A DNA stretch of 64,000 nt from Halobacteria archaeon HArc-gm2 (GTDB lineage: Archaea > Halobacteriota > Halobacteria > Halobacteriales > Haloarculaceae): NCBI GenBank assembly GCA_025517465.1, contig JAOPKE010000005.1, positions 248,001-312,000 of the forward strand, given 5' to 3'. Numbering within the stretch: position 1 is the first letter of the stretch; the number at the start of each line of letters is the position of its first letter. Positions 1 through 64,000 of this stretch are shown in pieces. The notes below the pieces were generated by a model. It was not told where the DNA came from. It saw nothing but the letters and a program-made list of their open reading frames with translations, and did not search any database. Both the position numbers and the translations under genes were made by a program.

Positions 1-393
1 CCCCTGGTCGAGGCCGGCGAAGACGCCGCGGCCGTCGTGGTCGACCGGGAACGCCTTGCCGTGGATGGGTTCCGGGGCCCGTCCGACGGTGCCGCCGTAC
101 TCGTAGACCGCCGCTTCCAGGCCGAGGCAGACGCCGAGCGTCGGCACCTCCGGGCTCACTTCCCGCAGGACGTCCATCGTGACGCCGACGTCGCGGTCGT
201 TCTTCGGGTGGCCCGGCCCGGGCGAGATGATTATCGCGTCCGGGTCGACCGCCCGGATCTCGTCGAGCGACGTGGTGTTCTTCAGCACCTCGGTCTCGGC
301 GTGTTCGGACGTGTACTCCACGAGGTTGTACGTGAACGAGTCGAAGTTGTCGACGAAGAGAACCCGCTTCGCGTCCACGGCCGTGGCGCTCAT
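1..393 (-). CDS. trpG: Anthranilate synthase glutamine amidotransferase subunit TrpG, 3' part missing
   Basis: The first 131 residues of a class I glutamine amidotransferase, running off the left window edge. It supplies ammonia from glutamine to TrpE for anthranilate synthesis, the first step of tryptophan synthesis. Visible motifs are FVDNFDSFTYNLVEY at the N-terminus, the oxyanion segment SPGPGHP, and GVCLGLEA carrying the nucleophilic Cys. The residues after the Cys are LGLEA rather than the LGHQA of many homologues. The catalytic His-Glu pair would lie outside the window. The ATG overlaps the trpE stop in an ATGA, so translation is probably coupled. It is the last gene of the trpDFEG operon. 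Confidence 0.95.
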   Translation of the reverse strand, partial: MSATAVDAKRVLFVDNFDSFTYNLVEYTSEHAETEVLKNTTSLDEIRAVDPDAIIISPGPGHPKNDRDVGVTMDVLREVSPEVPTLGVCLGLEAAVYEYGGTVGRAPEPIHGKAFPVDHDGRGVFAGLDQG

Positions 394-2054
394 CGGGTCA
401 CCTCCCCGGGCGCGGTGTCACCCGCTGACTCGGCCCTCGCCGGCTCCTCGATGGCCTCGACGGCGTCGAGGACGCCGCCCATCTTCTTCTCGGTCTCCTC
501 GTACTCGCTCGCGGGGACGGAGTCGGCGACGATGCCGGCGCCGGCCTGAACGGTCGTTCGTTGCCGGCCGTCTCCCGTCTCTTCGACGGTGGCCGACCGG
601 ATCACGATGGCGAAGTCCGTGTCGCCGGTCCACGAGACGTAGCCGACGCCGCCGCCGTACAGGCCCCGCGGTTCGCGTTCCAGGTCGTCGATTATCTCCA
701 TCGCGCGGATCTTCGGCGCCCCAGACAGGGTCCCCGCGGGGAAGGTGCCCCGCACCGCGTCGAAAGCATCACAGTCCTCGGCCAGCGTCCCCGTCACGGT
801 GGACTCGATGTGCTGGACGTGGCTGTACTTGAGGACGTTCATGAACTCTTCGACGCGAACCGAACCCGGTTCACTGACCCGCCGGACGTCGTTGCGGGCC
901 AGATCGACCAGCATCGTGTGCTCGGCCCGCTCCTTGTCGTCGGCGAGCATCTCGCCGGCCAGCCGGCGGTCCTCGACGGGGCTGGTCCCGCGCGAGCACG
1001 TGCCCGCGATGGGGTTCGAGGTGATCAGGTCGCCCGCGACGGAGACGAGCGTCTCGGGGCTCGCGCCGACGACGCTCAGGCCGTCGAAGTCGAGCAGGTA
1101 CATGTACGGCGAAGGGTTGATATCGCGGAGCGACTCGTACAGCCCGATGGGGTCCATCTCGCCGTAGAGCTCACGCTTGCGCGAGATGACGCCCTGGTAG
1201 ATGTCACCCGAGAGCACCGACTCCTTGGCTTTCTCGACGGCGGCCTCGTACTCGTCGCGCGGGCCAGCGTCCTCGTGTTCCCGCGTGAACCCGCCGGTCT
1301 CCAGGTCGTCGGCGGTCGTCAGGGCCGCCTCGACGCGCTCGGCCTCGGCGACGAGTTCGTCGTAGCGTTCGCCGGCGTCGTCACCGTCGGCGACCTCATC
1401 GTCACCATCGTGACCGTCCGCACCGTCACTGAGGAGGGGGGTGAACACCAGCGACACCGAATCCTCGGCGTGGTCGAACCGGAGCGTCGCCGTGCTCAGG
1501 ACGAACTGGGCGTCCGGAAACCGGGAGTCGGGCCGCTCGACGCCGACCTCCTCGAGCCAGAGGTCGTAGACGGCGTCGTAGGCGAGGAAGCCGACGAGAC
1601 CGCCGTCGAGTAGCTGGCGGTCGTGGTGGGGGAACCCGCGCAGGTCGACGTCGGGCATGGTGGCCCGCAGGTCGTCGAGCACGTCGCCGCCGTTGGTCGT
1701 GATCAGTCCGTCCAGTCGGTCGTCGAGCGTTTCGACGGCAGTGTCGTCGGCGTCGACGGTGACGACGGCGTCCGGGTCGTAGCCGACGAATGAGTAGCGG
1801 GCGTGCCGGTCGTCCGTCGTCGCGGCGAAGGCGCCGTCGGGGTCGCTGGAGGCGACCTTCTCGGCGCTCTCCAGCAGGAAGGCGTAGTCGCTGTCGCCGG
1901 CCCCCTCCGCGTTAGAGGTGCGGCCGGTAAGCGCGGCGTAGGAAGCCAGCGGTTCGACGTCGACGTCGAGCTCTGCGACGGCACGGACGACCGTCGGGCC
2001 GTCCCCCTCCGCAGCCAGGTCGACGAACTCCTCGCGGGAGACGTCCAGGGTCAC
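390..2054 (-). CDS. trpE: Anthranilate synthase component I (TrpE)
   Basis: A 554-residue chorismate-utilising enzyme that makes anthranilate from chorismate with ammonia from TrpG. The N-terminal domain has LLESAE, the element that forms the tryptophan feedback site in this family. The C-terminal catalytic domain shows PIAGTCSRGT, DLARNDVRRVSEPGSV, HIESTVTGTL, GTLSGAPKIRAMEI and GGGVGYVSW. The reading frame stays open upstream across trpF, but that extension is only arginine-rich antisense-like sequence. The real start is the GTG at 2054, which overlaps the trpF stop in a GTGA. An acidic low-complexity segment near residues 225-245 is typical of a halophile insertion. Confidence 0.96.
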   Translation of the reverse strand: MTLDVSREEFVDLAAEGDGPTVVRAVAELDVDVEPLASYAALTGRTSNAEGAGDSDYAFLLESAEKVASSDPDGAFAATTDDRHARYSFVGYDPDAVVTVDADDTAVETLDDRLDGLITTNGGDVLDDLRATMPDVDLRGFPHHDRQLLDGGLVGFLAYDAVYDLWLEEVGVERPDSRFPDAQFVLSTATLRFDHAEDSVSLVFTPLLSDGADGHDGDDEVADGDDAGERYDELVAEAERVEAALTTADDLETGGFTREHEDAGPRDEYEAAVEKAKESVLSGDIYQGVISRKRELYGEMDPIGLYESLRDINPSPYMYLLDFDGLSVVGASPETLVSVAGDLITSNPIAGTCSRGTSPVEDRRLAGEMLADDKERAEHTMLVDLARNDVRRVSEPGSVRVEEFMNVLKYSHVQHIESTVTGTLAEDCDAFDAVRGTFPAGTLSGAPKIRAMEIIDDLEREPRGLYGGGVGYVSWTGDTDFAIVIRSATVEETGDGRQRTTVQAGAGIVADSVPASEYEETEKKMGGVLDAVEAIEEPARAESAGDTAPGEVTR

Positions 2055-2713
2055 GCCGACACCTCCGCACCGGGACCGCCGGTACCCGCCGCTTTCGCTC
2101 GCGAGACGAACTGTTCGACGGCCTCGTGGTCCTTGAGGCCGCCTTCGGATTCGACCCCCGACGCGACGTCGACGGCGAACGGTTCGACCGTCTCGACGGC
2201 CTTGACGACGTTGTCGGGCGTGAGGCCGCCAGCGAGGATTACGGGGACGTCGAGGTCTGCGACGAACTCGCGCGTCCGGTTCCAGTCGTGGGTCTCGCCT
2301 GTGCCGCCGCCGCCTTCGGCGTCGACCGAATCGACGAGCAGCGCGTCCGCCACGTCGGCGAACTGCGCGACGTCGGACTGCTCGGCGTCGACGGCCGCGA
2401 TCACCTTCGCGTCGACCCGGCGGCCGAGTGCACCGAGTTCGTTCGGATCCAGTCCGGCGTGGACCTGGACGACGTCGGGCCGGACGGCGTCGACGCGACG
2501 AACCGCCTTCTGGACGGCGTCGGGCATCGTAACGAGGACGCTCGTCGCGAGCGGCGGGACCCCGGCGACGAGTTCGACGGCCGTCTGCTGGTCGACCTCT
2601 CGGGGCGTGTCGACGGAGACGCCCGAGATGACGCCGACGGCGTCCGCCCCGGCGGCGACGACCGCGTCGCGGTCCCCGGGGTTCGTGACGCCGCAGACCT
2701 TCACCCGCGTCAT
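2051..2713 (-). CDS. trpF: Phosphoribosylanthranilate isomerase (TrpF)
   Basis: A 220-residue TIM barrel that converts N-(5-phosphoribosyl)anthranilate to the carboxyphenylamino-deoxyribulose phosphate. It begins with the signature KVCGVTNPGD, which carries the catalytic Cys. It has VILAGGLTPDNV and ends with the phosphate-binding and catalytic segment VDVASGVESEGGLKD. The length matches the family. The ATG overlaps the trpD stop (ATGA), and its own stop overlaps the trpE GTG, so all four trp genes are joined by 4-nt overlaps. Confidence 0.95.
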   Translation of the reverse strand: MTRVKVCGVTNPGDRDAVVAAGADAVGVISGVSVDTPREVDQQTAVELVAGVPPLATSVLVTMPDAVQKAVRRVDAVRPDVVQVHAGLDPNELGALGRRVDAKVIAAVDAEQSDVAQFADVADALLVDSVDAEGGGGTGETHDWNRTREFVADLDVPVILAGGLTPDNVVKAVETVEPFAVDVASGVESEGGLKDHEAVEQFVSRAKAAGTGGPGAEVSA

Positions 2714-3711
2714 ACCCTCGCACTCCGGAGGTCGTCGAGCTTGTCGGCCGCGCCGCCGGACTCGATGGCCTGCTCGGCCATCTCGACGCCTTCGCGGTGG
2801 GAGGACGCCTCGCCGGAGACGTAGACGGCCGCGCCGGCGTTAGCGAGGATGATGTCGCGCTTGGCGCCGTCGACCGACCCCTCCACGATGCCGCGCATGT
2901 CGGCGGCGTTTTCCGACGGCTGACCGCCAGCGACCGCCTCGATGTCGTGTTGCTGGAGGCCGATGTCTTCGGGGTGGAGCGTGTACTCCTCGATGGACGA
3001 CCCCGACACCTCGGCGACGGTCGTCTCGTCGTGGATGGTTATCTCGTCCAGGCCGGCACCGTGGACGACCATCGCGCGCTCGACGTCCATGTGAGCCAGC
3101 GCGTTGGCGATCAGCGGCACCAGGTCGTCGTCGTACACCCCGAGCACCTGCGCGTCGGCGCCGGCGGGGTTCGTCAGCGGCCCGAGGATGTTGAAGATGG
3201 TCCGCATCCCCAGTTCCTTGCGCGGCCCGATGACGGCCTTCATCGCCGGGTGGAACACCGGCGCGAGCATGAACCCGATGCCGTCGGCCTCGATGGCCGC
3301 CTCGACGGCGGGCGGTTCGGCCTCGACGTTCACGCCGACCTCTTCGAGGACGTCCGCGCTCCCCGAGGACGAGGAGACCGAGTAGTTGCCGTGCTTGGCG
3401 ATGGGGACACCAGCGCCAGCGGCGACGAACGTGCTCGTCGTCGAGACGTTGATCGTGTTGTAGTCATCACCGCCAGTGCCGCAGGTGTCGACCAACGGCG
3501 TCCGGTCGGGTTCGATGGTCCGCGCGGCACCGCGCATCCCCTCGGCGAAGCCGGCGATCTCCGTCTCGGTCTCTCCCTTGGCCCGGAGCGCCGTGAGGAG
3601 CGCCCCTATCTGTGATTCGGTGGCGTCCTCGAACACCGCCGTCGCGGCCGTCCGCGCCTCGTCCTGGCTCAGGTCCTCTCCCTCGGTTACGCGTTCGATG
3701 TAGTCCTGCAT
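2710..3711 (-). CDS. trpD: Anthranilate phosphoribosyltransferase (TrpD)
   Basis: A 333-residue enzyme that transfers phosphoribose from PRPP to anthranilate. The N-terminal helical domain (MQDYIERVTEGEDLS) is followed by the PRPP-binding DTCGTGGDDYNTINVST and KHGNYSVSS..SGSAD. After these come the anthranilate-site region HPAMKAVIGPRKELG and FNILGPLTNPAG. It is the first gene of the trpDFEG operon. The ATG at 3711 is preceded by a TATA-like CTTATG near 3764-3769 and a palindrome between that box and the expected transcription start. Confidence 0.96.
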   Translation of the reverse strand: MQDYIERVTEGEDLSQDEARTAATAVFEDATESQIGALLTALRAKGETETEIAGFAEGMRGAARTIEPDRTPLVDTCGTGGDDYNTINVSTTSTFVAAGAGVPIAKHGNYSVSSSSGSADVLEEVGVNVEAEPPAVEAAIEADGIGFMLAPVFHPAMKAVIGPRKELGMRTIFNILGPLTNPAGADAQVLGVYDDDLVPLIANALAHMDVERAMVVHGAGLDEITIHDETTVAEVSGSSIEEYTLHPEDIGLQQHDIEAVAGGQPSENAADMRGIVEGSVDGAKRDIILANAGAAVYVSGEASSHREGVEMAEQAIESGGAADKLDDLRSARV

Positions 3712-3744
3712 TGTGTGTCACCAATGGACGCTTTCGTGTTGTAA

Positions 3745-3769
3745 TGTACGAATCAGTACATCGGCATAA
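3745..3769 (-). promoter_or_regulatory. trpDFEG promoter with operator-like palindrome
   Basis: The 16-bp inverted repeat TGTAC-N6-GTACA (3745-3760) lies just downstream of a TATA-like CTTATG (3764-3769, minus strand) and about 35 nt before the trpD ATG. A protein bound there would block initiation, so this is a plausible tryptophan-responsive operator. The half-site resembles the TGTACA TRP box bound by TrpY in Methanothermobacter. Which haloarchaeal regulator would bind is unknown. Confidence 0.5.
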
Positions 3770-3784
3770 GCCCTTCGACCGACC

Positions 3785-4005
3785 TTTTTTCGTGGGGGGC
3801 ATCGCGCTCTCCTCCGTCGAGCGCTCAACCCCCCACAAAAAACGTCCTCAGAAGTGCGAAGCACTTCTGATGGGCTGCGTCAGAGTGGTTCGAGGGACCG
3901 TAGGTCCCTCGTCATCACGAGAGAGCTCCGCTCTCTCGTACGACTTCGCTCTGACGAACGTCGATGAAAAAAGGCCGACGGCTCGACCTGCGGTCTCGCC
4001 GTCGG
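3785..4005. repeat. Cluster of hairpins in the trpD / tRNA-Val spacer
   Basis: No convincing ORF is present; the interval is filled by inverted repeats. (1) 3785-3842: T6-C-GTGGGGGG pairs with CCCCCCAC-A6 around an inner GCGCTC/GAGCGC stem. (2) 3848-3870: a 10-bp stem with loop GAA. (3) 3878-3885 pairs with 3949-3956 (CGTCAGAG/CTCTGACG) and encloses (4) 3891-3911, a 9-bp stem with loop GTA, and (5) 3917-3939, a 10-bp stem with loop TCC. (6) 3975-3982 pairs with 3998-4005 (CCGACGGC/GCCGTCGG). It could be a miniature element, a structured RNA or a barrier between transcription units. Confidence 0.7.
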
Positions 4006-4210
4006 TTGAACCACGCTCACTTCGTTCGCGCGGATGCTAGTGCCACCGCACTCTCTTCATATTCTCATCCCACGCGGATCGTAATGCCAAGGAGAACATC
4101 GTGTCACGAGGGCTGGTCGTGCGCATCGTCAACACCCCCATACGGAACCGCGATTTCGAAACCTTCAATTATACCCCTGATTTACGAATGAGTGCAGAGG
4201 AAGCCAGCGA
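4006..4210. other. Spacer upstream of tRNA-Val, no gene seen
   Basis: AT-richer than its surroundings. No ORF with haloarchaeal codon bias is visible. The tRNA promoter probably lies in the last 60 bases, where ATTATACCCC at about 4167-4176 is a TATA-like candidate. Confidence 0.4.
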
Positions 4211-4285
4211 GGGTTTGTGGTCTAGGCTGGTTATGACACCTCCTTGACATGGAGGAGGCCGGCAGTTCAAATCTGCCCAAACCCA
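4211..4285 (+). tRNA. tRNA-Val (anticodon GAC)
   Basis: A complete cloverleaf of 75 nt. The acceptor GGGTTTG pairs with CAAACCC, followed by discriminator A. The anticodon stem CCTCC/GGAGG encloses TTGACAT, giving anticodon GAC, which reads GUC and GUU valine codons. The T arm is GGCAG-TTCAAAT-CTGCC. There is no intron and CCA is not encoded. The 3' part is duplicated 111 bp downstream. Confidence 0.95.
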
Positions 4286-4286
4286 T
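4265..4286 (+). repeat. att-like direct repeat, copy 1 (3' end of tRNA-Val)
   Basis: A 22-bp segment from the T loop through the discriminator base and one base beyond. It recurs exactly at 4376-4397. Duplicated tRNA 3' ends are the classic footprint of tyrosine-integrase insertion. Here only 89 bp separates the copies and no integrase gene is present. Confidence 0.75.
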
Positions 4287-4375
4287 TTTGCGACGAACGT
4301 AGGTGAGGAGCGAATGGTTTACGCAGATTTGAGCCCTGCCAGACGCGCGCAACGGAGTGAGCACGTCTGGCTCCG

Positions 4376-4397
4376 GTTCAAATCTGCCCAAACCCAT
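4376..4397 (+). repeat. att-like direct repeat, copy 2
   Basis: An exact copy of 4265-4286 without the rest of a tRNA. The sequence between the copies forms a long imperfect hairpin. GCAGATTTGA at 4323-4332 pairs with the T-loop copy, and CCAGACG/CGTCTGG forms an inner stem around a CAACGGAGTGA loop (4350-4360). It may be a relic left by an excised element or a small palindromic insertion. Confidence 0.7.
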
Positions 4398-4533
4398 ATT
4401 TTCAACTCTCTTACCTTTTAGTGGTTACTCTGTGCTGTCGTACTCGAACATCGTTCGGGTGAGGGGGCCGTGTCGTTACCCGATGAAATCGAGAAACCTT
4501 CGAGTCGAGAGAAACTGTTCGGACTGTCGGTGC

Positions 4534-5016
4534 TCAGACCACGCTCGCGGTCCGCCGTTCCTGTTCGAGTGCGGACGGTTCGCCGTGCTCCAGGCGTTCG
4601 AGCCGATCCATGATCGTGTGCACGACGTCGCCCTTCGTACAGGGGGCGACGTGCTGGAGCTCCCCGTTCTTGTACTCTGCCAGACCCATGACGGGGAGCG
4701 TGATAGCGGTGTAGGCGTCCTCGGTGACTTCGTTGTCCACAGTGCTCGTCTGGTAGAACGATTCGAGCGAGACGTTGTTCGAGAGCGCCCACTGCTTGAA
4801 CTCGGCGACGCGGTTGAGAATGTACTGGCCTTCCTCGGTGTGGGCGGCGGCGGAGTCGCGAGCGACCTGTTTTCCCCAGACGATGACCGAGAAGTCGCCG
4901 ATCTGGTCTTCTCGGTCGAGCCGTTGCAGCTGATCGACGACTGCCTCCTGGCGCTCGTGGGCGCCGGTGGGGAGAAGCGAGCGGACGTACAGTTCGATGT
5001 GGGGGGTGGCGGACAT
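4534..5016 (-). CDS. Conserved haloarchaeal orphan protein (160 aa)
   Basis: Begins MSATPHIELYVRSLLP and ends in an acidic, Arg-containing tail. It contains VWGKQVARDSAAAHTEEG and LPVMGLAEYKNGELQHVAPC, which I recognise as conserved among haloarchaeal proteins often annotated as HTH-domain or hypothetical. No membrane segment or catalytic motif is evident; a small alpha/beta cytosolic protein seems likely. The start at 5016 fits the family N-terminus better than the upstream in-frame extension MCWRSDFDNE. It is monocistronic, between tRNA-Val and a lycopene-cyclase-domain gene. The function is unknown. Confidence 0.85.
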   Translation of the reverse strand: MSATPHIELYVRSLLPTGAHERQEAVVDQLQRLDREDQIGDFSVIVWGKQVARDSAAAHTEEGQYILNRVAEFKQWALSNNVSLESFYQTSTVDNEVTEDAYTAITLPVMGLAEYKNGELQHVAPCTKGDVVHTIMDRLERLEHGEPSALEQERRTASVV

Positions 5017-5261
5017 AGATCGGTTCACCTCGTTGTCAAAATCACTTCGCCAACACAAATACCTTGCGTCGGTGATCTTTCGTGTGTATTGACGAATATA
5101 ATGACCTAGTAACCGCCCGAAGAGGGCGTGATCCGCGCTCGGATCGATGCTGACAGCGTTCGTCGCTCACTACCGTTTGCGTAACAATGGCAAGCAGAGT
5201 TGGCAGGTCTGTGAGGTGTTTACCCAGTCGCTAGTCGCACCGCGACTCGGTCCGCCGTCCG

Positions 5262-5576
5262 TCAGTGACTGTCCTCGTCGAACGAGCGGAGCGATTCGTG
5301 GACGCCGACGACCATCGCGGGCACGACGACCATGAAGATGTGCTCCTCGATGGGAATCCCGAGCAGTTCGACGCCGGTTCGCATCGGGATGGCGAACACG
5401 CCCACCTCCAGCGTGTACCAGTCCCAGACGAACGCGAAGGGGTATAGAATCGCGATGGTGCGCGCGGCCGCGCGGAACGCGTCGGCGTACCACAGGAGCG
5501 CGATGGCGATGGTGCCCCACGCCACCTCCGTCGCGAGGTACGTGTACGGTCCCAGGACGGTGATATCGGGGATCAC
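5262..5576 (-). CDS. Single-domain lycopene cyclase-like membrane protein
   Basis: 104 residues from a GTG start, with about three hydrophobic segments. It carries PIEEHIFMVVVPAMVVGVHE, the PxEE motif of the CrtYc/CrtYd lycopene cyclase domain. That domain is normally paired, either as two subunits or as a tandem fusion of about 230 residues. Here only one copy is present and no partner or other carotenoid gene is nearby. It may form a homodimer, pair with a protein encoded elsewhere, or have another prenyl-related role. The domain assignment is firm; the reaction is not. Confidence 0.8.
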   Translation of the reverse strand: MIPDITVLGPYTYLATEVAWGTIAIALLWYADAFRAAARTIAILYPFAFVWDWYTLEVGVFAIPMRTGVELLGIPIEEHIFMVVVPAMVVGVHESLRSFDEDSH

Positions 5577-5739
5577 AGTTCAGCTAGGGTCGTCAGGGGT
5601 TTAGTGACTGGCCCGCGGCCTCGAGCACAGTCGCTCACCAGGTGTGTTCGACCGAAAGGGATGGGGTCGATGGGCCAGTGGTGAGAATCAGACCAACCTT
5701 GATTACCTCCGACGTCAAACGGACTACCTGAGAAGTACG

Positions 5740-6882
5740 ATGAATATAGCCGACATCGCCACCAGTGACTTCGTCGCTATCGACGCCGACAAACGCCTCG
5801 GCAAGGTTCGCTCTATCTTCGAGCGGGAGAACCCCAAGGGGATCGTCGTGACCGAGGGTGGTGAGTACGCCGGCATCATCACGCAAAAGCAGTTCGTCCA
5901 GTCTCACGTCGAGGACGACGCGAAGGCTGGGGCGATGATGCGCTCGGCGCCCAGGGTCGAACGGACCGACGACGTCCGGGAGGTCGCACGGGTCCTCGTC
6001 GAGGGCGGGTCGAAGATCGCGCCCGTGTTCGAGGGCGACGACCTCTGGGGGATCGTCACCGGTGACGCCATCCTCGAGGCCGTCCTCGACAACCTCGACG
6101 CGCTCACCGTCGCGGACATCTACACCGAGAACGTCGTGACGGTGGCCGAGGACACCCACGTCGGGCAGGCGATCAACAGCCTGCGAGAACACGGCATCTC
6201 ACGGGTCCCCGTGGTCGACGACGACGGCCACCTCGCCGGGATGGTGACGACCCACGACATCGTCGACGTGGTCGTCCGGGACATGACCAAGGCCACGCGG
6301 GGCGACCGCGCCGGCGAGGTCGAACGCGTCCTCGACCTCCCGGTCTACGACGTGATGAACAGCCCCGTCGCCACCGCTGCCATGGACGACTCCGTCCGCG
6401 ACGCCGTCGAGCGGATGCTCGACAACGACTACGCCGGCCTGGTCGTCACCCCCGACGGCGACGACCAAACCATCGCCGGCATCGTCACCAAGACGGACGT
6501 CCTGCGCGCGCTCACGTTCACCGAGGAAGAGCACATGGACGTCCAGATTACCAACGTCTCGCTGCTGGGCACGCTCGAACGCGGCGACGTCCGCGAGAGC
6601 ATCGAAGAGGTCGTCGACAAGTACCAGGAGATGCAGGTCCAGCACGCCCACGTCCGGTTCCAGCAGCACAAGGAGCGACTCCGCGGCACGCCCCTGATCC
6701 AGTGCCAGATCCGCCTGCGCACGAACAAGGGCCAGGCCGCCGGCTCCGGCGAGGGCTACGGCGCCGACACGGCGTTCAACGTCGCACTGGACAAACTCGA
6801 ACGAAACGTCCTCGAACGCAAGGGGATCCAGGCCGACGAGGAGTACCGCGGTCAACTCCTCCGGAAGCTGGGCGAGCTGTAA
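5740..6882 (+). CDS. Four-CBS protein with C-terminal ribosome-hibernation (HPF/S30EA)-like domain
   Basis: 380 residues. Four CBS units lie at about 1-55, 65-115, 125-180 and 205-260; repeats such as GIVTGDAI, GMVTTHDI and GIVTKTDV mark their ends. Residues from about 267 to the end contain HVRFQQHKERLRGTPLIQCQIRLRTN and a following helix GADTAFNVALDKLERNVLER. This resembles the beta-alpha-beta-beta-beta-alpha fold of HPF/YfiA ribosome-binding factors. CBS domains bind adenine nucleotides, so the fusion suggests energy-state control of ribosome activity; that is inference. ATG 5740 (MNIADIATSDFVAID) is chosen because the upstream extension lacks CBS character. Confidence 0.85.
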   Translation: MNIADIATSDFVAIDADKRLGKVRSIFERENPKGIVVTEGGEYAGIITQKQFVQSHVEDDAKAGAMMRSAPRVERTDDVREVARVLVEGGSKIAPVFEGDDLWGIVTGDAILEAVLDNLDALTVADIYTENVVTVAEDTHVGQAINSLREHGISRVPVVDDDGHLAGMVTTHDIVDVVVRDMTKATRGDRAGEVERVLDLPVYDVMNSPVATAAMDDSVRDAVERMLDNDYAGLVVTPDGDDQTIAGIVTKTDVLRALTFTEEEHMDVQITNVSLLGTLERGDVRESIEEVVDKYQEMQVQHAHVRFQQHKERLRGTPLIQCQIRLRTNKGQAAGSGEGYGADTAFNVALDKLERNVLERKGIQADEEYRGQLLRKLGEL

Positions 6883-6927
6883 GCGCGAGCGCCGTTTTTC
6901 CTCTTCCTCTCCAGTTACCTCGGCCGG

Positions 6928-7779
6928 TCACACCTGCCGTCCGTCGAATCGTTCTAACGTTTCCCGGAGGACTGCCTGGACTTCGGCCGCTCGCGCAGTA
7001 CTCTCACAGGGTATCATCTCGGGTGGACTGTACAGCTTTCCAGCCGCCCACGACAGCGTTCGCCCGATCAGGTCGTCGGGAAAACCCTCCGCAGCCCAGC
7101 GAATGTCGAGGGCCGTACCGTCGTCCGTGACCCGGACGCGCCGGAGATTGGTGACTTCGTAACACTTGCTCGTCGGGCCGTCGACGCGCTCCACACAGAG
7201 CGAACCGCCCCCGACGGACCAGCGTCGGTCGTCAGAGGCCCACTCCACGACCGGTTGCGACGGGACCAGACACCCGGCCACGTCTTCGAGTGCGGCGTTC
7301 GCCTCCCCGACGGTCGTTTCGCCGAGCAGGTCGGCGTTCAGTCCCGCGGAACTGTGGTGTGGAACCGCATCGAACACCTCCTGCCCCTCGCGCAGGAGGG
7401 TGACGCGGTAGACGAAGTACGCACCCGTCGCGTTCTCTGCGAGGCCGACGACGTCGCGGAACGCTTTCCACGCCGCCTCGTCCGTCGGATCGCATCGCCA
7501 CCCCGTCTGACCGCCTTCGTCAGCTTCGGGGAGCCGTTCGAACTGGTCGACCGAGCGCTCCCACGTGTGGCGGCAGGTCTCGCCGTCCGGCGGTGACGTG
7601 AACTCGTCGCGGTCGACCCTGACGACGGCGTCGTCGACGTCGGCCCTGAGTGCGTCGACGAGAGCGTGGAGAGCGGCGGCGAAATCGCCGCTGAGGAGGT
7701 CGTGGGTCCGCTCCATCGTTCGTGACAACTGGTCGACGCGCGCTTCCACCTGTCTTTCGATCTGTGTCAGAAACGACAT
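6928..7779 (-). CDS. Hypothetical haloarchaeal protein (283 aa)
   Basis: The codon use and acidic composition mark a real soluble protein. It starts MSFLTQIERQVEARVDQLSRT with an amphipathic helical region. A central Trp-rich part follows (RHTWERSVDQF, GWRCDPTDEAAWKAF). The C-terminal half is beta-rich, with ASDDRRWSVGGGSLCVERVDG. Several Cys are scattered without a clear metal motif. I recognise no family. It lies tail to tail with the CBS-HPF gene and 36 bp downstream of the small membrane protein gene on the same strand, so the two may be co-transcribed. Confidence 0.75.
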   Translation of the reverse strand: MSFLTQIERQVEARVDQLSRTMERTHDLLSGDFAAALHALVDALRADVDDAVVRVDRDEFTSPPDGETCRHTWERSVDQFERLPEADEGGQTGWRCDPTDEAAWKAFRDVVGLAENATGAYFVYRVTLLREGQEVFDAVPHHSSAGLNADLLGETTVGEANAALEDVAGCLVPSQPVVEWASDDRRWSVGGGSLCVERVDGPTSKCYEVTNLRRVRVTDDGTALDIRWAAEGFPDDLIGRTLSWAAGKLYSPPEMIPCESTARAAEVQAVLRETLERFDGRQV

Positions 7780-7815
7780 TGCCGTCGATCGACGATCCAG
7801 TCCGTGGTTGACGGT

Positions 7816-8184
7816 TTACGGCGAGATCTGCTGGACGACGATGACGACGAGGAGCGCAGCCATCCCGCCGACGACGAAACTACCGAGTGTCACGCCACTC
7901 GGCTGTACTACTGCGATAGCCGACCAGATACAGACGGCCCCGACGACGATGACGAGTGCCTTCCGGAGGCCGGGTTCACCGGCCAAGTCGTCGATGCGGT
8001 CTGCCGTCGCCGTCTGTGCGAAGGGGCCGAAGACGACGCCGTTGAGAACGGCCCCGGCGACGACCCAGAACCAGTCGACCGTCCCTGCTTCCAGGAGCAT
8101 CGCCACTGGCGCGACGAGGACGAGTACAGTCAGGAGAATGTTATAGCGGAATCGCAACCGTCGTTCCCCGTCGGACTCGGTCAT
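7816..8184 (-). CDS. Small integral membrane protein (about 122 aa)
   Basis: Starts MTESDGERRLRFRYNILL and has four hydrophobic segments at roughly 12-30, 36-56, 72-90 and 97-116. The second is followed by the polar stretch QTATADRIDDLAGEPG. No catalytic or transport motif is seen. An upstream in-frame ATG at 8193 would add only MRL. It lies upstream of the 283-aa orphan on the same strand and diverges from the dehydrogenase gene. Confidence 0.75.
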   Translation of the reverse strand: MTESDGERRLRFRYNILLTVLVLVAPVAMLLEAGTVDWFWVVAGAVLNGVVFGPFAQTATADRIDDLAGEPGLRKALVIVVGAVCIWSAIAVVQPSGVTLGSFVVGGMAALLVVIVVQQISP

Positions 8185-8283
8185 CAGCCGCATGGCTCGC
8201 CGTTCAGACGGTTGTCACTTGGTCGTTTCGCCCGCTGGTCGGACCCCCACAGGCATTTGCTCCTCGGTCGCTTGCGACCACAC

Positions 8284-9306
8284 ATGCAAGTTGCCGTCCT
8301 CACCGAACCCGGAGAGTTCGCTATCGAAGAGCGCCCGGAGCCGACGCCGACCGACGACGAGGTCCTGATCCGGATGCGCGAGGTGGGCATCTGCGGGTCG
8401 GACGTCCACTACTACGAGCACGGCCACATCGGCGACAAGGTCGTCGAGGAGCCGCTGGTGCTTGGCCACGAGAGCGCTGGCGAAGTCGAAGCCGTTGGCG
8501 AGGCAGTCGCCGATCTCGAACAGGGCGATCGCGTCGCCATCGAACCCGGCGTCCCGTGCCGGCGCTGTGCCCACTGCAAGCGTGGCGAGTACCACCTCTG
8601 CCCGGACGTGACGTTCATGGGGACGCCCCCCATCGACGGCGCGTTCGCCGAGTACGTCGCCTGGCCGGCGGACTTCGCCTACAGATTGCCCGAGCACGTC
8701 TCACTCCGCGAGGGTGCGCTCTGTGAACCGCTCAGTGTCGGCGTCCACGCCTGCCGCCGGGGCGACGTCGGTCCCGGCGACACAGTCTGTATCACCGGTG
8801 CCGGGCCCATCGGGCTAGTGATGATGGAAGTCGCCCGCGCCGTCGGCGCGTCGGATGTCGTGGTCGCCGACCCGGTCGCGAAGAAGCGGGAACTGGCCCG
8901 CGAGCGCGGCGCGGACCTGGCCGTCGACCCCACGGAGACCGACCTGGCCGCCGCCGTCCGCGAGCACTCGGGCGACGGCGCCGACGTGGTCATCGAAGCC
9001 TCCGGTGCGAAGTCCGCTATCGCGTCGACCCTCGACGTCGCCCGCCGCGGGGGTACCGTGGTGCTGGTCGGCCTCGCCGCCGAGGCGGACGTCCCGCTGG
9101 ACGTCCTGGACCTCATCGACAGCGAACTCGACGTGCTGGGATCCTACCGCTACGCGAACACATACCCGGCCGCCATCGACCTGCTGGCCGACGAGGCGGT
9201 CGACGTCGAGGGGTTCGTCGACTTCGAATCGCCCCTCGCCGACGTCCGCGACGCCTTCGAGCGCGCGAGCAATCCCGAGATGGTGAAAGGGATGATCACG
9301 CTCTGA
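8284..9306 (+). CDS. Zinc-dependent polyol (sorbitol/xylitol-type) dehydrogenase
   Basis: A 340-residue medium-chain dehydrogenase. The catalytic zinc region GICGSDVHYYEHGHIG and GHESAGEV is typical of sorbitol dehydrogenase. A structural-zinc-like cluster CRRCAHCKRGEYHLC and a Rossmann motif GAGPIGLVMMEVA (NAD(H)) follow. It probably oxidises a sugar alcohol or related diol to the ketose in the cytosol; the exact substrate is not readable. ATG 8284 matches the family N-terminus. The upstream in-frame extension belongs to antisense sequence of the neighbouring membrane gene. Confidence 0.9.
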   Translation: MQVAVLTEPGEFAIEERPEPTPTDDEVLIRMREVGICGSDVHYYEHGHIGDKVVEEPLVLGHESAGEVEAVGEAVADLEQGDRVAIEPGVPCRRCAHCKRGEYHLCPDVTFMGTPPIDGAFAEYVAWPADFAYRLPEHVSLREGALCEPLSVGVHACRRGDVGPGDTVCITGAGPIGLVMMEVARAVGASDVVVADPVAKKRELARERGADLAVDPTETDLAAAVREHSGDGADVVIEASGAKSAIASTLDVARRGGTVVLVGLAAEADVPLDVLDLIDSELDVLGSYRYANTYPAAIDLLADEAVDVEGFVDFESPLADVRDAFERASNPEMVKGMITL

Positions 9307-9319
9307 GGCTCGCCGCCTC

Positions 9320-10018
9320 TCAGTAGTCGCACTCCTCGGTCTCCGGCGGCGGGTCCAGGTCGAGGTGCTGGTCGATGGCCCGCGTCTCGGGTTTGCAGAC
9401 GTTGGTCGGGTTCTCAGTCGTGAGCAGGGCGACGCCGCCATCGCCGAGTTCCGCCGTCTGCCAGGCCGGTGCGGAGAGCAGGGTTTCCTGCCCGTACGTG
9501 TCGGCGAGCGACGGCGGGAACCCCATCATCCAGGAGGCGTACTGGATGCGGTCCTCGTCGAGACTCTCGGGCGTCGCCGGGGGCGGGACGTCGTCTTCGA
9601 CGAGGCGCCGCTTGTGGGGCGCGGAGACTCCGTAGACGAAGCGCAGGTCGTCGGGCGCGCCCGCGTAGACGTGCTGGAGCAGTTCGAGCAGGTCGACCGC
9701 CGTCTCGGCGAGGACCGCCTCCTCGCGCGAGGCGATGGCCTTCCGGAACGGTTCGGGGTCGTACCTCACCTCGACGTGGGGCAGGTCGGGAACGGGCTTT
9801 TCCTCGTCGTCCCTGTCTGGGCCGAACGGTCGGATGGCCACGTCGGTCAGCTGATTCCAGCGTAACTCACGCCAGGAATCGGCCGGTGCGTCCCGTTCCG
9901 CGTCGAGGTCACAGCTGTGTCTGGACCGTTCCCTGAGCGACGCCCAGATCCGCTCCATGGACGCTCCGGTGTCGACCCGCTCGTCGTAGAGGAAGTCGAC
10001 CGTGTCGTAGTCGGTCAT
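9320..10018 (-). CDS. Hypothetical haloarchaeal protein (232 aa)
   Basis: A soluble acidic protein starting MTDYDTVDFLYDERVDTG and ending in ETEECDY. It contains WRELRWNQLTDVAIRPFGPD and a helical middle. The motif VYGVSAPHKRRLVEDDVPPPATPESL is followed by YASWMMGFPPSLADTYG. I recognise no family. A TATA-like GCATACT about 28 nt upstream supports a leaderless start at 10018 rather than the longer frame from 10117. It converges on the dehydrogenase gene with a 13-bp gap. Confidence 0.7.
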   Translation of the reverse strand: MTDYDTVDFLYDERVDTGASMERIWASLRERSRHSCDLDAERDAPADSWRELRWNQLTDVAIRPFGPDRDDEEKPVPDLPHVEVRYDPEPFRKAIASREEAVLAETAVDLLELLQHVYAGAPDDLRFVYGVSAPHKRRLVEDDVPPPATPESLDEDRIQYASWMMGFPPSLADTYGQETLLSAPAWQTAELGDGGVALLTTENPTNVCKPETRAIDQHLDLDPPPETEECDY

Positions 10019-10267
10019 CGGCAGGTCTGGTCGCTGGTCCCGGCAGTATGCATCGCGTCTTTGCATCCGTGTGACACCGGTCTGGTCGGCGGGCTGGGGA
10101 CTGTCCGTCGTGAGCAATGCATGGAAGCGAGTAGTTCCACTAACGGGCGCGACGGGTTTCTACCTGCGGAATCGGCGTCGAAACTGGAAAGCGAGTAGAG
10201 ACAAACCCGGGGGAACTCGAAACGGAAAACCGTCGAACGGCGACGAGCTACGGACGCGGTGGTCGGG

Positions 10268-12493
10268 TTACTGGAAGCCGATGCGGCCGCCGCCGGCCTG
10301 CGTGGTCGGCTCGGGCCCGCCGCCCTTGAACTCGTCTTGCATCTGCTCGTAGTAGTCGCGAATCTCCTCGGTGATGGTCGGTCGGACGTTCTCCATCGCC
10401 GCGCGGAAGTGTTTCATGTCGACGGCCTCGGCGTCGTCGTCCTCGCGGAGCGCCTCGATGGCGGCCTCGCGGCCGATGGACTCCAGGTCGGAGCCGACGT
10501 AGCCGCCCGTCATCTCCGCGAGTTCGCGGAGGCTCACGTCCGGCGACAGCGGCGTGTCGTCGGTGTGGATCTTGAGGATCTGCTCGCGGCCCTCGGTGTT
10601 GGGCTCGCCGATCATCACGAGGCGGTCGAACCGGCCCGAGCGGATGAGCGCGGGGTCGATCATGTCGGGTCGGTTGGTCGCGCCGATGACCATCACGTCC
10701 TCCATGTCTTCGAGCCCGTCGAGCTCCGTCAGCAGCTGGTTGACGACGCGCTCGGAGACGTTAGACCCGACGTCGCCGCCCCGTCCGGGGGCCAGCGAGT
10801 CGAGTTCGTCGAAGAAGATCACCGTCGGAGCAACCTGCCGGGCCTTCCGGAAGGTCTGCCGGATGGCCTTCTCCGACTCGCCGACCCACTTCGACAGCAG
10901 CTGCGGGCCACGCACCGAAATGAAGTTGGCGTCGGTCTCGTTGGCGACGGCCTTCGCCATCAGCGTCTTCCCGGTGCCGGGTGGGCCGTACAGCAGGACG
11001 CCCGAGGGCGGCGTCACGCCCATGCGCTCGAACTTCTCGGGACTGTTCATCGGCCACTCGACGGCCTCCTGCACCTGCCCCTTCGCGTCGTCGAGGCCGC
11101 CGACGTCGTCCCAGGATATCTTCGGGAGTTCGACGAGGACCTCGCGCATGGCGCTCGGGCTCACCTCGTTGAGCGCGCCGCGGAAGTCCTCGCGCTTGAT
11201 GATCATCCGGTCGATGAGGCTCGGCGGGATGTCCTCCTCGTCCAGGTCGATCTCGGGGAGGTAGCGCCGCAGGGCCTTCATCGCGGCCTCCTTCGTCAGG
11301 GACTCGATGTCGGCGCCGACGAAGCCGTGGGTCTCGGTCGCCAGGTTCGAGAGGGCGACGTCGTCCGACAGCGGCATGCCGCGGGTGTGGATCTGGAGGA
11401 TCTCCTCGCGGCCCACCTCGTCGGGCACACCGATCTCGATCTCGCGGTCGAAGCGACCCGGGCGACGGAGTGCGGGGTCGACGGAGTCGACGCGGTTGGT
11501 CGCCGCGATGACGATGACCTGGCCTCTGCTCTCGAGGCCGTCCATCATCGTCAGCAACTGGGCGACGACCCGGCGTTCGACCTCGCCAGTGACGTCCTCG
11601 CGCTTGGGCGCGATGGAGTCGAGTTCGTCGATGAAGATGATAGAGGGTGACTCCTCGCTCGCGTCCTCGAATATCTCGCGCAGTTGCTGTTCGGACTCGC
11701 CGTAGTACTTCGAGATGATCTCCGGGCCGGCGATAGAGAAGAAACTGGCGGAGGTCTCGTTGGCCACGGCTTTCGCGAGCAGCGTCTTCCCCGTTCCGGG
11801 CGGGCCGTGCAGGAGGACGCCCTGTGGCGGCTCGATCCCCAGCTTCTTGAAGATCTGGGGGTGTTTCATCGGCAACTCGACCATCTCGCGGACCCGCTGG
11901 ATCTCCGACTGGAGGCCACCGATGTCCTCGTAGGTGATGCCGCCGCCGGTCTTCTCGAAGCCCGAGATAGGCTCTTCGCGGAGTTCGACGTCGGTGTCCT
12001 CGGTGATGAGGACGACTCCCTCCGGTTCGGTCTCGACGGCGATCAGCGGGATGGCCTGGCCCGGCGAGCGCATGAAGGGGTGGTTCGTCGAGCTCATCAC
12101 GGGGACGATGTCGCGCTCGACGACCGGCCGCTTCAGGATCTGCCGCTTGACCATCCCGGCCGCGTCGGAGCCGAACTGGACGCTCGCCTCTTCCGGCGGC
12201 GCGAGCACCAGCGTGTCGGCCTTCTCGGCCTCGGCCTTGCGGATCTCGACGCGCTCGCCGATGCCGACGTCGGCGTTCTGGCGGGTGAACCCGTCGATGC
12301 GGACGGTGTCCGTGTTCCAGTCCTGTCGGTCAGCGCGCCATACCTTCGCCGCGGTCGTGTCACTGCCCTCGATCTCGATGATGTCGCCCGGCGAGAGCTT
12401 GAGATGCAAGAGCGTGTCGGGGTCGAGGCGCGCGATACCACGTCCCGAATCGTTCGGGTACGCCTTCGCAACCTCTAGTTGAACCTCGTTCAT
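10268..12493 (-). CDS. cdc48: Cdc48/VCP-like AAA+ ATPase
   Basis: A 741-residue double-AAA unfoldase. The N-terminal double-psi barrel and CDC48_2 domain (1-185) is followed by D1 with Walker [19 protein letters not shown], Walker [10 protein letters not shown] and the arginine-finger region [16 protein letters not shown]2 has [34 protein letters not shown] and [12 protein letters not shown]. It remodels or unfolds proteins, probably feeding the proteasome. The C-terminus ends GGGRIGFQ and lacks a clear HbYX proteasome-docking tail. It is monocistronic; an A-rich TATA candidate lies about 50 bp upstream. Confidence 0.95.
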
Positions 12494-12680
12494 GGTAATC
12501 AGTCTGCGGGGATGTTCATGAGTCGGTGGTGGCCGGAGATAGGTTTTTTGCTACCGGCGGCGGGAACGCGTGTCGGCAGGTACTTATGCGAGTAGTTACC
12601 ATGGGTCAGTTTCGGGCCGATCGGTCCCCCTCGAAGACGTGGTCGTCGGGTTGATATGCCTGGGCGAAAATACCAGTTCT

Positions 12681-13094
12681 ATGGTCTTTCTCGTCCCGTT
12701 CGACGGCTCCGCGCGCGCACACGCAGCCCTCGACCGTGCGGTCACCTACGGCGCGGCGGTCGACCGCGACGTCGTCGCCGTAAGTTACGTTCCGACCGGC
12801 GACAACTACGCTGAACGTCGCCGCTGGGTCGACCCCTCAGAGGACTTCGCGACCGACACCGTCGCCAGCGACCTCCGGCGCAAGATCGAGGAGGCGACCG
12901 ACGACGCCGAGGTACACTTCGAGAACGAGAGCGCGTACTCCCCCGCAGGCGGCCTCTCCGACGAGGTACGCCAGACTGCGCTGGACGTCGACGCCACCGT
13001 GGTCTTCGTCGGCACGGCCGACGACGGCCAGGTCGTCGTCCCCATCGACGGCGACGGGGACGAGTTCGACGTCCACGTCGTTCGGCAGGCGTAG
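12681..13094 (+). CDS. UspA-family universal stress protein
   Basis: 137 residues starting MVFLVPFDGSARAHAALDRAV, the usual Usp strand-loop-helix in which the second residue group binds nucleotide. It ends VVFVGTADDGQVVVPIDGDGDEFDVHVVRQA. The classical GxxG..G(S/T) ATP-binding loop is poorly conserved, so it may be a non-ATP-binding type. The codons after the first A/T box at 12651-12660 put the ATG 26-30 nt downstream, consistent with a leaderless mRNA. It diverges from cdc48. Confidence 0.8.
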   Translation: MVFLVPFDGSARAHAALDRAVTYGAAVDRDVVAVSYVPTGDNYAERRRWVDPSEDFATDTVASDLRRKIEEATDDAEVHFENESAYSPAGGLSDEVRQTALDVDATVVFVGTADDGQVVVPIDGDGDEFDVHVVRQA

Positions 13095-13180
13095 TGTTGG
13101 ACCTGGCCGAACCCAAATTCGCTTTCTGCGGCCTGACCCAGGAACGTACTAGCACGTCCGCGACAGGCCAGGGGGTGGGA
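13095..13180. other. Spacer before the inverted-repeat element
   Basis: No ORF with coding character is seen between the Usp stop and the palindromic element. Confidence 0.4.
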
Positions 13181-13289
13181 CTGAAAGGGGCGACCGGTTC
13201 GACGAAGCACGACGAAGTAAGCACTGCAGTGAACGGAGTGAACGAAGCGCGCAACGAGTCGCGCGAGTCGAACCGGTCGGGGCTTTCAG
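13181..13289. repeat. 109-bp palindromic element (MITE-like)
   Basis: The ends are CTGAAAG (13181-13187) and CTTTCAG (13283-13289). Inside them GACCGGTTCGA pairs with TCGAACCGGTC. The centre carries GAACGGAGTGA (13231-13241), one of the recurring hairpin-loop motifs in this window. It encodes nothing convincing. Elements with CTGAAAGGGG-type ends look familiar from other haloarchaeal spacers, but I cannot verify copy number here. Confidence 0.65.
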
Positions 13290-13386
13290 GTTGTTTGCGG
13301 TGGTTTTCGCTCCGCGTTCGGTTGGCAGCACGTTTCATCGTCGCAGGTCCGGAAGTTTTTGAGTAATCGGGACCCACTCTTCGGTA

Positions 13387-14769
13387 ATGAGAACGCTGGC
13401 CTTCGACGGGCGGATGGGCGCGAGCGGGGACATGGTCCTCGCCGCGTTGCTCGCGGCGGGCGCAGACGACGCCGTCTTCGACCCCGTCGAGGTCGCCATC
13501 GACGTCCGATACGAGGTGGGTGAAGCCACGCGAAACGGGATCGGTGTGACGACGGTAGACGTGCTCGTGGACGACGAGGCCGGCGATAGCAACGGTGGGG
13601 ACGACCACGGTCACGGCGACCCGGATTCCGGCCACGACCACGCTGACGGCGGTCACGACCACGATCACGACCATTCGGACGACGATCACTCACACGGCGA
13701 AGCCGACCATTCTCACACCGACGATCACTCGCACGACGATACGACAGACCACACGCACGCGGAGGGCCACGGCCCCCACCGGAGTTACCGCGAGGTCGTC
13801 GAACTCGTCGAGGGGATGGACCTGCCGGACGACGTCACCAGCGACGCGCTGGCGATCTTCGAGATCCTGGGCACCGCCGAGGCGGCCGTCCACGGGACCG
13901 ACCTCGAGGAGACGCACTTCCACGAGGTCGGCGCGGACGACGCCATCGCCGACGTCGTCGGCGCCTGCCTCCTGGTCGACGACCTCGCCGTCGACCGCGT
14001 CGTGACGACGCCGCTGTCGGCCGGCAGCGGCGAGGTCGAGATGAGCCACGGGACCTACCCGATCCCCGCACCTGCAGTGATCGAAATCGCCGAACAGGCC
14101 GACTGGTCGCTCCGCGGTGGACCAGTCGAGGCGGAACTCCTGACGCCCACTGGCGCCGCTATCCTCGCTCACTTCGCCGAAGGAGTCGCAGAGCTCCCCT
14201 CGATGGAGGTCCAGGCGTCGGGATACGGCGCCGGTGGGTACTCCTTCGAGGACCGCCCGAACGTCCTCCGGGCACTCGTCGGCGAGTCCGATGGGCCGCT
14301 CGTCCGCGACGAGATCACCGTCCTGGAGACGAACGTCGACGACGTCGCCCCCGAAGTGCTCGGCGACCTCCAGCGCTCGCTGAAAGACGCGGGCGCACGC
14401 GACGTCTCGATACTGCCGGCGACGATGAAGAAGGCCCGTCCCGGCCACCTCGTGAAGGTCATCTGCAAGCCCGAGGACGCCCAGCGCGTCGCCCGCCGAC
14501 TGGCCGAGGAGACGGGGACGCTCGGCGTCCGCGAGCACGGCGCCGACCACCGGTGGATCGCCCACCGTGAGATAGAGACCGTCGCAATTACCGTCGAGGG
14601 CGAGGCCTACCCGGTCGACGTGAAGATCGCCAGTGACGACGAGGGCGTCGTCTTCGACGTGAGCGCGGAGTACGACGACGCCGCGGCGGTCGCCGACGAG
14701 ACCGGGATGGCCGTCCGGGACGTCCTCCGGCGGGCCGAGGACGTCGTCCGGGACCTGAAGGGTGAGTAG
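13387..14769 (+). CDS. larC: Nickel-pincer cofactor nickel-insertion protein LarC, with His-rich insertion
   Basis: 460 residues. LarC is the CTP-dependent cyclometallase that inserts nickel into the pyridinium bisthiocarboxylate mononucleotide cofactor of lactate racemase-type enzymes. Family features include FDGRMGASGDMVLAALLAAGA, THFHEVGADDAIADVVG, PLSAGSGEVEMSHGTYPIPAPA, ELLTPTGAAIL, ETNVDDVAPE and ILPATMKKARPGHLV. Residues about 73-130 are an insertion of His/Asp repeats, probably a nickel reservoir. larB, larE and a LarA-type enzyme are not in this window. A TATA-like AGTTTTTGAG near 13352 fits a leaderless ATG. Confidence 0.92.
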   Translation: MRTLAFDGRMGASGDMVLAALLAAGADDAVFDPVEVAIDVRYEVGEATRNGIGVTTVDVLVDDEAGDSNGGDDHGHGDPDSGHDHADGGHDHDHDHSDDDHSHGEADHSHTDDHSHDDTTDHTHAEGHGPHRSYREVVELVEGMDLPDDVTSDALAIFEILGTAEAAVHGTDLEETHFHEVGADDAIADVVGACLLVDDLAVDRVVTTPLSAGSGEVEMSHGTYPIPAPAVIEIAEQADWSLRGGPVEAELLTPTGAAILAHFAEGVAELPSMEVQASGYGAGGYSFEDRPNVLRALVGESDGPLVRDEITVLETNVDDVAPEVLGDLQRSLKDAGARDVSILPATMKKARPGHLVKVICKPEDAQRVARRLAEETGTLGVREHGADHRWIAHREIETVAITVEGEAYPVDVKIASDDEGVVFDVSAEYDDAAAVADETGMAVRDVLRRAEDVVRDLKGE

Positions 14770-14868
14770 GTCGCGGCAAACGTCGGGGGCGGAGCGTGCA
14801 GGGATCGACACGGGGTGTCACAGCCGACCGGCGGTGACGTTAGGTGGCCCTGCCCAGGTAGTACACCT

Positions 14869-15072
14869 ATGGACATCGCGTCGCGGTTCACCGCGCTCCC
14901 GCTGTCGGCCAGAGCGTTCCTCGTCGTCGCGGCCGTGCTGACGGTCAATCAGTCGGTCGCCGTCTACCTGGAGTCGGCGGTCGCAGCGACGTTCGGTTGG
15001 CCGCTGGTCTTCCTGACCGTCGTCGCGTTCGTCGTCGCCGCGCTCGACGGCGTCCGGCGGCTGTTGACCTGA
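14869..15072 (+). CDS. Small two-helix membrane protein (67 aa)
   Basis: Begins MDIASRFTALPLSARAF. It has two hydrophobic helices (about 17-36 and 40-60) separated by a short turn and ends in RRLLT. There are no functional motifs. The ATG at 14869 is preferred because the 18-residue upstream extension is not hydrophobic or family-like. It lies between larC and the convergent RNase H-fold gene. Confidence 0.65.
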   Translation: MDIASRFTALPLSARAFLVVAAVLTVNQSVAVYLESAVAATFGWPLVFLTVVAFVVAALDGVRRLLT

Positions 15073-15079
15073 CGGCAGC

Positions 15080-15817
15080 TCAGGTGTCGTCGTCGCCCCG
15101 GTGTTCGGCCAGCGCTTCCTCGACGCTCAGTTCGCCGACGGCGACCTTGCGGGCCAGTTCCTCGTCGATGGCGCGGTTCGTCTCGCTTGCCTCCCGCGAG
15201 CGGTCCTTGATCCGCTGGAGTTCGCCGGCGGTGGGGGTCACGTCACGGGTCTCGATCTCTTCGCCCTCCATGCGGGCGATGTTGACAGCGGCGAGCACGT
15301 CGCCCATTCCGCGCGCCCCGGTACCGAGGTACGGCGTCGTCCCGGTCTCGTCGACGAGTTCCACGGGGACGTCTTCGAGGTCGTCGATTATCCGCGTCCC
15401 GACGAGTCGCGCGCCGTCGCCGATCCGAACAACTGGATCGACGGCGTCCTCGACCTCGCGCCGGACTTCAACGGCCGCTTTCGCCGCGGGTACCTGGAAC
15501 GCAGCGACGACGGTGTCGCCCGAGAGGACGGCGATGCCGGGGCGCTCGCCGGGGTCGATGCCGACGATGGTTCGCCCTTCGTTCCCGCGGAGGATGGTGA
15601 CGATCTCCTCGACGGCCCGCCGCGGGTCGTCGGGCGGTGCCCGGACGAGGTCCACGCCGTCCGGTGTCCAGCGCTCGTCGTCTGCGGTAACGAGGACCGT
15701 CGCGTCTTCGGGGAGGTCGGCGCCGGGTTCTATCGTCGTGAACTCCACGCCGCGGTCGCGGAGCTCGGTGACGACCCCGTGGTAGAGTTCGAAGTTGTCG
15801 GTCCCGACGACTATCAC
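15080..15817 (-). CDS. RNase H-fold protein of unknown function (245 aa)
   Basis: It has a short N-terminal alpha/beta region (VIVVGTDNFELYHGVVTELRDRG) followed by TIVGIDPGERPGIAVLSGDTVV, the beta-hairpin and first Asp of a RuvC/YqgF-type RNase H fold. DPVVRIGDGARLV and DETGTTPYLGTGARGMGDVLAAVNIA come next, plus a charged helical C-terminus. It resembles archaeal COG2433-like predicted nucleases. Activity is not established and not all acidic active-site residues can be assigned. The start is taken as GTG 15817; the frame upstream is antisense to the next gene. It diverges from the FAD oxidoreductase gene. Confidence 0.7.
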   Translation of the reverse strand: MIVVGTDNFELYHGVVTELRDRGVEFTTIEPGADLPEDATVLVTADDERWTPDGVDLVRAPPDDPRRAVEEIVTILRGNEGRTIVGIDPGERPGIAVLSGDTVVAAFQVPAAKAAVEVRREVEDAVDPVVRIGDGARLVGTRIIDDLEDVPVELVDETGTTPYLGTGARGMGDVLAAVNIARMEGEEIETRDVTPTAGELQRIKDRSREASETNRAIDEELARKVAVGELSVEEALAEHRGDDDT

Positions 15818-15934
15818 TCGCGGGAGTTGGGCGTGACCGTACTTACCACTGTGGTCGGCGGGAGCTGTCGTCCCGGACTCCAGACGCCGGTCGCAAACCC
15901 AAACGGTTTGCACAGCCCCGTCGAACTGGCTGAC

Positions 15935-17272
15935 ATGATAGGCGTCGTCGGTGGCGGAATCGCCGGACTCGCGGCCGCTCGCAGACTCCAGTCCCACGGG
16001 CTCGACGTGCAGGTGTTCGAGGCGAGCGACCAGGTCGGGGGGCTCGCCGCCGTCTACGAGACTGCCGGGGATCCGATCGAGAAGTTCTACCACCACCTCT
16101 CGAAGTCCGAACAGACCATCGTCGACCTGGCCGAAGACCTGGGGCTGGGCGACGACGTGGAGTGGCGCATCGGGAAGAACGCCTACTACGTCGACGGGAC
16201 GGTCCACTCGATGGACGCCCCCTGGGAAATTCTGGCCTTCCCGCACTGGAGCCTCTACGACAAGTTCAGGCTGGGGATGCTCACCCTCGACGTCGACGTC
16301 CGCGGCGGCGTCCCGAAGTTCGACACCTACGAGCGCCTGGAGGACTTCGAGGACGTCTCTGCCCTCGAGTTCGCGAAGGAACACACGACCGAGAACGTCT
16401 ACCGGACCTTCTTCGAACCGCTGCTGGACGCCAAGTTCGGCGAGCGCAAAGCGGACGTCAGCGCCGCGTGGCTTTTGGGCCGGATCAAGTTCCGCGGCGA
16501 ACGCGACATCCTGAAGGGCGAGATTCTGGGCTACCTCGACGGCGGATTCGGCACGCTGCTCGACGCCCTCGTCGAAGACGTGGGCCGGGAAAACGTCACC
16601 ACGGGCGCGCGCGTAAAGGACCTGGATGTCGGCGGCGCTGTCCAGGGAATGTCGGTCGAAACCGCCGACGGTGTCGAGGACCACGACGTCGACGGCGTCG
16701 TCGTCGCGGCGATGCCCACCGTCCTCGAATCGCTGACGGGCTACCCCTGCGACATCGACTTCCAGGGCACGGTCTGTTCGGTCATCAGCATGGACGAGTC
16801 GCTGACCGACACCTACTGGCTCAACGTCGCCGACGATGCGCCCTTCGGCGCGCTCATCGAGCACACGAACTTCGTCGAGCCCCAGCGGTACGGTGGCGAA
16901 CACCTGCTGTACGCCGTCAGCTACGTCCAGTCGATGGACGACCCGCTGTGGCAGGCCAACGACGACGGCGTCGAGGAGACGTGGCTCGCCGGCATCGAGG
17001 ACCTGTTCCCCGACTTCGACCGCGAGTCGGTGAACTGGATCGAGACGGCCCGGAACCCCCGGACGGCGCCCATCTACGAGATGGGGTATCTCGACATGGT
17101 CGTCCCCTACGACCTCTCCGAGGAGGTGGCCGAGGGCGTCTACTACGCGGGGATGGCCTCCGAGGCCCAGTACCCCGAACGCAGCCTCAACGGCGGCGTC
17201 GTCGCGGGCTACGAAGTTGCAGATCGGATCGCCCAGAAGGGGACCAGGACGGCGCCTGCCCCCGAGCAGTAG
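15935..17272 (+). CDS. FAD-dependent amine-oxidase-like oxidoreductase
   Basis: 445 residues with the N-terminal dinucleotide-binding motif GVVGGGIAGLAAARRLQSHGLDVQVFEA and the continuation DQVGGLA. It ends with the FAD C-terminal motif VYYAGMASEAQYPERSLNGGVVAGYEVAD. This architecture is shared by protoporphyrinogen oxidase, phytoene desaturase and UDP-galactopyranose-mutase-like enzymes. The substrate cannot be deduced. In haloarchaea such proteins are often linked to carotenoid or glycan steps, but neighbours give no support. It diverges from the RNase H-fold gene with a 117-bp shared promoter region. Confidence 0.88.
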   Translation: MIGVVGGGIAGLAAARRLQSHGLDVQVFEASDQVGGLAAVYETAGDPIEKFYHHLSKSEQTIVDLAEDLGLGDDVEWRIGKNAYYVDGTVHSMDAPWEILAFPHWSLYDKFRLGMLTLDVDVRGGVPKFDTYERLEDFEDVSALEFAKEHTTENVYRTFFEPLLDAKFGERKADVSAAWLLGRIKFRGERDILKGEILGYLDGGFGTLLDALVEDVGRENVTTGARVKDLDVGGAVQGMSVETADGVEDHDVDGVVVAAMPTVLESLTGYPCDIDFQGTVCSVISMDESLTDTYWLNVADDAPFGALIEHTNFVEPQRYGGEHLLYAVSYVQSMDDPLWQANDDGVEETWLAGIEDLFPDFDRESVNWIETARNPRTAPIYEMGYLDMVVPYDLSEEVAEGVYYAGMASEAQYPERSLNGGVVAGYEVADRIAQKGTRTAPAPEQ

Positions 17273-17346
17273 CTGCCTGCCGGGAGAAGCTGAACGACGT
17301 GGCACCCGCCGTACACGTTAAGCCCGATGACCCGTAACTAACTGGT

Positions 17347-18099
17347 ATGTTCAGTCTCCCCGCGGTGCGGGGTGTCATCGACCGCCGCATCCTCGTCAAC
17401 TTCCGCATGGACCCGGTGGAACTCCAGGCGGCGTTGCCCGAACCGTTCCGCCCGATGACGGTCGGCGGGTACGGCGTCGGCGGCATCTGCCTGATCCGGC
17501 TGACGGACGTCCGGCCGCGCGGGTTTCCGGCGTACGTCGGGACGAAGTCCGAGAACGCCGCCCACCGAATCGCAGTCGAGTGGGACGACGAGGACGGGGA
17601 GGCGAAGACGGGCGTCTACGTCCCCCGGCGGGACACCTCCTCGACGCTGACGACGCTCTTCGGCGGGCGCGTGTTCAGCAGCGAACACCACCGCGCGACC
17701 TTCACCGTTGACGAGCGCGACGACCGCTACGAGGTGACGATGGAGAGCGACGACGGGGCGGCCCGCGTCCACGTCGCCGGGTCAGTGACCGACGCACTCC
17801 CTGGAGACTCGGTGTTCGCCTCCGTCGACGAGGCCTCCGAGTTCTTCCGGCGCGGGTCGCTGGGCTATTCCCCGAGCGGTTCGGGCGACGAGTACGACGG
17901 CATCGAACTGGCGACCTTCGAGTGGGAGGTGACGCCGATGGCCGTCGAACGCGTCGCGTCGAGTTACTTCGAGGACGACAGCCGGTTCTCCGGCGTCGAG
18001 TTCGACTGCGCGTTGCTCATGCGCGACATCGACCACGAGTGGCGACAGCGAGACCCTATCTGCTGGCCGGAACCGGACGGCGTCGAGGCCGCCGACTAG
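17347..18099 (+). CDS. DUF2071 (YqjF-like) protein
   Basis: 250 residues, beta-rich. It starts with RRILVNFRMDPVELQAALPEPFRPM, the characteristic N-terminus of DUF2071/YqjF proteins, which have an acetoacetate-decarboxylase-like fold. It continues with GYGVGGICLIRLTDVRPRGFPA. The biochemical role is unknown in the family. A TATA-like CACGTTAAG at 17314-17322 lies about 28 nt upstream, supporting a leaderless ATG. It converges on the DUF6149-like gene. Confidence 0.8.
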   Translation: MFSLPAVRGVIDRRILVNFRMDPVELQAALPEPFRPMTVGGYGVGGICLIRLTDVRPRGFPAYVGTKSENAAHRIAVEWDDEDGEAKTGVYVPRRDTSSTLTTLFGGRVFSSEHHRATFTVDERDDRYEVTMESDDGAARVHVAGSVTDALPGDSVFASVDEASEFFRRGSLGYSPSGSGDEYDGIELATFEWEVTPMAVERVASSYFEDDSRFSGVEFDCALLMRDIDHEWRQRDPICWPEPDGVEAAD

Positions 18100-18169
18100 G
18101 AGAACGGCGGTTCACGGAACGGCGGGGGATCAGGGGAGCGAGGACAGGAGAAACGGCGAAGGAAGAAAC

Positions 18170-18754
18170 TCAGTCGTCGTCGCGGACGCCGGGCGCGTCG
18201 CTCGGGTCGACGTCGTCTGGTTCCTGACCGCCGCCCACGACGAGTTCGCCGTCGCCAGTCTCCACGTACACGTCGTCGGCGAAGCCGCCCTCGGCGTAGG
18301 GGTGTTCGGGTTCGTCGAGTTTCTCCGGCGTCGAGGGAGCCTCGGCGATGCCCTCCGTAGGGCGGAACTCGCCCATCGGCGCGTCGATGGTGATGCCGTG
18401 GGCCTCGAAGAAGTCGGCGTAGCGGCGGTAGTGGACGTCGAGTTCGTCGACGGGGAACTCCATCATCTCCGTCCAGCCGTGGTTGTAGAAGTCGAAGTTC
18501 GCCAGTACGTGCGTAATCTCGCGGGCCTGGGCCTCCTCGAAGCCCGCCTGGAGCGCAGTGACGTAGACGTCCATCGTCACCTCGAAGAACGCGTCGAGGT
18601 GTTCGCGGCGTTCCTCGGTGCGCCCCTCCTCGGCCCGGTCCAGGAACACGCGGGTGTGCAGGTCCACCAGCCAGTCGCTCACTTTCTCGCCGACGACCGG
18701 CATAGTCAGCGCCTGTTTCGACGCCCAGTGACGGACGTTCTGGCGGAGTTTCAT
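18170..18754 (-). CDS. Conserved haloarchaeal helical protein (DUF6149-like, 194 aa)
   Basis: Begins MKLRQNVRHWASKQALTMPVVGEKVSDWLVDLHTRVFLD. A mostly helical domain to about residue 130 contains VLANFDFYNHGWTEMMEFP. An acidic, probably disordered tail ending in VRDDD follows. I associate the N-terminal pattern with DUF6149, from memory. The start at 18754 is chosen over an in-frame ATG at 18853 because family similarity begins at MKLRQN. The function is unknown. Confidence 0.75.
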   Translation of the reverse strand: MKLRQNVRHWASKQALTMPVVGEKVSDWLVDLHTRVFLDRAEEGRTEERREHLDAFFEVTMDVYVTALQAGFEEAQAREITHVLANFDFYNHGWTEMMEFPVDELDVHYRRYADFFEAHGITIDAPMGEFRPTEGIAEAPSTPEKLDEPEHPYAEGGFADDVYVETGDGELVVGGGQEPDDVDPSDAPGVRDDD

Positions 18755-18879
18755 CGGCGGGTATTCGCCCGCGACGTCCTTCAACCTCCCGATACCCGTC
18801 GACAGCCGACCGTGGCGCTGCCTCGCAAATTCGACGGAGATAGCAATCCACATTAAGCCCGGTATCTAATCGTCCGGTC

Positions 18880-20142
18880 ATGAGCACGTCGCACGTGATA
18901 ATCGGTGATGGCATTGCGGGGTCGTCCGCGGCCGAAACGATCCGGGAAGCGGACCCGGACGCCGACGTCACGGTCATCACTGACGAGGGTGAAACTCTCT
19001 ACAATCGTATTCTCATCAAGGAGTTCGCCAAGGGCAAATTGCCGGAAGCGCCGATCTCCATCCACGAACCGGACTGGTACGACGAGCGAGACATCGGCCT
19101 CGAACTCAACACGCACGTCACCGACGTCGACACCGACGCACACGAGATACGCACCCACAGCGGCGACGTCTACGAGTACGACAAACTGCTGATCGCAACC
19201 GGCGGCACGCCCGCCCAGTTGCCCGTCGACAACTCCGACGCCGACGGCCTCCACCACTTCTGGACGTTCCAGGACGCACGGGCCATCCGCGAGCACGCCG
19301 AGGAGGCCGACAAGGGGATCATCGTCGGCGCCGGCCTGCTGGGAATCGACCTGGCGGCCATCTGCGGCGCCCAGGAAATCGAGGCGAACTTCCTGATGCG
19401 CGGCAACCGCTGGTGGCGCTACGCGCTCTCGCTCGACGGCGCCGAAATCCTCCACGACGCCATGCGCGAGAAGGGCGTCACGCCCCAGTTCGACTCCGGC
19501 GTCGACCACTTCGAGACGGACGACGACGGCCAGATCGTCGCTGCGGTCGACCCCAACGGCGAGCGCTACGACGGTGACTTCGCCGGCGTCGCTATCGGCC
19601 TGCACTTCAACACGGAGTTCCTGCGCGGTAGCGGCATCGAAACCGACAACGGCGTGGTCGTCGACGAGTACATGCGGACCAACGACGAGGACGTCTACGC
19701 CGCCGGCGACATCACGCAGTTCTGGGACACCATCCTCGACGAGCGCGCCCAGAACGGCGCCTGGGGCTCGGCCAAGGAGCAAGGTTCCATCGCCGGCACC
19801 AACATGGTCGCCGACGTCGACGACGACACCGAGGAGGAGGCGTTCCGCTGGGTATCCACCTACTCCATCACGCACTTCGACTTCCCGTTCCTCTCCTTTG
19901 GCCACCCGACGCTCGGCGACGAGGAGGCCGAGGCGAAGTACGGCGAGCGCGAGTGGCGTCGCCTCACTTTCAAGGACGGCAAACTCATCGGCGGCGTGCT
20001 CATCGGCGACCTCTCCCAGCAGTCCAAGTTCAAGAAACTCATCCGCGAGGAGCACCAGGTCGCCGACAAGAAGGACTTGCTCACCGAGCAGGACGTCGAC
20101 ATGGACAAACTCCTCGAAGACGTTCCCGCGACGGCCGAGTAG
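18880..20142 (+). CDS. Pyridine nucleotide-disulfide family FAD/NAD(P) oxidoreductase
   Basis: 420 residues. The FAD motif VIIGDGIAGSSAAETIREADPDADVTVI has GDG in place of the common GGG. The domain edge LLIATGGTPAQLP, the NAD(P) motif GIIVGAGLLGIDLAA and the second FAD motif DVYAAGDITQF follow. There is no CxxxxC redox pair, so this is a ferredoxin/rubredoxin reductase-like or nitrite-reductase NirB-like module rather than a disulfide reductase. Partner and substrate are unknown. A TATA-like ACATTAAG (18851-18858) lies just over 20 nt before the ATG. Confidence 0.88.
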   Translation: MSTSHVIIGDGIAGSSAAETIREADPDADVTVITDEGETLYNRILIKEFAKGKLPEAPISIHEPDWYDERDIGLELNTHVTDVDTDAHEIRTHSGDVYEYDKLLIATGGTPAQLPVDNSDADGLHHFWTFQDARAIREHAEEADKGIIVGAGLLGIDLAAICGAQEIEANFLMRGNRWWRYALSLDGAEILHDAMREKGVTPQFDSGVDHFETDDDGQIVAAVDPNGERYDGDFAGVAIGLHFNTEFLRGSGIETDNGVVVDEYMRTNDEDVYAAGDITQFWDTILDERAQNGAWGSAKEQGSIAGTNMVADVDDDTEEEAFRWVSTYSITHFDFPFLSFGHPTLGDEEAEAKYGEREWRRLTFKDGKLIGGVLIGDLSQQSKFKKLIREEHQVADKKDLLTEQDVDMDKLLEDVPATAE

Positions 20143-20194
20143 GACGGACGACCCTCGGGAGTTTTTGTCGTTGAGTACGAACGCTTCTCCGTGA

Positions 20195-20401
20195 TCAGAA
20201 CTGCGTGGGTCCGACTCAGAACGTGGGTGGCGCGGCGATCAGGACGGCGAGGACTCCAGATCCGACCCGAGCGCATTCTCACTGCTCGACGCGTCGGTCA
20301 ACTACTCACACGGCCAGAGCGACGGCCAGGCGGTTCGTGAACTCCAGCGGGCGAACGAACACGCGAACGAACTCGAGGACGCACAGCGGAACCAGCGGTA
20401 G
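20195..20401 (+). pseudogene. Possible decayed gene fragment (68 codons, no start)
   Basis: A frame open from a TGA at 20192 to a TAG at 20399 has protein-like codon use. Its C-terminus reads AVRELQRANEHANELEDAQRNQR, a plausible amphipathic helix. There is no ATG, GTG or TTG in frame. It may be the tail of a truncated gene. It could also be chance, since it is short. Confidence 0.3.
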
Positions 20402-20403
20402 CG

Positions 20404-20420
20404 GACCGACGGTCTTTTTT
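20404..20420 (+). promoter_or_regulatory. T-run: promoter box or terminator
   Basis: GACC-GAC-GGTC followed by six T. The T-run is centred about 27 nt before the ATG at 20444, the spacing of a leaderless promoter. The stem plus T-run also looks like a terminator for the upstream gene. Both roles are possible. Confidence 0.4.
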
Positions 20421-20443
20421 CCGGTGACGGCGCAGTTCCGCGT

Positions 20444-20857
20444 ATGAACGGCGGCAGTGGCGACATGACACTCGCGTTCGAGCTGGCGGCGCTGAAGGAA
20501 CTGGCCCACCCCGACGAGGTGTTCACCGACGCCCGCCAGTGGTCCGAGTACGTGGGCGTCGTCTCCGAGCAGCCGACCTACGTCGTGACGAACTTCTGCC
20601 GGAAACACCGCATCCGCCAGGACTTCTTCTCCGGCCCGCGGAGCCGCGAGGAGAGCCTCGCCAACGTGATGGCCCAGTTCGACACCGACCGCCACGTCCT
20701 CGTCGGCACCGAGGACGCCGACGCCGACCTCGCCGAGGAGGCCGGCTGGGAGTACCTCGCCGTCGAGGACGCCGCCGAGGCGGCCGACTGGCAACTGGGC
20801 GAGTCCGAGTCGCCCGACGCGCTGCCCGAGGAAGAGCAGCGCGACGACTGGCCCTGA
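20444..20857 (+). CDS. Conserved haloarchaeal protein (137 aa)
   Basis: Begins MNGGSGDMTLAFELAALKELAHPDEVFTDARQWSEYVGVVSEQPTY. An HRIRQDFFSGPRSREESLANVMAQFDTDRHVLVG segment follows, and it ends in an acidic tail. The pattern looks like a haloarchaea-restricted family (possibly DUF7124, from memory). An alpha/beta fold resembling a HAD- or Rossmann-like half is possible but not demonstrable. It lies just upstream of a membrane protein gene on the same strand, with a separate promoter between them. Confidence 0.75.
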   Translation: MNGGSGDMTLAFELAALKELAHPDEVFTDARQWSEYVGVVSEQPTYVVTNFCRKHRIRQDFFSGPRSREESLANVMAQFDTDRHVLVGTEDADADLAEEAGWEYLAVEDAAEAADWQLGESESPDALPEEEQRDDWP

Positions 20858-20907
20858 CCTGGCGACGAACCCACAATTTTATTGTAACTTCCTGCGCCCC
20901 AGTAGAC

Positions 20908-21738
20908 ATGTCCGTGGACGTCGGGGAGAGCTTCCGGAACGGGTTGCGGGGGACGTTCAGCGCGCGCGGCATCGTCGTCGGCCTGCTGTTGCTCGCCGTG
21001 GCGCTCGCGAACTTGATCGTCGGCCAGTCCATCGACCGTCACGTCCAGGAGTGGATATTCAGTGCGATCATGGGCGATGGGCCCCAGCAGCAGGAAGCGC
21101 TGGCACAGGCGGGGGCGAACCTGCCCTTCGCACTCGACGTGTCGATTCCGGTCATTCTGGCGCTGGCGTTCGCGCTCCTCCTGGTGGGCGAACTCGTCCG
21201 TCTCATCGGCATCCGGCTGTTCGCGAGCGACGCCGCCGAGGCGCTTCCGCTCGACGACGTTTCGGAGGACTTCGGCCCCGCGGCGCTGAAGGCTCTAGTG
21301 CTCGGCGGCCTGGTGATGGGGTTCGTCGTCCTCATCTCACAGATCCCGTTCATCGGTCCGATAATCGGGTGGATTCCAGTTCTGGTGTTCGTCTACCTGC
21401 GACAGGTGATCGCGCTCGAAGACGAGGGGTGGGTCGACACGCTGAGCAGGAGTTTCGAGCTGTTCACCGAGGATCCGTTTCCGATCGCCGGCATCCTGTT
21501 CGCGCTCGGTTTCGGCGCACTGATCGTCGCCTGGGGTATTCCGACTGCACTCACCGTTTTCGTCCTCGACGGGGGCATGGCAGCCACGACGACCGGGTCG
21601 ACCCTGGGCAGTCCGCGGTCCCTCGTTCCGCTCCTCCGCGTCGCACTCTCCACTATCTTCCAGGTGCTCGGCATCGCCGTCGTGACCGACGCCTTCGAGC
21701 AAGTCCGTGCTGCGGTCGAAGCGGAAGAACAGTTCTGA
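20908..21738 (+). CDS. Multi-pass membrane protein (DUF7847-like, 276 aa)
   Basis: Starts MSVDVGESFRNGLRGTFSARG, an amphipathic N-terminal helix. About five or six membrane segments follow, including VVGLLLLAVALANLIVG, IPVILALAFALLLVGELV, LVLGGLVMGFVVLI and FPIAGILFALGFGALIVAW. The pattern resembles archaeal DUF7847 or glycerophosphoryl-diesterase-membrane-domain-like proteins. A TATA-like AATTTTATTG near 20877 fits a leaderless ATG. It is the first of three adjacent membrane protein genes. Confidence 0.75.
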   Translation: MSVDVGESFRNGLRGTFSARGIVVGLLLLAVALANLIVGQSIDRHVQEWIFSAIMGDGPQQQEALAQAGANLPFALDVSIPVILALAFALLLVGELVRLIGIRLFASDAAEALPLDDVSEDFGPAALKALVLGGLVMGFVVLISQIPFIGPIIGWIPVLVFVYLRQVIALEDEGWVDTLSRSFELFTEDPFPIAGILFALGFGALIVAWGIPTALTVFVLDGGMAATTTGSTLGSPRSLVPLLRVALSTIFQVLGIAVVTDAFEQVRAAVEAEEQF

Positions 21739-21865
21739 GGCGGCTGGCCGATCGATTTCGGGCCGTCCGGAGCGATATTCCGACCTGAACACCAGCACTC
21801 CTTCGTCCCTAAATTCCGGAACCTGTCCGTCAACGATTAAGTGCCAGTGACGGAAGTTTCGGCAT

Positions 21866-22486
21866 ATGGGCATCTCTCACAGGGTACGTTCGTTCGATCC
21901 CGGCCGTCGGTTCGCACAGGCGCAGTTCCGTCGCTGGTTCGGTCGCTACTTCCTGGCCGCGCTACTGGTCTTCGCGCTCGGCGGCGTCCTCGGCGCAGTC
22001 GCGATGGCCGTGACGGATCTGAGTGGCCTCCAAGACGTCGCCGAAGGACTGGAACCGATGTTCCCGGACCAGATTACCTTCGGGTTCGTCGCGGTGAACA
22101 ACCTCCGGGTGCTCGCCATCCTGACGCTCGGGTTCGTCTCGTTCGGTACTCTCTCCGGAGCCGTCCTGCTGTTCAACGGGTTCATCATCGGTCTCGTCGT
22201 CGCCGGGGCCGCCGCCGACGGCGCGCTGCTCGAAGCCGTCGCTCTCATTCTCCCCCACGGCTGGCTCGAACTTGGCGCCTTCTTCCTCGTCGCCGGCACG
22301 ACCTTCCGCGTGACGCATCGACTGGTGAACTACCTCCGGGGAATCGACGACGGCGCGATCACGAGGCAGGAACTATTCGAAATCGCCGTTCTCTTCCTGG
22401 TCGCCGCGGTCGCCATCGTCGTCGCCGCGTGGATAGAAGTCTCTCTCACCGAACCGATCGCAGAGGCCGTACTGGGACCGCTCTAG
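21866..22486 (+). CDS. SpoIIM/DUF95 family membrane protein
   Basis: 206 residues with five hydrophobic segments. The family core NNLRVLAILTLGFVSFGTLSGAVLLFNGFIIG is followed by LPHGWLELGAFFLVAG, which matches stage II sporulation protein M-like (COG1300) proteins. In archaea these are of unknown role and sometimes sit with RDD or Yip1-type membrane proteins. A TATA-like CGATTAAG near 21835 fits a leaderless start. Its TAG stop lies in the palindrome CTAG shared with the convergent Yip1 gene. Confidence 0.85.
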   Translation: MGISHRVRSFDPGRRFAQAQFRRWFGRYFLAALLVFALGGVLGAVAMAVTDLSGLQDVAEGLEPMFPDQITFGFVAVNNLRVLAILTLGFVSFGTLSGAVLLFNGFIIGLVVAGAAADGALLEAVALILPHGWLELGAFFLVAGTTFRVTHRLVNYLRGIDDGAITRQELFEIAVLFLVAAVAIVVAAWIEVSLTEPIAEAVLGPL

Positions 22487-23136
22487 ACGCCTCCCTGGGA
22501 TGCGGCGTTGATGAAGAAGCTACCGACGGCGATGAGAATACCGAAGAGGACGGGAATAGCCACGGCGATGATAGCCTGGTTTCGAGTGACGTTTCTCGCC
22601 CGCTGGACAGCGGGAATCCAGATGTACGCGCTCCAGAGGGTGAAGAGGACGCTGAGACCGATACTGAGCTGATTGAGTGGGTGGTTACTGATACGCGTGG
22701 AGTAGGCCGTGAATCCCGACGGATCCGCTGGCGGCTGGGCGGCCTGGGTCACGTAAATCGTTATCGCGACCGAGATGACTCCGTAGATGATCCGGGGCGT
22801 GTATCCCCAGCCTGTGAGCGCGAACGTGTCCCGGAACTCACCCTCGCCGTCGAAGAAGTACGTGATAACCTGGAAGGCGAGCGCGTACAGCAGCCAGCCG
22901 ATGAAGGGGCCCGCGAAGGAGAACGCGGCGACGAAGAGCACCACGATGAAGATGAATATCTGGAGGTCCGACGGGACTGCCTCGGTGAAGGCGAGAAATA
23001 TCCCGGCGATGCCGAGCGTACTGATTAGCGCCGTGACGAGTACGATGATTGCGGGTTCTTTGAGTGACGGGCCGTCCGCGCGGCCGTCGAAGAACCGGCC
23101 GGGATTCGTCAGGAGGGTTCCGACGTTTTCGAACAT
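22483..23136 (-). CDS. Yip1-domain membrane protein
   Basis: 217 residues starting MFENVGTLLTNPGRFFDGRADGPSLKEPAIIVL, the typical archaeal Yip1 start (short amphipathic lead, then TM1). It has about five membrane segments. FAGPFIGWLLYALAFQVITYFFDGEGEFRDTFALTGWGYTPRIIYGVIS carries the Yip1 signature region. The role is unknown in archaea; related proteins act in membrane trafficking in eukaryotes. Its stop and that of the SpoIIM gene share CTAG. Confidence 0.85.
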   Translation of the reverse strand: MFENVGTLLTNPGRFFDGRADGPSLKEPAIIVLVTALISTLGIAGIFLAFTEAVPSDLQIFIFIVVLFVAAFSFAGPFIGWLLYALAFQVITYFFDGEGEFRDTFALTGWGYTPRIIYGVISVAITIYVTQAAQPPADPSGFTAYSTRISNHPLNQLSIGLSVLFTLWSAYIWIPAVQRARNVTRNQAIIAVAIPVLFGILIAVGSFFINAASQGGV

Positions 23137-23245
23137 AGGTTTCCAGTCGCAATTCCAACTGTGAATTGTAAGAAGCTTACTACGAGATTCCGAGTTCGAA
23201 GTCGAAGTCGCGCCTTTTAACCCCGCGAACGCGCAATCTCGACCA

Positions 23246-23776
23246 ATGAGTGACTCGGAGGCACCGGGCGGTGGCAAGGTGCTGGAACTGCCCTGCGGGG
23301 CGCGAAAGCCGGTCCGGGACCTGGACATGGGGCTGCGGGAGTTCGACTGCGAGTGCGGCGAGACCCACGCCGTCGTGATGGACATGCATCCCCTCTCGCG
23401 GTGGGTACCGGAGTTCCTGGTGGAGGTGCTCCAGGAGACGGTCGAACCCGCCGACGAGTTCGAGGAGTTCACCACCGCGCACGCGATGGGGAGCGTGATG
23501 GAGGAGTTCCCCGAGCGAGTCGTCGCCGCAGACGTCGCCGAGGACGGGACCGTCGGTTACGCACTGGTGTGGGCGACGCAGTTCGACTCGCGCCGGTTGC
23601 ACGAAATCGTCGTCGAGTTGCTGGTCGAACTGATGGAGCACGCCATCAGCCACGCCGAGGACGAGGCGGTGATGGACGAGTTCGAGGCTCACATGCTGGA
23701 GTTCGACGTCGACGCGTTCGTCGAGCAGTACCGCGCCGAGCGGAACCTGGAGACCGAACACGACACGGCTATCTGA
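23246..23776 (+). CDS. Conserved haloarchaeal protein (DUF5815-like, 176 aa)
   Basis: Contains DLDMGLREFDCECGETHAVVMDMHPLSRWVPEFLVEVL. Its CxC plus nearby His (CECGETH) could bind zinc. A helical, very acidic remainder follows. I associate this pattern with DUF5815, from memory. A TATA-like CTTTTAA at 23214-23220 is 26-32 nt before the ATG, so the mRNA is probably leaderless. The function is unknown. Confidence 0.78.
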   Translation: MSDSEAPGGGKVLELPCGARKPVRDLDMGLREFDCECGETHAVVMDMHPLSRWVPEFLVEVLQETVEPADEFEEFTTAHAMGSVMEEFPERVVAADVAEDGTVGYALVWATQFDSRRLHEIVVELLVELMEHAISHAEDEAVMDEFEAHMLEFDVDAFVEQYRAERNLETEHDTAI

Positions 23777-23822
23777 GGAGGCCGCCGCGGACTGGGGGCG
23801 GACGGGACGCAGAGCTTCTGAG

Positions 23823-24431
23823 CTATACCGACGTGGCCGAGCCCAGCAGCGATTCCAGTTCCTCGTCGTCGAGGTCGTGACCGCCAGCGACGCCGTTCAG
23901 TTTCGCCGCCGCTGGCGATTCGCGGATCGCCTCCTCGTCGTACCCGGCGTCCTCGAATCGTTCGAGGAGCGAGTCGCGCGATTTGAGGTTGTACTTCTGG
24001 TGGTAGCGCTCAGAGAGGGTGAACCGGTCCAGACGTTCGATCCGGGTCTCGACGGAGTCGGCGTCGAATCGTGCGGTTTCGAGGAACGACCCGATGGACT
24101 CCCGTTGGCCCTCCGAGGCGTGGAACACGACGTTCTGGTACTGGCGTTTGCCCGTCTGGCGTCGCGGGTCGTGGTTCTCGAAGGCGACGGCGAGCAGGTC
24201 CGTGAACGTGACCCGGGCCGGGTCGTAGTCCACCTGGAACGCCTCCGTGTGGTCGCCGAGGTCGCGATACGTGGGGTCGCGTTTCGTCCCGCCGGCGTAG
24301 CCCACGCGCGTTCGGACGACCCCGTCCAGCGCACCGAACCGGGCGTCCGGTCCCCAGAAGCAGCCGAGTGCGAACGTCGCCGTCGCCGTTTCGCCGTCGC
24401 CGGGAGCGTTCGCGTCGTATTCGCGGATCAC
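23823..24431 (-). CDS. msrA: Peptide methionine sulfoxide reductase MsrA
   Basis: 202 residues. It reduces methionine-S-sulfoxide in proteins. The catalytic motif ALGCFWGPDARFGALDGV begins about residue 22 and is followed by GYAGGTKRDPTYRDLGDHTEAFQVDYDP. The pattern QYQNVVFH matches the family. Resolving Cys residues at the C-terminus are absent, so recycling probably relies on an external reductant. The GTG at 24431 gives a family-like N-terminus; the frame stays open to an ATG at 24533, but that extension overlaps the promoter of the divergent small HTH gene. Confidence 0.92.
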   Translation of the reverse strand: MIREYDANAPGDGETATATFALGCFWGPDARFGALDGVVRTRVGYAGGTKRDPTYRDLGDHTEAFQVDYDPARVTFTDLLAVAFENHDPRRQTGKRQYQNVVFHASEGQRESIGSFLETARFDADSVETRIERLDRFTLSERYHQKYNLKSRDSLLERFEDAGYDEEAIRESPAAAKLNGVAGGHDLDDEELESLLGSATSV

Positions 24432-24514
24432 GGTCCCACTTGGGGAGCCAGGTGGAAAGGCTTCCCGGAGAAAAATCGACGGATGGCGATACGTCTGACG
24501 CTCGTCTGACGGCG

Positions 24515-24522
24515 TTATATAT
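24515..24522 (+). promoter_or_regulatory. TATA box of the 24547 gene
   Basis: TTATATAT centred about 28 nt before the ATG at 24547, the spacing expected for a leaderless haloarchaeal mRNA. Confidence 0.65.
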
Positions 24523-24546
24523 CGGTGCGTCACGTTCCGTTGACAT

Positions 24547-24777
24547 ATGTCGCTCCGTCACAGGGAGTTCGAACGCATCCGGTCGGTCGTGGGGGGTGCC
24601 GGCGCGGACGAACCACTGACGGCCCGCGAGATTCTCGGGATCCTCGAGGACCAAGGTGAGGAGTTCGACAGCGCCCACGAGGTGGCGACGATACTGGGCC
24701 GCCGTGCCGAGACGGGAGAAGTCGAGATAATCCGCGACCGCCCGTACCGGTACCAGTTCGACGACGAGGGCGCCTGA
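24547..24777 (+). CDS. Small winged-helix-like protein (76 aa)
   Basis: Begins MSLRHREFERIRSVVGG. LTAREILGILEDQGEEFDSAHEVATILGRRAETGEVEII looks like a helix-turn-helix plus wing of a short DNA-binding protein, ending in an acidic tail. There is no second domain. It could be a transcription regulator or an accessory nucleic-acid-binding protein. A strong TATA box lies 28 nt upstream. It diverges from msrA. Confidence 0.7.
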   Translation: MSLRHREFERIRSVVGGAGADEPLTAREILGILEDQGEEFDSAHEVATILGRRAETGEVEIIRDRPYRYQFDDEGA

Positions 24778-24874
24778 ACGGCCGGTTCCTCGACCGGCCC
24801 GAGTTTCCCGGGCCGACGAGTCCGGGCCGAAACACCTAAAAAGGCGTTAATCCCACGTTGGCGCGGGTGGAAAG

Positions 24875-25498
24875 ATGGTATTCGGACTCATCGGTTTGAT
24901 ATTCAACGTGGTAACGTTTCCGGGGATGTTGATCAACGGCCTCGTCCAGGACAGGTTCGACGGGACGTACGGCGTCCCCGAAGCCCGGGTGGCCTTCGAC
25001 GACGACCTCGACGTGGACGACGCGGATCTCGACGAGGAGGCGCTCGCCGACGTGGCGCGCGTGCTCGACGACGGGGAATCCGCCGGCGAAGGGGAGACGG
25101 CGGAGTGGATCGTCAACTACGAGGGCGTCGAACGGTTCCCCGACCTGTTCAAGGTCGTCATCTACCCGTTCGTGCTGACCAGCCTCCTGGCGGGGGCCGT
25201 CTTCGCCGTCACGGGCGGTCTCATCGAGTTCGGGCTGTTGAGCCAGGACGGAAATCTCTGGCTCATCCCGTTCTGGATCGGATTCGCGACGGCGGCCCAC
25301 GCGTTCCCGAATCAGGACCCGACCGACGCGCTCTGGCGGCGGTCCAGCCAGACGTCGAGTCCGCTCAAGTTCCTGGGCTATCCGGTGGTCGGCGTCTCGA
25401 AACTGATCAACGCACTTGAGTTCCTGTGGCTCGATGCCGTATACGCGCTCGTGCTCTGGGCGGCTATCGGCACTGTCATGGGCCTGTCGCTTATCTGA
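24875..25498 (+). CDS. Conserved membrane protein (207 aa)
   Basis: An N-terminal hydrophobic helix (FGLIGLIFNVVTFPGMLINGL) is followed by an acidic cytosolic loop rich in Asp and Glu (about 40-75). Three further hydrophobic segments follow, with GFATAAHAFPNQDPTDALW between them. The His in AHAFPN recalls membrane metalloprotease-like helices, but no HExxH is present, so a protease role is not supported. The family is haloarchaeal and of unknown role. Confidence 0.72.
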   Translation: MVFGLIGLIFNVVTFPGMLINGLVQDRFDGTYGVPEARVAFDDDLDVDDADLDEEALADVARVLDDGESAGEGETAEWIVNYEGVERFPDLFKVVIYPFVLTSLLAGAVFAVTGGLIEFGLLSQDGNLWLIPFWIGFATAAHAFPNQDPTDALWRRSSQTSSPLKFLGYPVVGVSKLINALEFLWLDAVYALVLWAAIGTVMGLSLI

Positions 25499-25584
25499 CG
25501 ACGTGGACGCGGTCACGAACAGTGGCACGCACCCACATTACGATCTTCGAAATTTCCCTTCGGGGTTCGTAACCTTTCGCCGGG

Positions 25585-25591
25585 CTTATTA
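25585..25591 (+). promoter_or_regulatory. carB TATA box
   Basis: CTTATTA lies 27 nt before the ATG at 25615 but only 6 nt before the in-frame ATG at 25594. This favours the downstream ATG on a leaderless transcript. Confidence 0.55.
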
Positions 25592-25614
25592 CGATGAGCG
25601 AACTCCCTCCGGTA

Positions 25615-28860
<3,246 letters not shown>

Positions 28861-29017
28861 GGACACGAGCGGGCGGCTGGTTTACCCGTCTCGCCGTCCA
28901 CTTTTCTCGGCGCGGACGTTCCGTTTGGAGAAGCGATTGTTCTCGCGAGCACGACGAGTGTTTAGCATCTCGTTACATACTGCACGTGACTTAACGTTGA
29001 TTTTTCGATCGTTACTG
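28861..29017. other. carB / metalloprotease spacer
   Basis: No ORF or strong hairpin is seen in the first part; it becomes AT-rich toward the promoter of the metalloprotease gene. Confidence 0.4.
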
Positions 29018-29032
29018 TGTAAATAGTTTACA
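29018..29032 (+). promoter_or_regulatory. Promoter-embedded palindrome upstream of the metalloprotease
   Basis: A perfect inverted repeat, TGTAAA-TAG-TTTACA. Its AAATAG centre lies about 33 nt before the ATG at 29057 and overlaps the likely TATA box. A dimeric regulator bound here would compete with TBP. Confidence 0.5.
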
Positions 29033-29056
29033 ACTGACGTGTCGAACGGCCGGTGT

Positions 29057-30976
29057 ATGCCTGGTACATTCACTAGCTGGCGGACTATCGTGGCCCTGGC
29101 GGCCGCGGTACTGACGCTGACGGCACCGGCGGTCGCACAGACACACGGCGGCCCGGCACAGGTCGACCACGCGGAGGCCGGCGCCAACGGCTTCACGTGG
29201 GGCAGTGGCGACGGCGGCTTCGGCTGGGGCGCCAACGACTCCGATGGATGGGGCTGGGGCGCCAACGACTCCGATGGATGGGGCTGGGGTGACCACGACG
29301 CGCGAGAGGATACGAGCGACGGGCCGAACGGCGCCGACGCAGAACTTCCGGACGACTCGACAGTCCGGGTCGACGAGGGCGTCTACCACATCGAGTCCGT
29401 CGCGAGTGACAGGGTACTGGACGTCGAGGGAGAAGCCGAACGCAACGGAACCGACGTCGTCCAGTGGGTCGCCCACGACGGCGACAACCAGCGCTGGAGC
29501 GTCGAACACGTCGGCGACGGCGAGTACCGGATCGAGGCGGTGCACTCCGGAAAGGTCCTCGACGCCGCCGCCTGGTCACAAAGGAACGGCGCGACCGTGC
29601 TCCAGTGGGCCTGGCACGGCGGTGACAATCAGCGCTGGCGATTCCACGAGATAGACGACGGCCAGTACGCCATCGAGAACGTCAACAGCGGCAAGGTTCT
29701 CGACGTCCCCTTCGGCTCCGAGCGGAACGGTACGAGCGTCCAGCAGTTGGCATATCACGGTGGCGACAACCAGCTGTTCCGACTCGCCGACGACGAGCCC
29801 GAAGACACCGAGACGGAGACGGAAACCGAGACGGAGACGGAAACCGAGACGGAGACGAACAGTACAGAGACCGAGACGGACGACACCGAGACTGAGGCCG
29901 GGGACACCGAAACGCAGACGGAAACGAACGATACCGAAACGGAGGACGGCACGGAGACAGAAACCGAGATGGACGGGAACGAGACGGAAACCGACACGGA
30001 GACAGAGACCGAGACGGAGTCCGAAACGGAGACAGAGACTGAGACGGAGTCCGAAACGGAAACTGAGACCGAAACGGAGACTGCCACCGATACGGAAACT
30101 GAGACGGAAACCGACACCGAGTCGGAAACTGAGACCGAGACTGACACGGAAACTGAGACGGAGACTGAGACAGAGACCGAAACCGAAACCGACACCGAGA
30201 CTGTGACGGAGACGGAGACGGAGGCCGACGACGGCTCGGACGGGGACGACGAACAGGCCACCGACTGCGACGGGACCGGCGTCGACTCGGACGGCGACGG
30301 GCTGACCGACTGCGAAGAGAGCGAACTCGGGACCGACCCCGAGGACCCGGACACCGACGACGACGGGCTGCCGGACGGGCCGGAAGTCAACGAGAACGCG
30401 CTGCTCCCCGACGCGGACCCGCTCCACTACGACGTCTACGTCGAGATCGACTGGATCGACGACGAGTTCCCCATGACCGACGAGGAACTGGCGAACGTGC
30501 GCGAAGCCCACGCGAACGCGCCCGTCGAGAACCCGGACGGCGAGAACGGCATCGCCGTCCACTTCGTCAGGGACGAGCAGGTCGACCAGCTGGGGACGTT
30601 CCAGCCCGGGGAGTACTACGGGAACTACGCGAACGAGCGCTACCAGTGTGCCGGCTACCACTACGCGGTCGTCACCGACCGGGACCTCGGTGACGCCGCT
30701 GGCTACGGCGGCAACGGCGCCTTCAGCATCATCTCGCCGGTCAGCCAGGACTACGTCTTCATGCACGAACTCGGCCACTCGCTGGGGCTGACCGACGTGT
30801 TCGACGGCATCGACAGCACGCGATACACTGTCGAGGAGTACCCGAGTGCGATGAACTACAACGCCCAGGGCCTCATCGACTACTCGGACGGCACCAACTC
30901 CGAGGTCGACCACGACGACTGGGGGTACATCGACGAGTCCGGGTTCGATCCCGGCTGGGACGGCAACTGCGCGTGA
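29057..30976 (+). CDS. Secreted metzincin-type metalloprotease with ricin-B lectin domain
   Basis: 639 residues. A Sec signal peptide (VALAAAVLTLTAPAVAQT) precedes a W/G-rich stretch containing an exact 30-nt tandem duplication. Residues about 105-245 are a three-lobed ricin-type beta-trefoil with repeated DNQRW or DNQLF, a probable carbohydrate-binding domain. A long Thr-Glu linker (about 245-385) and thrombospondin-3-like calcium repeats (DSDGDGLTDCEESELG) lead to a zinc protease domain. It has HELGHSLGLTD and a downstream Met-turn-like SAMNY. This is presumably a wall- or glycan-targeted extracellular protease. ATG 29057 precedes the signal peptide directly. Confidence 0.88.
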   Translation: MPGTFTSWRTIVALAAAVLTLTAPAVAQTHGGPAQVDHAEAGANGFTWGSGDGGFGWGANDSDGWGWGANDSDGWGWGDHDAREDTSDGPNGADAELPDDSTVRVDEGVYHIESVASDRVLDVEGEAERNGTDVVQWVAHDGDNQRWSVEHVGDGEYRIEAVHSGKVLDAAAWSQRNGATVLQWAWHGGDNQRWRFHEIDDGQYAIENVNSGKVLDVPFGSERNGTSVQQLAYHGGDNQLFRLADDEPEDTETETETETETETETETNSTETETDDTETEAGDTETQTETNDTETEDGTETETEMDGNETETDTETETETESETETETETESETETETETETATDTETETETDTESETETETDTETETETETETETETDTETVTETETEADDGSDGDDEQATDCDGTGVDSDGDGLTDCEESELGTDPEDPDTDDDGLPDGPEVNENALLPDADPLHYDVYVEIDWIDDEFPMTDEELANVREAHANAPVENPDGENGIAVHFVRDEQVDQLGTFQPGEYYGNYANERYQCAGYHYAVVTDRDLGDAAGYGGNGAFSIISPVSQDYVFMHELGHSLGLTDVFDGIDSTRYTVEEYPSAMNYNAQGLIDYSDGTNSEVDHDDWGYIDESGFDPGWDGNCA

Positions 30977-31044
30977 GCGCGGCCTGATCGGCTTCCTTCG
31001 GACTCCGTTTTCTGAGCGCGATGAGACGAGACGCGAGCGGCGCG

Positions 31045-32163
31045 TCAGGACGTCTCTGTGTCGGTCTCGGCCTCGAAGCGCAACGTCACGACGCTCCCGT
31101 GCGGTTCGTTCTCGCCGAAGGAGACTTCGCCGCCGGACTCGGTCACGATCCAGTTAACGATCCAGAGGCCGAGGCCGCTGCCGTGTTCGAGCGGGGTCTC
31201 GTACCCCCGTTCCAGCACGTTCACTTCGGCCGCCGGGATGCCCGGACCGTCGTCGGCGACGCGAACTTCCACGAACGCCTCGCCGTCGCGGATGACGCGA
31301 CTGGCGTCTATCTCTACGGACGGGCGCTCGGCGTCGTTGTGTTCGACCGCGTTCTCCACGACGTGTTCGACCGCCAGGTCGACGAGCGGGTGCGCGGTGA
31401 CGCGAGCGCGTTCCGGCGTCGCGACTTCCGCATCGACGGCGTCGTAGGACTGCTGCACGCGGTCTCCGACGGATTCGACGACGGGCTTCAGGTCGACGGC
31501 CTGTCGCTCCGTGGACTCCTCGCGGAGCATCTGTTCGATGGACTTGGCGTGTTCGCCGAGCGCGGCGAGGGCGTCGGCCCGGTCCTTGATCGCGTCGACG
31601 TGTTCGCCGTCCGCCCGTCCGTTCTGCGCGATGAGTTCGGCGCGCCCGCTGATCACGTTGGCCCCGTTGCGGATGTCGTGGCGGAGGATCCGGTTCACGA
31701 CGGAGAGTTGCCTGCTCAGTCGTGACGACCGGTCGCGCTCGACGGCGACCGCCTCGCGAGCCCACCGCTGTCTCGTGTCGTAGATTCCGACGACGAACCC
31801 GGCGACGGAACCGATCGAGACGGCGTCGCCGACGACGAACAGCACGTCGTCCAGCACGACTCCTTTCGCCTGCTGGTAGATGACGATCAACATCGCGCCG
31901 GCCCCCAGGACGGCGCTGCCGACGAGACACCAGACTCCGACGCGGAGGACCGCCCACCCGGACACCTCAGACTGCCAGAGCCAGATTCCGCCCGCGACCA
32001 GCCCCAGCGAGAGGATCATCGGAATGAAGATCCCGGAGAGGAAGGTGACGAAGTTCTCGTCGTCACGGAACACGTGGACGACGTGGAGTGCGACCAACCC
32101 GAGGCCGGATCCGAAGACGACGAGCAGTCCGAGTGCCTCCTTGGTCCGTTCAGATGTCGTCAC
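31045..32163 (-). CDS. Membrane sensor histidine kinase
   Basis: 372 residues. Four N-terminal membrane helices lie at about 11-31, 41-63, 71-95 and 105-127. The HisKA H-box is RILRHDIRNGANV with His near 162. HATPase_c motifs are HVVENAVEHN (N box), VADDGPGIP (G1) and GSGLGLWIVNWIV (G2). No separate sensor domain is visible, so the signal is probably sensed in or at the membrane. No response regulator gene is adjacent; partners are unknown, as is common for haloarchaeal orphan kinases. Confidence 0.9.
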   Translation of the reverse strand: MTTSERTKEALGLLVVFGSGLGLVALHVVHVFRDDENFVTFLSGIFIPMILSLGLVAGGIWLWQSEVSGWAVLRVGVWCLVGSAVLGAGAMLIVIYQQAKGVVLDDVLFVVGDAVSIGSVAGFVVGIYDTRQRWAREAVAVERDRSSRLSRQLSVVNRILRHDIRNGANVISGRAELIAQNGRADGEHVDAIKDRADALAALGEHAKSIEQMLREESTERQAVDLKPVVESVGDRVQQSYDAVDAEVATPERARVTAHPLVDLAVEHVVENAVEHNDAERPSVEIDASRVIRDGEAFVEVRVADDGPGIPAAEVNVLERGYETPLEHGSGLGLWIVNWIVTESGGEVSFGENEPHGSVVTLRFEAETDTETS

Positions 32164-32284
32164 GCATTATTATCGACCCACCGACCGAGTAAAAATGTAC
32201 CCCCTGCCCGTACTTTCGAACGTATCGCTCGACGACGGAATGGCCGAACGCCACTCGTTCACCGCCGTCGACCGGACCGGCGCG

Positions 32285-32521
32285 TCAGTTCTCACGCGCC
32301 GCGTTGGCGAGCCTGTCGAGGCCGAGCGTCGCCAGAAAGAAGACGACGCCAACGTACAGTAACGAGCGAGAGTCGGTGACGAACCGACTGACGAGGGCGT
32401 TCCCGTACCCCATCGCGGTGCTGAGAAAACCGAGTATCGACGTCGTCCACCCGAGTCCCGTGAATCCCGCGAGTTGATCGAGTGCGTCGCGGTCTGGTCG
32501 CGGTATCGCCTCCAGGTCCAT
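32285..32521 (-). CDS. Small membrane protein (78 aa)
   Basis: MDLEAIPRPDRDALDQLAGFTG leads into two hydrophobic segments (WTTSILGFLSTAMGYGNAL and LLYVGVVFFLATLGLDRL), ending in REN. No family is recognised. It is separated from the kinase gene by 121 bp, so co-transcription is uncertain. Confidence 0.6.
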   Translation of the reverse strand: MDLEAIPRPDRDALDQLAGFTGLGWTTSILGFLSTAMGYGNALVSRFVTDSRSLLYVGVVFFLATLGLDRLANAAREN

Positions 32522-32899
32522 GGGATTTCACTCTCAGGTCCGGGGATATTCTTTCCCGTTGTGGGGGGTAAGGGGTCCGCAATCGAGAGATAACTGAGCC
32601 CTCATGGCAACCAGTCGCAGCTATCGAGCAGTTACTCGCTCACCAGCCGGTGTGGAGGCGGTGAACGCGAGTGTACTACCTGCCCCGTTCGTCAGACGCT
32701 CCCGCTCGTCGGACGTTTCCGTCGGTCTCCGGGACGTTGAAAGGCGGAATCGAGGGTCGCTCGAACGCGCTCGTTCACCGGCGAGAACGGCGGACGTCGT
32801 GGCGGTCGCTCCCTCGTCGGTGGGCGTCCTTGCAAATGCCGCCGTCGTCGACGTTCCACTCCTCGGAACCTCCGAGAGATCGGACTCCACTGGGGTCCT
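32522..32899. other. Spacer with only unconvincing ORFs
   Basis: Frames of 89-151 codons exist on both strands. Their composition (Ser, Arg, Thr, Val-rich) is that of shadow frames, and none has a motif or promoter. No hairpin cluster is seen. I regard it as non-coding or decayed. Confidence 0.45.
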
Positions 32900-34639
32900 T
32901 CAGTTACCGTTCTTGAAGGTCCTCGTTTCGGTATCTATGAGGCCGCTTTCGGTCGTCACCCGTAGCGTGACGGTCTGGGTCTCACACGGTTCGAGCCAGA
33001 TCTCCACGCTGGAACGATTGTGTTCGAAGGTCCCGTCCCCATCGACGTCCCACTCGTAGGAAGCGATGGTCGCGTTCGTCGCGGCGGACTCGTCATTGTA
33101 CGCGAACCCCGAAAACGCCTGGTCGTTGCCGACTTCCTCTCGGAACGTGATGTTTGCCTCGACGGATGGCTCCGGGTTGGCCCGCTCGTGGACGCCGTCA
33201 GAGGGTCTGTTATCCTGACCGGGCCGGTTCGTCGACGCTTCGAGCGCGTGCAAGTCCGCAGACAGCCGACCGGCGTGGAGTCCCGACTCGTAGAAGGGAA
33301 GGTACAACTGGCCGTCCGCTACCGACGGCGCCTGCGCAGCGGTGTTGATCTTGGGCCCCTCCGCAAAGCTGTGGCCCCATTCCTGGGCGCCATCGCTCAC
33401 GTCGACGGCGAACACCGCGGGGATCGAGTAGTCCGGTCCGTCTTCTCTCGTCTCTCCCGACTCTGGGAGGGCCATCGCACCGACGTAAACGCTGTCGTTC
33501 GCGACGGTGGGCCCACCGATGAGTTCGCCGACGGGTGGCGAAAATCGCCACGCCTGGGCCCCGGTGTCGCCGTCGAGTCGAACGACCGCTGTCCCGTTTG
33601 CTTGCTGGTCGACAGTCAGGAATACGCCACCGTCACCGACCGTGACTGATTCGCTCACCGACGTCGCGTTCGGAAGAGTCCGGTTCCACTGGACCGAGCC
33701 GTCGGCCGTCGAGAACGCGGCGGTACGGACGCCGTCGTCTGAATCTGCAACCGCGTAGATGGCTCCCTCGGTGACGGCGAACCCGGCCCTGGACGACATA
33801 CCGGTCGAATCGGCAGTCCACAGCCGTTCACGCGTCTCGGTATCGTAGGCGACGAGGTCGCCGTCGGAAGCGACGAAGACCGTGCCGTTCGCGATGCCGA
33901 GCAGGCGGTCGGCCCGCACCGACCACGTCGTCTCGCCGGTCTCCGGGTCGAGCGCGACCAGGGATTCGGAACCGACGGTCTTGTTCGCCGACGTCCGATT
34001 CTCGATATCGAGGGCCTCGGGCCCCTCTATCGCGTACAGTTCGCCACCGTGGAACATCGGGGCCGACGGCCAGTCGACCGACTCGTTTCGTACCCACTCG
34101 ACCGCTCCGGTCTCGGCGTCCAGGGCGTAGAGCCCGCCGTCGCCGTTCCGGTCCACGTAGGCGAGGTTCGGCGGCAGGAACGCCGTCGTCGAGACGTAGA
34201 CGGTGCCGTCGACGACGGTCGGTGCGCCGCTCGGATCGCCGATGTCGGTGCGTTCCCACTGTTCTTCCCCGGTGGCGGCGTCGTAGGCGACGACAGAACC
34301 GTTTATCTTGTAGCTGTCCCGTTCGGTAAGGACCGGGAGGTAGGCGGTGCCGTTCGCGACTGTCGGCGCCCCTGTCGGGATACCTCTCAACCCACCGTGC
34401 CAACTGTGTTTTCCGTACGGCTCGGGGCCATCGGCCGTCGTCGCGGCCGTTTGACCGTTGTTCGCACGGTACGTCGGCCAGGACTCGTCGGAGGGCTGTG
34501 CGCCCGTCTCGGTTTCGTTCGTCTGGGTCGATCCCGTCGGCTGTGCAAATGCACTTGCGGGGAGCCCGGCGACGACTGCCGACGCCAGGAGGGCCACCGC
34601 GAGCGCGACTGCCGTGAGAGCGCGTGTCTGTGATCTCAT
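32900..34639 (-). CDS. Exported PQQ-type beta-propeller protein, paralogue 1
   Basis: 579 residues. A Sec signal peptide (LTAVALAVALLASAVVAGLPASAFAQ) and a Thr/Glu spacer are followed by BamB-like repeats. These are seen as VVAYDAATGEEQWER, LYALDAETGAVEWVR, LVALDPETGETTWS and FSTADGSVQWN. The blades follow the AxDxxTGxxxW pattern of PQQ-like WD propellers. The last 90 residues form a PKD-like beta-sandwich (SYEWDVDGDGTFEHN). It is probably an extracellular or surface scaffold; PQQ catalytic residues cannot be assigned. The paralogue at 35863-37710 has the same layout. Confidence 0.85.
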   Translation of the reverse strand: MRSQTRALTAVALAVALLASAVVAGLPASAFAQPTGSTQTNETETGAQPSDESWPTYRANNGQTAATTADGPEPYGKHSWHGGLRGIPTGAPTVANGTAYLPVLTERDSYKINGSVVAYDAATGEEQWERTDIGDPSGAPTVVDGTVYVSTTAFLPPNLAYVDRNGDGGLYALDAETGAVEWVRNESVDWPSAPMFHGGELYAIEGPEALDIENRTSANKTVGSESLVALDPETGETTWSVRADRLLGIANGTVFVASDGDLVAYDTETRERLWTADSTGMSSRAGFAVTEGAIYAVADSDDGVRTAAFSTADGSVQWNRTLPNATSVSESVTVGDGGVFLTVDQQANGTAVVRLDGDTGAQAWRFSPPVGELIGGPTVANDSVYVGAMALPESGETREDGPDYSIPAVFAVDVSDGAQEWGHSFAEGPKINTAAQAPSVADGQLYLPFYESGLHAGRLSADLHALEASTNRPGQDNRPSDGVHERANPEPSVEANITFREEVGNDQAFSGFAYNDESAATNATIASYEWDVDGDGTFEHNRSSVEIWLEPCETQTVTLRVTTESGLIDTETRTFKNGN

Positions 34640-34718
34640 AGTGAATGCGTCCGGACGGATTATCCGCGGGGACGGAGGGGACCGCCCGTCAGGCGCGCGT
34701 TCACGACAGGTCGTTTTC

Positions 34719-34737
34719 CTTATTGAGATAATATGAG
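34719..34737 (-). promoter_or_regulatory. AT-rich upstream motif of paralogue 1
   Basis: CTTATTGAGATAATATGAG (plus strand) lies about 80 nt before the start codon. It resembles CTTATACTGAGGATAAG at 37801-37817, which lies about 90 nt before paralogue 2. It could be a shared TATA or operator region. Confidence 0.4.
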
Positions 34738-34804
34738 GCTTAATTCGAGGTTTAGTGCGGGGGAAACCTTCGACTGGAACCGCTCGCTGGTCGTCGCCGC
34801 CCCG

Positions 34805-35671
34805 TTAGGCCCACAGATCGTCGAAGGTCCGGTACGAGAGGTACGCGGCGTCGCGCGCAGAGAGGTAATCGGCCTCCTCGACCCAGGAGAGGCACTCCCG
34901 CATCGTGGACGTACTGTCGAGCCACGGGTAGTCCGACCCGAGCATGAGCCGTTCCGGACCGAACCACTCCAGGAGGTTCGTGACGTACCCCTCGACGTTC
35001 GCGTACGGCCAGGGCTCCCCCGACGTGCGGGGAATCGAACTCACCTTGACGTAGGCGTTGTCCCGCTCGGCGAGCGCCGCGAAGTCGGTCCACGGCGCGT
35101 CGTCGGGGTCGGTGTCGTCGTCCGGCCACGCCATGTGCTCGACGACGATGGGCACGTCAGGGTGGGCGTCGGCGACGTCGGCGAGCACGGAGAGCTGTTC
35201 GGGCTTCGGGAGGACGAAGACGGCCCCGTCTTGCGCGGCGAGTTCGTCGTACAGCGGGTCGAGCGCGTCGTCGGCGACCCAGTCCGCGTCGCGGTTCATC
35301 TCGCCCGGCGTCGGCCCGTACTCGAAGCAGGCGTGGAAGCGCACCCCGAGCATCCGCTCGTGGCCCGTCACGCGCCGGACGTGGCGTCGCTGGTCCGCCT
35401 CGTCGCCGAAGTACTCCGCCACGCCGACGCCCCAGAGGCGGTCGGGGTGGGCCTCGATTGCCCGCAGCGTGTACTCGTTGGCCCGCTCGCCGCGGCCGTA
35501 GATGGACGTGGGCAAGAGGACGCCCTCGTCGACGTCGGCGGCGTCCATGTCGGCGATCAGGTCGGTGTGGGTGTAGGGGCCCTCCCACTCCGGCGGCATG
35601 TCGGCGCTGTACCAGGGCAACTCGGCGGTGTCGTGACCCCACGCGTGGGTGTGTGTGTCGACGAGGCGCAT
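34805..35671 (-). CDS. Amidohydrolase-2 family TIM-barrel hydrolase
   Basis: 288 residues. It starts MRLVDTHTHAWG, the HxH metal-binding start of the family. GVRFHACFEYGP, VVEHMAWPDDD (His ligand) and GSDYPWLDSTST (Asp ligand near the end) follow. Family members act on lactones and cyclic acids (COG3618) or decarboxylate aromatic acids; the substrate here is unknown. The ATG at 35671 is supported by CACTTTTTAC at 35695-35704, placing it 28 nt downstream; an in-frame ATG at 35689 is too close to that box. It sits between the two propeller genes. Confidence 0.85.
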   Translation of the reverse strand: MRLVDTHTHAWGHDTAELPWYSADMPPEWEGPYTHTDLIADMDAADVDEGVLLPTSIYGRGERANEYTLRAIEAHPDRLWGVGVAEYFGDEADQRRHVRRVTGHERMLGVRFHACFEYGPTPGEMNRDADWVADDALDPLYDELAAQDGAVFVLPKPEQLSVLADVADAHPDVPIVVEHMAWPDDDTDPDDAPWTDFAALAERDNAYVKVSSIPRTSGEPWPYANVEGYVTNLLEWFGPERLMLGSDYPWLDSTSTMRECLSWVEEADYLSARDAAYLSYRTFDDLWA

Positions 35672-35689
35672 ACGATCCACCTGGGTCAT

Positions 35690-35862
35690 GTGGCGTAAAA
35701 AGTGTATCCGAGAGCGGAGGGCGTACCCGCGAACAGTCGGACCCGCAGTCCTCCGTGAGCGCCAGCGAGTTGATGAACTGGGGGGCGGACGCTCCGCACA
35801 CTCGGAGAAGTGACCGTCGACGGTGACCCGTGAGAAGGGGCTTCTCGACCGGGCCGTGACGC
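35690..35862. other. Amidohydrolase / propeller-2 spacer
   Basis: It holds the amidohydrolase TATA box at 35695-35704 (minus strand) and otherwise shows no gene. Confidence 0.45.
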
Positions 35863-37710
35863 TCAGCCGTTGGTGAGAACGACTGCCGTCGTGTCAGTCG
35901 CTCCCGCGGCGGTGGTTACCCGGAGCGTGACGGTCCGGGACCTGCACGGTTCGACGGTCACATCGATCTGCTCACCTGTGGATTCGAAGGTACCGTCGTC
36001 GTCGACGTCCCACTCGAAGGTAGAGATATTGCCGCGATTGATCGACGACGTGCTCGCGTTCAACACGACCGTTTTGTTCTCGCCGAACTCGTCGTCGGGG
36101 TTCGTCTCGGTCGTGGAGATCACTGCCCTGGGCGCCGTATCCTCCTCGAAGAACCCGTCCGATGGCAGGTGCTCCTCGTCGGGCGGCGTCGACGAACTAC
36201 TCAGGACCTGGAACGCCGCGCTGCTATCCTGTGGATACACTGTGTCACCGTGCGAGAGCACGTAGAGTTCGCCATCGACGACAGTCGGCGTCTCGTAGGT
36301 AGTGGAGCGATAGGTGAACGAACCGGCGGCGTATCCCCACAGTTGGTCGCCGCTCTGCCGGTCGATTGCGTAGAGAACGGCACTCGGCGGTTCGTCGGCT
36401 TCACCCGGCTCGCCGGCCTCTGTGAGCGCGTTCCCTGCGACGTACACGGTGTCGTTGGCGATCGACGGGGCGCCGTACAGGCCGCGCGTCGGTGGTTCGA
36501 AGCGCCACTCTTTGGCTCCGGTGGCCGCGTCGAGGCGGACAAGGGCGCCCCCGTCGTACGACAGGCCGCTCTCGTTCTCGGCGACGACGAACACGTCACC
36601 GTCCGAGACGGCCGGCCCGTTCACGGAACTCGCGTCGCTCGCGATTTCGGCGTCCCACAGCACGGACCCGTCCGCGGTCGAGAACGCGTACGTCCTCGCC
36701 GCGTCGGCGGATTCGTTACTCACCGCGTAGATCGTTTCGGCCGTCAACGTCGCCGTCCCGAAGTTCACGTTCTCGGGAGAGGTGGTACGCCACAGCTCGT
36801 CGCCAGTCACTGCGTCGGCGGCGACCAGGCTACCGCCGGCCGTCGTATAGGCAGTCCCGTTCGTGACACCGATGAACTGGTCTGCGGCCGCTGACCAGCG
36901 CCGCTCACCGGTCTCGGAATCGTACGCGACGACGTCGTCGTCGGCCCACGCGTAGACGGTGTCACCGCTGACACCGACGAGGTCGTCTGCTTCGACGGCC
37001 CACAGCGTCTCACCGGTGGCAGGGTCCAGCGAGACGACCGAACTTTCGCCGATGGTCGGTGACGTCGTCCGCCCCGATCGATTCTCGACGTCGACCGTGT
37101 CGGGCCCTCGCGTCGCGTAGAGTCGGTCGTTCTCGGACACGACCGTCCCGTGCCAGATTTCGGTCTCGTTCCGGACCCACTCGGTTTCACCCGTCTCCGA
37201 ATCGAGCGCGTACAGGCCGCCCTCGCCGTCCTCGGGGTCCATCGACGTGCTCCGCGGCACCTCCGCGCTGGTGGCGACGTAGACGGTGTCGTTGACGACC
37301 GTCGGTGACCCACCGGGAATACCGAGCCCGGTTCGGTCCCACTGGAGGGAGCCGGATTCGACATCGTACGCCGCGACCGCACCGACTTTCGTGTCGATGG
37401 TGCGTTCGGTGGCGACGCCGACGTACGCCGTACCGTCGACTATCGTCGGGTCGTCAGTCGGTTCGCCCGTAAAGCTATCACTCCAGGCGGGGGACGCGTA
37501 CGGCGCAGGGCCGTCGTCAGTCGTCACCGTTGACGCACCGGAACCGGCGCTGAACGCCGACGTAGTCTCGTCGGCCGAGACCGACGAGTTGTCGGACTGT
37601 TCGACTTCGGACTGGGCGAACCCCTGCGTCGACGCAGCGACGCTCACCGTCGATATCAGTACTGCCAGTGCGACTGCCGCTACGATGGAGGATCTGAGTC
37701 GTTGTCTCAT
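35863..37710 (-). CDS. Exported PQQ-type beta-propeller protein, paralogue 2
   Basis: 615 residues with a signal peptide (VAAVALAVLISTVSVAASTQGFAQ). Repeats include VAAYDVESGSLQWDR, LYALDSETGETEWVR, VVSLDPATGETLWA, VVAYDSETGERRWS and FSTADGSVLWD. A C-terminal PKD-like domain (TFEWDVDDDGTFES) ends VVLTNG. The domain order and C-terminal phrase (RTVTLRVTT) match paralogue 1, so an ancient tandem duplication is likely. The role is probably extracellular binding or scaffolding. Confidence 0.85.
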   Translation of the reverse strand: MRQRLRSSIVAAVALAVLISTVSVAASTQGFAQSEVEQSDNSSVSADETTSAFSAGSGASTVTTDDGPAPYASPAWSDSFTGEPTDDPTIVDGTAYVGVATERTIDTKVGAVAAYDVESGSLQWDRTGLGIPGGSPTVVNDTVYVATSAEVPRSTSMDPEDGEGGLYALDSETGETEWVRNETEIWHGTVVSENDRLYATRGPDTVDVENRSGRTTSPTIGESSVVSLDPATGETLWAVEADDLVGVSGDTVYAWADDDVVAYDSETGERRWSAAADQFIGVTNGTAYTTAGGSLVAADAVTGDELWRTTSPENVNFGTATLTAETIYAVSNESADAARTYAFSTADGSVLWDAEIASDASSVNGPAVSDGDVFVVAENESGLSYDGGALVRLDAATGAKEWRFEPPTRGLYGAPSIANDTVYVAGNALTEAGEPGEADEPPSAVLYAIDRQSGDQLWGYAAGSFTYRSTTYETPTVVDGELYVLSHGDTVYPQDSSAAFQVLSSSSTPPDEEHLPSDGFFEEDTAPRAVISTTETNPDDEFGENKTVVLNASTSSINRGNISTFEWDVDDDGTFESTGEQIDVTVEPCRSRTVTLRVTTAAGATDTTAVVLTNG

Positions 37711-37800
37711 GGATATCGGTCATCAGCAGGGGCCGAGCGGTGCCTCTCCCGACACGAGGACCTGCATGATGCGGGCGGGTATCCGAATTTTGCACAGTTA

Positions 37801-37817
37801 CTTATACTGAGGATAAG
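37801..37817 (-). promoter_or_regulatory. AT-rich upstream palindrome of paralogue 2
   Basis: CTTATACTGAGGATAAG (arms CTTAT/ATAAG) lies about 90 nt before the ATG at 37710. GTATAAG within the minus-strand reading is also a TATA candidate. It resembles the motif at 34719. Confidence 0.4.
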
Positions 37818-37972
37818 ACGACGGGTGGCGAACGATCTGGCATTAATCTCGAATTTATCGACTGGGAACGACTCGCTTTCCAGTGTGATGCGTCTCGCGG
37901 TGGGATTTCTGACGGGGCCGTTCCCTTCCTCACTCGCCCGAATTTCCAAGAGCTTCGCTTTGCTCAGCTATT

Positions 37973-38169
37973 ACCTGCTCACGGGTCACTTCGTTCCCCG
38001 TTCGCTATTCGTGAGAGCCTCACTACGTTCGCGACCCACCTTCTCACGGGTCGCTCCGCTCCCCGTTCGCCATTCGTGAGAGCCTCACTACGTTCGCGAC
38101 CCACCTGCTCACGGGTCGCTCCGCTCCCCGTTCGCTATTCGTGAGAGCCTCACTACGTTCGGCTCTCAC
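37973..38169 (-). repeat. Three-unit, 65-bp hairpin array at the 3' end of carA
   Basis: Units begin at about 37981, 38046 and 38111 (exact 65-bp period). Read on the minus strand, each unit holds two hairpins. One is capped by GAACGTAGTGA (38020-38030, 38085-38095, 38150-38160). The other is capped by GAACGAAGTGA or GAGCGGAGCGA (37986-37996, 38051-38061, 38116-38126) on a CGGG/CCCG stem. The last hairpin (38141-38169, 9-bp stem GTGAGAGCC/GGCTCTCAC) overlaps the carA stop codon. The same family recurs at 52995-53230. Confidence 0.85.
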
Positions 38170-39208
38170 CAGCCATCGCCAGCACGTCGTCGAAGAAGTC
38201 CAGCGAGTCGTTGGGCCCCGGATTCGCCTCGGGGTGGTACTGTCGCGTGATGATCTCCAGGTCGTCGTTCTCCAGGCCCTCCGGCGTGTCGTCGTTGACG
38301 TTGACCTGCGTGACGTCGAGCTTCTCGCCGGGGTCCGCGACGGTGTAGCCGTGGTTCTGGGTGGTCATGACGACGCGACCGGAGCGCAGGTCCCGGACCG
38401 GCTGGTTGACGCCGCGGTGGCCGAACTCCATCTTCTCGGTCTCGCCGCCGAGCGCGTTGGCGACGACCTGCTGGCCGAGACAGATGCCGGCGAGGGGAAC
38501 CTCGCCCACTTTCTCTTCGACGAGTTCGCCGGCGGCCTCGAAGTTCACCGGGTCGCCGGGACCGTTCGAGACGAACAGCAGGTCCGGGTCGACCGCCTCG
38601 ACGTCGTCCCGGGTGGCGTCATAGGGGAAGACGTGGACGGTGGCCTCGCGCTCGACGAGCGACGAGATGATCGACCCCTTCGCGCCGCAGTCGACGAGCG
38701 CGACGGTCGCACCGTCGCCGTCTTCGTTGTGGACCTCGATCTCGTCGACGCTGACCTGTTCGCCGATGGTCGTGTGGTCGGACATGTGCTTGCACTGGCG
38801 GAGCTGTTCGAGGGCCTCCTCCTCGCTCGCGTCCGGGCCGGCAGAGATGCCGCACTTCATCGCTCCCTCGTCGCGGATCTCGGTGACGATGTCGCGGGTG
38901 TCGAGGTGGTCGACGGCGGGGACGTCCTCCGATTCGAGCCACTCGGCGACGTCGTCGGTCAGTTCCCGGGCGACGGCGGCGCGCGGGTGGACGCGGTCGG
39001 ACTCGAAGCGTTCCTCCCGGACGCCGTAGTTGCCGATCAGCGGGTACGAGAACGTGAGAATCTGTTCCTCGTAGGACGGGTCGGTCAGGCTCTCTTCGTA
39101 GCCCGTGTACGCGGTCGTGAACACGACTTCGCCACGCGCCTGGCCGGGTGCGCGCGAGCGTGCCTCCACGACGCGTTCGCCCTCCAGCGCGACGTATGCG
39201 TCAGCCAT
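38153..39208 (-). CDS. carA: Carbamoyl-phosphate synthase small (glutaminase) subunit
   Basis: 351 residues. It hydrolyses glutamine and channels ammonia to CarB. The N-terminal domain has FTTAYTGYEESLTDPSYEEQIL. The class I amidotransferase domain has VDCGAKGSII, SNGPGDP, GICLGQQVV (nucleophile Cys) and the HPEA segment near the C-terminus. The TAG stop lies in the loop of the terminal hairpin of the 65-bp array, so the last codons (GESRT) are part of a repeat. It diverges from the Lrp gene; CCTTATACG near 39231-39240 is the TATA candidate. Confidence 0.96.
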   Translation of the reverse strand: MADAYVALEGERVVEARSRAPGQARGEVVFTTAYTGYEESLTDPSYEEQILTFSYPLIGNYGVREERFESDRVHPRAAVARELTDDVAEWLESEDVPAVDHLDTRDIVTEIRDEGAMKCGISAGPDASEEEALEQLRQCKHMSDHTTIGEQVSVDEIEVHNEDGDGATVALVDCGAKGSIISSLVEREATVHVFPYDATRDDVEAVDPDLLFVSNGPGDPVNFEAAGELVEEKVGEVPLAGICLGQQVVANALGGETEKMEFGHRGVNQPVRDLRSGRVVMTTQNHGYTVADPGEKLDVTQVNVNDDTPEGLENDDLEIITRQYHPEANPGPNDSLDFFDDVLAMAGESRT

Positions 39209-39310
39209 TACGAGATACGTACAAAGTTGTGGCGTATAAGGGTTGCTTTCGAAGCCGAGTTACGAATTTCGCAATCCTCAAGTACGGACCCCCGGTAGTA
39301 TTCGACCTCG
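39209..39310. promoter_or_regulatory. carA / lrp divergent promoter region
   Basis: It holds a carA TATA candidate (TTATAC on the minus strand near 39233) and AT-rich ACGAATTTCG. In many archaea Lrp proteins bind their own divergent promoters, so this spacer is the natural place for control of carA by the neighbouring regulator; that is inference. Confidence 0.4.
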
Positions 39311-39724
39311 ATGGACGACCTCGATCGGGAGATCCTGGATATCCTCCGCCGGGACTCGCGCACGCCGTACACGGAGATCGCCGACATCGTGGGAACCTCG
39401 GAGGGCACCGTCCGCAACCGCGTCGAGCGGTTGATGGACCAGGGCGTGATCGAACGCTTCACGATCGCTACGCAGACCGGGAACGTCAAAGCGATGATCG
39501 AAATCGGCGTCGACGTCAACGTCGACACCCAGGCGGTCTGCGACCGGGTGGCCGAGTGGCCCGAAGTAGACTTCGTCTGGCAGGTTTCCGGCGAGGACGA
39601 CATCGTCCTCGTGGTCGACTGCGCCGACACGGAGGGCGTCAACGAGCTGATAACCCAGGCCCGGGAGCTCGACGACGTCGTGAGTACCAAGACGAGGCTG
39701 ATTCTCGACGAACAGCTCGGGTGA
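39311..39724 (+). CDS. Lrp/AsnC-family transcription regulator
   Basis: 137 residues. The N-terminal HTH (LDREILDILRRDSRTPYTEIADIVGTSEGTVRNRVERL) is followed by the RAM ligand-binding domain. That domain has FTIATQTGNVKAMIEIGVDVN and VDFVWQVSGEDDIVLVVDC. Such proteins bind an amino acid and activate or repress metabolic genes. Divergence from carA suggests a role in glutamine, arginine or pyrimidine control; the effector is unknown. Confidence 0.93.
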   Translation: MDDLDREILDILRRDSRTPYTEIADIVGTSEGTVRNRVERLMDQGVIERFTIATQTGNVKAMIEIGVDVNVDTQAVCDRVAEWPEVDFVWQVSGEDDIVLVVDCADTEGVNELITQARELDDVVSTKTRLILDEQLG

Positions 39725-39799
39725 CAGACGCGGTCGGCCGCAGGGTGGGCGCGTCGGACGGCCTGGACGAACCCCGGAGCCGGCCGGCGACGGTCGCTC

Positions 39800-40477
39800 C
39801 TATTCCTGGAACTCCTGGACGCGGCCACCACGGGCAGAGTAGGCGGCGACGGCGATGACGGCGACGTAAAACACCACGACGACCGCAGTGACGACTTCGC
39901 CCGGTATCGTCAGGATCGACGCGGTCTGTCGCCACGGCTCCGACGCCTCGAAGACGGTGATACGCGCGATCCAGGCCGCGAGCAGGATCAGCAGGAGTGC
40001 GAGGTAGGATCGCCGGAGTCGGTGGGTGAGTGCCTGCTGGAAGCTCATCTCGAACCTGGGATTGCGGAGTTCGTCGCCGAGTTCCGTGCGCCAGTCCGAC
40101 TCGGCCGTCGGGTCGGGCGAGTACATCTGCGCGAACAGGTCCTGCTGGAGGACCCGTACTCGATTCCGCCAGATGTCGTACTCCCGGTACCGCACCGCTT
40201 CCATCGTGAGAAACGCCGTGACGCCGAACACGCCGATGAGTATCACGTAGTGGGGATTGTCTGCACTGGAGAAGGCCCACGTTAGTATCGCACCGACGAC
40301 CACGACGGCCCAGTTCGTGGTCTGGTCGAGGCGGCCGCGCCAGGTCGCCATCCGGTCGACTTCCCCCCGGTAGAACTCGCCAGTCAGGCTCGCCACTGCG
40401 GACTCTCCCTCGGGTATTCTGTCGGCCGCCGCGCTGTCGGGGTTCGCCGTCGTCGCCTCCGAATCGTCTGTAACCAT
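39800..40477 (-). CDS. DUF2270 membrane protein
   Basis: 225 residues. GEFYRGEVDRMATWRGRLDQTTNWAVVVVGAILTW is the DUF2270 hallmark. Four membrane segments lie at about 57-72, 78-94, 160-178 and 190-212. A conserved cytosolic loop (VRYREYDIWRNRVRVLQQDLFA) separates the pairs. The function is unknown. It converges on the lrp gene and diverges from the mechanosensitive channel gene. Confidence 0.85.
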   Translation of the reverse strand: MVTDDSEATTANPDSAAADRIPEGESAVASLTGEFYRGEVDRMATWRGRLDQTTNWAVVVVGAILTWAFSSADNPHYVILIGVFGVTAFLTMEAVRYREYDIWRNRVRVLQQDLFAQMYSPDPTAESDWRTELGDELRNPRFEMSFQQALTHRLRRSYLALLLILLAAWIARITVFEASEPWRQTASILTIPGEVVTAVVVVFYVAVIAVAAYSARGGRVQEFQE

Positions 40478-40599
40478 GCTTCGGTTCCCCGTTGGAACGC
40501 CACGACAAAAGATGACAGGAAATTAACTGGACTGTGGCCGGGCCACCGTTCCGCGTTCATCGGACAGAGGTTCTTGCCCCTGTAGCGACAAGTTAGGGT

Positions 40600-41523
40600 A
40601 TGCAGTTCGGCCCCGACTTCCTCGTGGACGTCCTGGCGACCTACGCGAACCTGCTCCAGAACATCGTCGAGTTCGCCGTCATCGCACTCGGTCTCTACGT
40701 CGTCGGACGGGCGCTCGTCGAGACGGTCGGGCGAATCGCGCTCCAGCGCTCGAAGTTCGACGAGACGATGGCCGACGGCGTGCTGAGCTTCCTCCGCCTC
40801 GCCGTGGTGTTGCTCGCCGTCGTCGTCGGGGCCAGCGCCGCCGACTTTCGGGGAGCATTCGCCGGCTCGGCGCTCATCGCGGGCGGCGTGACGCTGGCCG
40901 TCGGCCTCGGCGCCCAGGACGTGCTCGGGAACTTCGTCGCCGGGGCCTTCCTCGTCCAGGACCCCGACGTCAACATCGGCGACCGGATCCGGTGGGAGGA
41001 CGAGGAGGGGATCATCACCGGCATCGACCTGCGAGTGACCCGGGTTCGGACGCTCGACAACGAGATAATCGTCGTCCCGAACAGCGAGCTCTCGACGACC
41101 GTCGTCCGCAACCTCACCTCCCACAATCCCGTCGGCTTCTCTTACGAGTTCGCGGTCCAGCACGACGAAATCGACGAGGCCGTCGCCACTATCGAGACGG
41201 TCGCGGCGGAGTACGACGAACTCGTCGACGTGCCAGCTCCGACCGTCCGGGTGACCGACCTCCTCGAGTCCGAGGTCGTCGTCACCGCCAGAGCGTTCTT
41301 CCCCATCGAGAAGCGGTCACAGCGCTACCGGATCCGGACGACCTTTCTCCGGCGCGTCGTCCAGCGATGTCAGGAGAACGGCGTCGGCCTCAGCCAGTCG
41401 ACTCTGCAGGAACTGTCGGGGAAAGTCGGGGTCGACCCGGTCGCCGTCGACGAGGGGGGCCCAGCTGACAGTGACGAGACCGCGTATCGGTCGACCGACG
41501 AGGACCACCGCGATCCCGATTGA
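40600..41523 (+). CDS. MscS-family mechanosensitive channel
   Basis: 307 residues. Two to three membrane segments precede the pore helix GSALIAGGVTLAVGLGAQDVLGNFVAGAFLV. The beta domain (VNIGDRIRWEDEEGIITGIDLRVTRVRTLDNEIIVVPNS) and a C-terminal alpha/beta domain follow. It releases osmolytes when membrane tension rises. The TAG-free acidic tail is short and typical of halophiles. Confidence 0.93.
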   Translation: MQFGPDFLVDVLATYANLLQNIVEFAVIALGLYVVGRALVETVGRIALQRSKFDETMADGVLSFLRLAVVLLAVVVGASAADFRGAFAGSALIAGGVTLAVGLGAQDVLGNFVAGAFLVQDPDVNIGDRIRWEDEEGIITGIDLRVTRVRTLDNEIIVVPNSELSTTVVRNLTSHNPVGFSYEFAVQHDEIDEAVATIETVAAEYDELVDVPAPTVRVTDLLESEVVVTARAFFPIEKRSQRYRIRTTFLRRVVQRCQENGVGLSQSTLQELSGKVGVDPVAVDEGGPADSDETAYRSTDEDHRDPD

Positions 41524-41529
41524 CGGGAG

Positions 41530-42222
41530 TCACTGCGACCCCGACTGGCCTGGTGTCTTCTCCACGACGTGGCCCTTGAGCCGGTGAACTCGCCGATAGA
41601 GTTTGCGAAGCACCCGGTCGGTGAGGTGGTTCCGCACCGCCGGTTCCACGCGTCCGTCGCGGATGGCTTCGACGACGCTCCGAGGGGTCAGCCGCTCGGC
41701 GTCGACGAGGGTGACCGCGCGGCCGACTTCTATGGGGTAGTGCGCGTCGCTCCCGCCGACGAGCGGGAGTTCGCGCTGCCGGGCGAGCGATTCGACCCGC
41801 TCGACGTCGCCGGTGTGCTTGCCGTTGACCTCGACGGCGTCGAAGTCGGCGCTGCTCCCCGGCAACATGCTGTTCCGGAACGGGTGGGCCATGATCGCGG
41901 CGCAGTCGTGCTGGTGGGCCAGTTCGACGGCCTCGACCGGCGTCAGCCGCTCCGGGACGGTCGCCTCGGGCGGGTCGGGCCCCACGACCAGGAGGTGGCC
42001 CTCGGTCGTCGTTATCTCGATGCCGGGGACGACGACTGACCGGGCGGAGTCGGGCCGATACCAGTAGTCGTGGTTGGTGATCCCGAGTCCGTCGACGTCG
42101 CGACGGTGAGCGACTCCGTCGAGCAATCTGGCCCCGAGCGGGTCGAAGGGCGTCGCTCGCGACCGGAAGCCGTGGAAGAACCGGGTGTGGGTGTGGAGGT
42201 CGACGACGTACACGGATCTCAT
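41530..42222 (-). CDS. PHP-domain metallophosphoesterase
   Basis: 230 residues. Metal-ligand motifs are VVDLHTHTRFFHG, GLGITNHDYW, GIEITTTEGHLLVV, AIMAHPFRN and GGSDAHYP. The PHP fold hydrolyses phosphodiesters or phosphomonoesters. Haloarchaeal proteins of this size are usually annotated as PHP-associated metal-dependent phosphoesterases. The start ATG 42222 gives the family N-terminus; the frame is open far upstream but is antisense to the lipid kinase. It converges on the MscS gene with a 6-bp gap. Confidence 0.88.
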   Translation of the reverse strand: MRSVYVVDLHTHTRFFHGFRSRATPFDPLGARLLDGVAHRRDVDGLGITNHDYWYRPDSARSVVVPGIEITTTEGHLLVVGPDPPEATVPERLTPVEAVELAHQHDCAAIMAHPFRNSMLPGSSADFDAVEVNGKHTGDVERVESLARQRELPLVGGSDAHYPIEVGRAVTLVDAERLTPRSVVEAIRDGRVEPAVRNHLTDRVLRKLYRRVHRLKGHVVEKTPGQSGSQ

Positions 42223-42267
42223 GACGGTGCAGACACACTTTTGCGTTCGGACTGCCTGGGTAGAGAC

Positions 42268-43191
42268 GTGACCTCTCCGGTCGACGACCCACCGGGAACG
42301 CCCCGTCGGATACTCGTCCACAACCCCGCTTCCGGCGACGCCAGTCACGGCGACCAGATTCGCCGGCTCGCCGACGAACGGGGCTACGAAGTCCGTGAGA
42401 CCGAGTCGGCCGAGGACATCGTCGAGAAGGCGGCGACCGCTGCCGCGGAGGCAGACGTCGTCGCTGCCGCCGGTGGCGACGGGACGCTGACCCGCGCAGT
42501 CCGCGGCCTGGCCCGGGCCGACGCGTTCGAGGACACGCTCTTCGGCGTCGTCCCGGTCGGAACCGGCAACAACTTCGCGGGAAACGTTGGCGTAACCGGC
42601 ATCGAACACGGCTTCGACGTTATCGACCACGGCGACCGGCGCCGGATAGACGTCGGCCTCGTCAACGAGACGCCGTTTCTGAACTCCGTCGTCGCCGGGT
42701 TGACGGCCGAGGCCAGCGCGGACACCGAACCCGAAGCCAAGGAGCGGTGGGGAACCCTGGCCTACGCGATGACGACGGCGGAGACGCTCCGGGAGTTCGA
42801 CAACCTGCGAGTACGGATCGAACGGGACGACGACGAACCCCTGTCCTGCGACGCCAAGATCGTGTTCGTCGGCAACGCGCGCGGCTTTCCCAGGACCGGC
42901 CGGTCGCAAGGAAACATCGAGGACGGCCTGCTCGAGGTGGCCGTGATAGAGGACACGTCGACGCTGGACCTCATCGAGGAGTCGCTCCAGGCGGCGCTGG
43001 GCAACGACGCGGAACACGTCAGTCGGTTCGAGACGCGCCGGCTCGAAATCGAGCTGTCGGGCGAACCCGACGACATCAGCGTCGACGGAGAGATCTTCAC
43101 CGAGTCCCAGCTCACCTTCGACGTCTGGGAACGGACGCTCTGGCTCCCCGTCGGGGATGCCTACGATCCGTCGCCCCAGGGATCGAGGTAA
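42268..43191 (+). CDS. Diacylglycerol/lipid kinase family protein
   Basis: 307 residues from a GTG. The kinase core includes ILVHNPASGDASHGDQIRRLA, AAAGGDGTLTRAVRGLA (nucleotide-binding GGDGT) and VVPVGTGNNFAGNVG. A C-terminal beta domain with DISVDGEIF follows. It phosphorylates a lipid hydroxyl or a related substrate such as a sugar or prenol; archaeal substrates are uncertain. A TATA-like ACACTTTTG at 42234-42242 fits a leaderless GTG. It diverges from the PHP gene. Confidence 0.88.
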   Translation: MTSPVDDPPGTPRRILVHNPASGDASHGDQIRRLADERGYEVRETESAEDIVEKAATAAAEADVVAAAGGDGTLTRAVRGLARADAFEDTLFGVVPVGTGNNFAGNVGVTGIEHGFDVIDHGDRRRIDVGLVNETPFLNSVVAGLTAEASADTEPEAKERWGTLAYAMTTAETLREFDNLRVRIERDDDEPLSCDAKIVFVGNARGFPRTGRSQGNIEDGLLEVAVIEDTSTLDLIEESLQAALGNDAEHVSRFETRRLEIELSGEPDDISVDGEIFTESQLTFDVWERTLWLPVGDAYDPSPQGSR

Positions 43192-43240
43192 CCCGCGTGG
43201 TACCCAGAGGGCTAAGTGGCCGACGTGAGAGGTGACCGTC

Positions 43241-43858
43241 ATGAGTCGGAACGCAGTCGAAGGGAGTATGACCCCCGTCTCCGATGAGACACTCATGAGC
43301 GAGGACAGCACTGAGGAAGCCCACGCCAACGCCCTCCAGGACGTGGTAGCCGTCGACGAGAACGACGAACCGCAGGGAACGGTCAACCGACTCGACGCCC
43401 ACACCGGCGACGGTATCCGGCACCGGGCATTCACCGCGCTGCTGTTCGACGAGGACGACAACATCCTGCTGGCCCAGCGCGCGTTCGGCAAGCGCCTCTG
43501 GGACACGCACTGGGACGGTACCGTCGCCTCCCACCCCGTCGAGGGACAGAGTCAGGAAGCGGCCACGCGCGAGCGACTCGAGGAGGAGCTCGGCGTCACC
43601 CCCGACCAGTACGACGACCTGCGGGTCACCGACCGGTTCGAGTACAAGCGCTACTACGAGAATGCGGGCCTCGAGTGGGAGGTCTGTGCCGTCCTCCAGG
43701 CCACGTTGCACGACACCACCCTCGACCCGGACCCCGAGGAGGTCGCTGGCCTCATGTGGGTCCCCTACGAGTATTTCAACGAGAACCCGAAGTACTACCG
43801 GCAGCTCCGCCTGTGTCCCTGGTTCGAGATCGCCGCTCGCCGGGACACGAGCGAGTGA
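43241..43858 (+). CDS. idi: Type I isopentenyl-diphosphate isomerase-like Nudix protein
   Basis: 205 residues. Idi interconverts IPP and DMAPP for archaeal lipids. AFTALLFDEDDNILLAQRAFGKRLWDTHWDG and SHPVEGQSQEAATRERLEEELG match the type I family, and EWEVCAVLQA has the active-site Glu region. PWFEI near the end is also typical. The active-site Cys of the usual C(C/G)SHP or CGHP segment is replaced: here it reads TVASHP. A TATA-like GGCTAAGT near 43211 favours ATG 43241; an internal ATG at 43295 also starts a plausible N-terminus. Confidence 0.82.
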   Translation: MSRNAVEGSMTPVSDETLMSEDSTEEAHANALQDVVAVDENDEPQGTVNRLDAHTGDGIRHRAFTALLFDEDDNILLAQRAFGKRLWDTHWDGTVASHPVEGQSQEAATRERLEEELGVTPDQYDDLRVTDRFEYKRYYENAGLEWEVCAVLQATLHDTTLDPDPEEVAGLMWVPYEYFNENPKYYRQLRLCPWFEIAARRDTSE

Positions 43859-44035
43859 CTCCCCGGTAACGACCGGTCATCGATTCCCGTCGCGGGCCCG
43901 AGCGCTGGCGACGAGCGACGGCTGACACGGTCGATCCGGAGACCGTACTGACGGCTCCCGACGGAGCGTCGATCCGCGAAAAACTGGCGGGTTTCGGTGC
44001 CTGGGAGGGCAGTTCGGGCAGAGCGGATCGCGAGG
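43859..44035. other. idi / lipoprotein spacer
   Basis: No gene or marked repeat is seen; both flanking genes converge here. Confidence 0.45.
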
Positions 44036-44476
44036 TTAGCTCGACTCGTTCGTCTCGTTTTCGTCTCCCATGGTCTCGTTTTCCTCGCCGAGGGTTTCGT
44101 TCTCGTCCATGGATTCGTTTTCGTCTTCCATTGTCTCGTTCTCCTCGCCGAGGGTTTCGTTCTCGTCCATGGACTCGTTTTCCTCGCCCAGGGTGTCGTT
44201 TTCGTCTCCCGTGGTCTCGTTCTCTTCGCCGAGGCCGACTTCGTCCTCCGTCTCCTCGTCCATGGTTGTCTCGGTCTCTTCGCCCATGCCGGCTTCCGTC
44301 TCGGTCTCTTCGCCCACGCCTCCCTCTGTCTCGGTCTCTTCGCCGGCGCCCGCGTCAGTTTCGGTCCCGTCGCCGCCGTCACCGCCCGGTTCGCCACAGC
44401 CCGCGAGGCTGACGGTGGCTGCGGCGGCGGTCACTGTCTTCACGATTCGTCGTCTGGTGTAGTTATCGTTCGGCAC
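44036..44476 (-). CDS. Tat-type lipoprotein with acidic repeats (146 aa)
   Basis: GTG start. YTRRRIVKTVTAAAATVSLAGCG combines a twin-arginine motif with a lipobox (LAGC, Cys 27), predicting a lipid-anchored surface protein. Nearly all the rest is Glu/Asp/Asn/Thr repeats such as ENETLGEENETM and GEETETE. There is no folded domain, so it may be a surface polyanion, a spacer or a cation-binding layer protein. The repeats make homology assignment unsafe. Confidence 0.8.
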   Translation of the reverse strand: MPNDNYTRRRIVKTVTAAAATVSLAGCGEPGGDGGDGTETDAGAGEETETEGGVGEETETEAGMGEETETTMDEETEDEVGLGEENETTGDENDTLGEENESMDENETLGEENETMEDENESMDENETLGEENETMGDENETNESS

Positions 44477-44766
44477 GTTCGCAGTCAGGAGGTCAATGGT
44501 CTTTGCAAAACGGCACTTAACATCTTTTCATTCGGATTACAGATTTTAACGCGTGTCGTTATTCGACGTCGGCGACGACGGCGCCTGAGCTCGCGGATTT
44601 AGGCACTCGCACTCGTTGATAATCTGACGTTATTTTTTAAGTCGTTTCGAATAGGGATCTGCAAAATTGCACGATCGGAATGGGGGCGGAGCTGACGGGA
44701 CGAGACGAGTCACTCTGTGGTCGGACCGTTCCCAACGGCTCCGCCAGTGCGAACCGACGGCGTCGC
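44477..44766. other. AT-rich spacer with a palindrome
   Basis: It holds the lipoprotein promoter (TTAAG candidate near 44517, minus strand) and an unusually AT-rich stretch with T-runs (about 44625-44645). The perfect inverted repeat TGCAA-AA-TTGCA lies at 44660-44671. No ORF with coding character is seen. Confidence 0.5.
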
Positions 44767-45060
44767 TCAGGCGCCTCGCGAACGCACTGCCGACCAGACG
44801 GCCACGCCGCCGAGGAGGAACGCTGGCAACAGCGGCAACACGAGATACGCGTCCCGCAAGGAGAGACCGAACGACGAGGCGTACCCCGGCAAGAGCAGGA
44901 TCAGTCCCGGAACCACGAGGAACGAGAACGCGACGGTGGCGACGAGAACCCAGCCTCGCCAGTCGAACCGTCGGTCCGCGTCGGGCGCGGCCGGTTCGCC
45001 GCTGGGCCGGTGGACGTACCCGTCGTTGCCGTCGCCATCTTCCCGCCGGTCACCCGTCAT
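44767..45060 (-). CDS. Small membrane protein with acidic N-terminus (97 aa)
   Basis: An acidic N-terminal 33 residues (MTGDRREDGDGNDGYVHRPSGE) are followed by two hydrophobic helices (WVLVATVAFSFLVVPGLILLL and AYLVLPLLPAFLLGGVAVW). It ends RSRGA. No family is recognised. Orientation: N-terminus cytosolic by the positive-inside rule is ambiguous. Confidence 0.65.
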   Translation of the reverse strand: MTGDRREDGDGNDGYVHRPSGEPAAPDADRRFDWRGWVLVATVAFSFLVVPGLILLLPGYASSFGLSLRDAYLVLPLLPAFLLGGVAVWSAVRSRGA

Positions 45061-45218
45061 CGGGCCGTCACCCCGCGGCCCGGATTCTCCGTCGTAATCC
45101 GAGGCACGAACTGTGGCCGAGCGCGCCAGACCCGCTGGCCTCGTTGCATACGCCCACGTGGGGGTAGCTGCTGGAAAACCCTAGCGGTTCATCGAGGTGG
45201 TTGTACGCCCGTCCCGGC
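45061..45218. other. Spacer upstream of the 45219 hairpins
   Basis: No coding character is seen; plus-strand ORFs here are shadow frames. Confidence 0.4.
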
Positions 45219-45301
45219 GCCCGGCCGAACTGAGTGAGGCCGGGCTCGATAGTCGAACGGAGTGAGACTGGGCTCGACGGTCGAGCAGCGCGAGTCCGTC
45301 G
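45219..45301 (+). repeat. Three consecutive hairpins with GNA-type loops
   Basis: (1) 45219-45245: GCCCGGCC / GGCCGGGC around GAACTGAGTGA. (2) 45251-45269: AGTC / GACT around GAACGGAGTGA. (3) 45275-45301: CGACGG / CCGTCG. They belong to the same loop class as the 65-bp arrays. Confidence 0.75.
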
Positions 45302-45356
45302 GCGTTCGACGTGGCCGGTGCCGTCGAACGTCGGTACAAAGTTACGACCACCACTA

Positions 45357-45506
45357 TCAGGCGGGCCGCTCAGAGATGTTCTCCATGCTGACCCGATGGT
45401 CGGTCGCTGCGACGTGGTCGTTCTTCACGTCGAGAGCCTCGTCGCGGTCCTCGTACACCCCTTCCTCGGTACACTCGTGACAGACGAAGTGAAACCGTTC
45501 ACCCAT
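45357..45506 (-). CDS. Zinc-finger microprotein (49 aa)
   Basis: MGERFHFVCHECTEEGVYEDRDEALDVKNDHVAATDHRVSMENIS. One CxxC and a downstream HxxxxxH could bind one zinc ion. The longer frame upstream lacks coding character. It is AT-rich upstream (TTATTGTGTTAGTATTT), consistent with a promoter. Haloarchaea encode many such one-finger proteins of unknown role; I recognise the pattern from other haloarchaea but not a named family. Confidence 0.7.
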   Translation of the reverse strand: MGERFHFVCHECTEEGVYEDRDEALDVKNDHVAATDHRVSMENISERPA

Positions 45507-45720
45507 AACTGTTCGTGAAATACTAACACAATAATCGTTTTGATACGCCATTAACCAGCTTATCATCATGTTAATCCACTCGTGAGACGAAGGCCCGAGA
45601 CTGTCGTACGGCGGACGACTGCTGCCGGGTGCGACGATACTGTCAGTAGGATACCGACGCCCTTCCTCGACAGTGCGACAGACACAGGAGGCTTTTCCGG
45701 GCGGGCGTTCACGAATCTCC

Positions 45721-46356
45721 ATGGTCGATTTCCAGTCCCGCGACACGAACCGGGGTCGGTCGACGACCGACGACGACGCCAGCGTCGACGGCCAGGGCGA
45801 CGCCGACCCGGACGAGCCCGATTCGTCCGAGGATCACGCGGCCGCCACCGCGGATCACGAGGAGACGACGGCGATTTCGGCGGCAGTCGTCAGCGTCTCG
45901 GACACGCGCACGCACGACGACGACCCGGGCGGCGAAGCCGTCGTCGACGCCTTCGAAGCCGCCGGCCACGACGTCGCCACCCGGGAAGTCCTGCGCACCG
46001 CCCACGACTCGGTCCAGCAGACCGTCGACACGCTCGTCCGGCGCGAGGACGTCACCGTCGTGGTGACGACGGGCGGAACCGGTGTGGGTCCCCGCGCGGT
46101 CACTATCGACGCAGTTCACCCGCTCATCGACAAGGGGCTGCCGGGCTTCGGCGAACTGTTCCGACGGCGGTACGCGGAGTCGGTGGGAACCGACGCCATC
46201 GGGACGCGGGCGACGGCCGGCATCGCGGAGACGACGCCTGTCTTCTGTCTCCCCGGTGACCCGGACGCCGCCCGGCTCGGCGTCAGCGAAATCGTCGTCG
46301 AGCAGGCCGAGCGGCTGGCCACGCTGGCGAGCGGTGACGACACGTCGGACGCGTAG
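45721..46356 (+). CDS. moaB: MoaB/Mog-family molybdopterin adenylyltransferase-like protein
   Basis: 211 residues. The core (from about residue 55) has AAVVSVSDTRTHDDDPGGEAV, VVVTTGGTGVGPRAVTIDAV and IGTRATAGIAETTPVFCLPGDPDAARLGV, typical of MoaB/MogA. This enzyme adenylates molybdopterin before metal insertion. The first 50 residues are an acidic, probably disordered extension rich in D/E. A TATA-like GGCTTTTCC (45690-45698) lies about 26 nt upstream of the ATG. No other moa/moe gene is adjacent. Confidence 0.88.
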   Translation: MVDFQSRDTNRGRSTTDDDASVDGQGDADPDEPDSSEDHAAATADHEETTAISAAVVSVSDTRTHDDDPGGEAVVDAFEAAGHDVATREVLRTAHDSVQQTVDTLVRREDVTVVVTTGGTGVGPRAVTIDAVHPLIDKGLPGFGELFRRRYAESVGTDAIGTRATAGIAETTPVFCLPGDPDAARLGVSEIVVEQAERLATLASGDDTSDA

Positions 46357-46435
46357 TCCGGCGGGGTGCAACACGACGATCCGAACGGCGAGAAAGCGAG
46401 GCGGATCGACCGGCGAAAAACGCCGTCGGCCGGCG

Positions 46436-46756
46436 TTACTCCAGTTCTTCCGCGACGGCGTCGGGACCCAGCAGGTTCGGGTCCACGACGAGGTCCGTCT
46501 GTCGGCTGGCGAAGTCGGGGAGCGAGCCCTCGGCGTACACGACGACGCGGAGGTCGTCCTCGAGGTCCTTGGCGACGGCGATGGACGTGGCCTGTTCGAG
46601 GTCGGTCAGGAGGTAGACGTCGGCGTCGTGGATGCCGGCCTCCTCCAGGCCGGGGCGGTTGCCGATCGGTGCGATCTGGACGTCGTGACCCTCGGCTTCG
46701 AGGGCGTCGGCGATGGCGCCCTCGTCGGCGCCGACGAGCGTGACTCGGAGCGTCAT
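46436..46756 (-). CDS. Small Rossmann-like protein linked to guaAb (106 aa)
   Basis: [30 protein letters not shown] opens a Rossmann-type beta-alpha-beta, and [32 protein letters not shown] resembles a TrkA-N/NAD-binding half. The ATG overlaps the guaAb stop (ATGA), so translation is coupled. The genetic link suggests a role near GMP synthesis, perhaps as a ligand-binding accessory; this is inference. Confidence 0.72.
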
Positions 46757-47670
46757 TCGTACTCGATCGTCGCCGGGGGCTTGTGGGTGACGTCGTAGAG
46801 GACGCGTGAGACGTTCTCGTTCTCACCGGTGATGCGGCTCTGGATGCGCTGGAGGGTGTCCCAGTCGACCTCCTGGGCGCGGGCGGTCATGCCGTCCCGC
46901 GATTCGACGGAGCGGACGGCGATGACCCAGCCGTGGACGCGGTTGTCGCCCTTGACGCCGGTGGCCTTGCCGATGACGGCCGCGAGCGCCTGCCAGGGGT
47001 CGTGCTCTTCCAGTTCCTCCTCGACGACGTGGTTCGCCTCGCGGGCGACTTCCAGTTTCTCCTCGGTGACCTCCCCGAGGATGCGGACGGCCAGGCCGGG
47101 ACCGGGGAACGGCATCCGCTCGGAGATGATCTCCTCTAAGTCGAGTTCGCGGGCGACCTCGCGGACCTCGTCCTTGTAGAGGTCCCGCATCGGTTCGACG
47201 ATGCCGTCGAAGTCGACGACCTCCGGGAGGCCACCGACGTTGTGGTGGGACTTGATCGTCCCCTCGCTCTCGATGCGGTCGGGGTAGATGGTCCCCTGGA
47301 CGAGGTAGTCGGCGTCGACGTCTTTCGCGACCGTCTCGAACTCGCGGATGAACTGCTCGCCGATGGCGTGGCGCTTCGCCTCGGGGTCGGTGACGCCACC
47401 GAGGACCTCGAGGAAGCGGTCTTTGGCGTCGACGATGCGCAGCGAGTCCATGTAGTCGAACGTCTCACGGATCTCCTCGGTCTCGCCCTTCCGCATCAGG
47501 CCGGTGTCGACGTAGACCGGGGTGAGCTGGTCGCCGATGGCCTCGTAGGCCAGCGCGGCGGCCGTCGAGGAGTCGACGCCGCCGGACAGGGCGATGACGG
47601 CGTTCGCGTCGCCGACCGCGTCGCTTATCTCCGTAATCTTCTCGTCGATGAACTCGTCGACGTCGACCAT
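46753..47670 (-). CDS. guaAb: GMP synthase ATP-pyrophosphatase subunit GuaAb
   Basis: 305 residues. It adenylates XMP and aminates it to GMP. The PP-loop [45 protein letters not shown] and [26 protein letters not shown] are typical. The dimerisation tail [17 protein letters not shown] is complete. It lacks a glutaminase domain; the GuaAa partner, as usual in archaea, is encoded elsewhere. The downstream small gene overlaps it by 4 nt. Confidence 0.94.
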
Positions 47671-47851
47671 CAGTGGCTCCCCTCCGCGGTGGTCGCCGAG
47701 AACGAAAGCTGGAGGAATGTACGCATACTGTTGCTCTCAGTGGCGGCGGCAAAACGGTTTCGGAACCGCTCGTGTTGCGAGTCGAGACCTGGTCGTACCG
47801 CCGCTGGGCCGATGCGACGAAACGGTGGAAGACGGTCGATTGCGTCGCCGA
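47671..47851. other. guaAb upstream spacer
   Basis: It probably holds the guaAb promoter. A purine-rich GGAGGGGA on the minus strand a few bases before the ATG could serve as a ribosome binding site. Confidence 0.4.
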
Positions 47852-48114
47852 TCAGGAGATCTGGACGGTCACCTCGTCGGTGGACGTATTGCCCGCGCTA
47901 TCGGTGGCGGTGAGGGTGACCGTGTAGGTGCCGGCCGACCCGTAGCGGTTGTCGGCGTACCAGCCGGTGCCGGTCGACCCGTCGCCCAGCTCCCACTGCA
48001 GGTCGGTGATCCAGGTGCTGTTGCCGGTCTCGTCGGCGATCCAGAACTGCATCAGGTCGCCGACCGACCCGGACGTCGCCCCGGGATCGATCGAGGCGAT
48101 CAGGTCGCCGGAGG
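47849..48114 (-). repeat. C-terminal module repeat, copy 1
   Basis: A 266-bp segment matching 49229-49494 (offset 1380) at all but 9 positions. It encodes the last 85 residues of the hydrolase, and the encoded protein module is identical in both copies. Confidence 0.92.
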
Positions 48115-49108
48115 ACGGCGTCTCCGTGTCGGGAGTTTCCGTGTCCGGCGTCTCCGTGTCGGGGGTTTCTGTGTCCGGTGTCTCCGTATCGGGCGTCTCC
48201 GTGTCCGGCGTCTCCGTGTTGGGGGTCTCGGTGTCTTCGCCGTCGTCCTGGATGATCGCCTCCGCGAGGTCGCCCGTGACCGCCGGGCTGCTCATGTATC
48301 CGCCGTGGCCGCTGACGGAGTTCGTGACGTCGACGTCGGTGTAGGTGTCCGGCGCCGCCGATGGGTCCGGGACGCCCTCGGCGCCGAGCGCGGTGTCGCC
48401 CGGATTGCCGTTCGTCCCGCCCGAGCCGAAGCCGTCCCCGATGACCTGGTCGTTCCGGGAGTGGTAGTTTCGGACCTCGCGAGCGTGCTCCGCGACGCCG
48501 TCGTACCACTGGCCGCCCTGCGTGACCGTCGAGCCGTTGGCCGCGGCGCCCATCGGTGCCACGGTGTCGACGACGTAGCCAGGGCCGAGTTCGGAGAGCG
48601 CTCCGAGGACGACCCGCCCGCCCAGCGAGTGGGAGGCGAGCCGGACCGATCCGGCGCCCGCGTCGATGGCCGCCTCGACGACCGGCGCGAACTCCGCGGC
48701 GGCGGCCGCCGACTGTTCGATGGCGCCGCTGGGGCCCGACGCGTCCGCCTGGTACACGAGGGCGACGGCCGCGTCGGGTTCGTAGCCCGCTGCGGCGAGG
48801 CCGTCCACCACGGTCGCGGTCATGTTGGGGCCGGCGCTAGCGCTGTTCCACCCGTGGGCGAACACGAACAGTTCGTCGACCACGGGGAGCGACGGGTCGT
48901 CGGTCACTCGCATGTCGAGGGTGGTAACCTCGGGACCGCTGGACTGGGCCGCCACCGAGCCGCTCGCGCCGGCACCCGCCGCGGCGACCAGGCCGGTCCC
49001 GAGACACCTGAGGAAGGTGCGGCGCGACTTCTCCCGTCCGCCTGATGCTCGAGTCTCGCTGGCTGCACGTGCGGTACCGCTGTCGAACCGCGTACGATCG
49101 CTGGGCAT
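47852..49108 (-). CDS. Tat-exported alpha/beta hydrolase with C-terminal PKD-like module
   Basis: 418 residues. The Tat signal is KSRRTFLRCLGTGLVAAAGAGASGSVAAQ. The hydrolase has FVFAHGWNSASAGPN (oxyanion loop), ASHSLGGRVVLGAL (nucleophile Ser), a mid-domain Asp (RNYHSRNDQV) and SGHGGYM (catalytic His region). It is lipase/esterase-like. A TETPD linker of about eight repeats connects to an 85-residue beta-sandwich module (FWIADETGNSTWITDLQWELGDG) ending VTVQIS. ATG 49108 starts the family-like Tat leader; the upstream in-frame ATG at 49132 adds MGFLTGNT. Confidence 0.88.
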   Translation of the reverse strand: MPSDRTRFDSGTARAASETRASGGREKSRRTFLRCLGTGLVAAAGAGASGSVAAQSSGPEVTTLDMRVTDDPSLPVVDELFVFAHGWNSASAGPNMTATVVDGLAAAGYEPDAAVALVYQADASGPSGAIEQSAAAAAEFAPVVEAAIDAGAGSVRLASHSLGGRVVLGALSELGPGYVVDTVAPMGAAANGSTVTQGGQWYDGVAEHAREVRNYHSRNDQVIGDGFGSGGTNGNPGDTALGAEGVPDPSAAPDTYTDVDVTNSVSGHGGYMSSPAVTGDLAEAIIQDDGEDTETPNTETPDTETPDTETPDTETPDTETPDTETPDTETPSSGDLIASIDPGATSGSVGDLMQFWIADETGNSTWITDLQWELGDGSTGTGWYADNRYGSAGTYTVTLTATDSAGNTSTDEVTVQIS

Positions 49109-49228
49109 GGTATTGCCTGTCAAAAATCCCACACCACACCTATAAATTTTAATGATGGTTCAACGTGATCCGCCGCCGCGTGTCCATGGGATCGAACCGC
49201 GCGTCGAGTTCTCGATTCGACCCCGATA

Positions 49229-49494
49229 CGATCAGGAGATCTGGACGGTCACCTCGTCGGTGGACGTATTGCCCGCGCTATCGGTGGCGGTGAGGGTGAC
49301 GGTGTAGGTGCCGGCCGATCCGTAGCGGTTGTCGGCGTACCAGCCGGTGCCGGTCGACCCGTCGCCCAGCTCCCACTGGAGGTCAGTTATCCAGGTGCTA
49401 TTGCCCGTCTCGTCGGCGATCCAGAACTGCATCAGATCGCCGACCGACCCGGACGTCGCCCCCGGATCGATCGAGGCGATCAGGTCGCCGGAGG
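49229..49494 (-). repeat. C-terminal module repeat, copy 2
   Basis: A counterpart of 47849-48114. Nine base differences in 266, all silent in the shared coding region by inspection of the translated modules. Confidence 0.92.
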
Positions 49495-51034
49495 GCCCCC
49501 CATCGTCGGTATCCGTCTCAGTCTCGGTATCCGTTTCAGTTTCCGTCTCGGTTTCTGTCTCAGTTTCGGTGTCCGTTTCAGTTTCCGTTTCGGTCTCAGT
49601 GTCCGTCTCTGTCTCCGTTTCGGTCTCGCTCCCGTCGACGGAAACCGTGACGGACGTGCCCGCGTTGCTCGTGACCGACACCGTTCGGGTGACGGAGTCG
49701 CTGCCGGTCGTGACGGTTATCTCGTGTTCGCCGAGGAAGGCGCCCGTCGAGTAGGTGCCCGACCCGTCGGTGGTGCCCGAGTCGTCGGTCCACCACTCGC
49801 CGAAGACGAGGTTCCGCCAGACGTCGAGGGGCGGCTTCTCCGACCAGTCCGCTTCGAAGAAGGGGGCCTCGTTCTGCCAGTGAGACTCGTCCCACATCCC
49901 CCAGATCATGAATTCGTCGACGTCGGGGTGGCCGTAGGCGGTCTTGAGGAACCGCCGGAAGATGTCGGCGCGCTGTTGCTGGTCGGACCAGCTGTCACCG
50001 TACATGTCGAACTCTGTGATGCGCTGGGGCGCCGGGAAATCGGCGTACCGCTCGAATACCTCGTTGATCCGTGCGTAGGTCCAGGGCTGGTCGTTGTGGT
50101 CGGTGGCTCCGATGTGGCCCTGGTGGCCGATGGCGTCCACGCCGACGCCCTGGTCGAGGAGGAACTGGACCTCCTCGACGTACTTCTCCACGTCCCACGT
50201 CAGCGTGTTGTAGTCGTTCGTGACGACGTCGACGTCCAGGCCGTTCTCGTCGATGACCGACTCCGCCTCGCCGAACCACTCCGCCAGCAGCGGCGACGTC
50301 CAGGGCTGGATCTGGCCGGCGTCGAAGTCGTCCGTGTTCATCCGGTCGGGATACACCGCGCCCTGAAGCAGCCCCCGGTGGACCACCTCGTTGACGACGT
50401 CCCACTCCTGGATCCGGTCGCCGTAGTAGGTGATGATGTCACGGAGGTGCTGCATCGAGCGCTCCCGGACCGTCGCACCGTCGTCGTTCTCTACCGCCTG
50501 CATGACGTCGTCCGGAACCGCGTAGTCGACGCCGTAGACGCAGGTGTGTCCGCGAATGTCGAGGCCCTTCTCTTCGAGCCAGTCGACGGCGTCGTCGGCC
50601 CGCTGTCGGTCGTCCTCCCAGAAGGCCCACTTGTGGGCGTTGCCGAGCACGGCCGTATTGAACAGCTCCTCCAGGTTTTCGCGGAACGGCTCGCCCTCGC
50701 TGAACTGGTCGATGAGTACTTCGGCGCCGATGGCGGTGCCGAAGGTGAAGTCGTGGTCCGTCATCTCGACGTCGACCGTCGCCCCGGAGACCGGGTCCCC
50801 GTTCGCGTCGACGACGTCGACGGTCAGCGGTCCGGTCTGGTTGTCCCGGATCCGCTGGTCGGCCGCCGTCTCGTCGAATCCGCTCTGGGCCGTCGCCGTC
50901 CCAGCGGCGCCGCCGCCGAGCAGGCCCACTACCGTACTGGCGCCGACCGCTCGCATGTAGTCGCGCCGGTCGATTCCGTCGCGCAGGTCGTCGTCCGATA
51001 CGTCCCCGTCTCGCTGGTGTGTGTCCTCTGTCAT
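49232..51034 (-). CDS. Tat-exported GH10 endo-xylanase with TE linker and C-terminal module
   Basis: 600 residues. A Tat signal (IDRRDYMRAVGASTVVGLLGGGAAGTATAQ) is followed by a short N-terminal beta region. The GH10 barrel begins at FTFGTAIGAEVL. Catalytic residues are seen in EWDVVNEVVHRG (acid/base Glu) and RITEFDMYGDS (nucleophile Glu), with HKWAFWE and DAIGHQGHIG as conserved sites. A Big-like beta region, a TETDTE linker and the shared 85-residue module follow. It probably hydrolyses xylan outside the cell. The TATA-like region at 51131-51150 lies too close to the ATG at 51130, so the ATG at 51034 is preferred. Confidence 0.9.
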   Translation of the reverse strand: MTEDTHQRDGDVSDDDLRDGIDRRDYMRAVGASTVVGLLGGGAAGTATAQSGFDETAADQRIRDNQTGPLTVDVVDANGDPVSGATVDVEMTDHDFTFGTAIGAEVLIDQFSEGEPFRENLEELFNTAVLGNAHKWAFWEDDRQRADDAVDWLEEKGLDIRGHTCVYGVDYAVPDDVMQAVENDDGATVRERSMQHLRDIITYYGDRIQEWDVVNEVVHRGLLQGAVYPDRMNTDDFDAGQIQPWTSPLLAEWFGEAESVIDENGLDVDVVTNDYNTLTWDVEKYVEEVQFLLDQGVGVDAIGHQGHIGATDHNDQPWTYARINEVFERYADFPAPQRITEFDMYGDSWSDQQQRADIFRRFLKTAYGHPDVDEFMIWGMWDESHWQNEAPFFEADWSEKPPLDVWRNLVFGEWWTDDSGTTDGSGTYSTGAFLGEHEITVTTGSDSVTRTVSVTSNAGTSVTVSVDGSETETETETDTETETETETDTETETETETETETDTETETDTDDGGPSGDLIASIDPGATSGSVGDLMQFWIADETGNSTWITDLQWELGDGSTGTGWYADNRYGSAGTYTVTLTATDSAGNTSTDEVTVQIS

Positions 51035-51298
51035 CGGTAATCTCTCTCGCTGCCCGCTGGCGTCCGACCCGGGTTCGCACCCGGAGGCCGGACGACGCAG
51101 TGGGTCGGCTGAAAATTCCTGCCGAGGCATGTTATATTTTTACCATATACGACAGAGATTAAACACTCGCTAAGTCGAATCGCGGACCAGACTGGTTCCG
51201 AACTCCGGGGGTAGCGCCGTGCCGGTCGGCTCGTCGGTGTCAGTGACAGCGGCGAGACGTCGGCGGACGAAACGGACCGTCGGGGTCGCTGCCGGCAG
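51035..51298. other. Xylanase promoter and pyrG downstream region
   Basis: It holds the minus-strand AT-rich promoter TATATGGTAAAAATATAAC (51131-51149). The rest is GC-rich without a gene. Confidence 0.55.
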
Positions 51299-52951
51299 TC
51301 AGTTGCGGGCGTCCGTCGTCGCGACGGCTTCGTCCTCGGCGAGCATGGACTCGACGAAGCCGACGAACGGCGGGCTCGCGCGGCCAGGCCGGGAGCGGAA
51401 CTCGGGGTGGAACTGCGTCCCGAAGAAGTAGGGGTGGTCGGGTAGTTCGAGGATCTCCATCCGGCGACCGGACGTACCGGAGAACACCAGGCCCGCCTCC
51501 TCGAGGTCGTCGATGTACTCGGGGTTGACCTCGTATCGGTGACGGTGTCGTTCCGTACAGGACGTGTCGTCGTAGATCTCGTTGGCGACGGTTCCGGGTT
51601 CGATCTCCGTGACGTGCGAGCCGAGTCGCATCGTCCCGCCCATGTCGTCGAGGTCCTTCTGCTCGGGGAGGATGTCGATGACGGCGTGGTCGGTCTCCTC
51701 GTCGAGTTCCGCGGAGTGGGCGCCGGTGAGGCCCAGCACGTTGCGGGCGTACTCGACGACTGCCATCTGGAAGCCCAGACAGAGGCCGAGGAAAGGGAGG
51801 TCGTTCTCGCGGGCGTAGCGGATGGCCTCTATCTTCCCTTCCGTTCCGCGGGCCCCGAAGCCGCCGGGGACGACCAGTCCGTCCATCTCGTCGAGTTCGC
51901 CGTTGTAGCCGTCGGCGAGTTCCTCCGAGTGGATCCACTCGACGTTGACGTCGACGCCGGTGTCGAGGCCGGCGTGCTTGAGCGACTCGTGGATGGAGAT
52001 GTAGGCGTCTTCGAGGCCGTACTTGCCGACGAGGGCGACGTCGACTGTCCCGTCGGTCTCCTGGGTGACGAGTTCGCGCCACTCGTTATCCCGCTCGCTC
52101 TCGGGGAGCGCCTCGTCGGCGAGTTCGAGTCGCTCCATCACGTACTCGTCGAGGCCCTCCTCCTCGACCATCAGCGGCACGTGGTAGATGTCTTCGACGT
52201 CCGGGTTGGAGAAGACGGCGTCCGTCGGGACGTCGCAGAACAGCGCGATCTTCTCCTTGACGTCCGGATCCAGACGGTCTTCGGAGCGACCGACCAGGAT
52301 GTCGGGCTGGAGGCCGATGGAGCGCAGTTCCTTGACGCTGTGCTGGGTCGGCTTGGTCTTCTGCTCGCCGTTCATCGAGTAGGGGACGAGCGTGACGTGG
52401 GTGAACAGGATGTCGTCCTCGTCCTCCTCGTGGGAGAACTGCCGGAGGGCTTCGAGGTAGGGCATCCCCTCGATGTCGCCGACGGTCCCACCGACCTCGA
52501 CGATGCAGACGTCGGTCCCGGCCGCGGCCTCGCGGATGCGTCGCTTGATGTCGTCGGTGACGTGCGGGATGATCTGGACGGTCTTGCCCAGGTAGTCGCC
52601 CGCGCGCTCGGCCTCGATGACTTGCTGGTAGACCTTCCCCGTGGTGACGTTGTGGTCGAAGGTCATGTCGATGTCGAGGAAGCGCTCGTAGTTCCCCAGG
52701 TCGAGGTCAACCTCGCCGCCGTCCTTGAGGACGTATACCTCGCCGTGCTGGTACGGGTTCATCGTTCCCGCGTCGACGTTGAGATAGGGGTCGATCTTCA
52801 CCGCGGTCACGTCGAAGCCGGCGTTCTTCAGGAGCCGGCCGGTGCTCGCGGCCGTGATTCCCTTGCCGAGACCCGACATGACGCCGCCAGTGACGAAGAT
52901 GAACTTCCGACCCAGGTCGGGGTCGTAGTTCGTCGCAGAATCCTTTGGCAT
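51299..52951 (-). CDS. pyrG: CTP synthase
   Basis: 550 residues. It makes CTP from UTP with glutamine as ammonia donor. The N-terminal synthase domain starts [25 protein letters not shown] and contains [18 protein letters not shown]. The C-terminal glutaminase domain has [11 protein letters not shown] (nucleophile Cys) and FGTQFHPEF (catalytic His/Glu). The length matches the family. A TATA-like ATTGTTTTG near 52977 on the minus strand allows a leaderless ATG. The 65-bp hairpin array begins 44 bp upstream. Confidence 0.96.
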
Positions 52952-52994
52952 ACCGACGGTGGGGTTGGGTTGCTCAAAACAATTTCGGGAAGAG

Positions 52995-53230
52995 GCTGGT
53001 TCCGAACGTAGTGAGGAACCAGCTTATTGCGAGCGGGAGCGCCAGCGACACGCGAGCAGGTTGGTTCCGAACGTAGTGAGGAACCAGCTTATTGCGAACG
53101 GCGAGCGTAGCGAGCCGTGAGCAGGTTGGCGCCGAACGTAGTGAGGAACCAGCTTATTACGAGCGGGGAACGCAGTGACCCGCGAGCAGGCTGTCCCCGA
53201 CCGAAGGGAGGAACCAGCTTATGGCGAGCG
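52995..53230 (+). repeat. Four-unit, 65-bp hairpin array upstream of pyrG
   Basis: First-hairpin loops start at 53004, 53069, 53134 and 53199, an exact 65-bp period. Units 1-2 have stem GGTTCC/GGAACC and loop GAACGTAGTGA; unit 3 keeps the loop with a weaker stem. Unit 4 has GACCGAAGGGA. The second hairpins have GAGCGTAGCGA (53103-53113) on CGGC/GCCG, and GAACGCAGTGA (53168-53178) on CGGG/CCCG. Unit 1 has a 12-nt variant at 53037-53048. Stem bases covary between units and with the array at 37973-38169. Confidence 0.88.
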
Positions 53231-53342
53231 GCGAATGTGACCGAGGTCAGTCTTCCCGACCACCTATATAATTCTTGTCCAGAACTTCCGGTCGGTTCAC
53301 CGTCGACCCGCTTTTACCGTCACACGGTTCGCAGGTCGTCGT
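53231..53342 (+). promoter_or_regulatory. Promoter region of the 53343 / 53417 operon
   Basis: Two TATA-like boxes are present: TATATAA at 53265-53271, and CTTTTAC at 53311-53317, which is 29 nt before the ATG at 53343. The second box gives a leaderless mini-ORF; the first would give a longer leader. Confidence 0.5.
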
Positions 53343-53420
53343 ATGATCACGACCGTTTCGTTGCCTCAGCTGGTTCGACAGTTCGACGAATGCACCCGGA
53401 GGGGAGGTGAGCAGACGTGA
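53343..53420 (+). CDS. 25-codon upstream ORF coupled to the Tat lipoprotein gene
   Basis: It encodes MITTVSLPQLVRQFDECTR plus six residues, ending with TGA at 53418-53420. Its stop overlaps the GTG start of the next gene (GTGA, 53417-53420). GGAGGGGAGGTGA within its last codons is a strong Shine-Dalgarno-like site for the downstream GTG. The ATG is placed by a TATA-like CTTTTAC 29 nt upstream. The peptide may be functional or only a coupling leader. Confidence 0.5.
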   Translation: MITTVSLPQLVRQFDECTRRGGEQT

Positions 53421-54394
53421 GGCGACGCCGATTCCTCGGCGCGACGGCGGCCCTCGCAGTTACCGGCACTGCCGGCTGCGTGGGCGTCGACGCGTCGTCG
53501 ACGACGGAGACCCACGAGTTCGACGTCCCGGCAGGCGCAGACGTCGTCGTCAGTAACTCGCTCGGTGACCTGACCGTCGAGGAGGGCGACGCGGAATCGC
53601 TCCGGGTCCGCGCGGAGAAACACGATGGGCTCGGAAACGACGACGCCTTCGACAACGTTCGCGTGGCGACCGAGGCGACGGACGAACAGTTCGAGGTGTC
53701 GGTCGTCGACGAGCGTGACGGTCGATTCGTCAAGGCGACGTGGCTCCACCTTCACCTCTCCGTTCCGTCGGGCGTCGCCGTCACGGAGGTCACCGGTGAC
53801 GACGGGGACGTGACCGTCGACGGGACTGGCGGAGACCTCACGCTCGACGTCGAGGACGGCGACGTCGACGTACGGAACAGGAACGGCGACGTCACCGTGA
53901 CGGCGGACGACGGCGACCACACCTACCGGGCCATCGGCGGGGGCCTCACGGTGTCCGGCGACGACGGCGACGTGACCGCCGAACAGGTGGGCGGTGACGT
54001 GACTATCGACCTCGACGACGGCGACGCCGACGTGTCGGACGTCGACGGGGCGGTTTCGGTGGAGACCGGCGACGGAGACGTCGACGCACGCTCGGTCGGT
54101 GCGCTCGACGCGGTCACCGGCGACGACGGTGACGTCACGGTGGACGTGCCGGCGATCCGCGACGACGCCCGTATCGAGGTCGACGACGGAGACGTGACCG
54201 CACGGCTCGGGTCGGACCTGGACGCCCGACTGGTTATCGAGACGGACGGCGGCGACGTCGACACGTCCGGGCTCGACGAACGGCTCGACGTCGAAGGTGA
54301 CGTCGACAGGGTCGAAACTACGTTCGGCGGGGGAACCCACACGTTGCGGATAACCACCGACGACGGGGACGTGGCATTGCAGTCGCTGGACTGA
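53417..54394 (+). CDS. Tat lipoprotein with DUF4097-like beta-repeat domain
   Basis: 325 residues. MRRRRFLGATAALAVTGTAGC is a twin-arginine signal ending in a lipobox Cys at 21. The rest is a beta-solenoid-like series of short repeats with recurrent DDGDVT, GDVDV and GDGDV, resembling DUF4097 adhesin-like proteins. It is probably lipid-anchored on the cell surface; ligand or partner is unknown. The start is a GTG, coupled to the preceding 25-codon ORF. Confidence 0.8.
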   Translation: MRRRRFLGATAALAVTGTAGCVGVDASSTTETHEFDVPAGADVVVSNSLGDLTVEEGDAESLRVRAEKHDGLGNDDAFDNVRVATEATDEQFEVSVVDERDGRFVKATWLHLHLSVPSGVAVTEVTGDDGDVTVDGTGGDLTLDVEDGDVDVRNRNGDVTVTADDGDHTYRAIGGGLTVSGDDGDVTAEQVGGDVTIDLDDGDADVSDVDGAVSVETGDGDVDARSVGALDAVTGDDGDVTVDVPAIRDDARIEVDDGDVTARLGSDLDARLVIETDGGDVDTSGLDERLDVEGDVDRVETTFGGGTHTLRITTDDGDVALQSLD

Positions 54395-54603
54395 CGGCTT
54401 TACTCCAGCCGCTACAGCGACCGGCGCGGAGTGGGTAGTATCCGGACGGACTCACGCAAAAGGCTTCGAAGGGCCGACGGCAGGCACGGGGGAGTGCCGC
54501 GCCGGCCAGGGTGGGGCTATCGATGTGGGCGCGTCAGCGGGGAACCGCCGACGCAACTGGCAGTTTTTCAGCACGTGTAATATGTTTTCTGGTTGACTAC
54601 TGG
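54395..54603. other. Lipoprotein / hydrolase spacer
   Basis: No ORF with coding character or clear repeat is seen. The two flanking genes converge here. TTTTTCAGCACG near 54563 could be a terminator region. Confidence 0.4.
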
Positions 54604-55179
54604 TCAGAACAGGTCGGCGAAGAAATCCGCGACCACCGCCGCGACGCGGTCCGTCTGGCCGACGAAGTGGTGGTCGCCGGGCAGTGCCCGCACCTGCATT
54701 CCCAGTGCTCGGGCGCGCTCGGCGACCGGCGTCGAGTTTACTGTGTCGTCGCGTTCCCCGAAGCAGATTTGGGCTGGACAGGGGACGGTCTCCAGGGCGT
54801 CGACGGCGTCGGCTTGCGGAGCGAGCGCGCTGACTGCGGCGGGCGCCGGGTCCGCGCCTCCAGCGGCCCGGAGCGCGATTCCGGCCCCGAAACTGTAGCC
54901 GAACAGGCCGACGGCCGCGAACCGCTCGTCGGCCCACGCCAGGGCGTTGACGGCGTCCCGGCGTTCGCCGCGCCCCTCGTCCCAGGGGCCGTAGTCGAAC
55001 CGGAGACAGGCGAACCCACGGTCGACCAGGGCGTCGCTGACGGCCCGGAGACGCTGGTCCGTGCGGGACCCGCCGAACTGTGGATGCGGTGGGCAGGCCA
55101 CGACCACGGCGTCGGCGTCCTCCTCACCGTCGAGCGTGGCCCGGACGTCCCGCGCGCCGGGGACCGCGATCGCGTCCAT
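54604..55179 (-). CDS. Alpha/beta hydrolase, dienelactone-hydrolase-like (191 aa)
   Basis: MDAIAVPGARDVRATLDGEE starts a small alpha/beta hydrolase. VVACPPHPQFGGSRTDQRL is the oxyanion region. GLFGYSFGAGIALRAAGG carries the nucleophile Ser (GYSFG). CFGERDDTVNS may provide the acid and GDHHFVGQTDRV the His. It is cytosolic; the substrate is unknown, and COG2945-like carboxylesterases are the closest type I can name. The ATG at 55179 fits the family start; four extra codons are possible. It diverges from pspA. Confidence 0.83.
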   Translation of the reverse strand: MDAIAVPGARDVRATLDGEEDADAVVVACPPHPQFGGSRTDQRLRAVSDALVDRGFACLRFDYGPWDEGRGERRDAVNALAWADERFAAVGLFGYSFGAGIALRAAGGADPAPAAVSALAPQADAVDALETVPCPAQICFGERDDTVNSTPVAERARALGMQVRALPGDHHFVGQTDRVAAVVADFFADLF

Positions 55180-55241
55180 ACGCGAGCGCACGTGATACTC
55201 GCATGTAAGTTTTTTAAGTCAGTCAGCCCCAAGACCGAGGT

Positions 55242-56111
55242 ATGGGAATCCTCTCGCGCACGTCGTACGTCATTCGGTCGAAGATAAACGCCGTGCTCAA
55301 CAGGGCCGAAGACCCCAACGAGACGCTGGATTACTCCTACGAGCAGCTCCGGGACGAACTCCAGGACGTCAAGCAGGGGATCGCGGACCTGACGACCCAG
55401 AAGAAGCGCCTGGAGATCCAGAAGCGCCGACTCGAGGAGAACGTCGAGAAGCACAACGACCAGGCCAGGCAGGCCGTCGAACAGGACCGGGAGGACCTGG
55501 CCCGGCGCGCCCTGGAGAAGAAGAAACAGAAGATGAGCCAGATCGAGGAGCTCGAGGGCCAGATCGCCCAGCTCCAGTCCCAGCAGGACTCGCTCGTCGA
55601 GCAGAAGGACGAACTCCAGCAGCGCATCGAGCAGTTCCGCACCAAGAAGGAGACGATGAAGGCTCGCTACGAGGCCGCGGAGGCCTCGAAGCGGGTCAAC
55701 GAGGCGATGACCGGCGCCGGCGACGAGATGGCCGACGTCGGCCGCGCCATCGAGCGGGCCGAGGAACAGACCGAAGAGATGGAGGCCCGCTCCCAGGCGA
55801 TGGACGAACTGCAGGACTCCGGCGTGTTCGAGGACGCCCTGAGCGACCAGGACCAGATCGACCGCGAACTCGAGGAGATGGCCTCCTCGGGCGAGGTCGA
55901 CGCCGAACTCGAGACGCTCAAAAGCGAGATGGGCAAGAGTGACGGCGAGCCCGAAGCGGCGGAGGGGGCGGATGAAGCGGAGGAAGCGGACCTGGAGGCG
56001 GAACTCGCCGGCAACGGCGAGGGGACGACCGAGGACGTCGAGACGCCCGACGTCGACGACAGCGAGGTCGAGGCCGAGCTAGAGGAACTGAAGGACGACG
56101 AGCAGTCCTAG
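55242..56111 (+). CDS. pspA: PspA/IM30-family membrane-stress protein
   Basis: 289 residues, almost wholly coiled coil (about 20-200). It has the family start MGILSRTSYVIRSKINAVLNRAEDPNETLDYSYEQL. An acidic E/D-rich tail (about 205-289) is longer than in bacterial PspA. PspA/Vipp1 proteins polymerise on damaged membranes. Haloarchaea often have one or two copies. Its stop shares CTAG with the convergent CARDB gene. No pspB/C or sigma factor is nearby. Confidence 0.9.
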   Translation: MGILSRTSYVIRSKINAVLNRAEDPNETLDYSYEQLRDELQDVKQGIADLTTQKKRLEIQKRRLEENVEKHNDQARQAVEQDREDLARRALEKKKQKMSQIEELEGQIAQLQSQQDSLVEQKDELQQRIEQFRTKKETMKARYEAAEASKRVNEAMTGAGDEMADVGRAIERAEEQTEEMEARSQAMDELQDSGVFEDALSDQDQIDRELEEMASSGEVDAELETLKSEMGKSDGEPEAAEGADEAEEADLEAELAGNGEGTTEDVETPDVDDSEVEAELEELKDDEQS

Positions 56112-57697
56112 TCCCGGAGCCAGTACCAGCCGACGCCCAGCGCCGCCGCGACGACGACCACGCCGACCGCCAGTATCACCGGGTCACTCGACGTCGGGCC
56201 CTCCCGCGTCACGTCCACGGCGACCCGGTGGGTGCCCGCGTGGAGCCGGTCGCCGTCGGCCGTCTCCGCGGTCACGTTCACGGGAAGCGCCTGCGTGCTC
56301 TCGACGGCGTCGTCCGACACCGACAGGTGGAACCCGACGGTCTTCGACTCCCCGGGACCGAGACGACCGACGAATGCGGTCGGCGACGCGCTCGAGAACG
56401 GCGGCCGGGGGACCAGCGACGCCTCGACCTCGCGCAGTTCCCGGTCGCCGACGTTCTCGACGGCCACTTCGAGCCGGTCGTCGCTGTCGACCAGCACGCT
56501 CGCGTTGACGCCCCGGAGGGCGACGACGTCCGCGTCGGTGACGGGCACCGTGACGACGCGCGACCCGGCGGTCCGGCGTTCGGCGCTCCCGTCGCCCGAG
56601 TCGTACTCCAGCGCGAGCCCCATCGAACGCTGGCCGTCGCGCGCGTCGGGCGGAACCGTCACTGGAATCTCGAAGCCGGCCTCGTCGCCGGGACGGAGGT
56701 CGCCAACCGGAACGCGCGTCTCGGCCACTGCGACGCCCGCGGGCGGCGACGTCACGACGACGACGGCCTCCCTGGCCGTCTGCCCGCCGCTGACGGAGAC
56801 GGTGCCACGCACGGCGGCCTCCGACCCGGCCCGCACGGACGGCTCGGAGAGCGAGAGGTCGGCGCGGACCGGTCCGGCGGGCTCCAGCCCGAACCACGTC
56901 GGGCCTGCAGTCCGCTCCCGACCGGTGTCGTCGCGGTAGTCGGCCCGGAGCGCGAGGGCCTGCTCGCCGTCCTCGGCGCCGTCGGCCACCGCGACGTCGT
57001 AGCTGAGGTTCCGGCGCTCTCCGGGTTCGACGGTGCCAGCGAACCGGGACGCGCTCTCACCGCCCCCGACGGTCAGCGCCGGGTTCGCCGAGGCGAGTGA
57101 GAGGCGGGTCGACCGGGCAGTCGCCGACCCGACGTTCTCGACGGTGACGGTGGCGGTGCCGGTGGACCCGACGCTGGCGTCGGACGCGACGTCGACCACC
57201 GCGAACCGGGCCCGCTCCTCGACGGTCACCGGGACGCGGAACGTCCGGGAGACGCTGCTCTGGGTCCGGGTGCCCGACGTCTCGGAGATGTAGTCAGTGT
57301 AGCTGTACCGGACAGTAACGGGGAGGCGATACGTCCCCGCTTCGGCGTCCGCCGGAACGGCGACCGAGAACGAAATCGGGTTCGAAACGCCCTCGGGAAC
57401 GTTACCGACGGCCTGGCGGCCGGTCGTCACCTCGAACGGCGCGTCCCCGTCGCCGACCCTGACCGTCACCCCGCGGGCGGTCGTGACTTCGCTCGTCAGT
57501 GCGGGGTTGGTCACCGAACTCGAATCGACCTCGCCCTCGTTGAGAACCACGACGTCGAGGGTCGTCTCCTCGCCGGGGGCGAGCGTCCCGTCCACGAACT
57601 GGACGGTCAATTGGGGGCTGCCAGAGACGGCGGCCGCGGCGGCTCCCGACAGGAGTATCAGGCAGGTGATAACGGAGACGAGGACGGCCCGTCTCAT
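56108..57697 (-). CDS. Membrane-anchored extracellular CARDB/NEW3-like protein
   Basis: 529 residues. A signal peptide (VLVSVITCLILLSGAAAAAVS) is followed by about four beta-sandwich segments of the CARDB/NEW3 (COG1361) type. Recurrent phrases such as TVTVENVGS and VAVENVGDRELREVEASL lie between TLAPGEETTLDVVVLNEG and GPGESKTVGFHLSV. A C-terminal membrane helix (ILAVGVVVVAAALGVGWYWL) anchors it. It is the third gene of the ABC exporter set, 66 bp after the permease, and may act as an outside partner of the exporter or a surface protein. Confidence 0.85.
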   Translation of the reverse strand: MRRAVLVSVITCLILLSGAAAAAVSGSPQLTVQFVDGTLAPGEETTLDVVVLNEGEVDSSSVTNPALTSEVTTARGVTVRVGDGDAPFEVTTGRQAVGNVPEGVSNPISFSVAVPADAEAGTYRLPVTVRYSYTDYISETSGTRTQSSVSRTFRVPVTVEERARFAVVDVASDASVGSTGTATVTVENVGSATARSTRLSLASANPALTVGGGESASRFAGTVEPGERRNLSYDVAVADGAEDGEQALALRADYRDDTGRERTAGPTWFGLEPAGPVRADLSLSEPSVRAGSEAAVRGTVSVSGGQTAREAVVVVTSPPAGVAVAETRVPVGDLRPGDEAGFEIPVTVPPDARDGQRSMGLALEYDSGDGSAERRTAGSRVVTVPVTDADVVALRGVNASVLVDSDDRLEVAVENVGDRELREVEASLVPRPPFSSASPTAFVGRLGPGESKTVGFHLSVSDDAVESTQALPVNVTAETADGDRLHAGTHRVAVDVTREGPTSSDPVILAVGVVVVAAALGVGWYWLRD

Positions 57698-57763
57698 CGG
57701 GTATCCCGGCTCCTGTCCATACTTTCGAATGGGTCCGGGCCCGTGATAAGTGTTGGCCGTCTG

Positions 57764-58552
57764 TCACACGTCGCGCCGGAGGAAGAGCCCGCGAGTGACG
57801 GCGAACAGCCCCAGTCCGGCCGCCAGCAACACGACTGCGCCGGCGACGTCGACTGACTCCTCGACGAGAATCTCGGTCGGGTCGTAGTACCGCGTCGGAC
57901 TGAGCGACGCAAGCCACTCGAAGTTCGTGCCGGCGGTGACTGATTCGAGGACGAACAGCATGAAGACGGCGGCGATGGCGACGCGCTGGGCGACGTCGCC
58001 ACGGGAGAACACGACCGAGCAGAGGAGCCCGACGTTCGCGGCCACGAACAGGTACGGCACCGACAGCAGGTGAACGAGGGCGAGCGACGCCGGGTCGAGG
58101 GACTCGCCGATGGCGAGGACGCTCCCGAACACGACGAGGGGCACGAGCAGGTTGAGCACGACCACGGGAGTCATGAGGGCGAGGAACCGTTCGACGAGCA
58201 GCCGCGACCGGGAGACGGAGGTCGCAAGCAGCAGGTCGAGTTTCCCGGACTCGACGTCGCCGGCGACGGCGTCGCCCGCCGCGTAGGCGACGTACAGCGC
58301 CAGCAGCAGAACCCAGACGAACTGGTAGAATTCGACGGCGAGAAAGCCCTCGATGGTGCCGAACGACTCGACGCCGAAACTCGCCTGGAACGCCTCGGGG
58401 AGGCTCTCGATGTAGTCCTGAAAGTCCACGCCGGAGGCCTCGATAGACGGAAAGATACCGACGATGAGCGCGGCGAACGCGCCCAGTCCCACCGCCATCG
58501 TGAGCGTGCCGCGGACCTGCCGACGGCTCTCGTAGCGGGTTATCTCAAACAC
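57764..58552 (-). CDS. ABC-2 type transporter permease
   Basis: 262 residues from the GTG at 58552. Six hydrophobic segments (VGLGAFAALIVGIFP, VWVLLLALYVAYAAGDAV, PVVVLNLLVPLVVFGSVLAI, LVHLLSVPYLFVAANVGLLCSVV and others) and the ABC-2-like GDVESGKLDLLLATSVSRSRLLVERF place it in the permease family. The GTG overlaps the ATPase stop by 8 nt (58545-58552). An upstream in-frame ATG at 58576 is possible but would overlap more. Confidence 0.88.
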   Translation of the reverse strand: MFEITRYESRRQVRGTLTMAVGLGAFAALIVGIFPSIEASGVDFQDYIESLPEAFQASFGVESFGTIEGFLAVEFYQFVWVLLLALYVAYAAGDAVAGDVESGKLDLLLATSVSRSRLLVERFLALMTPVVVLNLLVPLVVFGSVLAIGESLDPASLALVHLLSVPYLFVAANVGLLCSVVFSRGDVAQRVAIAAVFMLFVLESVTAGTNFEWLASLSPTRYYDPTEILVEESVDVAGAVVLLAAGLGLFAVTRGLFLRRDV

Positions 58553-59465
58553 GGCGTTCCTCCGATGCGGTGTCAATCGTCGACGACGCCGAATCCCCGT
58601 AGAAGTGCATGAAGACGTCTTCGAGGGGCGGTTCGTCCACCGTCAGGTCGACGACGGTGAGGTCGTCGAGGTGGTCGACCAGGTCGTCGTAGTCGCCGGC
58701 GAAGGTGAAGTGTGCGCTGTCGCCGTGCAGCGACAGGTCCAGGACGCCTTCGAACGCGAAGTCCTGGGGGTCGACCCGTTCGGCGGTCTGGACGCGGACG
58801 CGCTTGCCGCCGCGACCCAGCAGGTCGGCGACGTCCTCCAGGGCGACGAGGTGGCCGTCACGGATGATGCCGACGCGGTCGCAGATCCGACGCACCTCCG
58901 CGAGGACGTGCGAGGAGAAGAACACCGTCAGTCCGCGGTCGCGCTCCTCGCGGACGAACTCGTTGAAGCGTTCCTGCTTGAGGGGGTCTAGCCCCGACGT
59001 CGGTTCGTCCATCACGACCAGGTCCGGGTCGTGCATGAACGCCTGGACGATGGCGAGCATCTGCGCGTTCCCGGTCGAGTACTCCCGAATTTTCCGGTCG
59101 AGCGGCGGGTCGAACAGCTCCAGGAGTTCGGCCCGTCGGGCGTCGCCCTTCAGGTCCGCCTGGAAGTCGAGGAACGCGCCTCCGGTCACGTCGCCGTCGA
59201 AACTCGGATGGGCCGGCAGGTAACCGACGTCGGCCCGGGCCTCGCGAAGCGCCTCGGCGTCGCGGACGTCGGCACCGAGGACCGTGGCCGTACCGTCGGT
59301 GGGCGACTGGAACCCCATCAGCATCCGGATGCAGGTGGTCTTGCCCGCGCCGTTGGGGCCCAGGAAGCCGAATATCTCGCCGTCCTCGACGGCGAAGGAG
59401 AGGTCGTCGTTGGCGACGGTCTCGCCGTAGGTCTTCGTCAGCCCCTGGACGTCGATGGCCGTCAT
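58545..59465 (-). CDS. ABC transporter ATP-binding protein
   Basis: 306 residues. Walker A is GPNGAGKTTCIRMLMG, Walker B is LVVMDEPTSGLDPLK, and SSHVLAEVRRICDR carries the switch His. The signature segment reads YSTGNAQMLAI rather than LSGGQ, a variant seen in DrrA/CcmA-type exporters. It energises the permease encoded just downstream; the exported substrate is unknown. The ATG at 59465 starts the family N-terminus; the frame is open upstream without coding character. Confidence 0.92.
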   Translation of the reverse strand: MTAIDVQGLTKTYGETVANDDLSFAVEDGEIFGFLGPNGAGKTTCIRMLMGFQSPTDGTATVLGADVRDAEALREARADVGYLPAHPSFDGDVTGGAFLDFQADLKGDARRAELLELFDPPLDRKIREYSTGNAQMLAIVQAFMHDPDLVVMDEPTSGLDPLKQERFNEFVREERDRGLTVFFSSHVLAEVRRICDRVGIIRDGHLVALEDVADLLGRGGKRVRVQTAERVDPQDFAFEGVLDLSLHGDSAHFTFAGDYDDLVDHLDDLTVVDLTVDEPPLEDVFMHFYGDSASSTIDTASEERRV

Positions 59466-59557
59466 AGGCGAGAACGCGTGGGGGCCGGTCTTAGGAGTTG
59501 TGTCGGTTCTCGTCGGCGGTGGCAGTCGAACCACGTGCGTCCGCTCACCGCGAGTGG

Positions 59558-60583
59558 TCACCGCTCTGATTCCCGGAGGACGAGCGGCCCGATGGCGAGG
59601 GTGCGTTTGGCGACCGTCGCGATCCGGAGGATGTAGGCGGTGAACAGCAGGAACGGGACGAGCGTAATCGTGAAGGCGAGGCCGACGACCCAGGTGACGA
59701 CGGGGACGGTCAGGAACGTCGCCGGGCCGAACGTCTCGGCGCCGACGAACGCGAGCATTCCGCCGGCGATGGCGAGTGCGGGAACCGCGGCGTAGAGGAT
59801 GTACTGCGAGAGTTCGACGAGTGCCCACTGGAAGTACAGCGTCTTGACGTGTTCGCGCGCGGGGCCGAACATCGAGAGCGCCGTGTGCAGGTCCTCGAAC
59901 GCCTCACGCTGGTCGTCGCCGAGGACGTCGTCGAAGGCCTCGGTCATCCGTTCGACCTGGTATATCTTCCAGGAGTAGTTGAAGTTGAGTGCGGCGAACA
60001 GCACGTCGAACGTCCCGAACTGCGCCCCCTCTAGCTGGTCTTCGACGTGCTGGGCGTTCCCGTGGACGCTGTCGACGAACTCGCCGACCTGGCGTTCCAG
60101 TTCCTCGTCGTCGTCGTCGGCCACGATCCGGTCGAGTACCTCTGAACGTCGTTCGGCCTCTGCGACGAGCGCCGCCAGAAACGCCGACGGGTCGGCGGGG
60201 ACGACGTCGCCGAGCAGGTCCTTCGCGTAGGTCCGATAGTCCATCGCGTCGCTCATTCGCTGTCGCTGGTCGCCCAGCGGCCCCGTCTCCTGTGAGAGGA
60301 CGAGCTGGTTGATGCTGACGACCAGCGTCGTCCCGGTGACGAGGACGCCGATCATCGCCGAGAAGATGGTCTCTATCGTGTCCGTCGACCGTATCTCGGA
60401 CTGGAGCGAGGGGTCGAGGAGCACGGCGAACAGCATGAAGGAGGCGAAGACGAACGCGGCGAGGACGCCGGTCACCACGAACCGGTTCGTCCGGAGCAAG
60501 AGCCTGATCTTCAGGCTGCTCTCGCCGGACCGGCCCCGCATCGTGTCGGCAGTGCTGACGTCCTCTCGCTCGCCGTCACTCAT
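59558..60583 (-). CDS. Membrane protein of unknown function (341 aa)
   Basis: Two N-terminal membrane helices (VVTGVLAAFVFASFMLF and IFSAMIGVLVTGTTLVVSINQLVL) are followed by a helical cytosolic or extracellular region of about 150 residues (LLGDVVPADPSAF). Two or three more helices near the C-terminus follow (AVPALAIAGGMLAFVG, VTWVVGLAFTITLVPFLLF). I recognise no named family. The ATG at 60583 overlaps the end of the DUF4177 gene by 8 nt, so the pair is probably one transcript. Confidence 0.75.
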   Translation of the reverse strand: MSDGEREDVSTADTMRGRSGESSLKIRLLLRTNRFVVTGVLAAFVFASFMLFAVLLDPSLQSEIRSTDTIETIFSAMIGVLVTGTTLVVSINQLVLSQETGPLGDQRQRMSDAMDYRTYAKDLLGDVVPADPSAFLAALVAEAERRSEVLDRIVADDDDEELERQVGEFVDSVHGNAQHVEDQLEGAQFGTFDVLFAALNFNYSWKIYQVERMTEAFDDVLGDDQREAFEDLHTALSMFGPAREHVKTLYFQWALVELSQYILYAAVPALAIAGGMLAFVGAETFGPATFLTVPVVTWVVGLAFTITLVPFLLFTAYILRIATVAKRTLAIGPLVLRESER

Positions 60584-60782
60584 CCTCGTCCTCCGCCGCG
60601 TCGACGGGACGCTTCAGGACGAGGTACTTCGTCCCGCCGCCGACGTAGTCGACAGTCGACGCCAGTTCCCAGCCGTCTGCGCCCAGTTCGTTCAGTCGTT
60701 CGACCGGATCCTCTGCCTCCTTCCTGGTTTCCTTGCGAGGGGGTTCGAACGTCCGGTACTCCCACTCGGCGGGCGACGTCAT
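60576..60782 (-). CDS. DUF4177 protein (68 aa)
   Basis: MTSPAEWEYRTFEPPRKETRKEAEDPVERLNELGADGWELASTVDYVGGGTKYLVLKRP matches the DUF4177 pattern, with WEYRTF near the start, LNELGADGWELAS and a final beta-strand. The acidic tail AAEDEDE follows. The role of the family is unknown. The longer frame from 60830 adds 16 residues and is not family-like. It is the first gene of a two-gene operon. Confidence 0.82.
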   Translation of the reverse strand: MTSPAEWEYRTFEPPRKETRKEAEDPVERLNELGADGWELASTVDYVGGGTKYLVLKRPVDAAEDEDE

Positions 60783-60863
60783 TACCGGGACGTTCGACAG
60801 GCTACCGGAAACCTGTTTGGCCTGTACCATATCCGTCGCGCGCCAGTCGGAGACGGCGACCGT

Positions 60864-62768
60864 TCAGAGCGGCCACGTCACCGCCACGGCGAGTGTGGTC
60901 ACGACCATCAGGATCAGTTGCAGTGGGAGCCCGACCCGCAGGAAGTCGGTGAACCTGTACCCGCCGGGGCCATACACCATCAGGTTCGTCTGGTAGCCGA
61001 TGGGGGTGATGAAGGCCGTGCTCGCGGCGAACATCACGATCAGCAGGAACGGCATGCCGGCGACGTCGAGCCGGCTGGCGGTGTCGACCGCGACGGGCGT
61101 CAGCAGGACGACGGTCGCGACGGGGGTGATGACGCTCGACAGGAGTCCCGTCAGGAGGTAGACCGCCGCGAGCAGGGCGATGGGCGGCAGCACGTCGCCG
61201 AGGCCGACGAGGAGGCCGCCGAGGAGTGCCGCTCCGCCCGTGGCCTGCATGGCGACACCGAGCGGGAGCAGGCCGGCGAGCAGGAAGACGACGTTCCAGC
61301 CGACGGCGTCGTAGGCCCGGTTCGCGCTCAGCACGCCGCTGGCGACCATGGCGACGACGCCGCCGAGCGCGGCGATGTAGATGGGGACCAGTTCGAGGCC
61401 CGCGACGGTCACCACGCCGAGCAGCGTCGCCAGCGCGATGGGGGCCTTCGGATCGAGCGGTGGCGTCTCGGTGGCGTCCGACGACACGGCGGCCTCCGGC
61501 GGCCCCTCGGTGACGAGGAGGTAGCCCGCCTCCTGGAGGTACCGGATGGACTCGGTCGTCGTCTGGAGCAACAGCGTGTCGCCGGGCGAGAGTTCCACTG
61601 CGTCGAGTTCCTCGCGGAGAATCGCCCTTCCGCGCCGGACCGACAGCACGGTCGTGTCGAAGCGTTCCCGGAGTCGGAGGTCGGCCAGCGACCGGCCGGC
61701 CGACGAGCCGTCGGGTGGAATCACGGCCTCGACGAGGAACCCGTCGCCGGGCCCGTCCGAGAGATCGTCCTCGGTGACTGTCTCCCTGGTGAGCTGTCGG
61801 AGCCGGAACGCCTCGGCGAATCGATTGACCGCCTGGGGATTTCCTCTGACGGTGAGCACGTCGCCGGCCAGTATCGTTACGTCCGAGGCCGGCGCGAGGA
61901 AGGACTCCCCGTTCCGGTCGACCTGGAGGACATCGACGTCGAGGTCGTCGACGACGGACAGCGTCTCGGGAGTTCCCTCGGCGTCGGTCTGGACGACGCC
62001 GCCGTCCGGGACGGCGCGGTCGTCGTCGAGCGCCTCGCTCACGGTCCGACCCACGAGCGCCGAGTCATCGCGGACGACGAGCTGGGAGAGGTGCCGGTCC
62101 ATGTCGAACTCCTGGGTGAAGTCGGCTGCCGCGGGGATCCGTTCCGGGACGAGTCGGCGGCCGACCGTCAGGAGGTAGACGACGCCGACGACGAGCACCA
62201 GGGCCCCGACGGGGGTGACCGTGAACATCCCCAGTGGTTCGTCGAAAAACTCCCGCGCGTACTCGCTGGCGAGCAGGTTCGTCGACGTGCCGACGAGGGT
62301 GAGCGTCCCGCCGAGCATCGCGGCGAAGGACAGCGGCATGAGGAGCTTCGACGGCGAGATGCCGTATCGCTCCGAGAGGCCGGTGACGAGCGGGATGAAG
62401 ACGGCGACGATCGGTGTGTTGTTGACGAACCCGGCGCTGATCCCGGTCGTCGCGACGGTCGCGCCGGTGAGCAATCCCTCGTCGCCGCCGGTGACGTCGG
62501 CCATGATGGACCCGAGCCGCTCGACGATACCGGTCTCCTCGATGCCGGCGCTGAGGATGTACATCGCCATGATGGTGACGACCGCGGGGCTGGCGAACCC
62601 TTCGATGGCCTTACTCGCGGAAACCCCCGTGAAGGGCGCGAGGACGGCCAGCGAGACGAGCACGCCGATCGCGGTCACGTCCGGCGGGACCACTTCGCTG
62701 ACGAACAGCGCGAGCGCGGCGAGAACGAGGGCGAAGACGACGAGGACGTCGACGGAGAGCGCGGCCAT
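60864..62768 (-). CDS. SLC13-family permease with two TrkA-C (RCK_C) domains
   Basis: 634 residues. Twelve or so membrane segments surround a central cytosolic pair of RCK_C domains (about 215-390). These are seen as LSQLVVRDDSALVGRTVSEAL..DVTILAGDVLTVRG and FLVEAVIPPDGSSAGRSLADLRLRE..LSPGDTLLLQTT. Conserved transport motifs are FVNNTPIVAVFIPLV and the repeated-half counterpart SSVITPVATVVLLTPV, with TSTNLL and YQTNLM. It probably moves an anion such as a dicarboxylate or sulfate; the substrate cannot be told. Confidence 0.88.
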   Translation of the reverse strand: MAALSVDVLVVFALVLAALALFVSEVVPPDVTAIGVLVSLAVLAPFTGVSASKAIEGFASPAVVTIMAMYILSAGIEETGIVERLGSIMADVTGGDEGLLTGATVATTGISAGFVNNTPIVAVFIPLVTGLSERYGISPSKLLMPLSFAAMLGGTLTLVGTSTNLLASEYAREFFDEPLGMFTVTPVGALVLVVGVVYLLTVGRRLVPERIPAAADFTQEFDMDRHLSQLVVRDDSALVGRTVSEALDDDRAVPDGGVVQTDAEGTPETLSVVDDLDVDVLQVDRNGESFLAPASDVTILAGDVLTVRGNPQAVNRFAEAFRLRQLTRETVTEDDLSDGPGDGFLVEAVIPPDGSSAGRSLADLRLRERFDTTVLSVRRGRAILREELDAVELSPGDTLLLQTTTESIRYLQEAGYLLVTEGPPEAAVSSDATETPPLDPKAPIALATLLGVVTVAGLELVPIYIAALGGVVAMVASGVLSANRAYDAVGWNVVFLLAGLLPLGVAMQATGGAALLGGLLVGLGDVLPPIALLAAVYLLTGLLSSVITPVATVVLLTPVAVDTASRLDVAGMPFLLIVMFAASTAFITPIGYQTNLMVYGPGGYRFTDFLRVGLPLQLILMVVTTLAVAVTWPL

Positions 62769-62848
62769 AGACGGGAACGACGCTCAGGCCAGATAAATGC
62801 GTGGTACGTGCCGGTTCGATCCGGTGATCGCGTCGCCGTCGGGCGGAC

Positions 62849-64000
62849 CTACACCAGGAACGTCACGGCGGTCCGCTTCTGGTCGACCTCCGTTTCGAGG
62901 TGCTCCCTGAACTCGGCCAGCGAGACGTTCTTCTCCTCGCGCTCCTTCCGGTCGCGAACGGATATCTCGCCCGCTTCCTCCTCGTCGTCACCGATGATCA
63001 ACATGTACGGAACCCTATCGTCGTGGGCCTGCTGGATCTTCTTGCCGACGGTCCACGAGCGGTCCTCGATCTCGACGCGGAACTGCCCGAGTTCGTCGGC
63101 GAGTTCCTCGCAGTAGGGGATGTTGTCGTCCGAGACCGGCAGGATGCGGACCTGCTCGGGCGCGAGCCACGGCGGGAAGTTGCCGTTGAAGTGCTCGATG
63201 AGGACGCCCATGAAGCGCTCGAACGATCCCAGCAGGGCGCGGTGGATCATCACCGGGCGGTGCTCCTCGTTGTCCTTCCCGATGTAGGACAGATCGAGAC
63301 GTTCGGGGATGTTGAAGTCGGCCTGGACGGTGCCGATGGTCCACTCGCGGCCGAGCGCGTCGCGGGCGTCGAGACCGATCTTCGGGCCGTAGAAGGCCGC
63401 CTCGCCCTCCTCGACGTCGTAGTCCAGATCCTGCGATTCGAGGGCGTTCCGGAGGGCGGTCGTCGCCTCGTCCCAGATCTCGTCGCTCCCGACGGCGTTG
63501 TCGCCCTTCGTCTCCAGTTTGTAGAGGATTTCGAGGCCGAAGTGGCCGTAGATATCCTCGATGATGGAGAGGGTCTCGGTGATCTCCTCCTCGATCTGGT
63601 CGCGGCGGACGAAGGCGTGGCCGTCGTCCTGGGTGAGCCCGCGCACCCGGAGGAGCCCGGAGAGTTCGCCGGACTGTTCGTTGCGGTAGACCGTGCCGAA
63701 CTCGGAGAAGCGGATGGGGAGGTCACGGTAGGAGCGGGTCTGGTTGGCGTAGATGTACGCGTGGTTCGCGCAGTTCATCGGCTTCAGGCCGTACTCGGTG
63801 TCGTCCTGCTCCCAGGCGAACATCTCCCCTTCCTCCTTGAACGCGTCGTAGTGGCCCGTCGGCTTCCACAGTTCGGCCTTGTTGAGTTCCGGCGTCCACA
63901 CCTCGTCGTAGCCCAGCTCGTCGTTCTTGGTGCGGACGTACTCTTCCAGTTCTCGCCGGATGGCCATCCCGTTGGGGTGGTAGTGCGCACAGCCGGGGGA
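62849..64000 (-). CDS. thrS: Threonyl-tRNA synthetase, C-terminal part
   Basis: The last 383 residues of a class II synthetase; the N-terminus lies beyond the right edge. It begins within SPGCAHYHPNG, then the catalytic core with KPMNCANHAYIYANQTRSYRDLPIRFSEFGTVYRNEQSGELSGLLRVRGLTQDD (motif 2). Motif 3 is in PVMIHRALLGSFERFMGVLIEH. The anticodon-binding domain starts about PEQVRILPVSDDN. It charges tRNA-Thr. About 250 residues (TGS, editing and the first catalytic part) are missing. Confidence 0.96.
   Translation of the reverse strand, partial: SPGCAHYHPNGMAIRRELEEYVRTKNDELGYDEVWTPELNKAELWKPTGHYDAFKEEGEMFAWEQDDTEYGLKPMNCANHAYIYANQTRSYRDLPIRFSEFGTVYRNEQSGELSGLLRVRGLTQDDGHAFVRRDQIEEEITETLSIIEDIYGHFGLEILYKLETKGDNAVGSDEIWDEATTALRNALESQDLDYDVEEGEAAFYGPKIGLDARDALGREWTIGTVQADFNIPERLDLSYIGKDNEEHRPVMIHRALLGSFERFMGVLIEHFNGNFPPWLAPEQVRILPVSDDNIPYCEELADELGQFRVEIEDRSWTVGKKIQQAHDDRVPYMLIIGDDEEEAGEISVRDRKEREEKNVSLAEFREHLETEVDQKRTAVTFLV

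Follow-up and report, generated by a model that had tools for sequence, protein, structure and literature searches.

The spacer between trpD and tRNA-Val in the archaeon HArc-gm2 very probably consists of dispersed non-coding repeats of small size, nested on three levels (A, then B inserted into A, then T inserted into B). Three dispersed repeats were found one inside the other, with T within B and B within A, and their features in the window (the whole stretch of 64,000 nucleotides that was analysed) are as follows:

3780-4038, plus strand: element A, the host repeat, ~140 bp (about 143 bp minus inserts, i.e., 3780-3846 plus 3963-4038)
3785-3842, plus strand: hairpin 1 of A, closed by T6/A6 (99.1% of helix 1 cells paired)
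3847-3962 (approximate), plus strand: element B including T (hairpin 1 at 3848-3870, linker TGGGCTG, hairpin 2 at 3878-3885/3949-3956, then AACGTC)
3886-3943, plus strand: element T, a 58-bp double hairpin located in the tip of hairpin 2 of B (G3885 on its left, C3944 on its right)
3891-3911, plus strand: hairpin 1 of T, triloop GTA (inverted repeat, covariation)
3917-3939, plus strand: hairpin 2 of T, triloop TCC (inverted repeat, covariation)
3963-4005, minus strand: hairpin 2 of A and the second T tract (T tract at 3967-3972 read on the minus strand, with hairpin 2, 3975-4005, before it on that strand)
4006-4038, plus strand: hairpin 3 of A and the right end GGATGCT (ATGCT invariant in 11/11 copies)

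Since trpD is read on the minus strand from 3711 (Pfam Glycos_transf_3 match) and tRNA-Val(gac) lies at 4211-4285 on the plus strand, this stem-rich spacer stands upstream of both genes. In the scenario that we propose, A would have entered the spacer in the common ancestor of this species and the congener G006, the double-hairpin element B would then have entered A at AACGTC, and T would finally have entered the tip of the second hairpin of B at G^C, so that the order of the layers would be the order of the events.

Structure and surroundings of the spacer

Positions 3785-4005 fold at −123.5 kcal/mol on the plus strand and −130.5 kcal/mol on the minus strand, compared to shuffle means of −77.5 and −81.6 (z of −10.2 and −10.7), which is ~10 standard deviations better than shuffles on either strand, and 0/200 shuffles fold as well. 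An earlier note, made from the letters alone, had described this spacer as a succession of stems, and an inverted-repeat scan found again every stem, loop and end that it named, including the GAA and GTA triloops:

3786-3809/3819-3842: inverted repeat
3848-3857/3861-3870: inverted repeat, loop GAA
3878-3885/3949-3956: inverted repeat
3891-3899/3903-3911: inverted repeat, loop GTA
3917-3926/3930-3939: inverted repeat, loop TCC
3975-3988/3992-4005: inverted repeat
3780-3791/3966-3977: weak end pair

The cloverleaf-like arrangement seen at that stage is present, and it corresponds to T placed in the tip of the second hairpin of B. The repeated unit extends on the right beyond the limits proposed for the spacer (3785-4005), as it reaches ~4038 and includes the third hairpin of A.

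Several other features were observed around the spacer. A palindrome (TGTACGAATCAGTACA) at 3743-3762, upstream of trpD, keeps its form in the relatives compared and is a probable operator of the trp genes, and a weak echo of it occurs at 4180-4196, ahead of tRNA-Val. The 3′ end of tRNA-Val (4265-4286) recurs as an exact 22-bp copy at 4376-4397, 111 bp further downstream, and a palindromic stretch separates the two copies; this arrangement resembles an att-type duplication or a small element that targets tRNAs. A gene of the Pfam HTH_63 family (4534-5058, minus strand) adjoins tRNA-Val. Finally, the tandem arrays of 65-bp hairpin-rich units at 37973-38161 and 52993-53234 differ in sequence from A, B and T.

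Copies and empty sites

Using a 241-bp query from the spacer, we identified 47 matches in the genome itself, which sort into modules rather than one unit. A stands alone at two places (C13:358173 and C13:388278), the pair A+B lacks T at another (C1:584518-584608), and all three are present in the window, so that a ladder of states (A, A+B, A+B+T) is found within one genome. The orthologous trpD/tRNA-Val spacer was also aligned for five congeners. In G006, the closest relative, with 98% identity across the 200 bp adjoining the tRNA, the spacer contains A with quite different stem sequences, B and T being absent, while in the four others (G001, G002, G003 and G005) it is much shorter and displays no trace of A, B or T.

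The earlier note had guessed at a mobile element, for which cleanly bounded copies, and relatives with an empty site, would speak. Both were found, together with the dispersed copies, and thus the kind of sequence was rightly guessed; however, there are three nested elements and not one ending at 3782 and 3974, and the ends proposed for it (3782-3790 and 3967-3974) are internal parts of A.

Element A

Element A is laid out as CGACC-T6-hairpin 1-A6-CGTC/GATG-A6-GGCCG-hairpin 2-GGTTGAACC-hairpin 3-GGATGCT. In an alignment of 11 of the 14 copies found (leaving out two with B inserts and one near-duplicate), the linkers are conserved and the stems covary, with 91.5% of 317 cells paired and 25 double-change cells, and the covariation score was reached by 0/500 shuffles. 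A differs from T in having some one-sided changes to G-U (4/11 at one pair). The corresponding covariance model (R2) matched 76 of 97 Halobacteria genomes at E ≤ 1e-6, the E-values of our models (R1 to R3) being rough.

Copies of A are frequently located right behind genes. Taking one locus per genome in 30 genomes, a gene 3′ end was found at most 45 nt before A in 14/30 loci (10 coding genes and 4 tRNAs), mostly at 0–6 nt, compared to 2.9% for CDS ends at random positions; an earlier and stricter count gave 3/15 versus 2%. The T tract of A thus lies at gene 3′ ends in these 14 loci and not at the window site, where no gene end directly precedes A. Here, the site 3989-3972 on the minus strand is terminator-like for minus-strand transcripts by its consensus match alone. 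U tracts act in archaeal transcription termination, as described in part in PMC8716108, and A resembles the archaeal U-tract terminators of that description in its T tract a few nucleotides behind stop codons and tRNA ends, but differs from them in being a dispersed repeat of ~140 bp that has three hairpins and carries T tracts on both strands. Given its gene-end position and this role of U tracts, A is probably a portable bidirectional transcription terminator, and at the window site it could insulate two divergent promoters.

This position also bears on whether the repeats move at all. Conserved terminators and hairpins might have arisen by convergent evolution in GC-rich spacers, A, B and T being immobile, and the occurrence of A behind gene ends far above chance is what a selected terminator would give. 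We nevertheless consider such an origin highly improbable, as the linkers are invariant across loci while the stems differ, and as exact empty sites exist.

Element B

Element B (3847-3956) consists of hairpin 1-TGGGCTG-CGTCAGAG..CTCTGACG, and its second hairpin compensates across copies (CGTCAGAGC/GCTCTGACG, CGATAGAGC/GCTCTATCG, CGGTAGAGC/GCTCTACCG and CGTTAGAGC/GCTCTAACG). In the window, AACGTC borders B on both sides (3841-3846 and 3957-3962), and this pair may be a target duplication. However, at another B site (L075) the direct repeat is just GTG or GGTG. Identical A/B junctions, with compensated stems in hairpin 2, occur in three other genomes (G002, G021 and G027), which suggests that A and B may be an old pair spreading as a unit.

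Element T

Element T is laid out as TGGTTCGA-hairpin-TCGTCATCACGA-hairpin-TCGTACGA. About 32 distinct places were found in the genome itself among the matches to the covariance model R1, counted by hand from the match list with reverse-strand duplicates left out. The T alignment holds the gapless class only (38 of the 135 copies, 32 of them distinct, from this and named genomes) and is 60 columns wide including the end bases, T itself being 58 bp in the window. Its linkers are nearly invariant while its stems are variable: 98.6% of 576 cells are paired, double changes occur at 9/18 pairs, and 91 double-change cells stand against 1 one-sided cell, with a covariation score reached by 0/500 shuffles. 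Moreover, the triloops occur in both orientations on one stem (as an example, GAGAGC with TTC 25 times and with GAA 23 times), and 14 stem types are shared by hairpin 1 (30 types) and hairpin 2 (31 types). The bases at the borders of T are GT..AC in 118/121 copies and GT..AT in 3. We also noticed a further double-hairpin insert (U), placed in the centre of T at the CATC/ACGA junction and flanked on either side by a CATC repeat; it was seen at L279 (G000:C17:24461), L280 (G000:C14:88809) and L094 of G007.

RNA helices commonly evolve through G-U steps. Compensated stems without such intermediates fit hairpin DNA better than RNA, and on this pattern of sequence change T suits DNA hairpins. The same pattern weighs on another explanation, in which the spacer would act as a gene for a structured RNA or as a riboregulator (a leader of trpD or tRNA-Val) under selection at the RNA level. 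Although the folding is very strong on both strands and the stems of A covary, Rfam at the gathering score yielded tRNA alone for the window and five loci, the whole structure is missing at the locus in four congeners, identical modules are found at many unrelated loci, and the stems of T change pairwise, with 1/576 cells one-sided, unlike RNA drift via G-U pairs. An RNA gene thus seems very unlikely, and it was dropped as a candidate on the Rfam result.

Insertion sites of T

The target of T is CG^CNNCG, with C at −1 in 75%, C at +3 in 89% and G at +4 in 82% of the 121 copies (out of 135) used for this count; the G and C at the cut belong to the search pattern and are therefore tested by the empty sites only. 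Comparison of filled and empty copies (L018 with L034, and the window with its empty site L014) showed that T joins exactly at G^C, no bases being duplicated or lost. Indeed, apart from T itself, the filled copy L034 has the same flanks to the left and right of G^C as the empty copy L018, noting that this pair consists of paralogous copies of a repeat H and not of orthologous loci. T was also found within hairpin 1 of A (L006 vs L066) and, at L094, in the tip of a second T, and thus the hosts seen are palindromes of B, A, H and T.

The host repeat H, of about 130 bp (GGACTGAAAGGGCG...GCCGAGGGCTTTC), occurs at L024, L034, L018 and other loci of the genome itself, with numerous filled and empty copies. 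It is often found in inverted pairs ~150 bp apart and has three T target positions.

Hairpin tips were also considered as the general target. After reducing the 126 T copies with flanks to 116 unique sites, perfect stems of at least 7 bp were found at the insertion point in 11/116 (9.5%), compared to 3.3% at random GC sites, and imperfect flanking inverted repeats (score ≥ 12) in 29.8% of 114 T sites, compared to 8.6% for swapped flanks and 11.5% for random GC sites, the latter enrichment being the clearer one. Strict hairpin-tip targeting was consequently rejected as a general rule, as the enrichment in perfect stems is weak, and replaced by CG^CNNCG: T follows a short motif common in hairpin tips, and not hairpins alone.

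Distribution of T

Model R1 matched T in 137 of 145 Halobacteria genomes and in 55/58 genera at E ≤ 1e-4, the weakest of the 137, with E near 1e-5, being possibly due to chance, while no R1 match was found at this threshold in the other eight genomes; note that match counts include both strands of a near-palindrome. At E ≤ 1e-8, matches were found in 22/119 genomes of the phylum, all 22 from the same order. A pattern scan of named genomes gave at least 116 stretches, and among the matches listed 78/80 belong to haloarchaea, the two bacterial ones being devoid of the hairpins. Viral carriage of T was not retained either, the one pattern match in viral contigs being without hairpins. Searching the centre of T in both orientations in full-text literature returned unrelated papers only, and within the literature covered no description of T was found, the nearest being the SMRs and PATEs of Haloquadratum and the bacterial REPs.

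What could move T

The presence and absence of copies suggest that T would be a transposase-free mobile element of ~60 bp, spread nearly throughout Halobacteria. It would move as hairpin-forming single-stranded DNA, driven either by an enzyme acting in trans or by replication and repair acting on extruded hairpins. The two corresponding explanations are rival mechanisms inside the nested-element reading.

According to the first one, T is a remnant with fused ends of an IS200/IS605-type transposon (a terminal-only PATE), moved by a resident TnpA (Y1), as REPINs are by RAYTs. The pair of hairpins, the short invariable target and the insertion without target duplication are consistent with single-strand transposition by Y1. 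PMC3119063 mentions terminal-only PATEs made by the fusion of two ends, one of them 52 bp long, and Y1_Tnp was found in 99/145 genomes of the class at E ≤ 1e-10, the RAYT subgroup not being split out. However, five genomes with 14 to 35 T matches, both strands counted (G046 with 35, G058 with 34, G044 with 17, G026 and G060 with 14 each), gave no Y1_Tnp at E ≤ 1e-10, a threshold below which a diverged Y1 could score. A Y1 transposase as the driver of T was thus rejected in so far as there is no simple presence link. In addition, no transposase with T ends was found in the genome itself, where split or enlarged T copies were examined and no T half-site flanks a transposase gene, and orphan half-sites amounted to 0/272 in 1.22 Mb of loci, many of which were chosen for holding T. 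Model R3 represents the left half of T and matched the genome itself 41 times; in two strong matches lacking the right half next to them, this half was found 64–66 bp away, with another hairpin pair in between. An autonomous T transposon was therefore discarded, as neither the half-site scan nor R3 gave a transposase-bearing version and the two split copies hold another hairpin insert. Taken as a whole, a Y1-driven origin remains doubtful.

The second one dispenses with a transposase: T would spread when replication slips or switches template at extruded hairpins, and arm-to-arm templating would keep the stems perfect and flip the loops. The near absence of half-changed pairs in the stems, the triloop borne in both orientations by each common stem, the 14 stem types common to both hairpins and the lack of a linked enzyme among those sought all agree with it, but an enzyme's choice is suggested by the exact motif (CG^CNNCG), at which bases are neither lost nor gained, and we regard this mechanism as rather unlikely.

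A wider and tentative hypothesis, which we would not favour at present, is that enzyme-free double-hairpin elements (T, B and others, among them the U insert) form a population spread over the whole haloarchaeal class, whose members use one another as hosts and enter the hairpin tips of other repeats at G^C. With stems rewritten arm from arm, such elements would persist as structures rather than as sequences.

Relation to known systems

T can be filed as a variant of the small mobile palindromic repeats, the nearest described kind being SMR-A of Haloquadratum walsbyi. As described in part in PMC3119063, SMR-A (HqIRS42, 43 and 55) inserts into palindromes of IS605 elements and PATEs without target duplication, its mobilisation is called enigmatic, and it is about 110 bp long, highly conserved within a type and known from one species. 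T is similarly haloarchaeal and non-coding, has terminal inverted repeats, enters palindromes of other mobile repeats and makes no target duplication (L018/L034 and window/L014 pairs). In contrast to that description of SMR-A (PMC3119063), T is 58–60 bp long and ranges across the class, its two hairpins are separate and have exchanged their stems, and its target is defined (CG^CNNCG).

T is also close to the PATEs of Haloquadratum derived from IS605, which are palindromic, without target duplication and, when terminal-only, near 50 bp; in the portion of PMC3119063 concerned, however, PATE palindromes are near-terminal parts of a longer element, whereas no longer element with T ends was found in the genome itself. 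Searched in this same genome, T also differs from a MITE in having no terminal inverted repeats in common with an autonomous transposon.

In bacteria, REPs, REPINs and GTAG/CGTC palindromes are mostly extragenic and many lie downstream of genes, as far as they are described in PMC3733652 and PMC3116915. T shares with them this placement, the inverted hairpin dimers and the many dispersed copies but, compared to the account in PMC3733652, displays no GTAG tag at either end in the 32 rows of its alignment. For a RAYT, no link was found at the level of Y1_Tnp as a whole. Words starting with 'halo' are absent from PMC3733652.

Double-hairpin elements are also found in fungal mitochondria, where they nest in each other. 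T resembles these elements, as presented in part in PMC2800124, in being small, dispersed and made of two hairpins, but belongs to another domain and another genome type; in the sponge repeats mentioned in the same source, stems are conserved and loops vary, whereas the stems of T vary in pairs.

Significance

Element A would be a candidate mobile terminator set right behind genes and tRNAs. As for T, the movement of transposase-free palindromic repeats is an open question, and was called enigmatic for the SMRs of Haloquadratum in the part of PMC3119063 that deals with them. T provides a clean handle on this question, as a unit of 58–60 bp whose target is exact and whose join is known, with both empty and filled copies in one genome. 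It occurs across a class that includes laboratory model species, and T would let direct experiment separate enzyme-driven from replication-driven spread.
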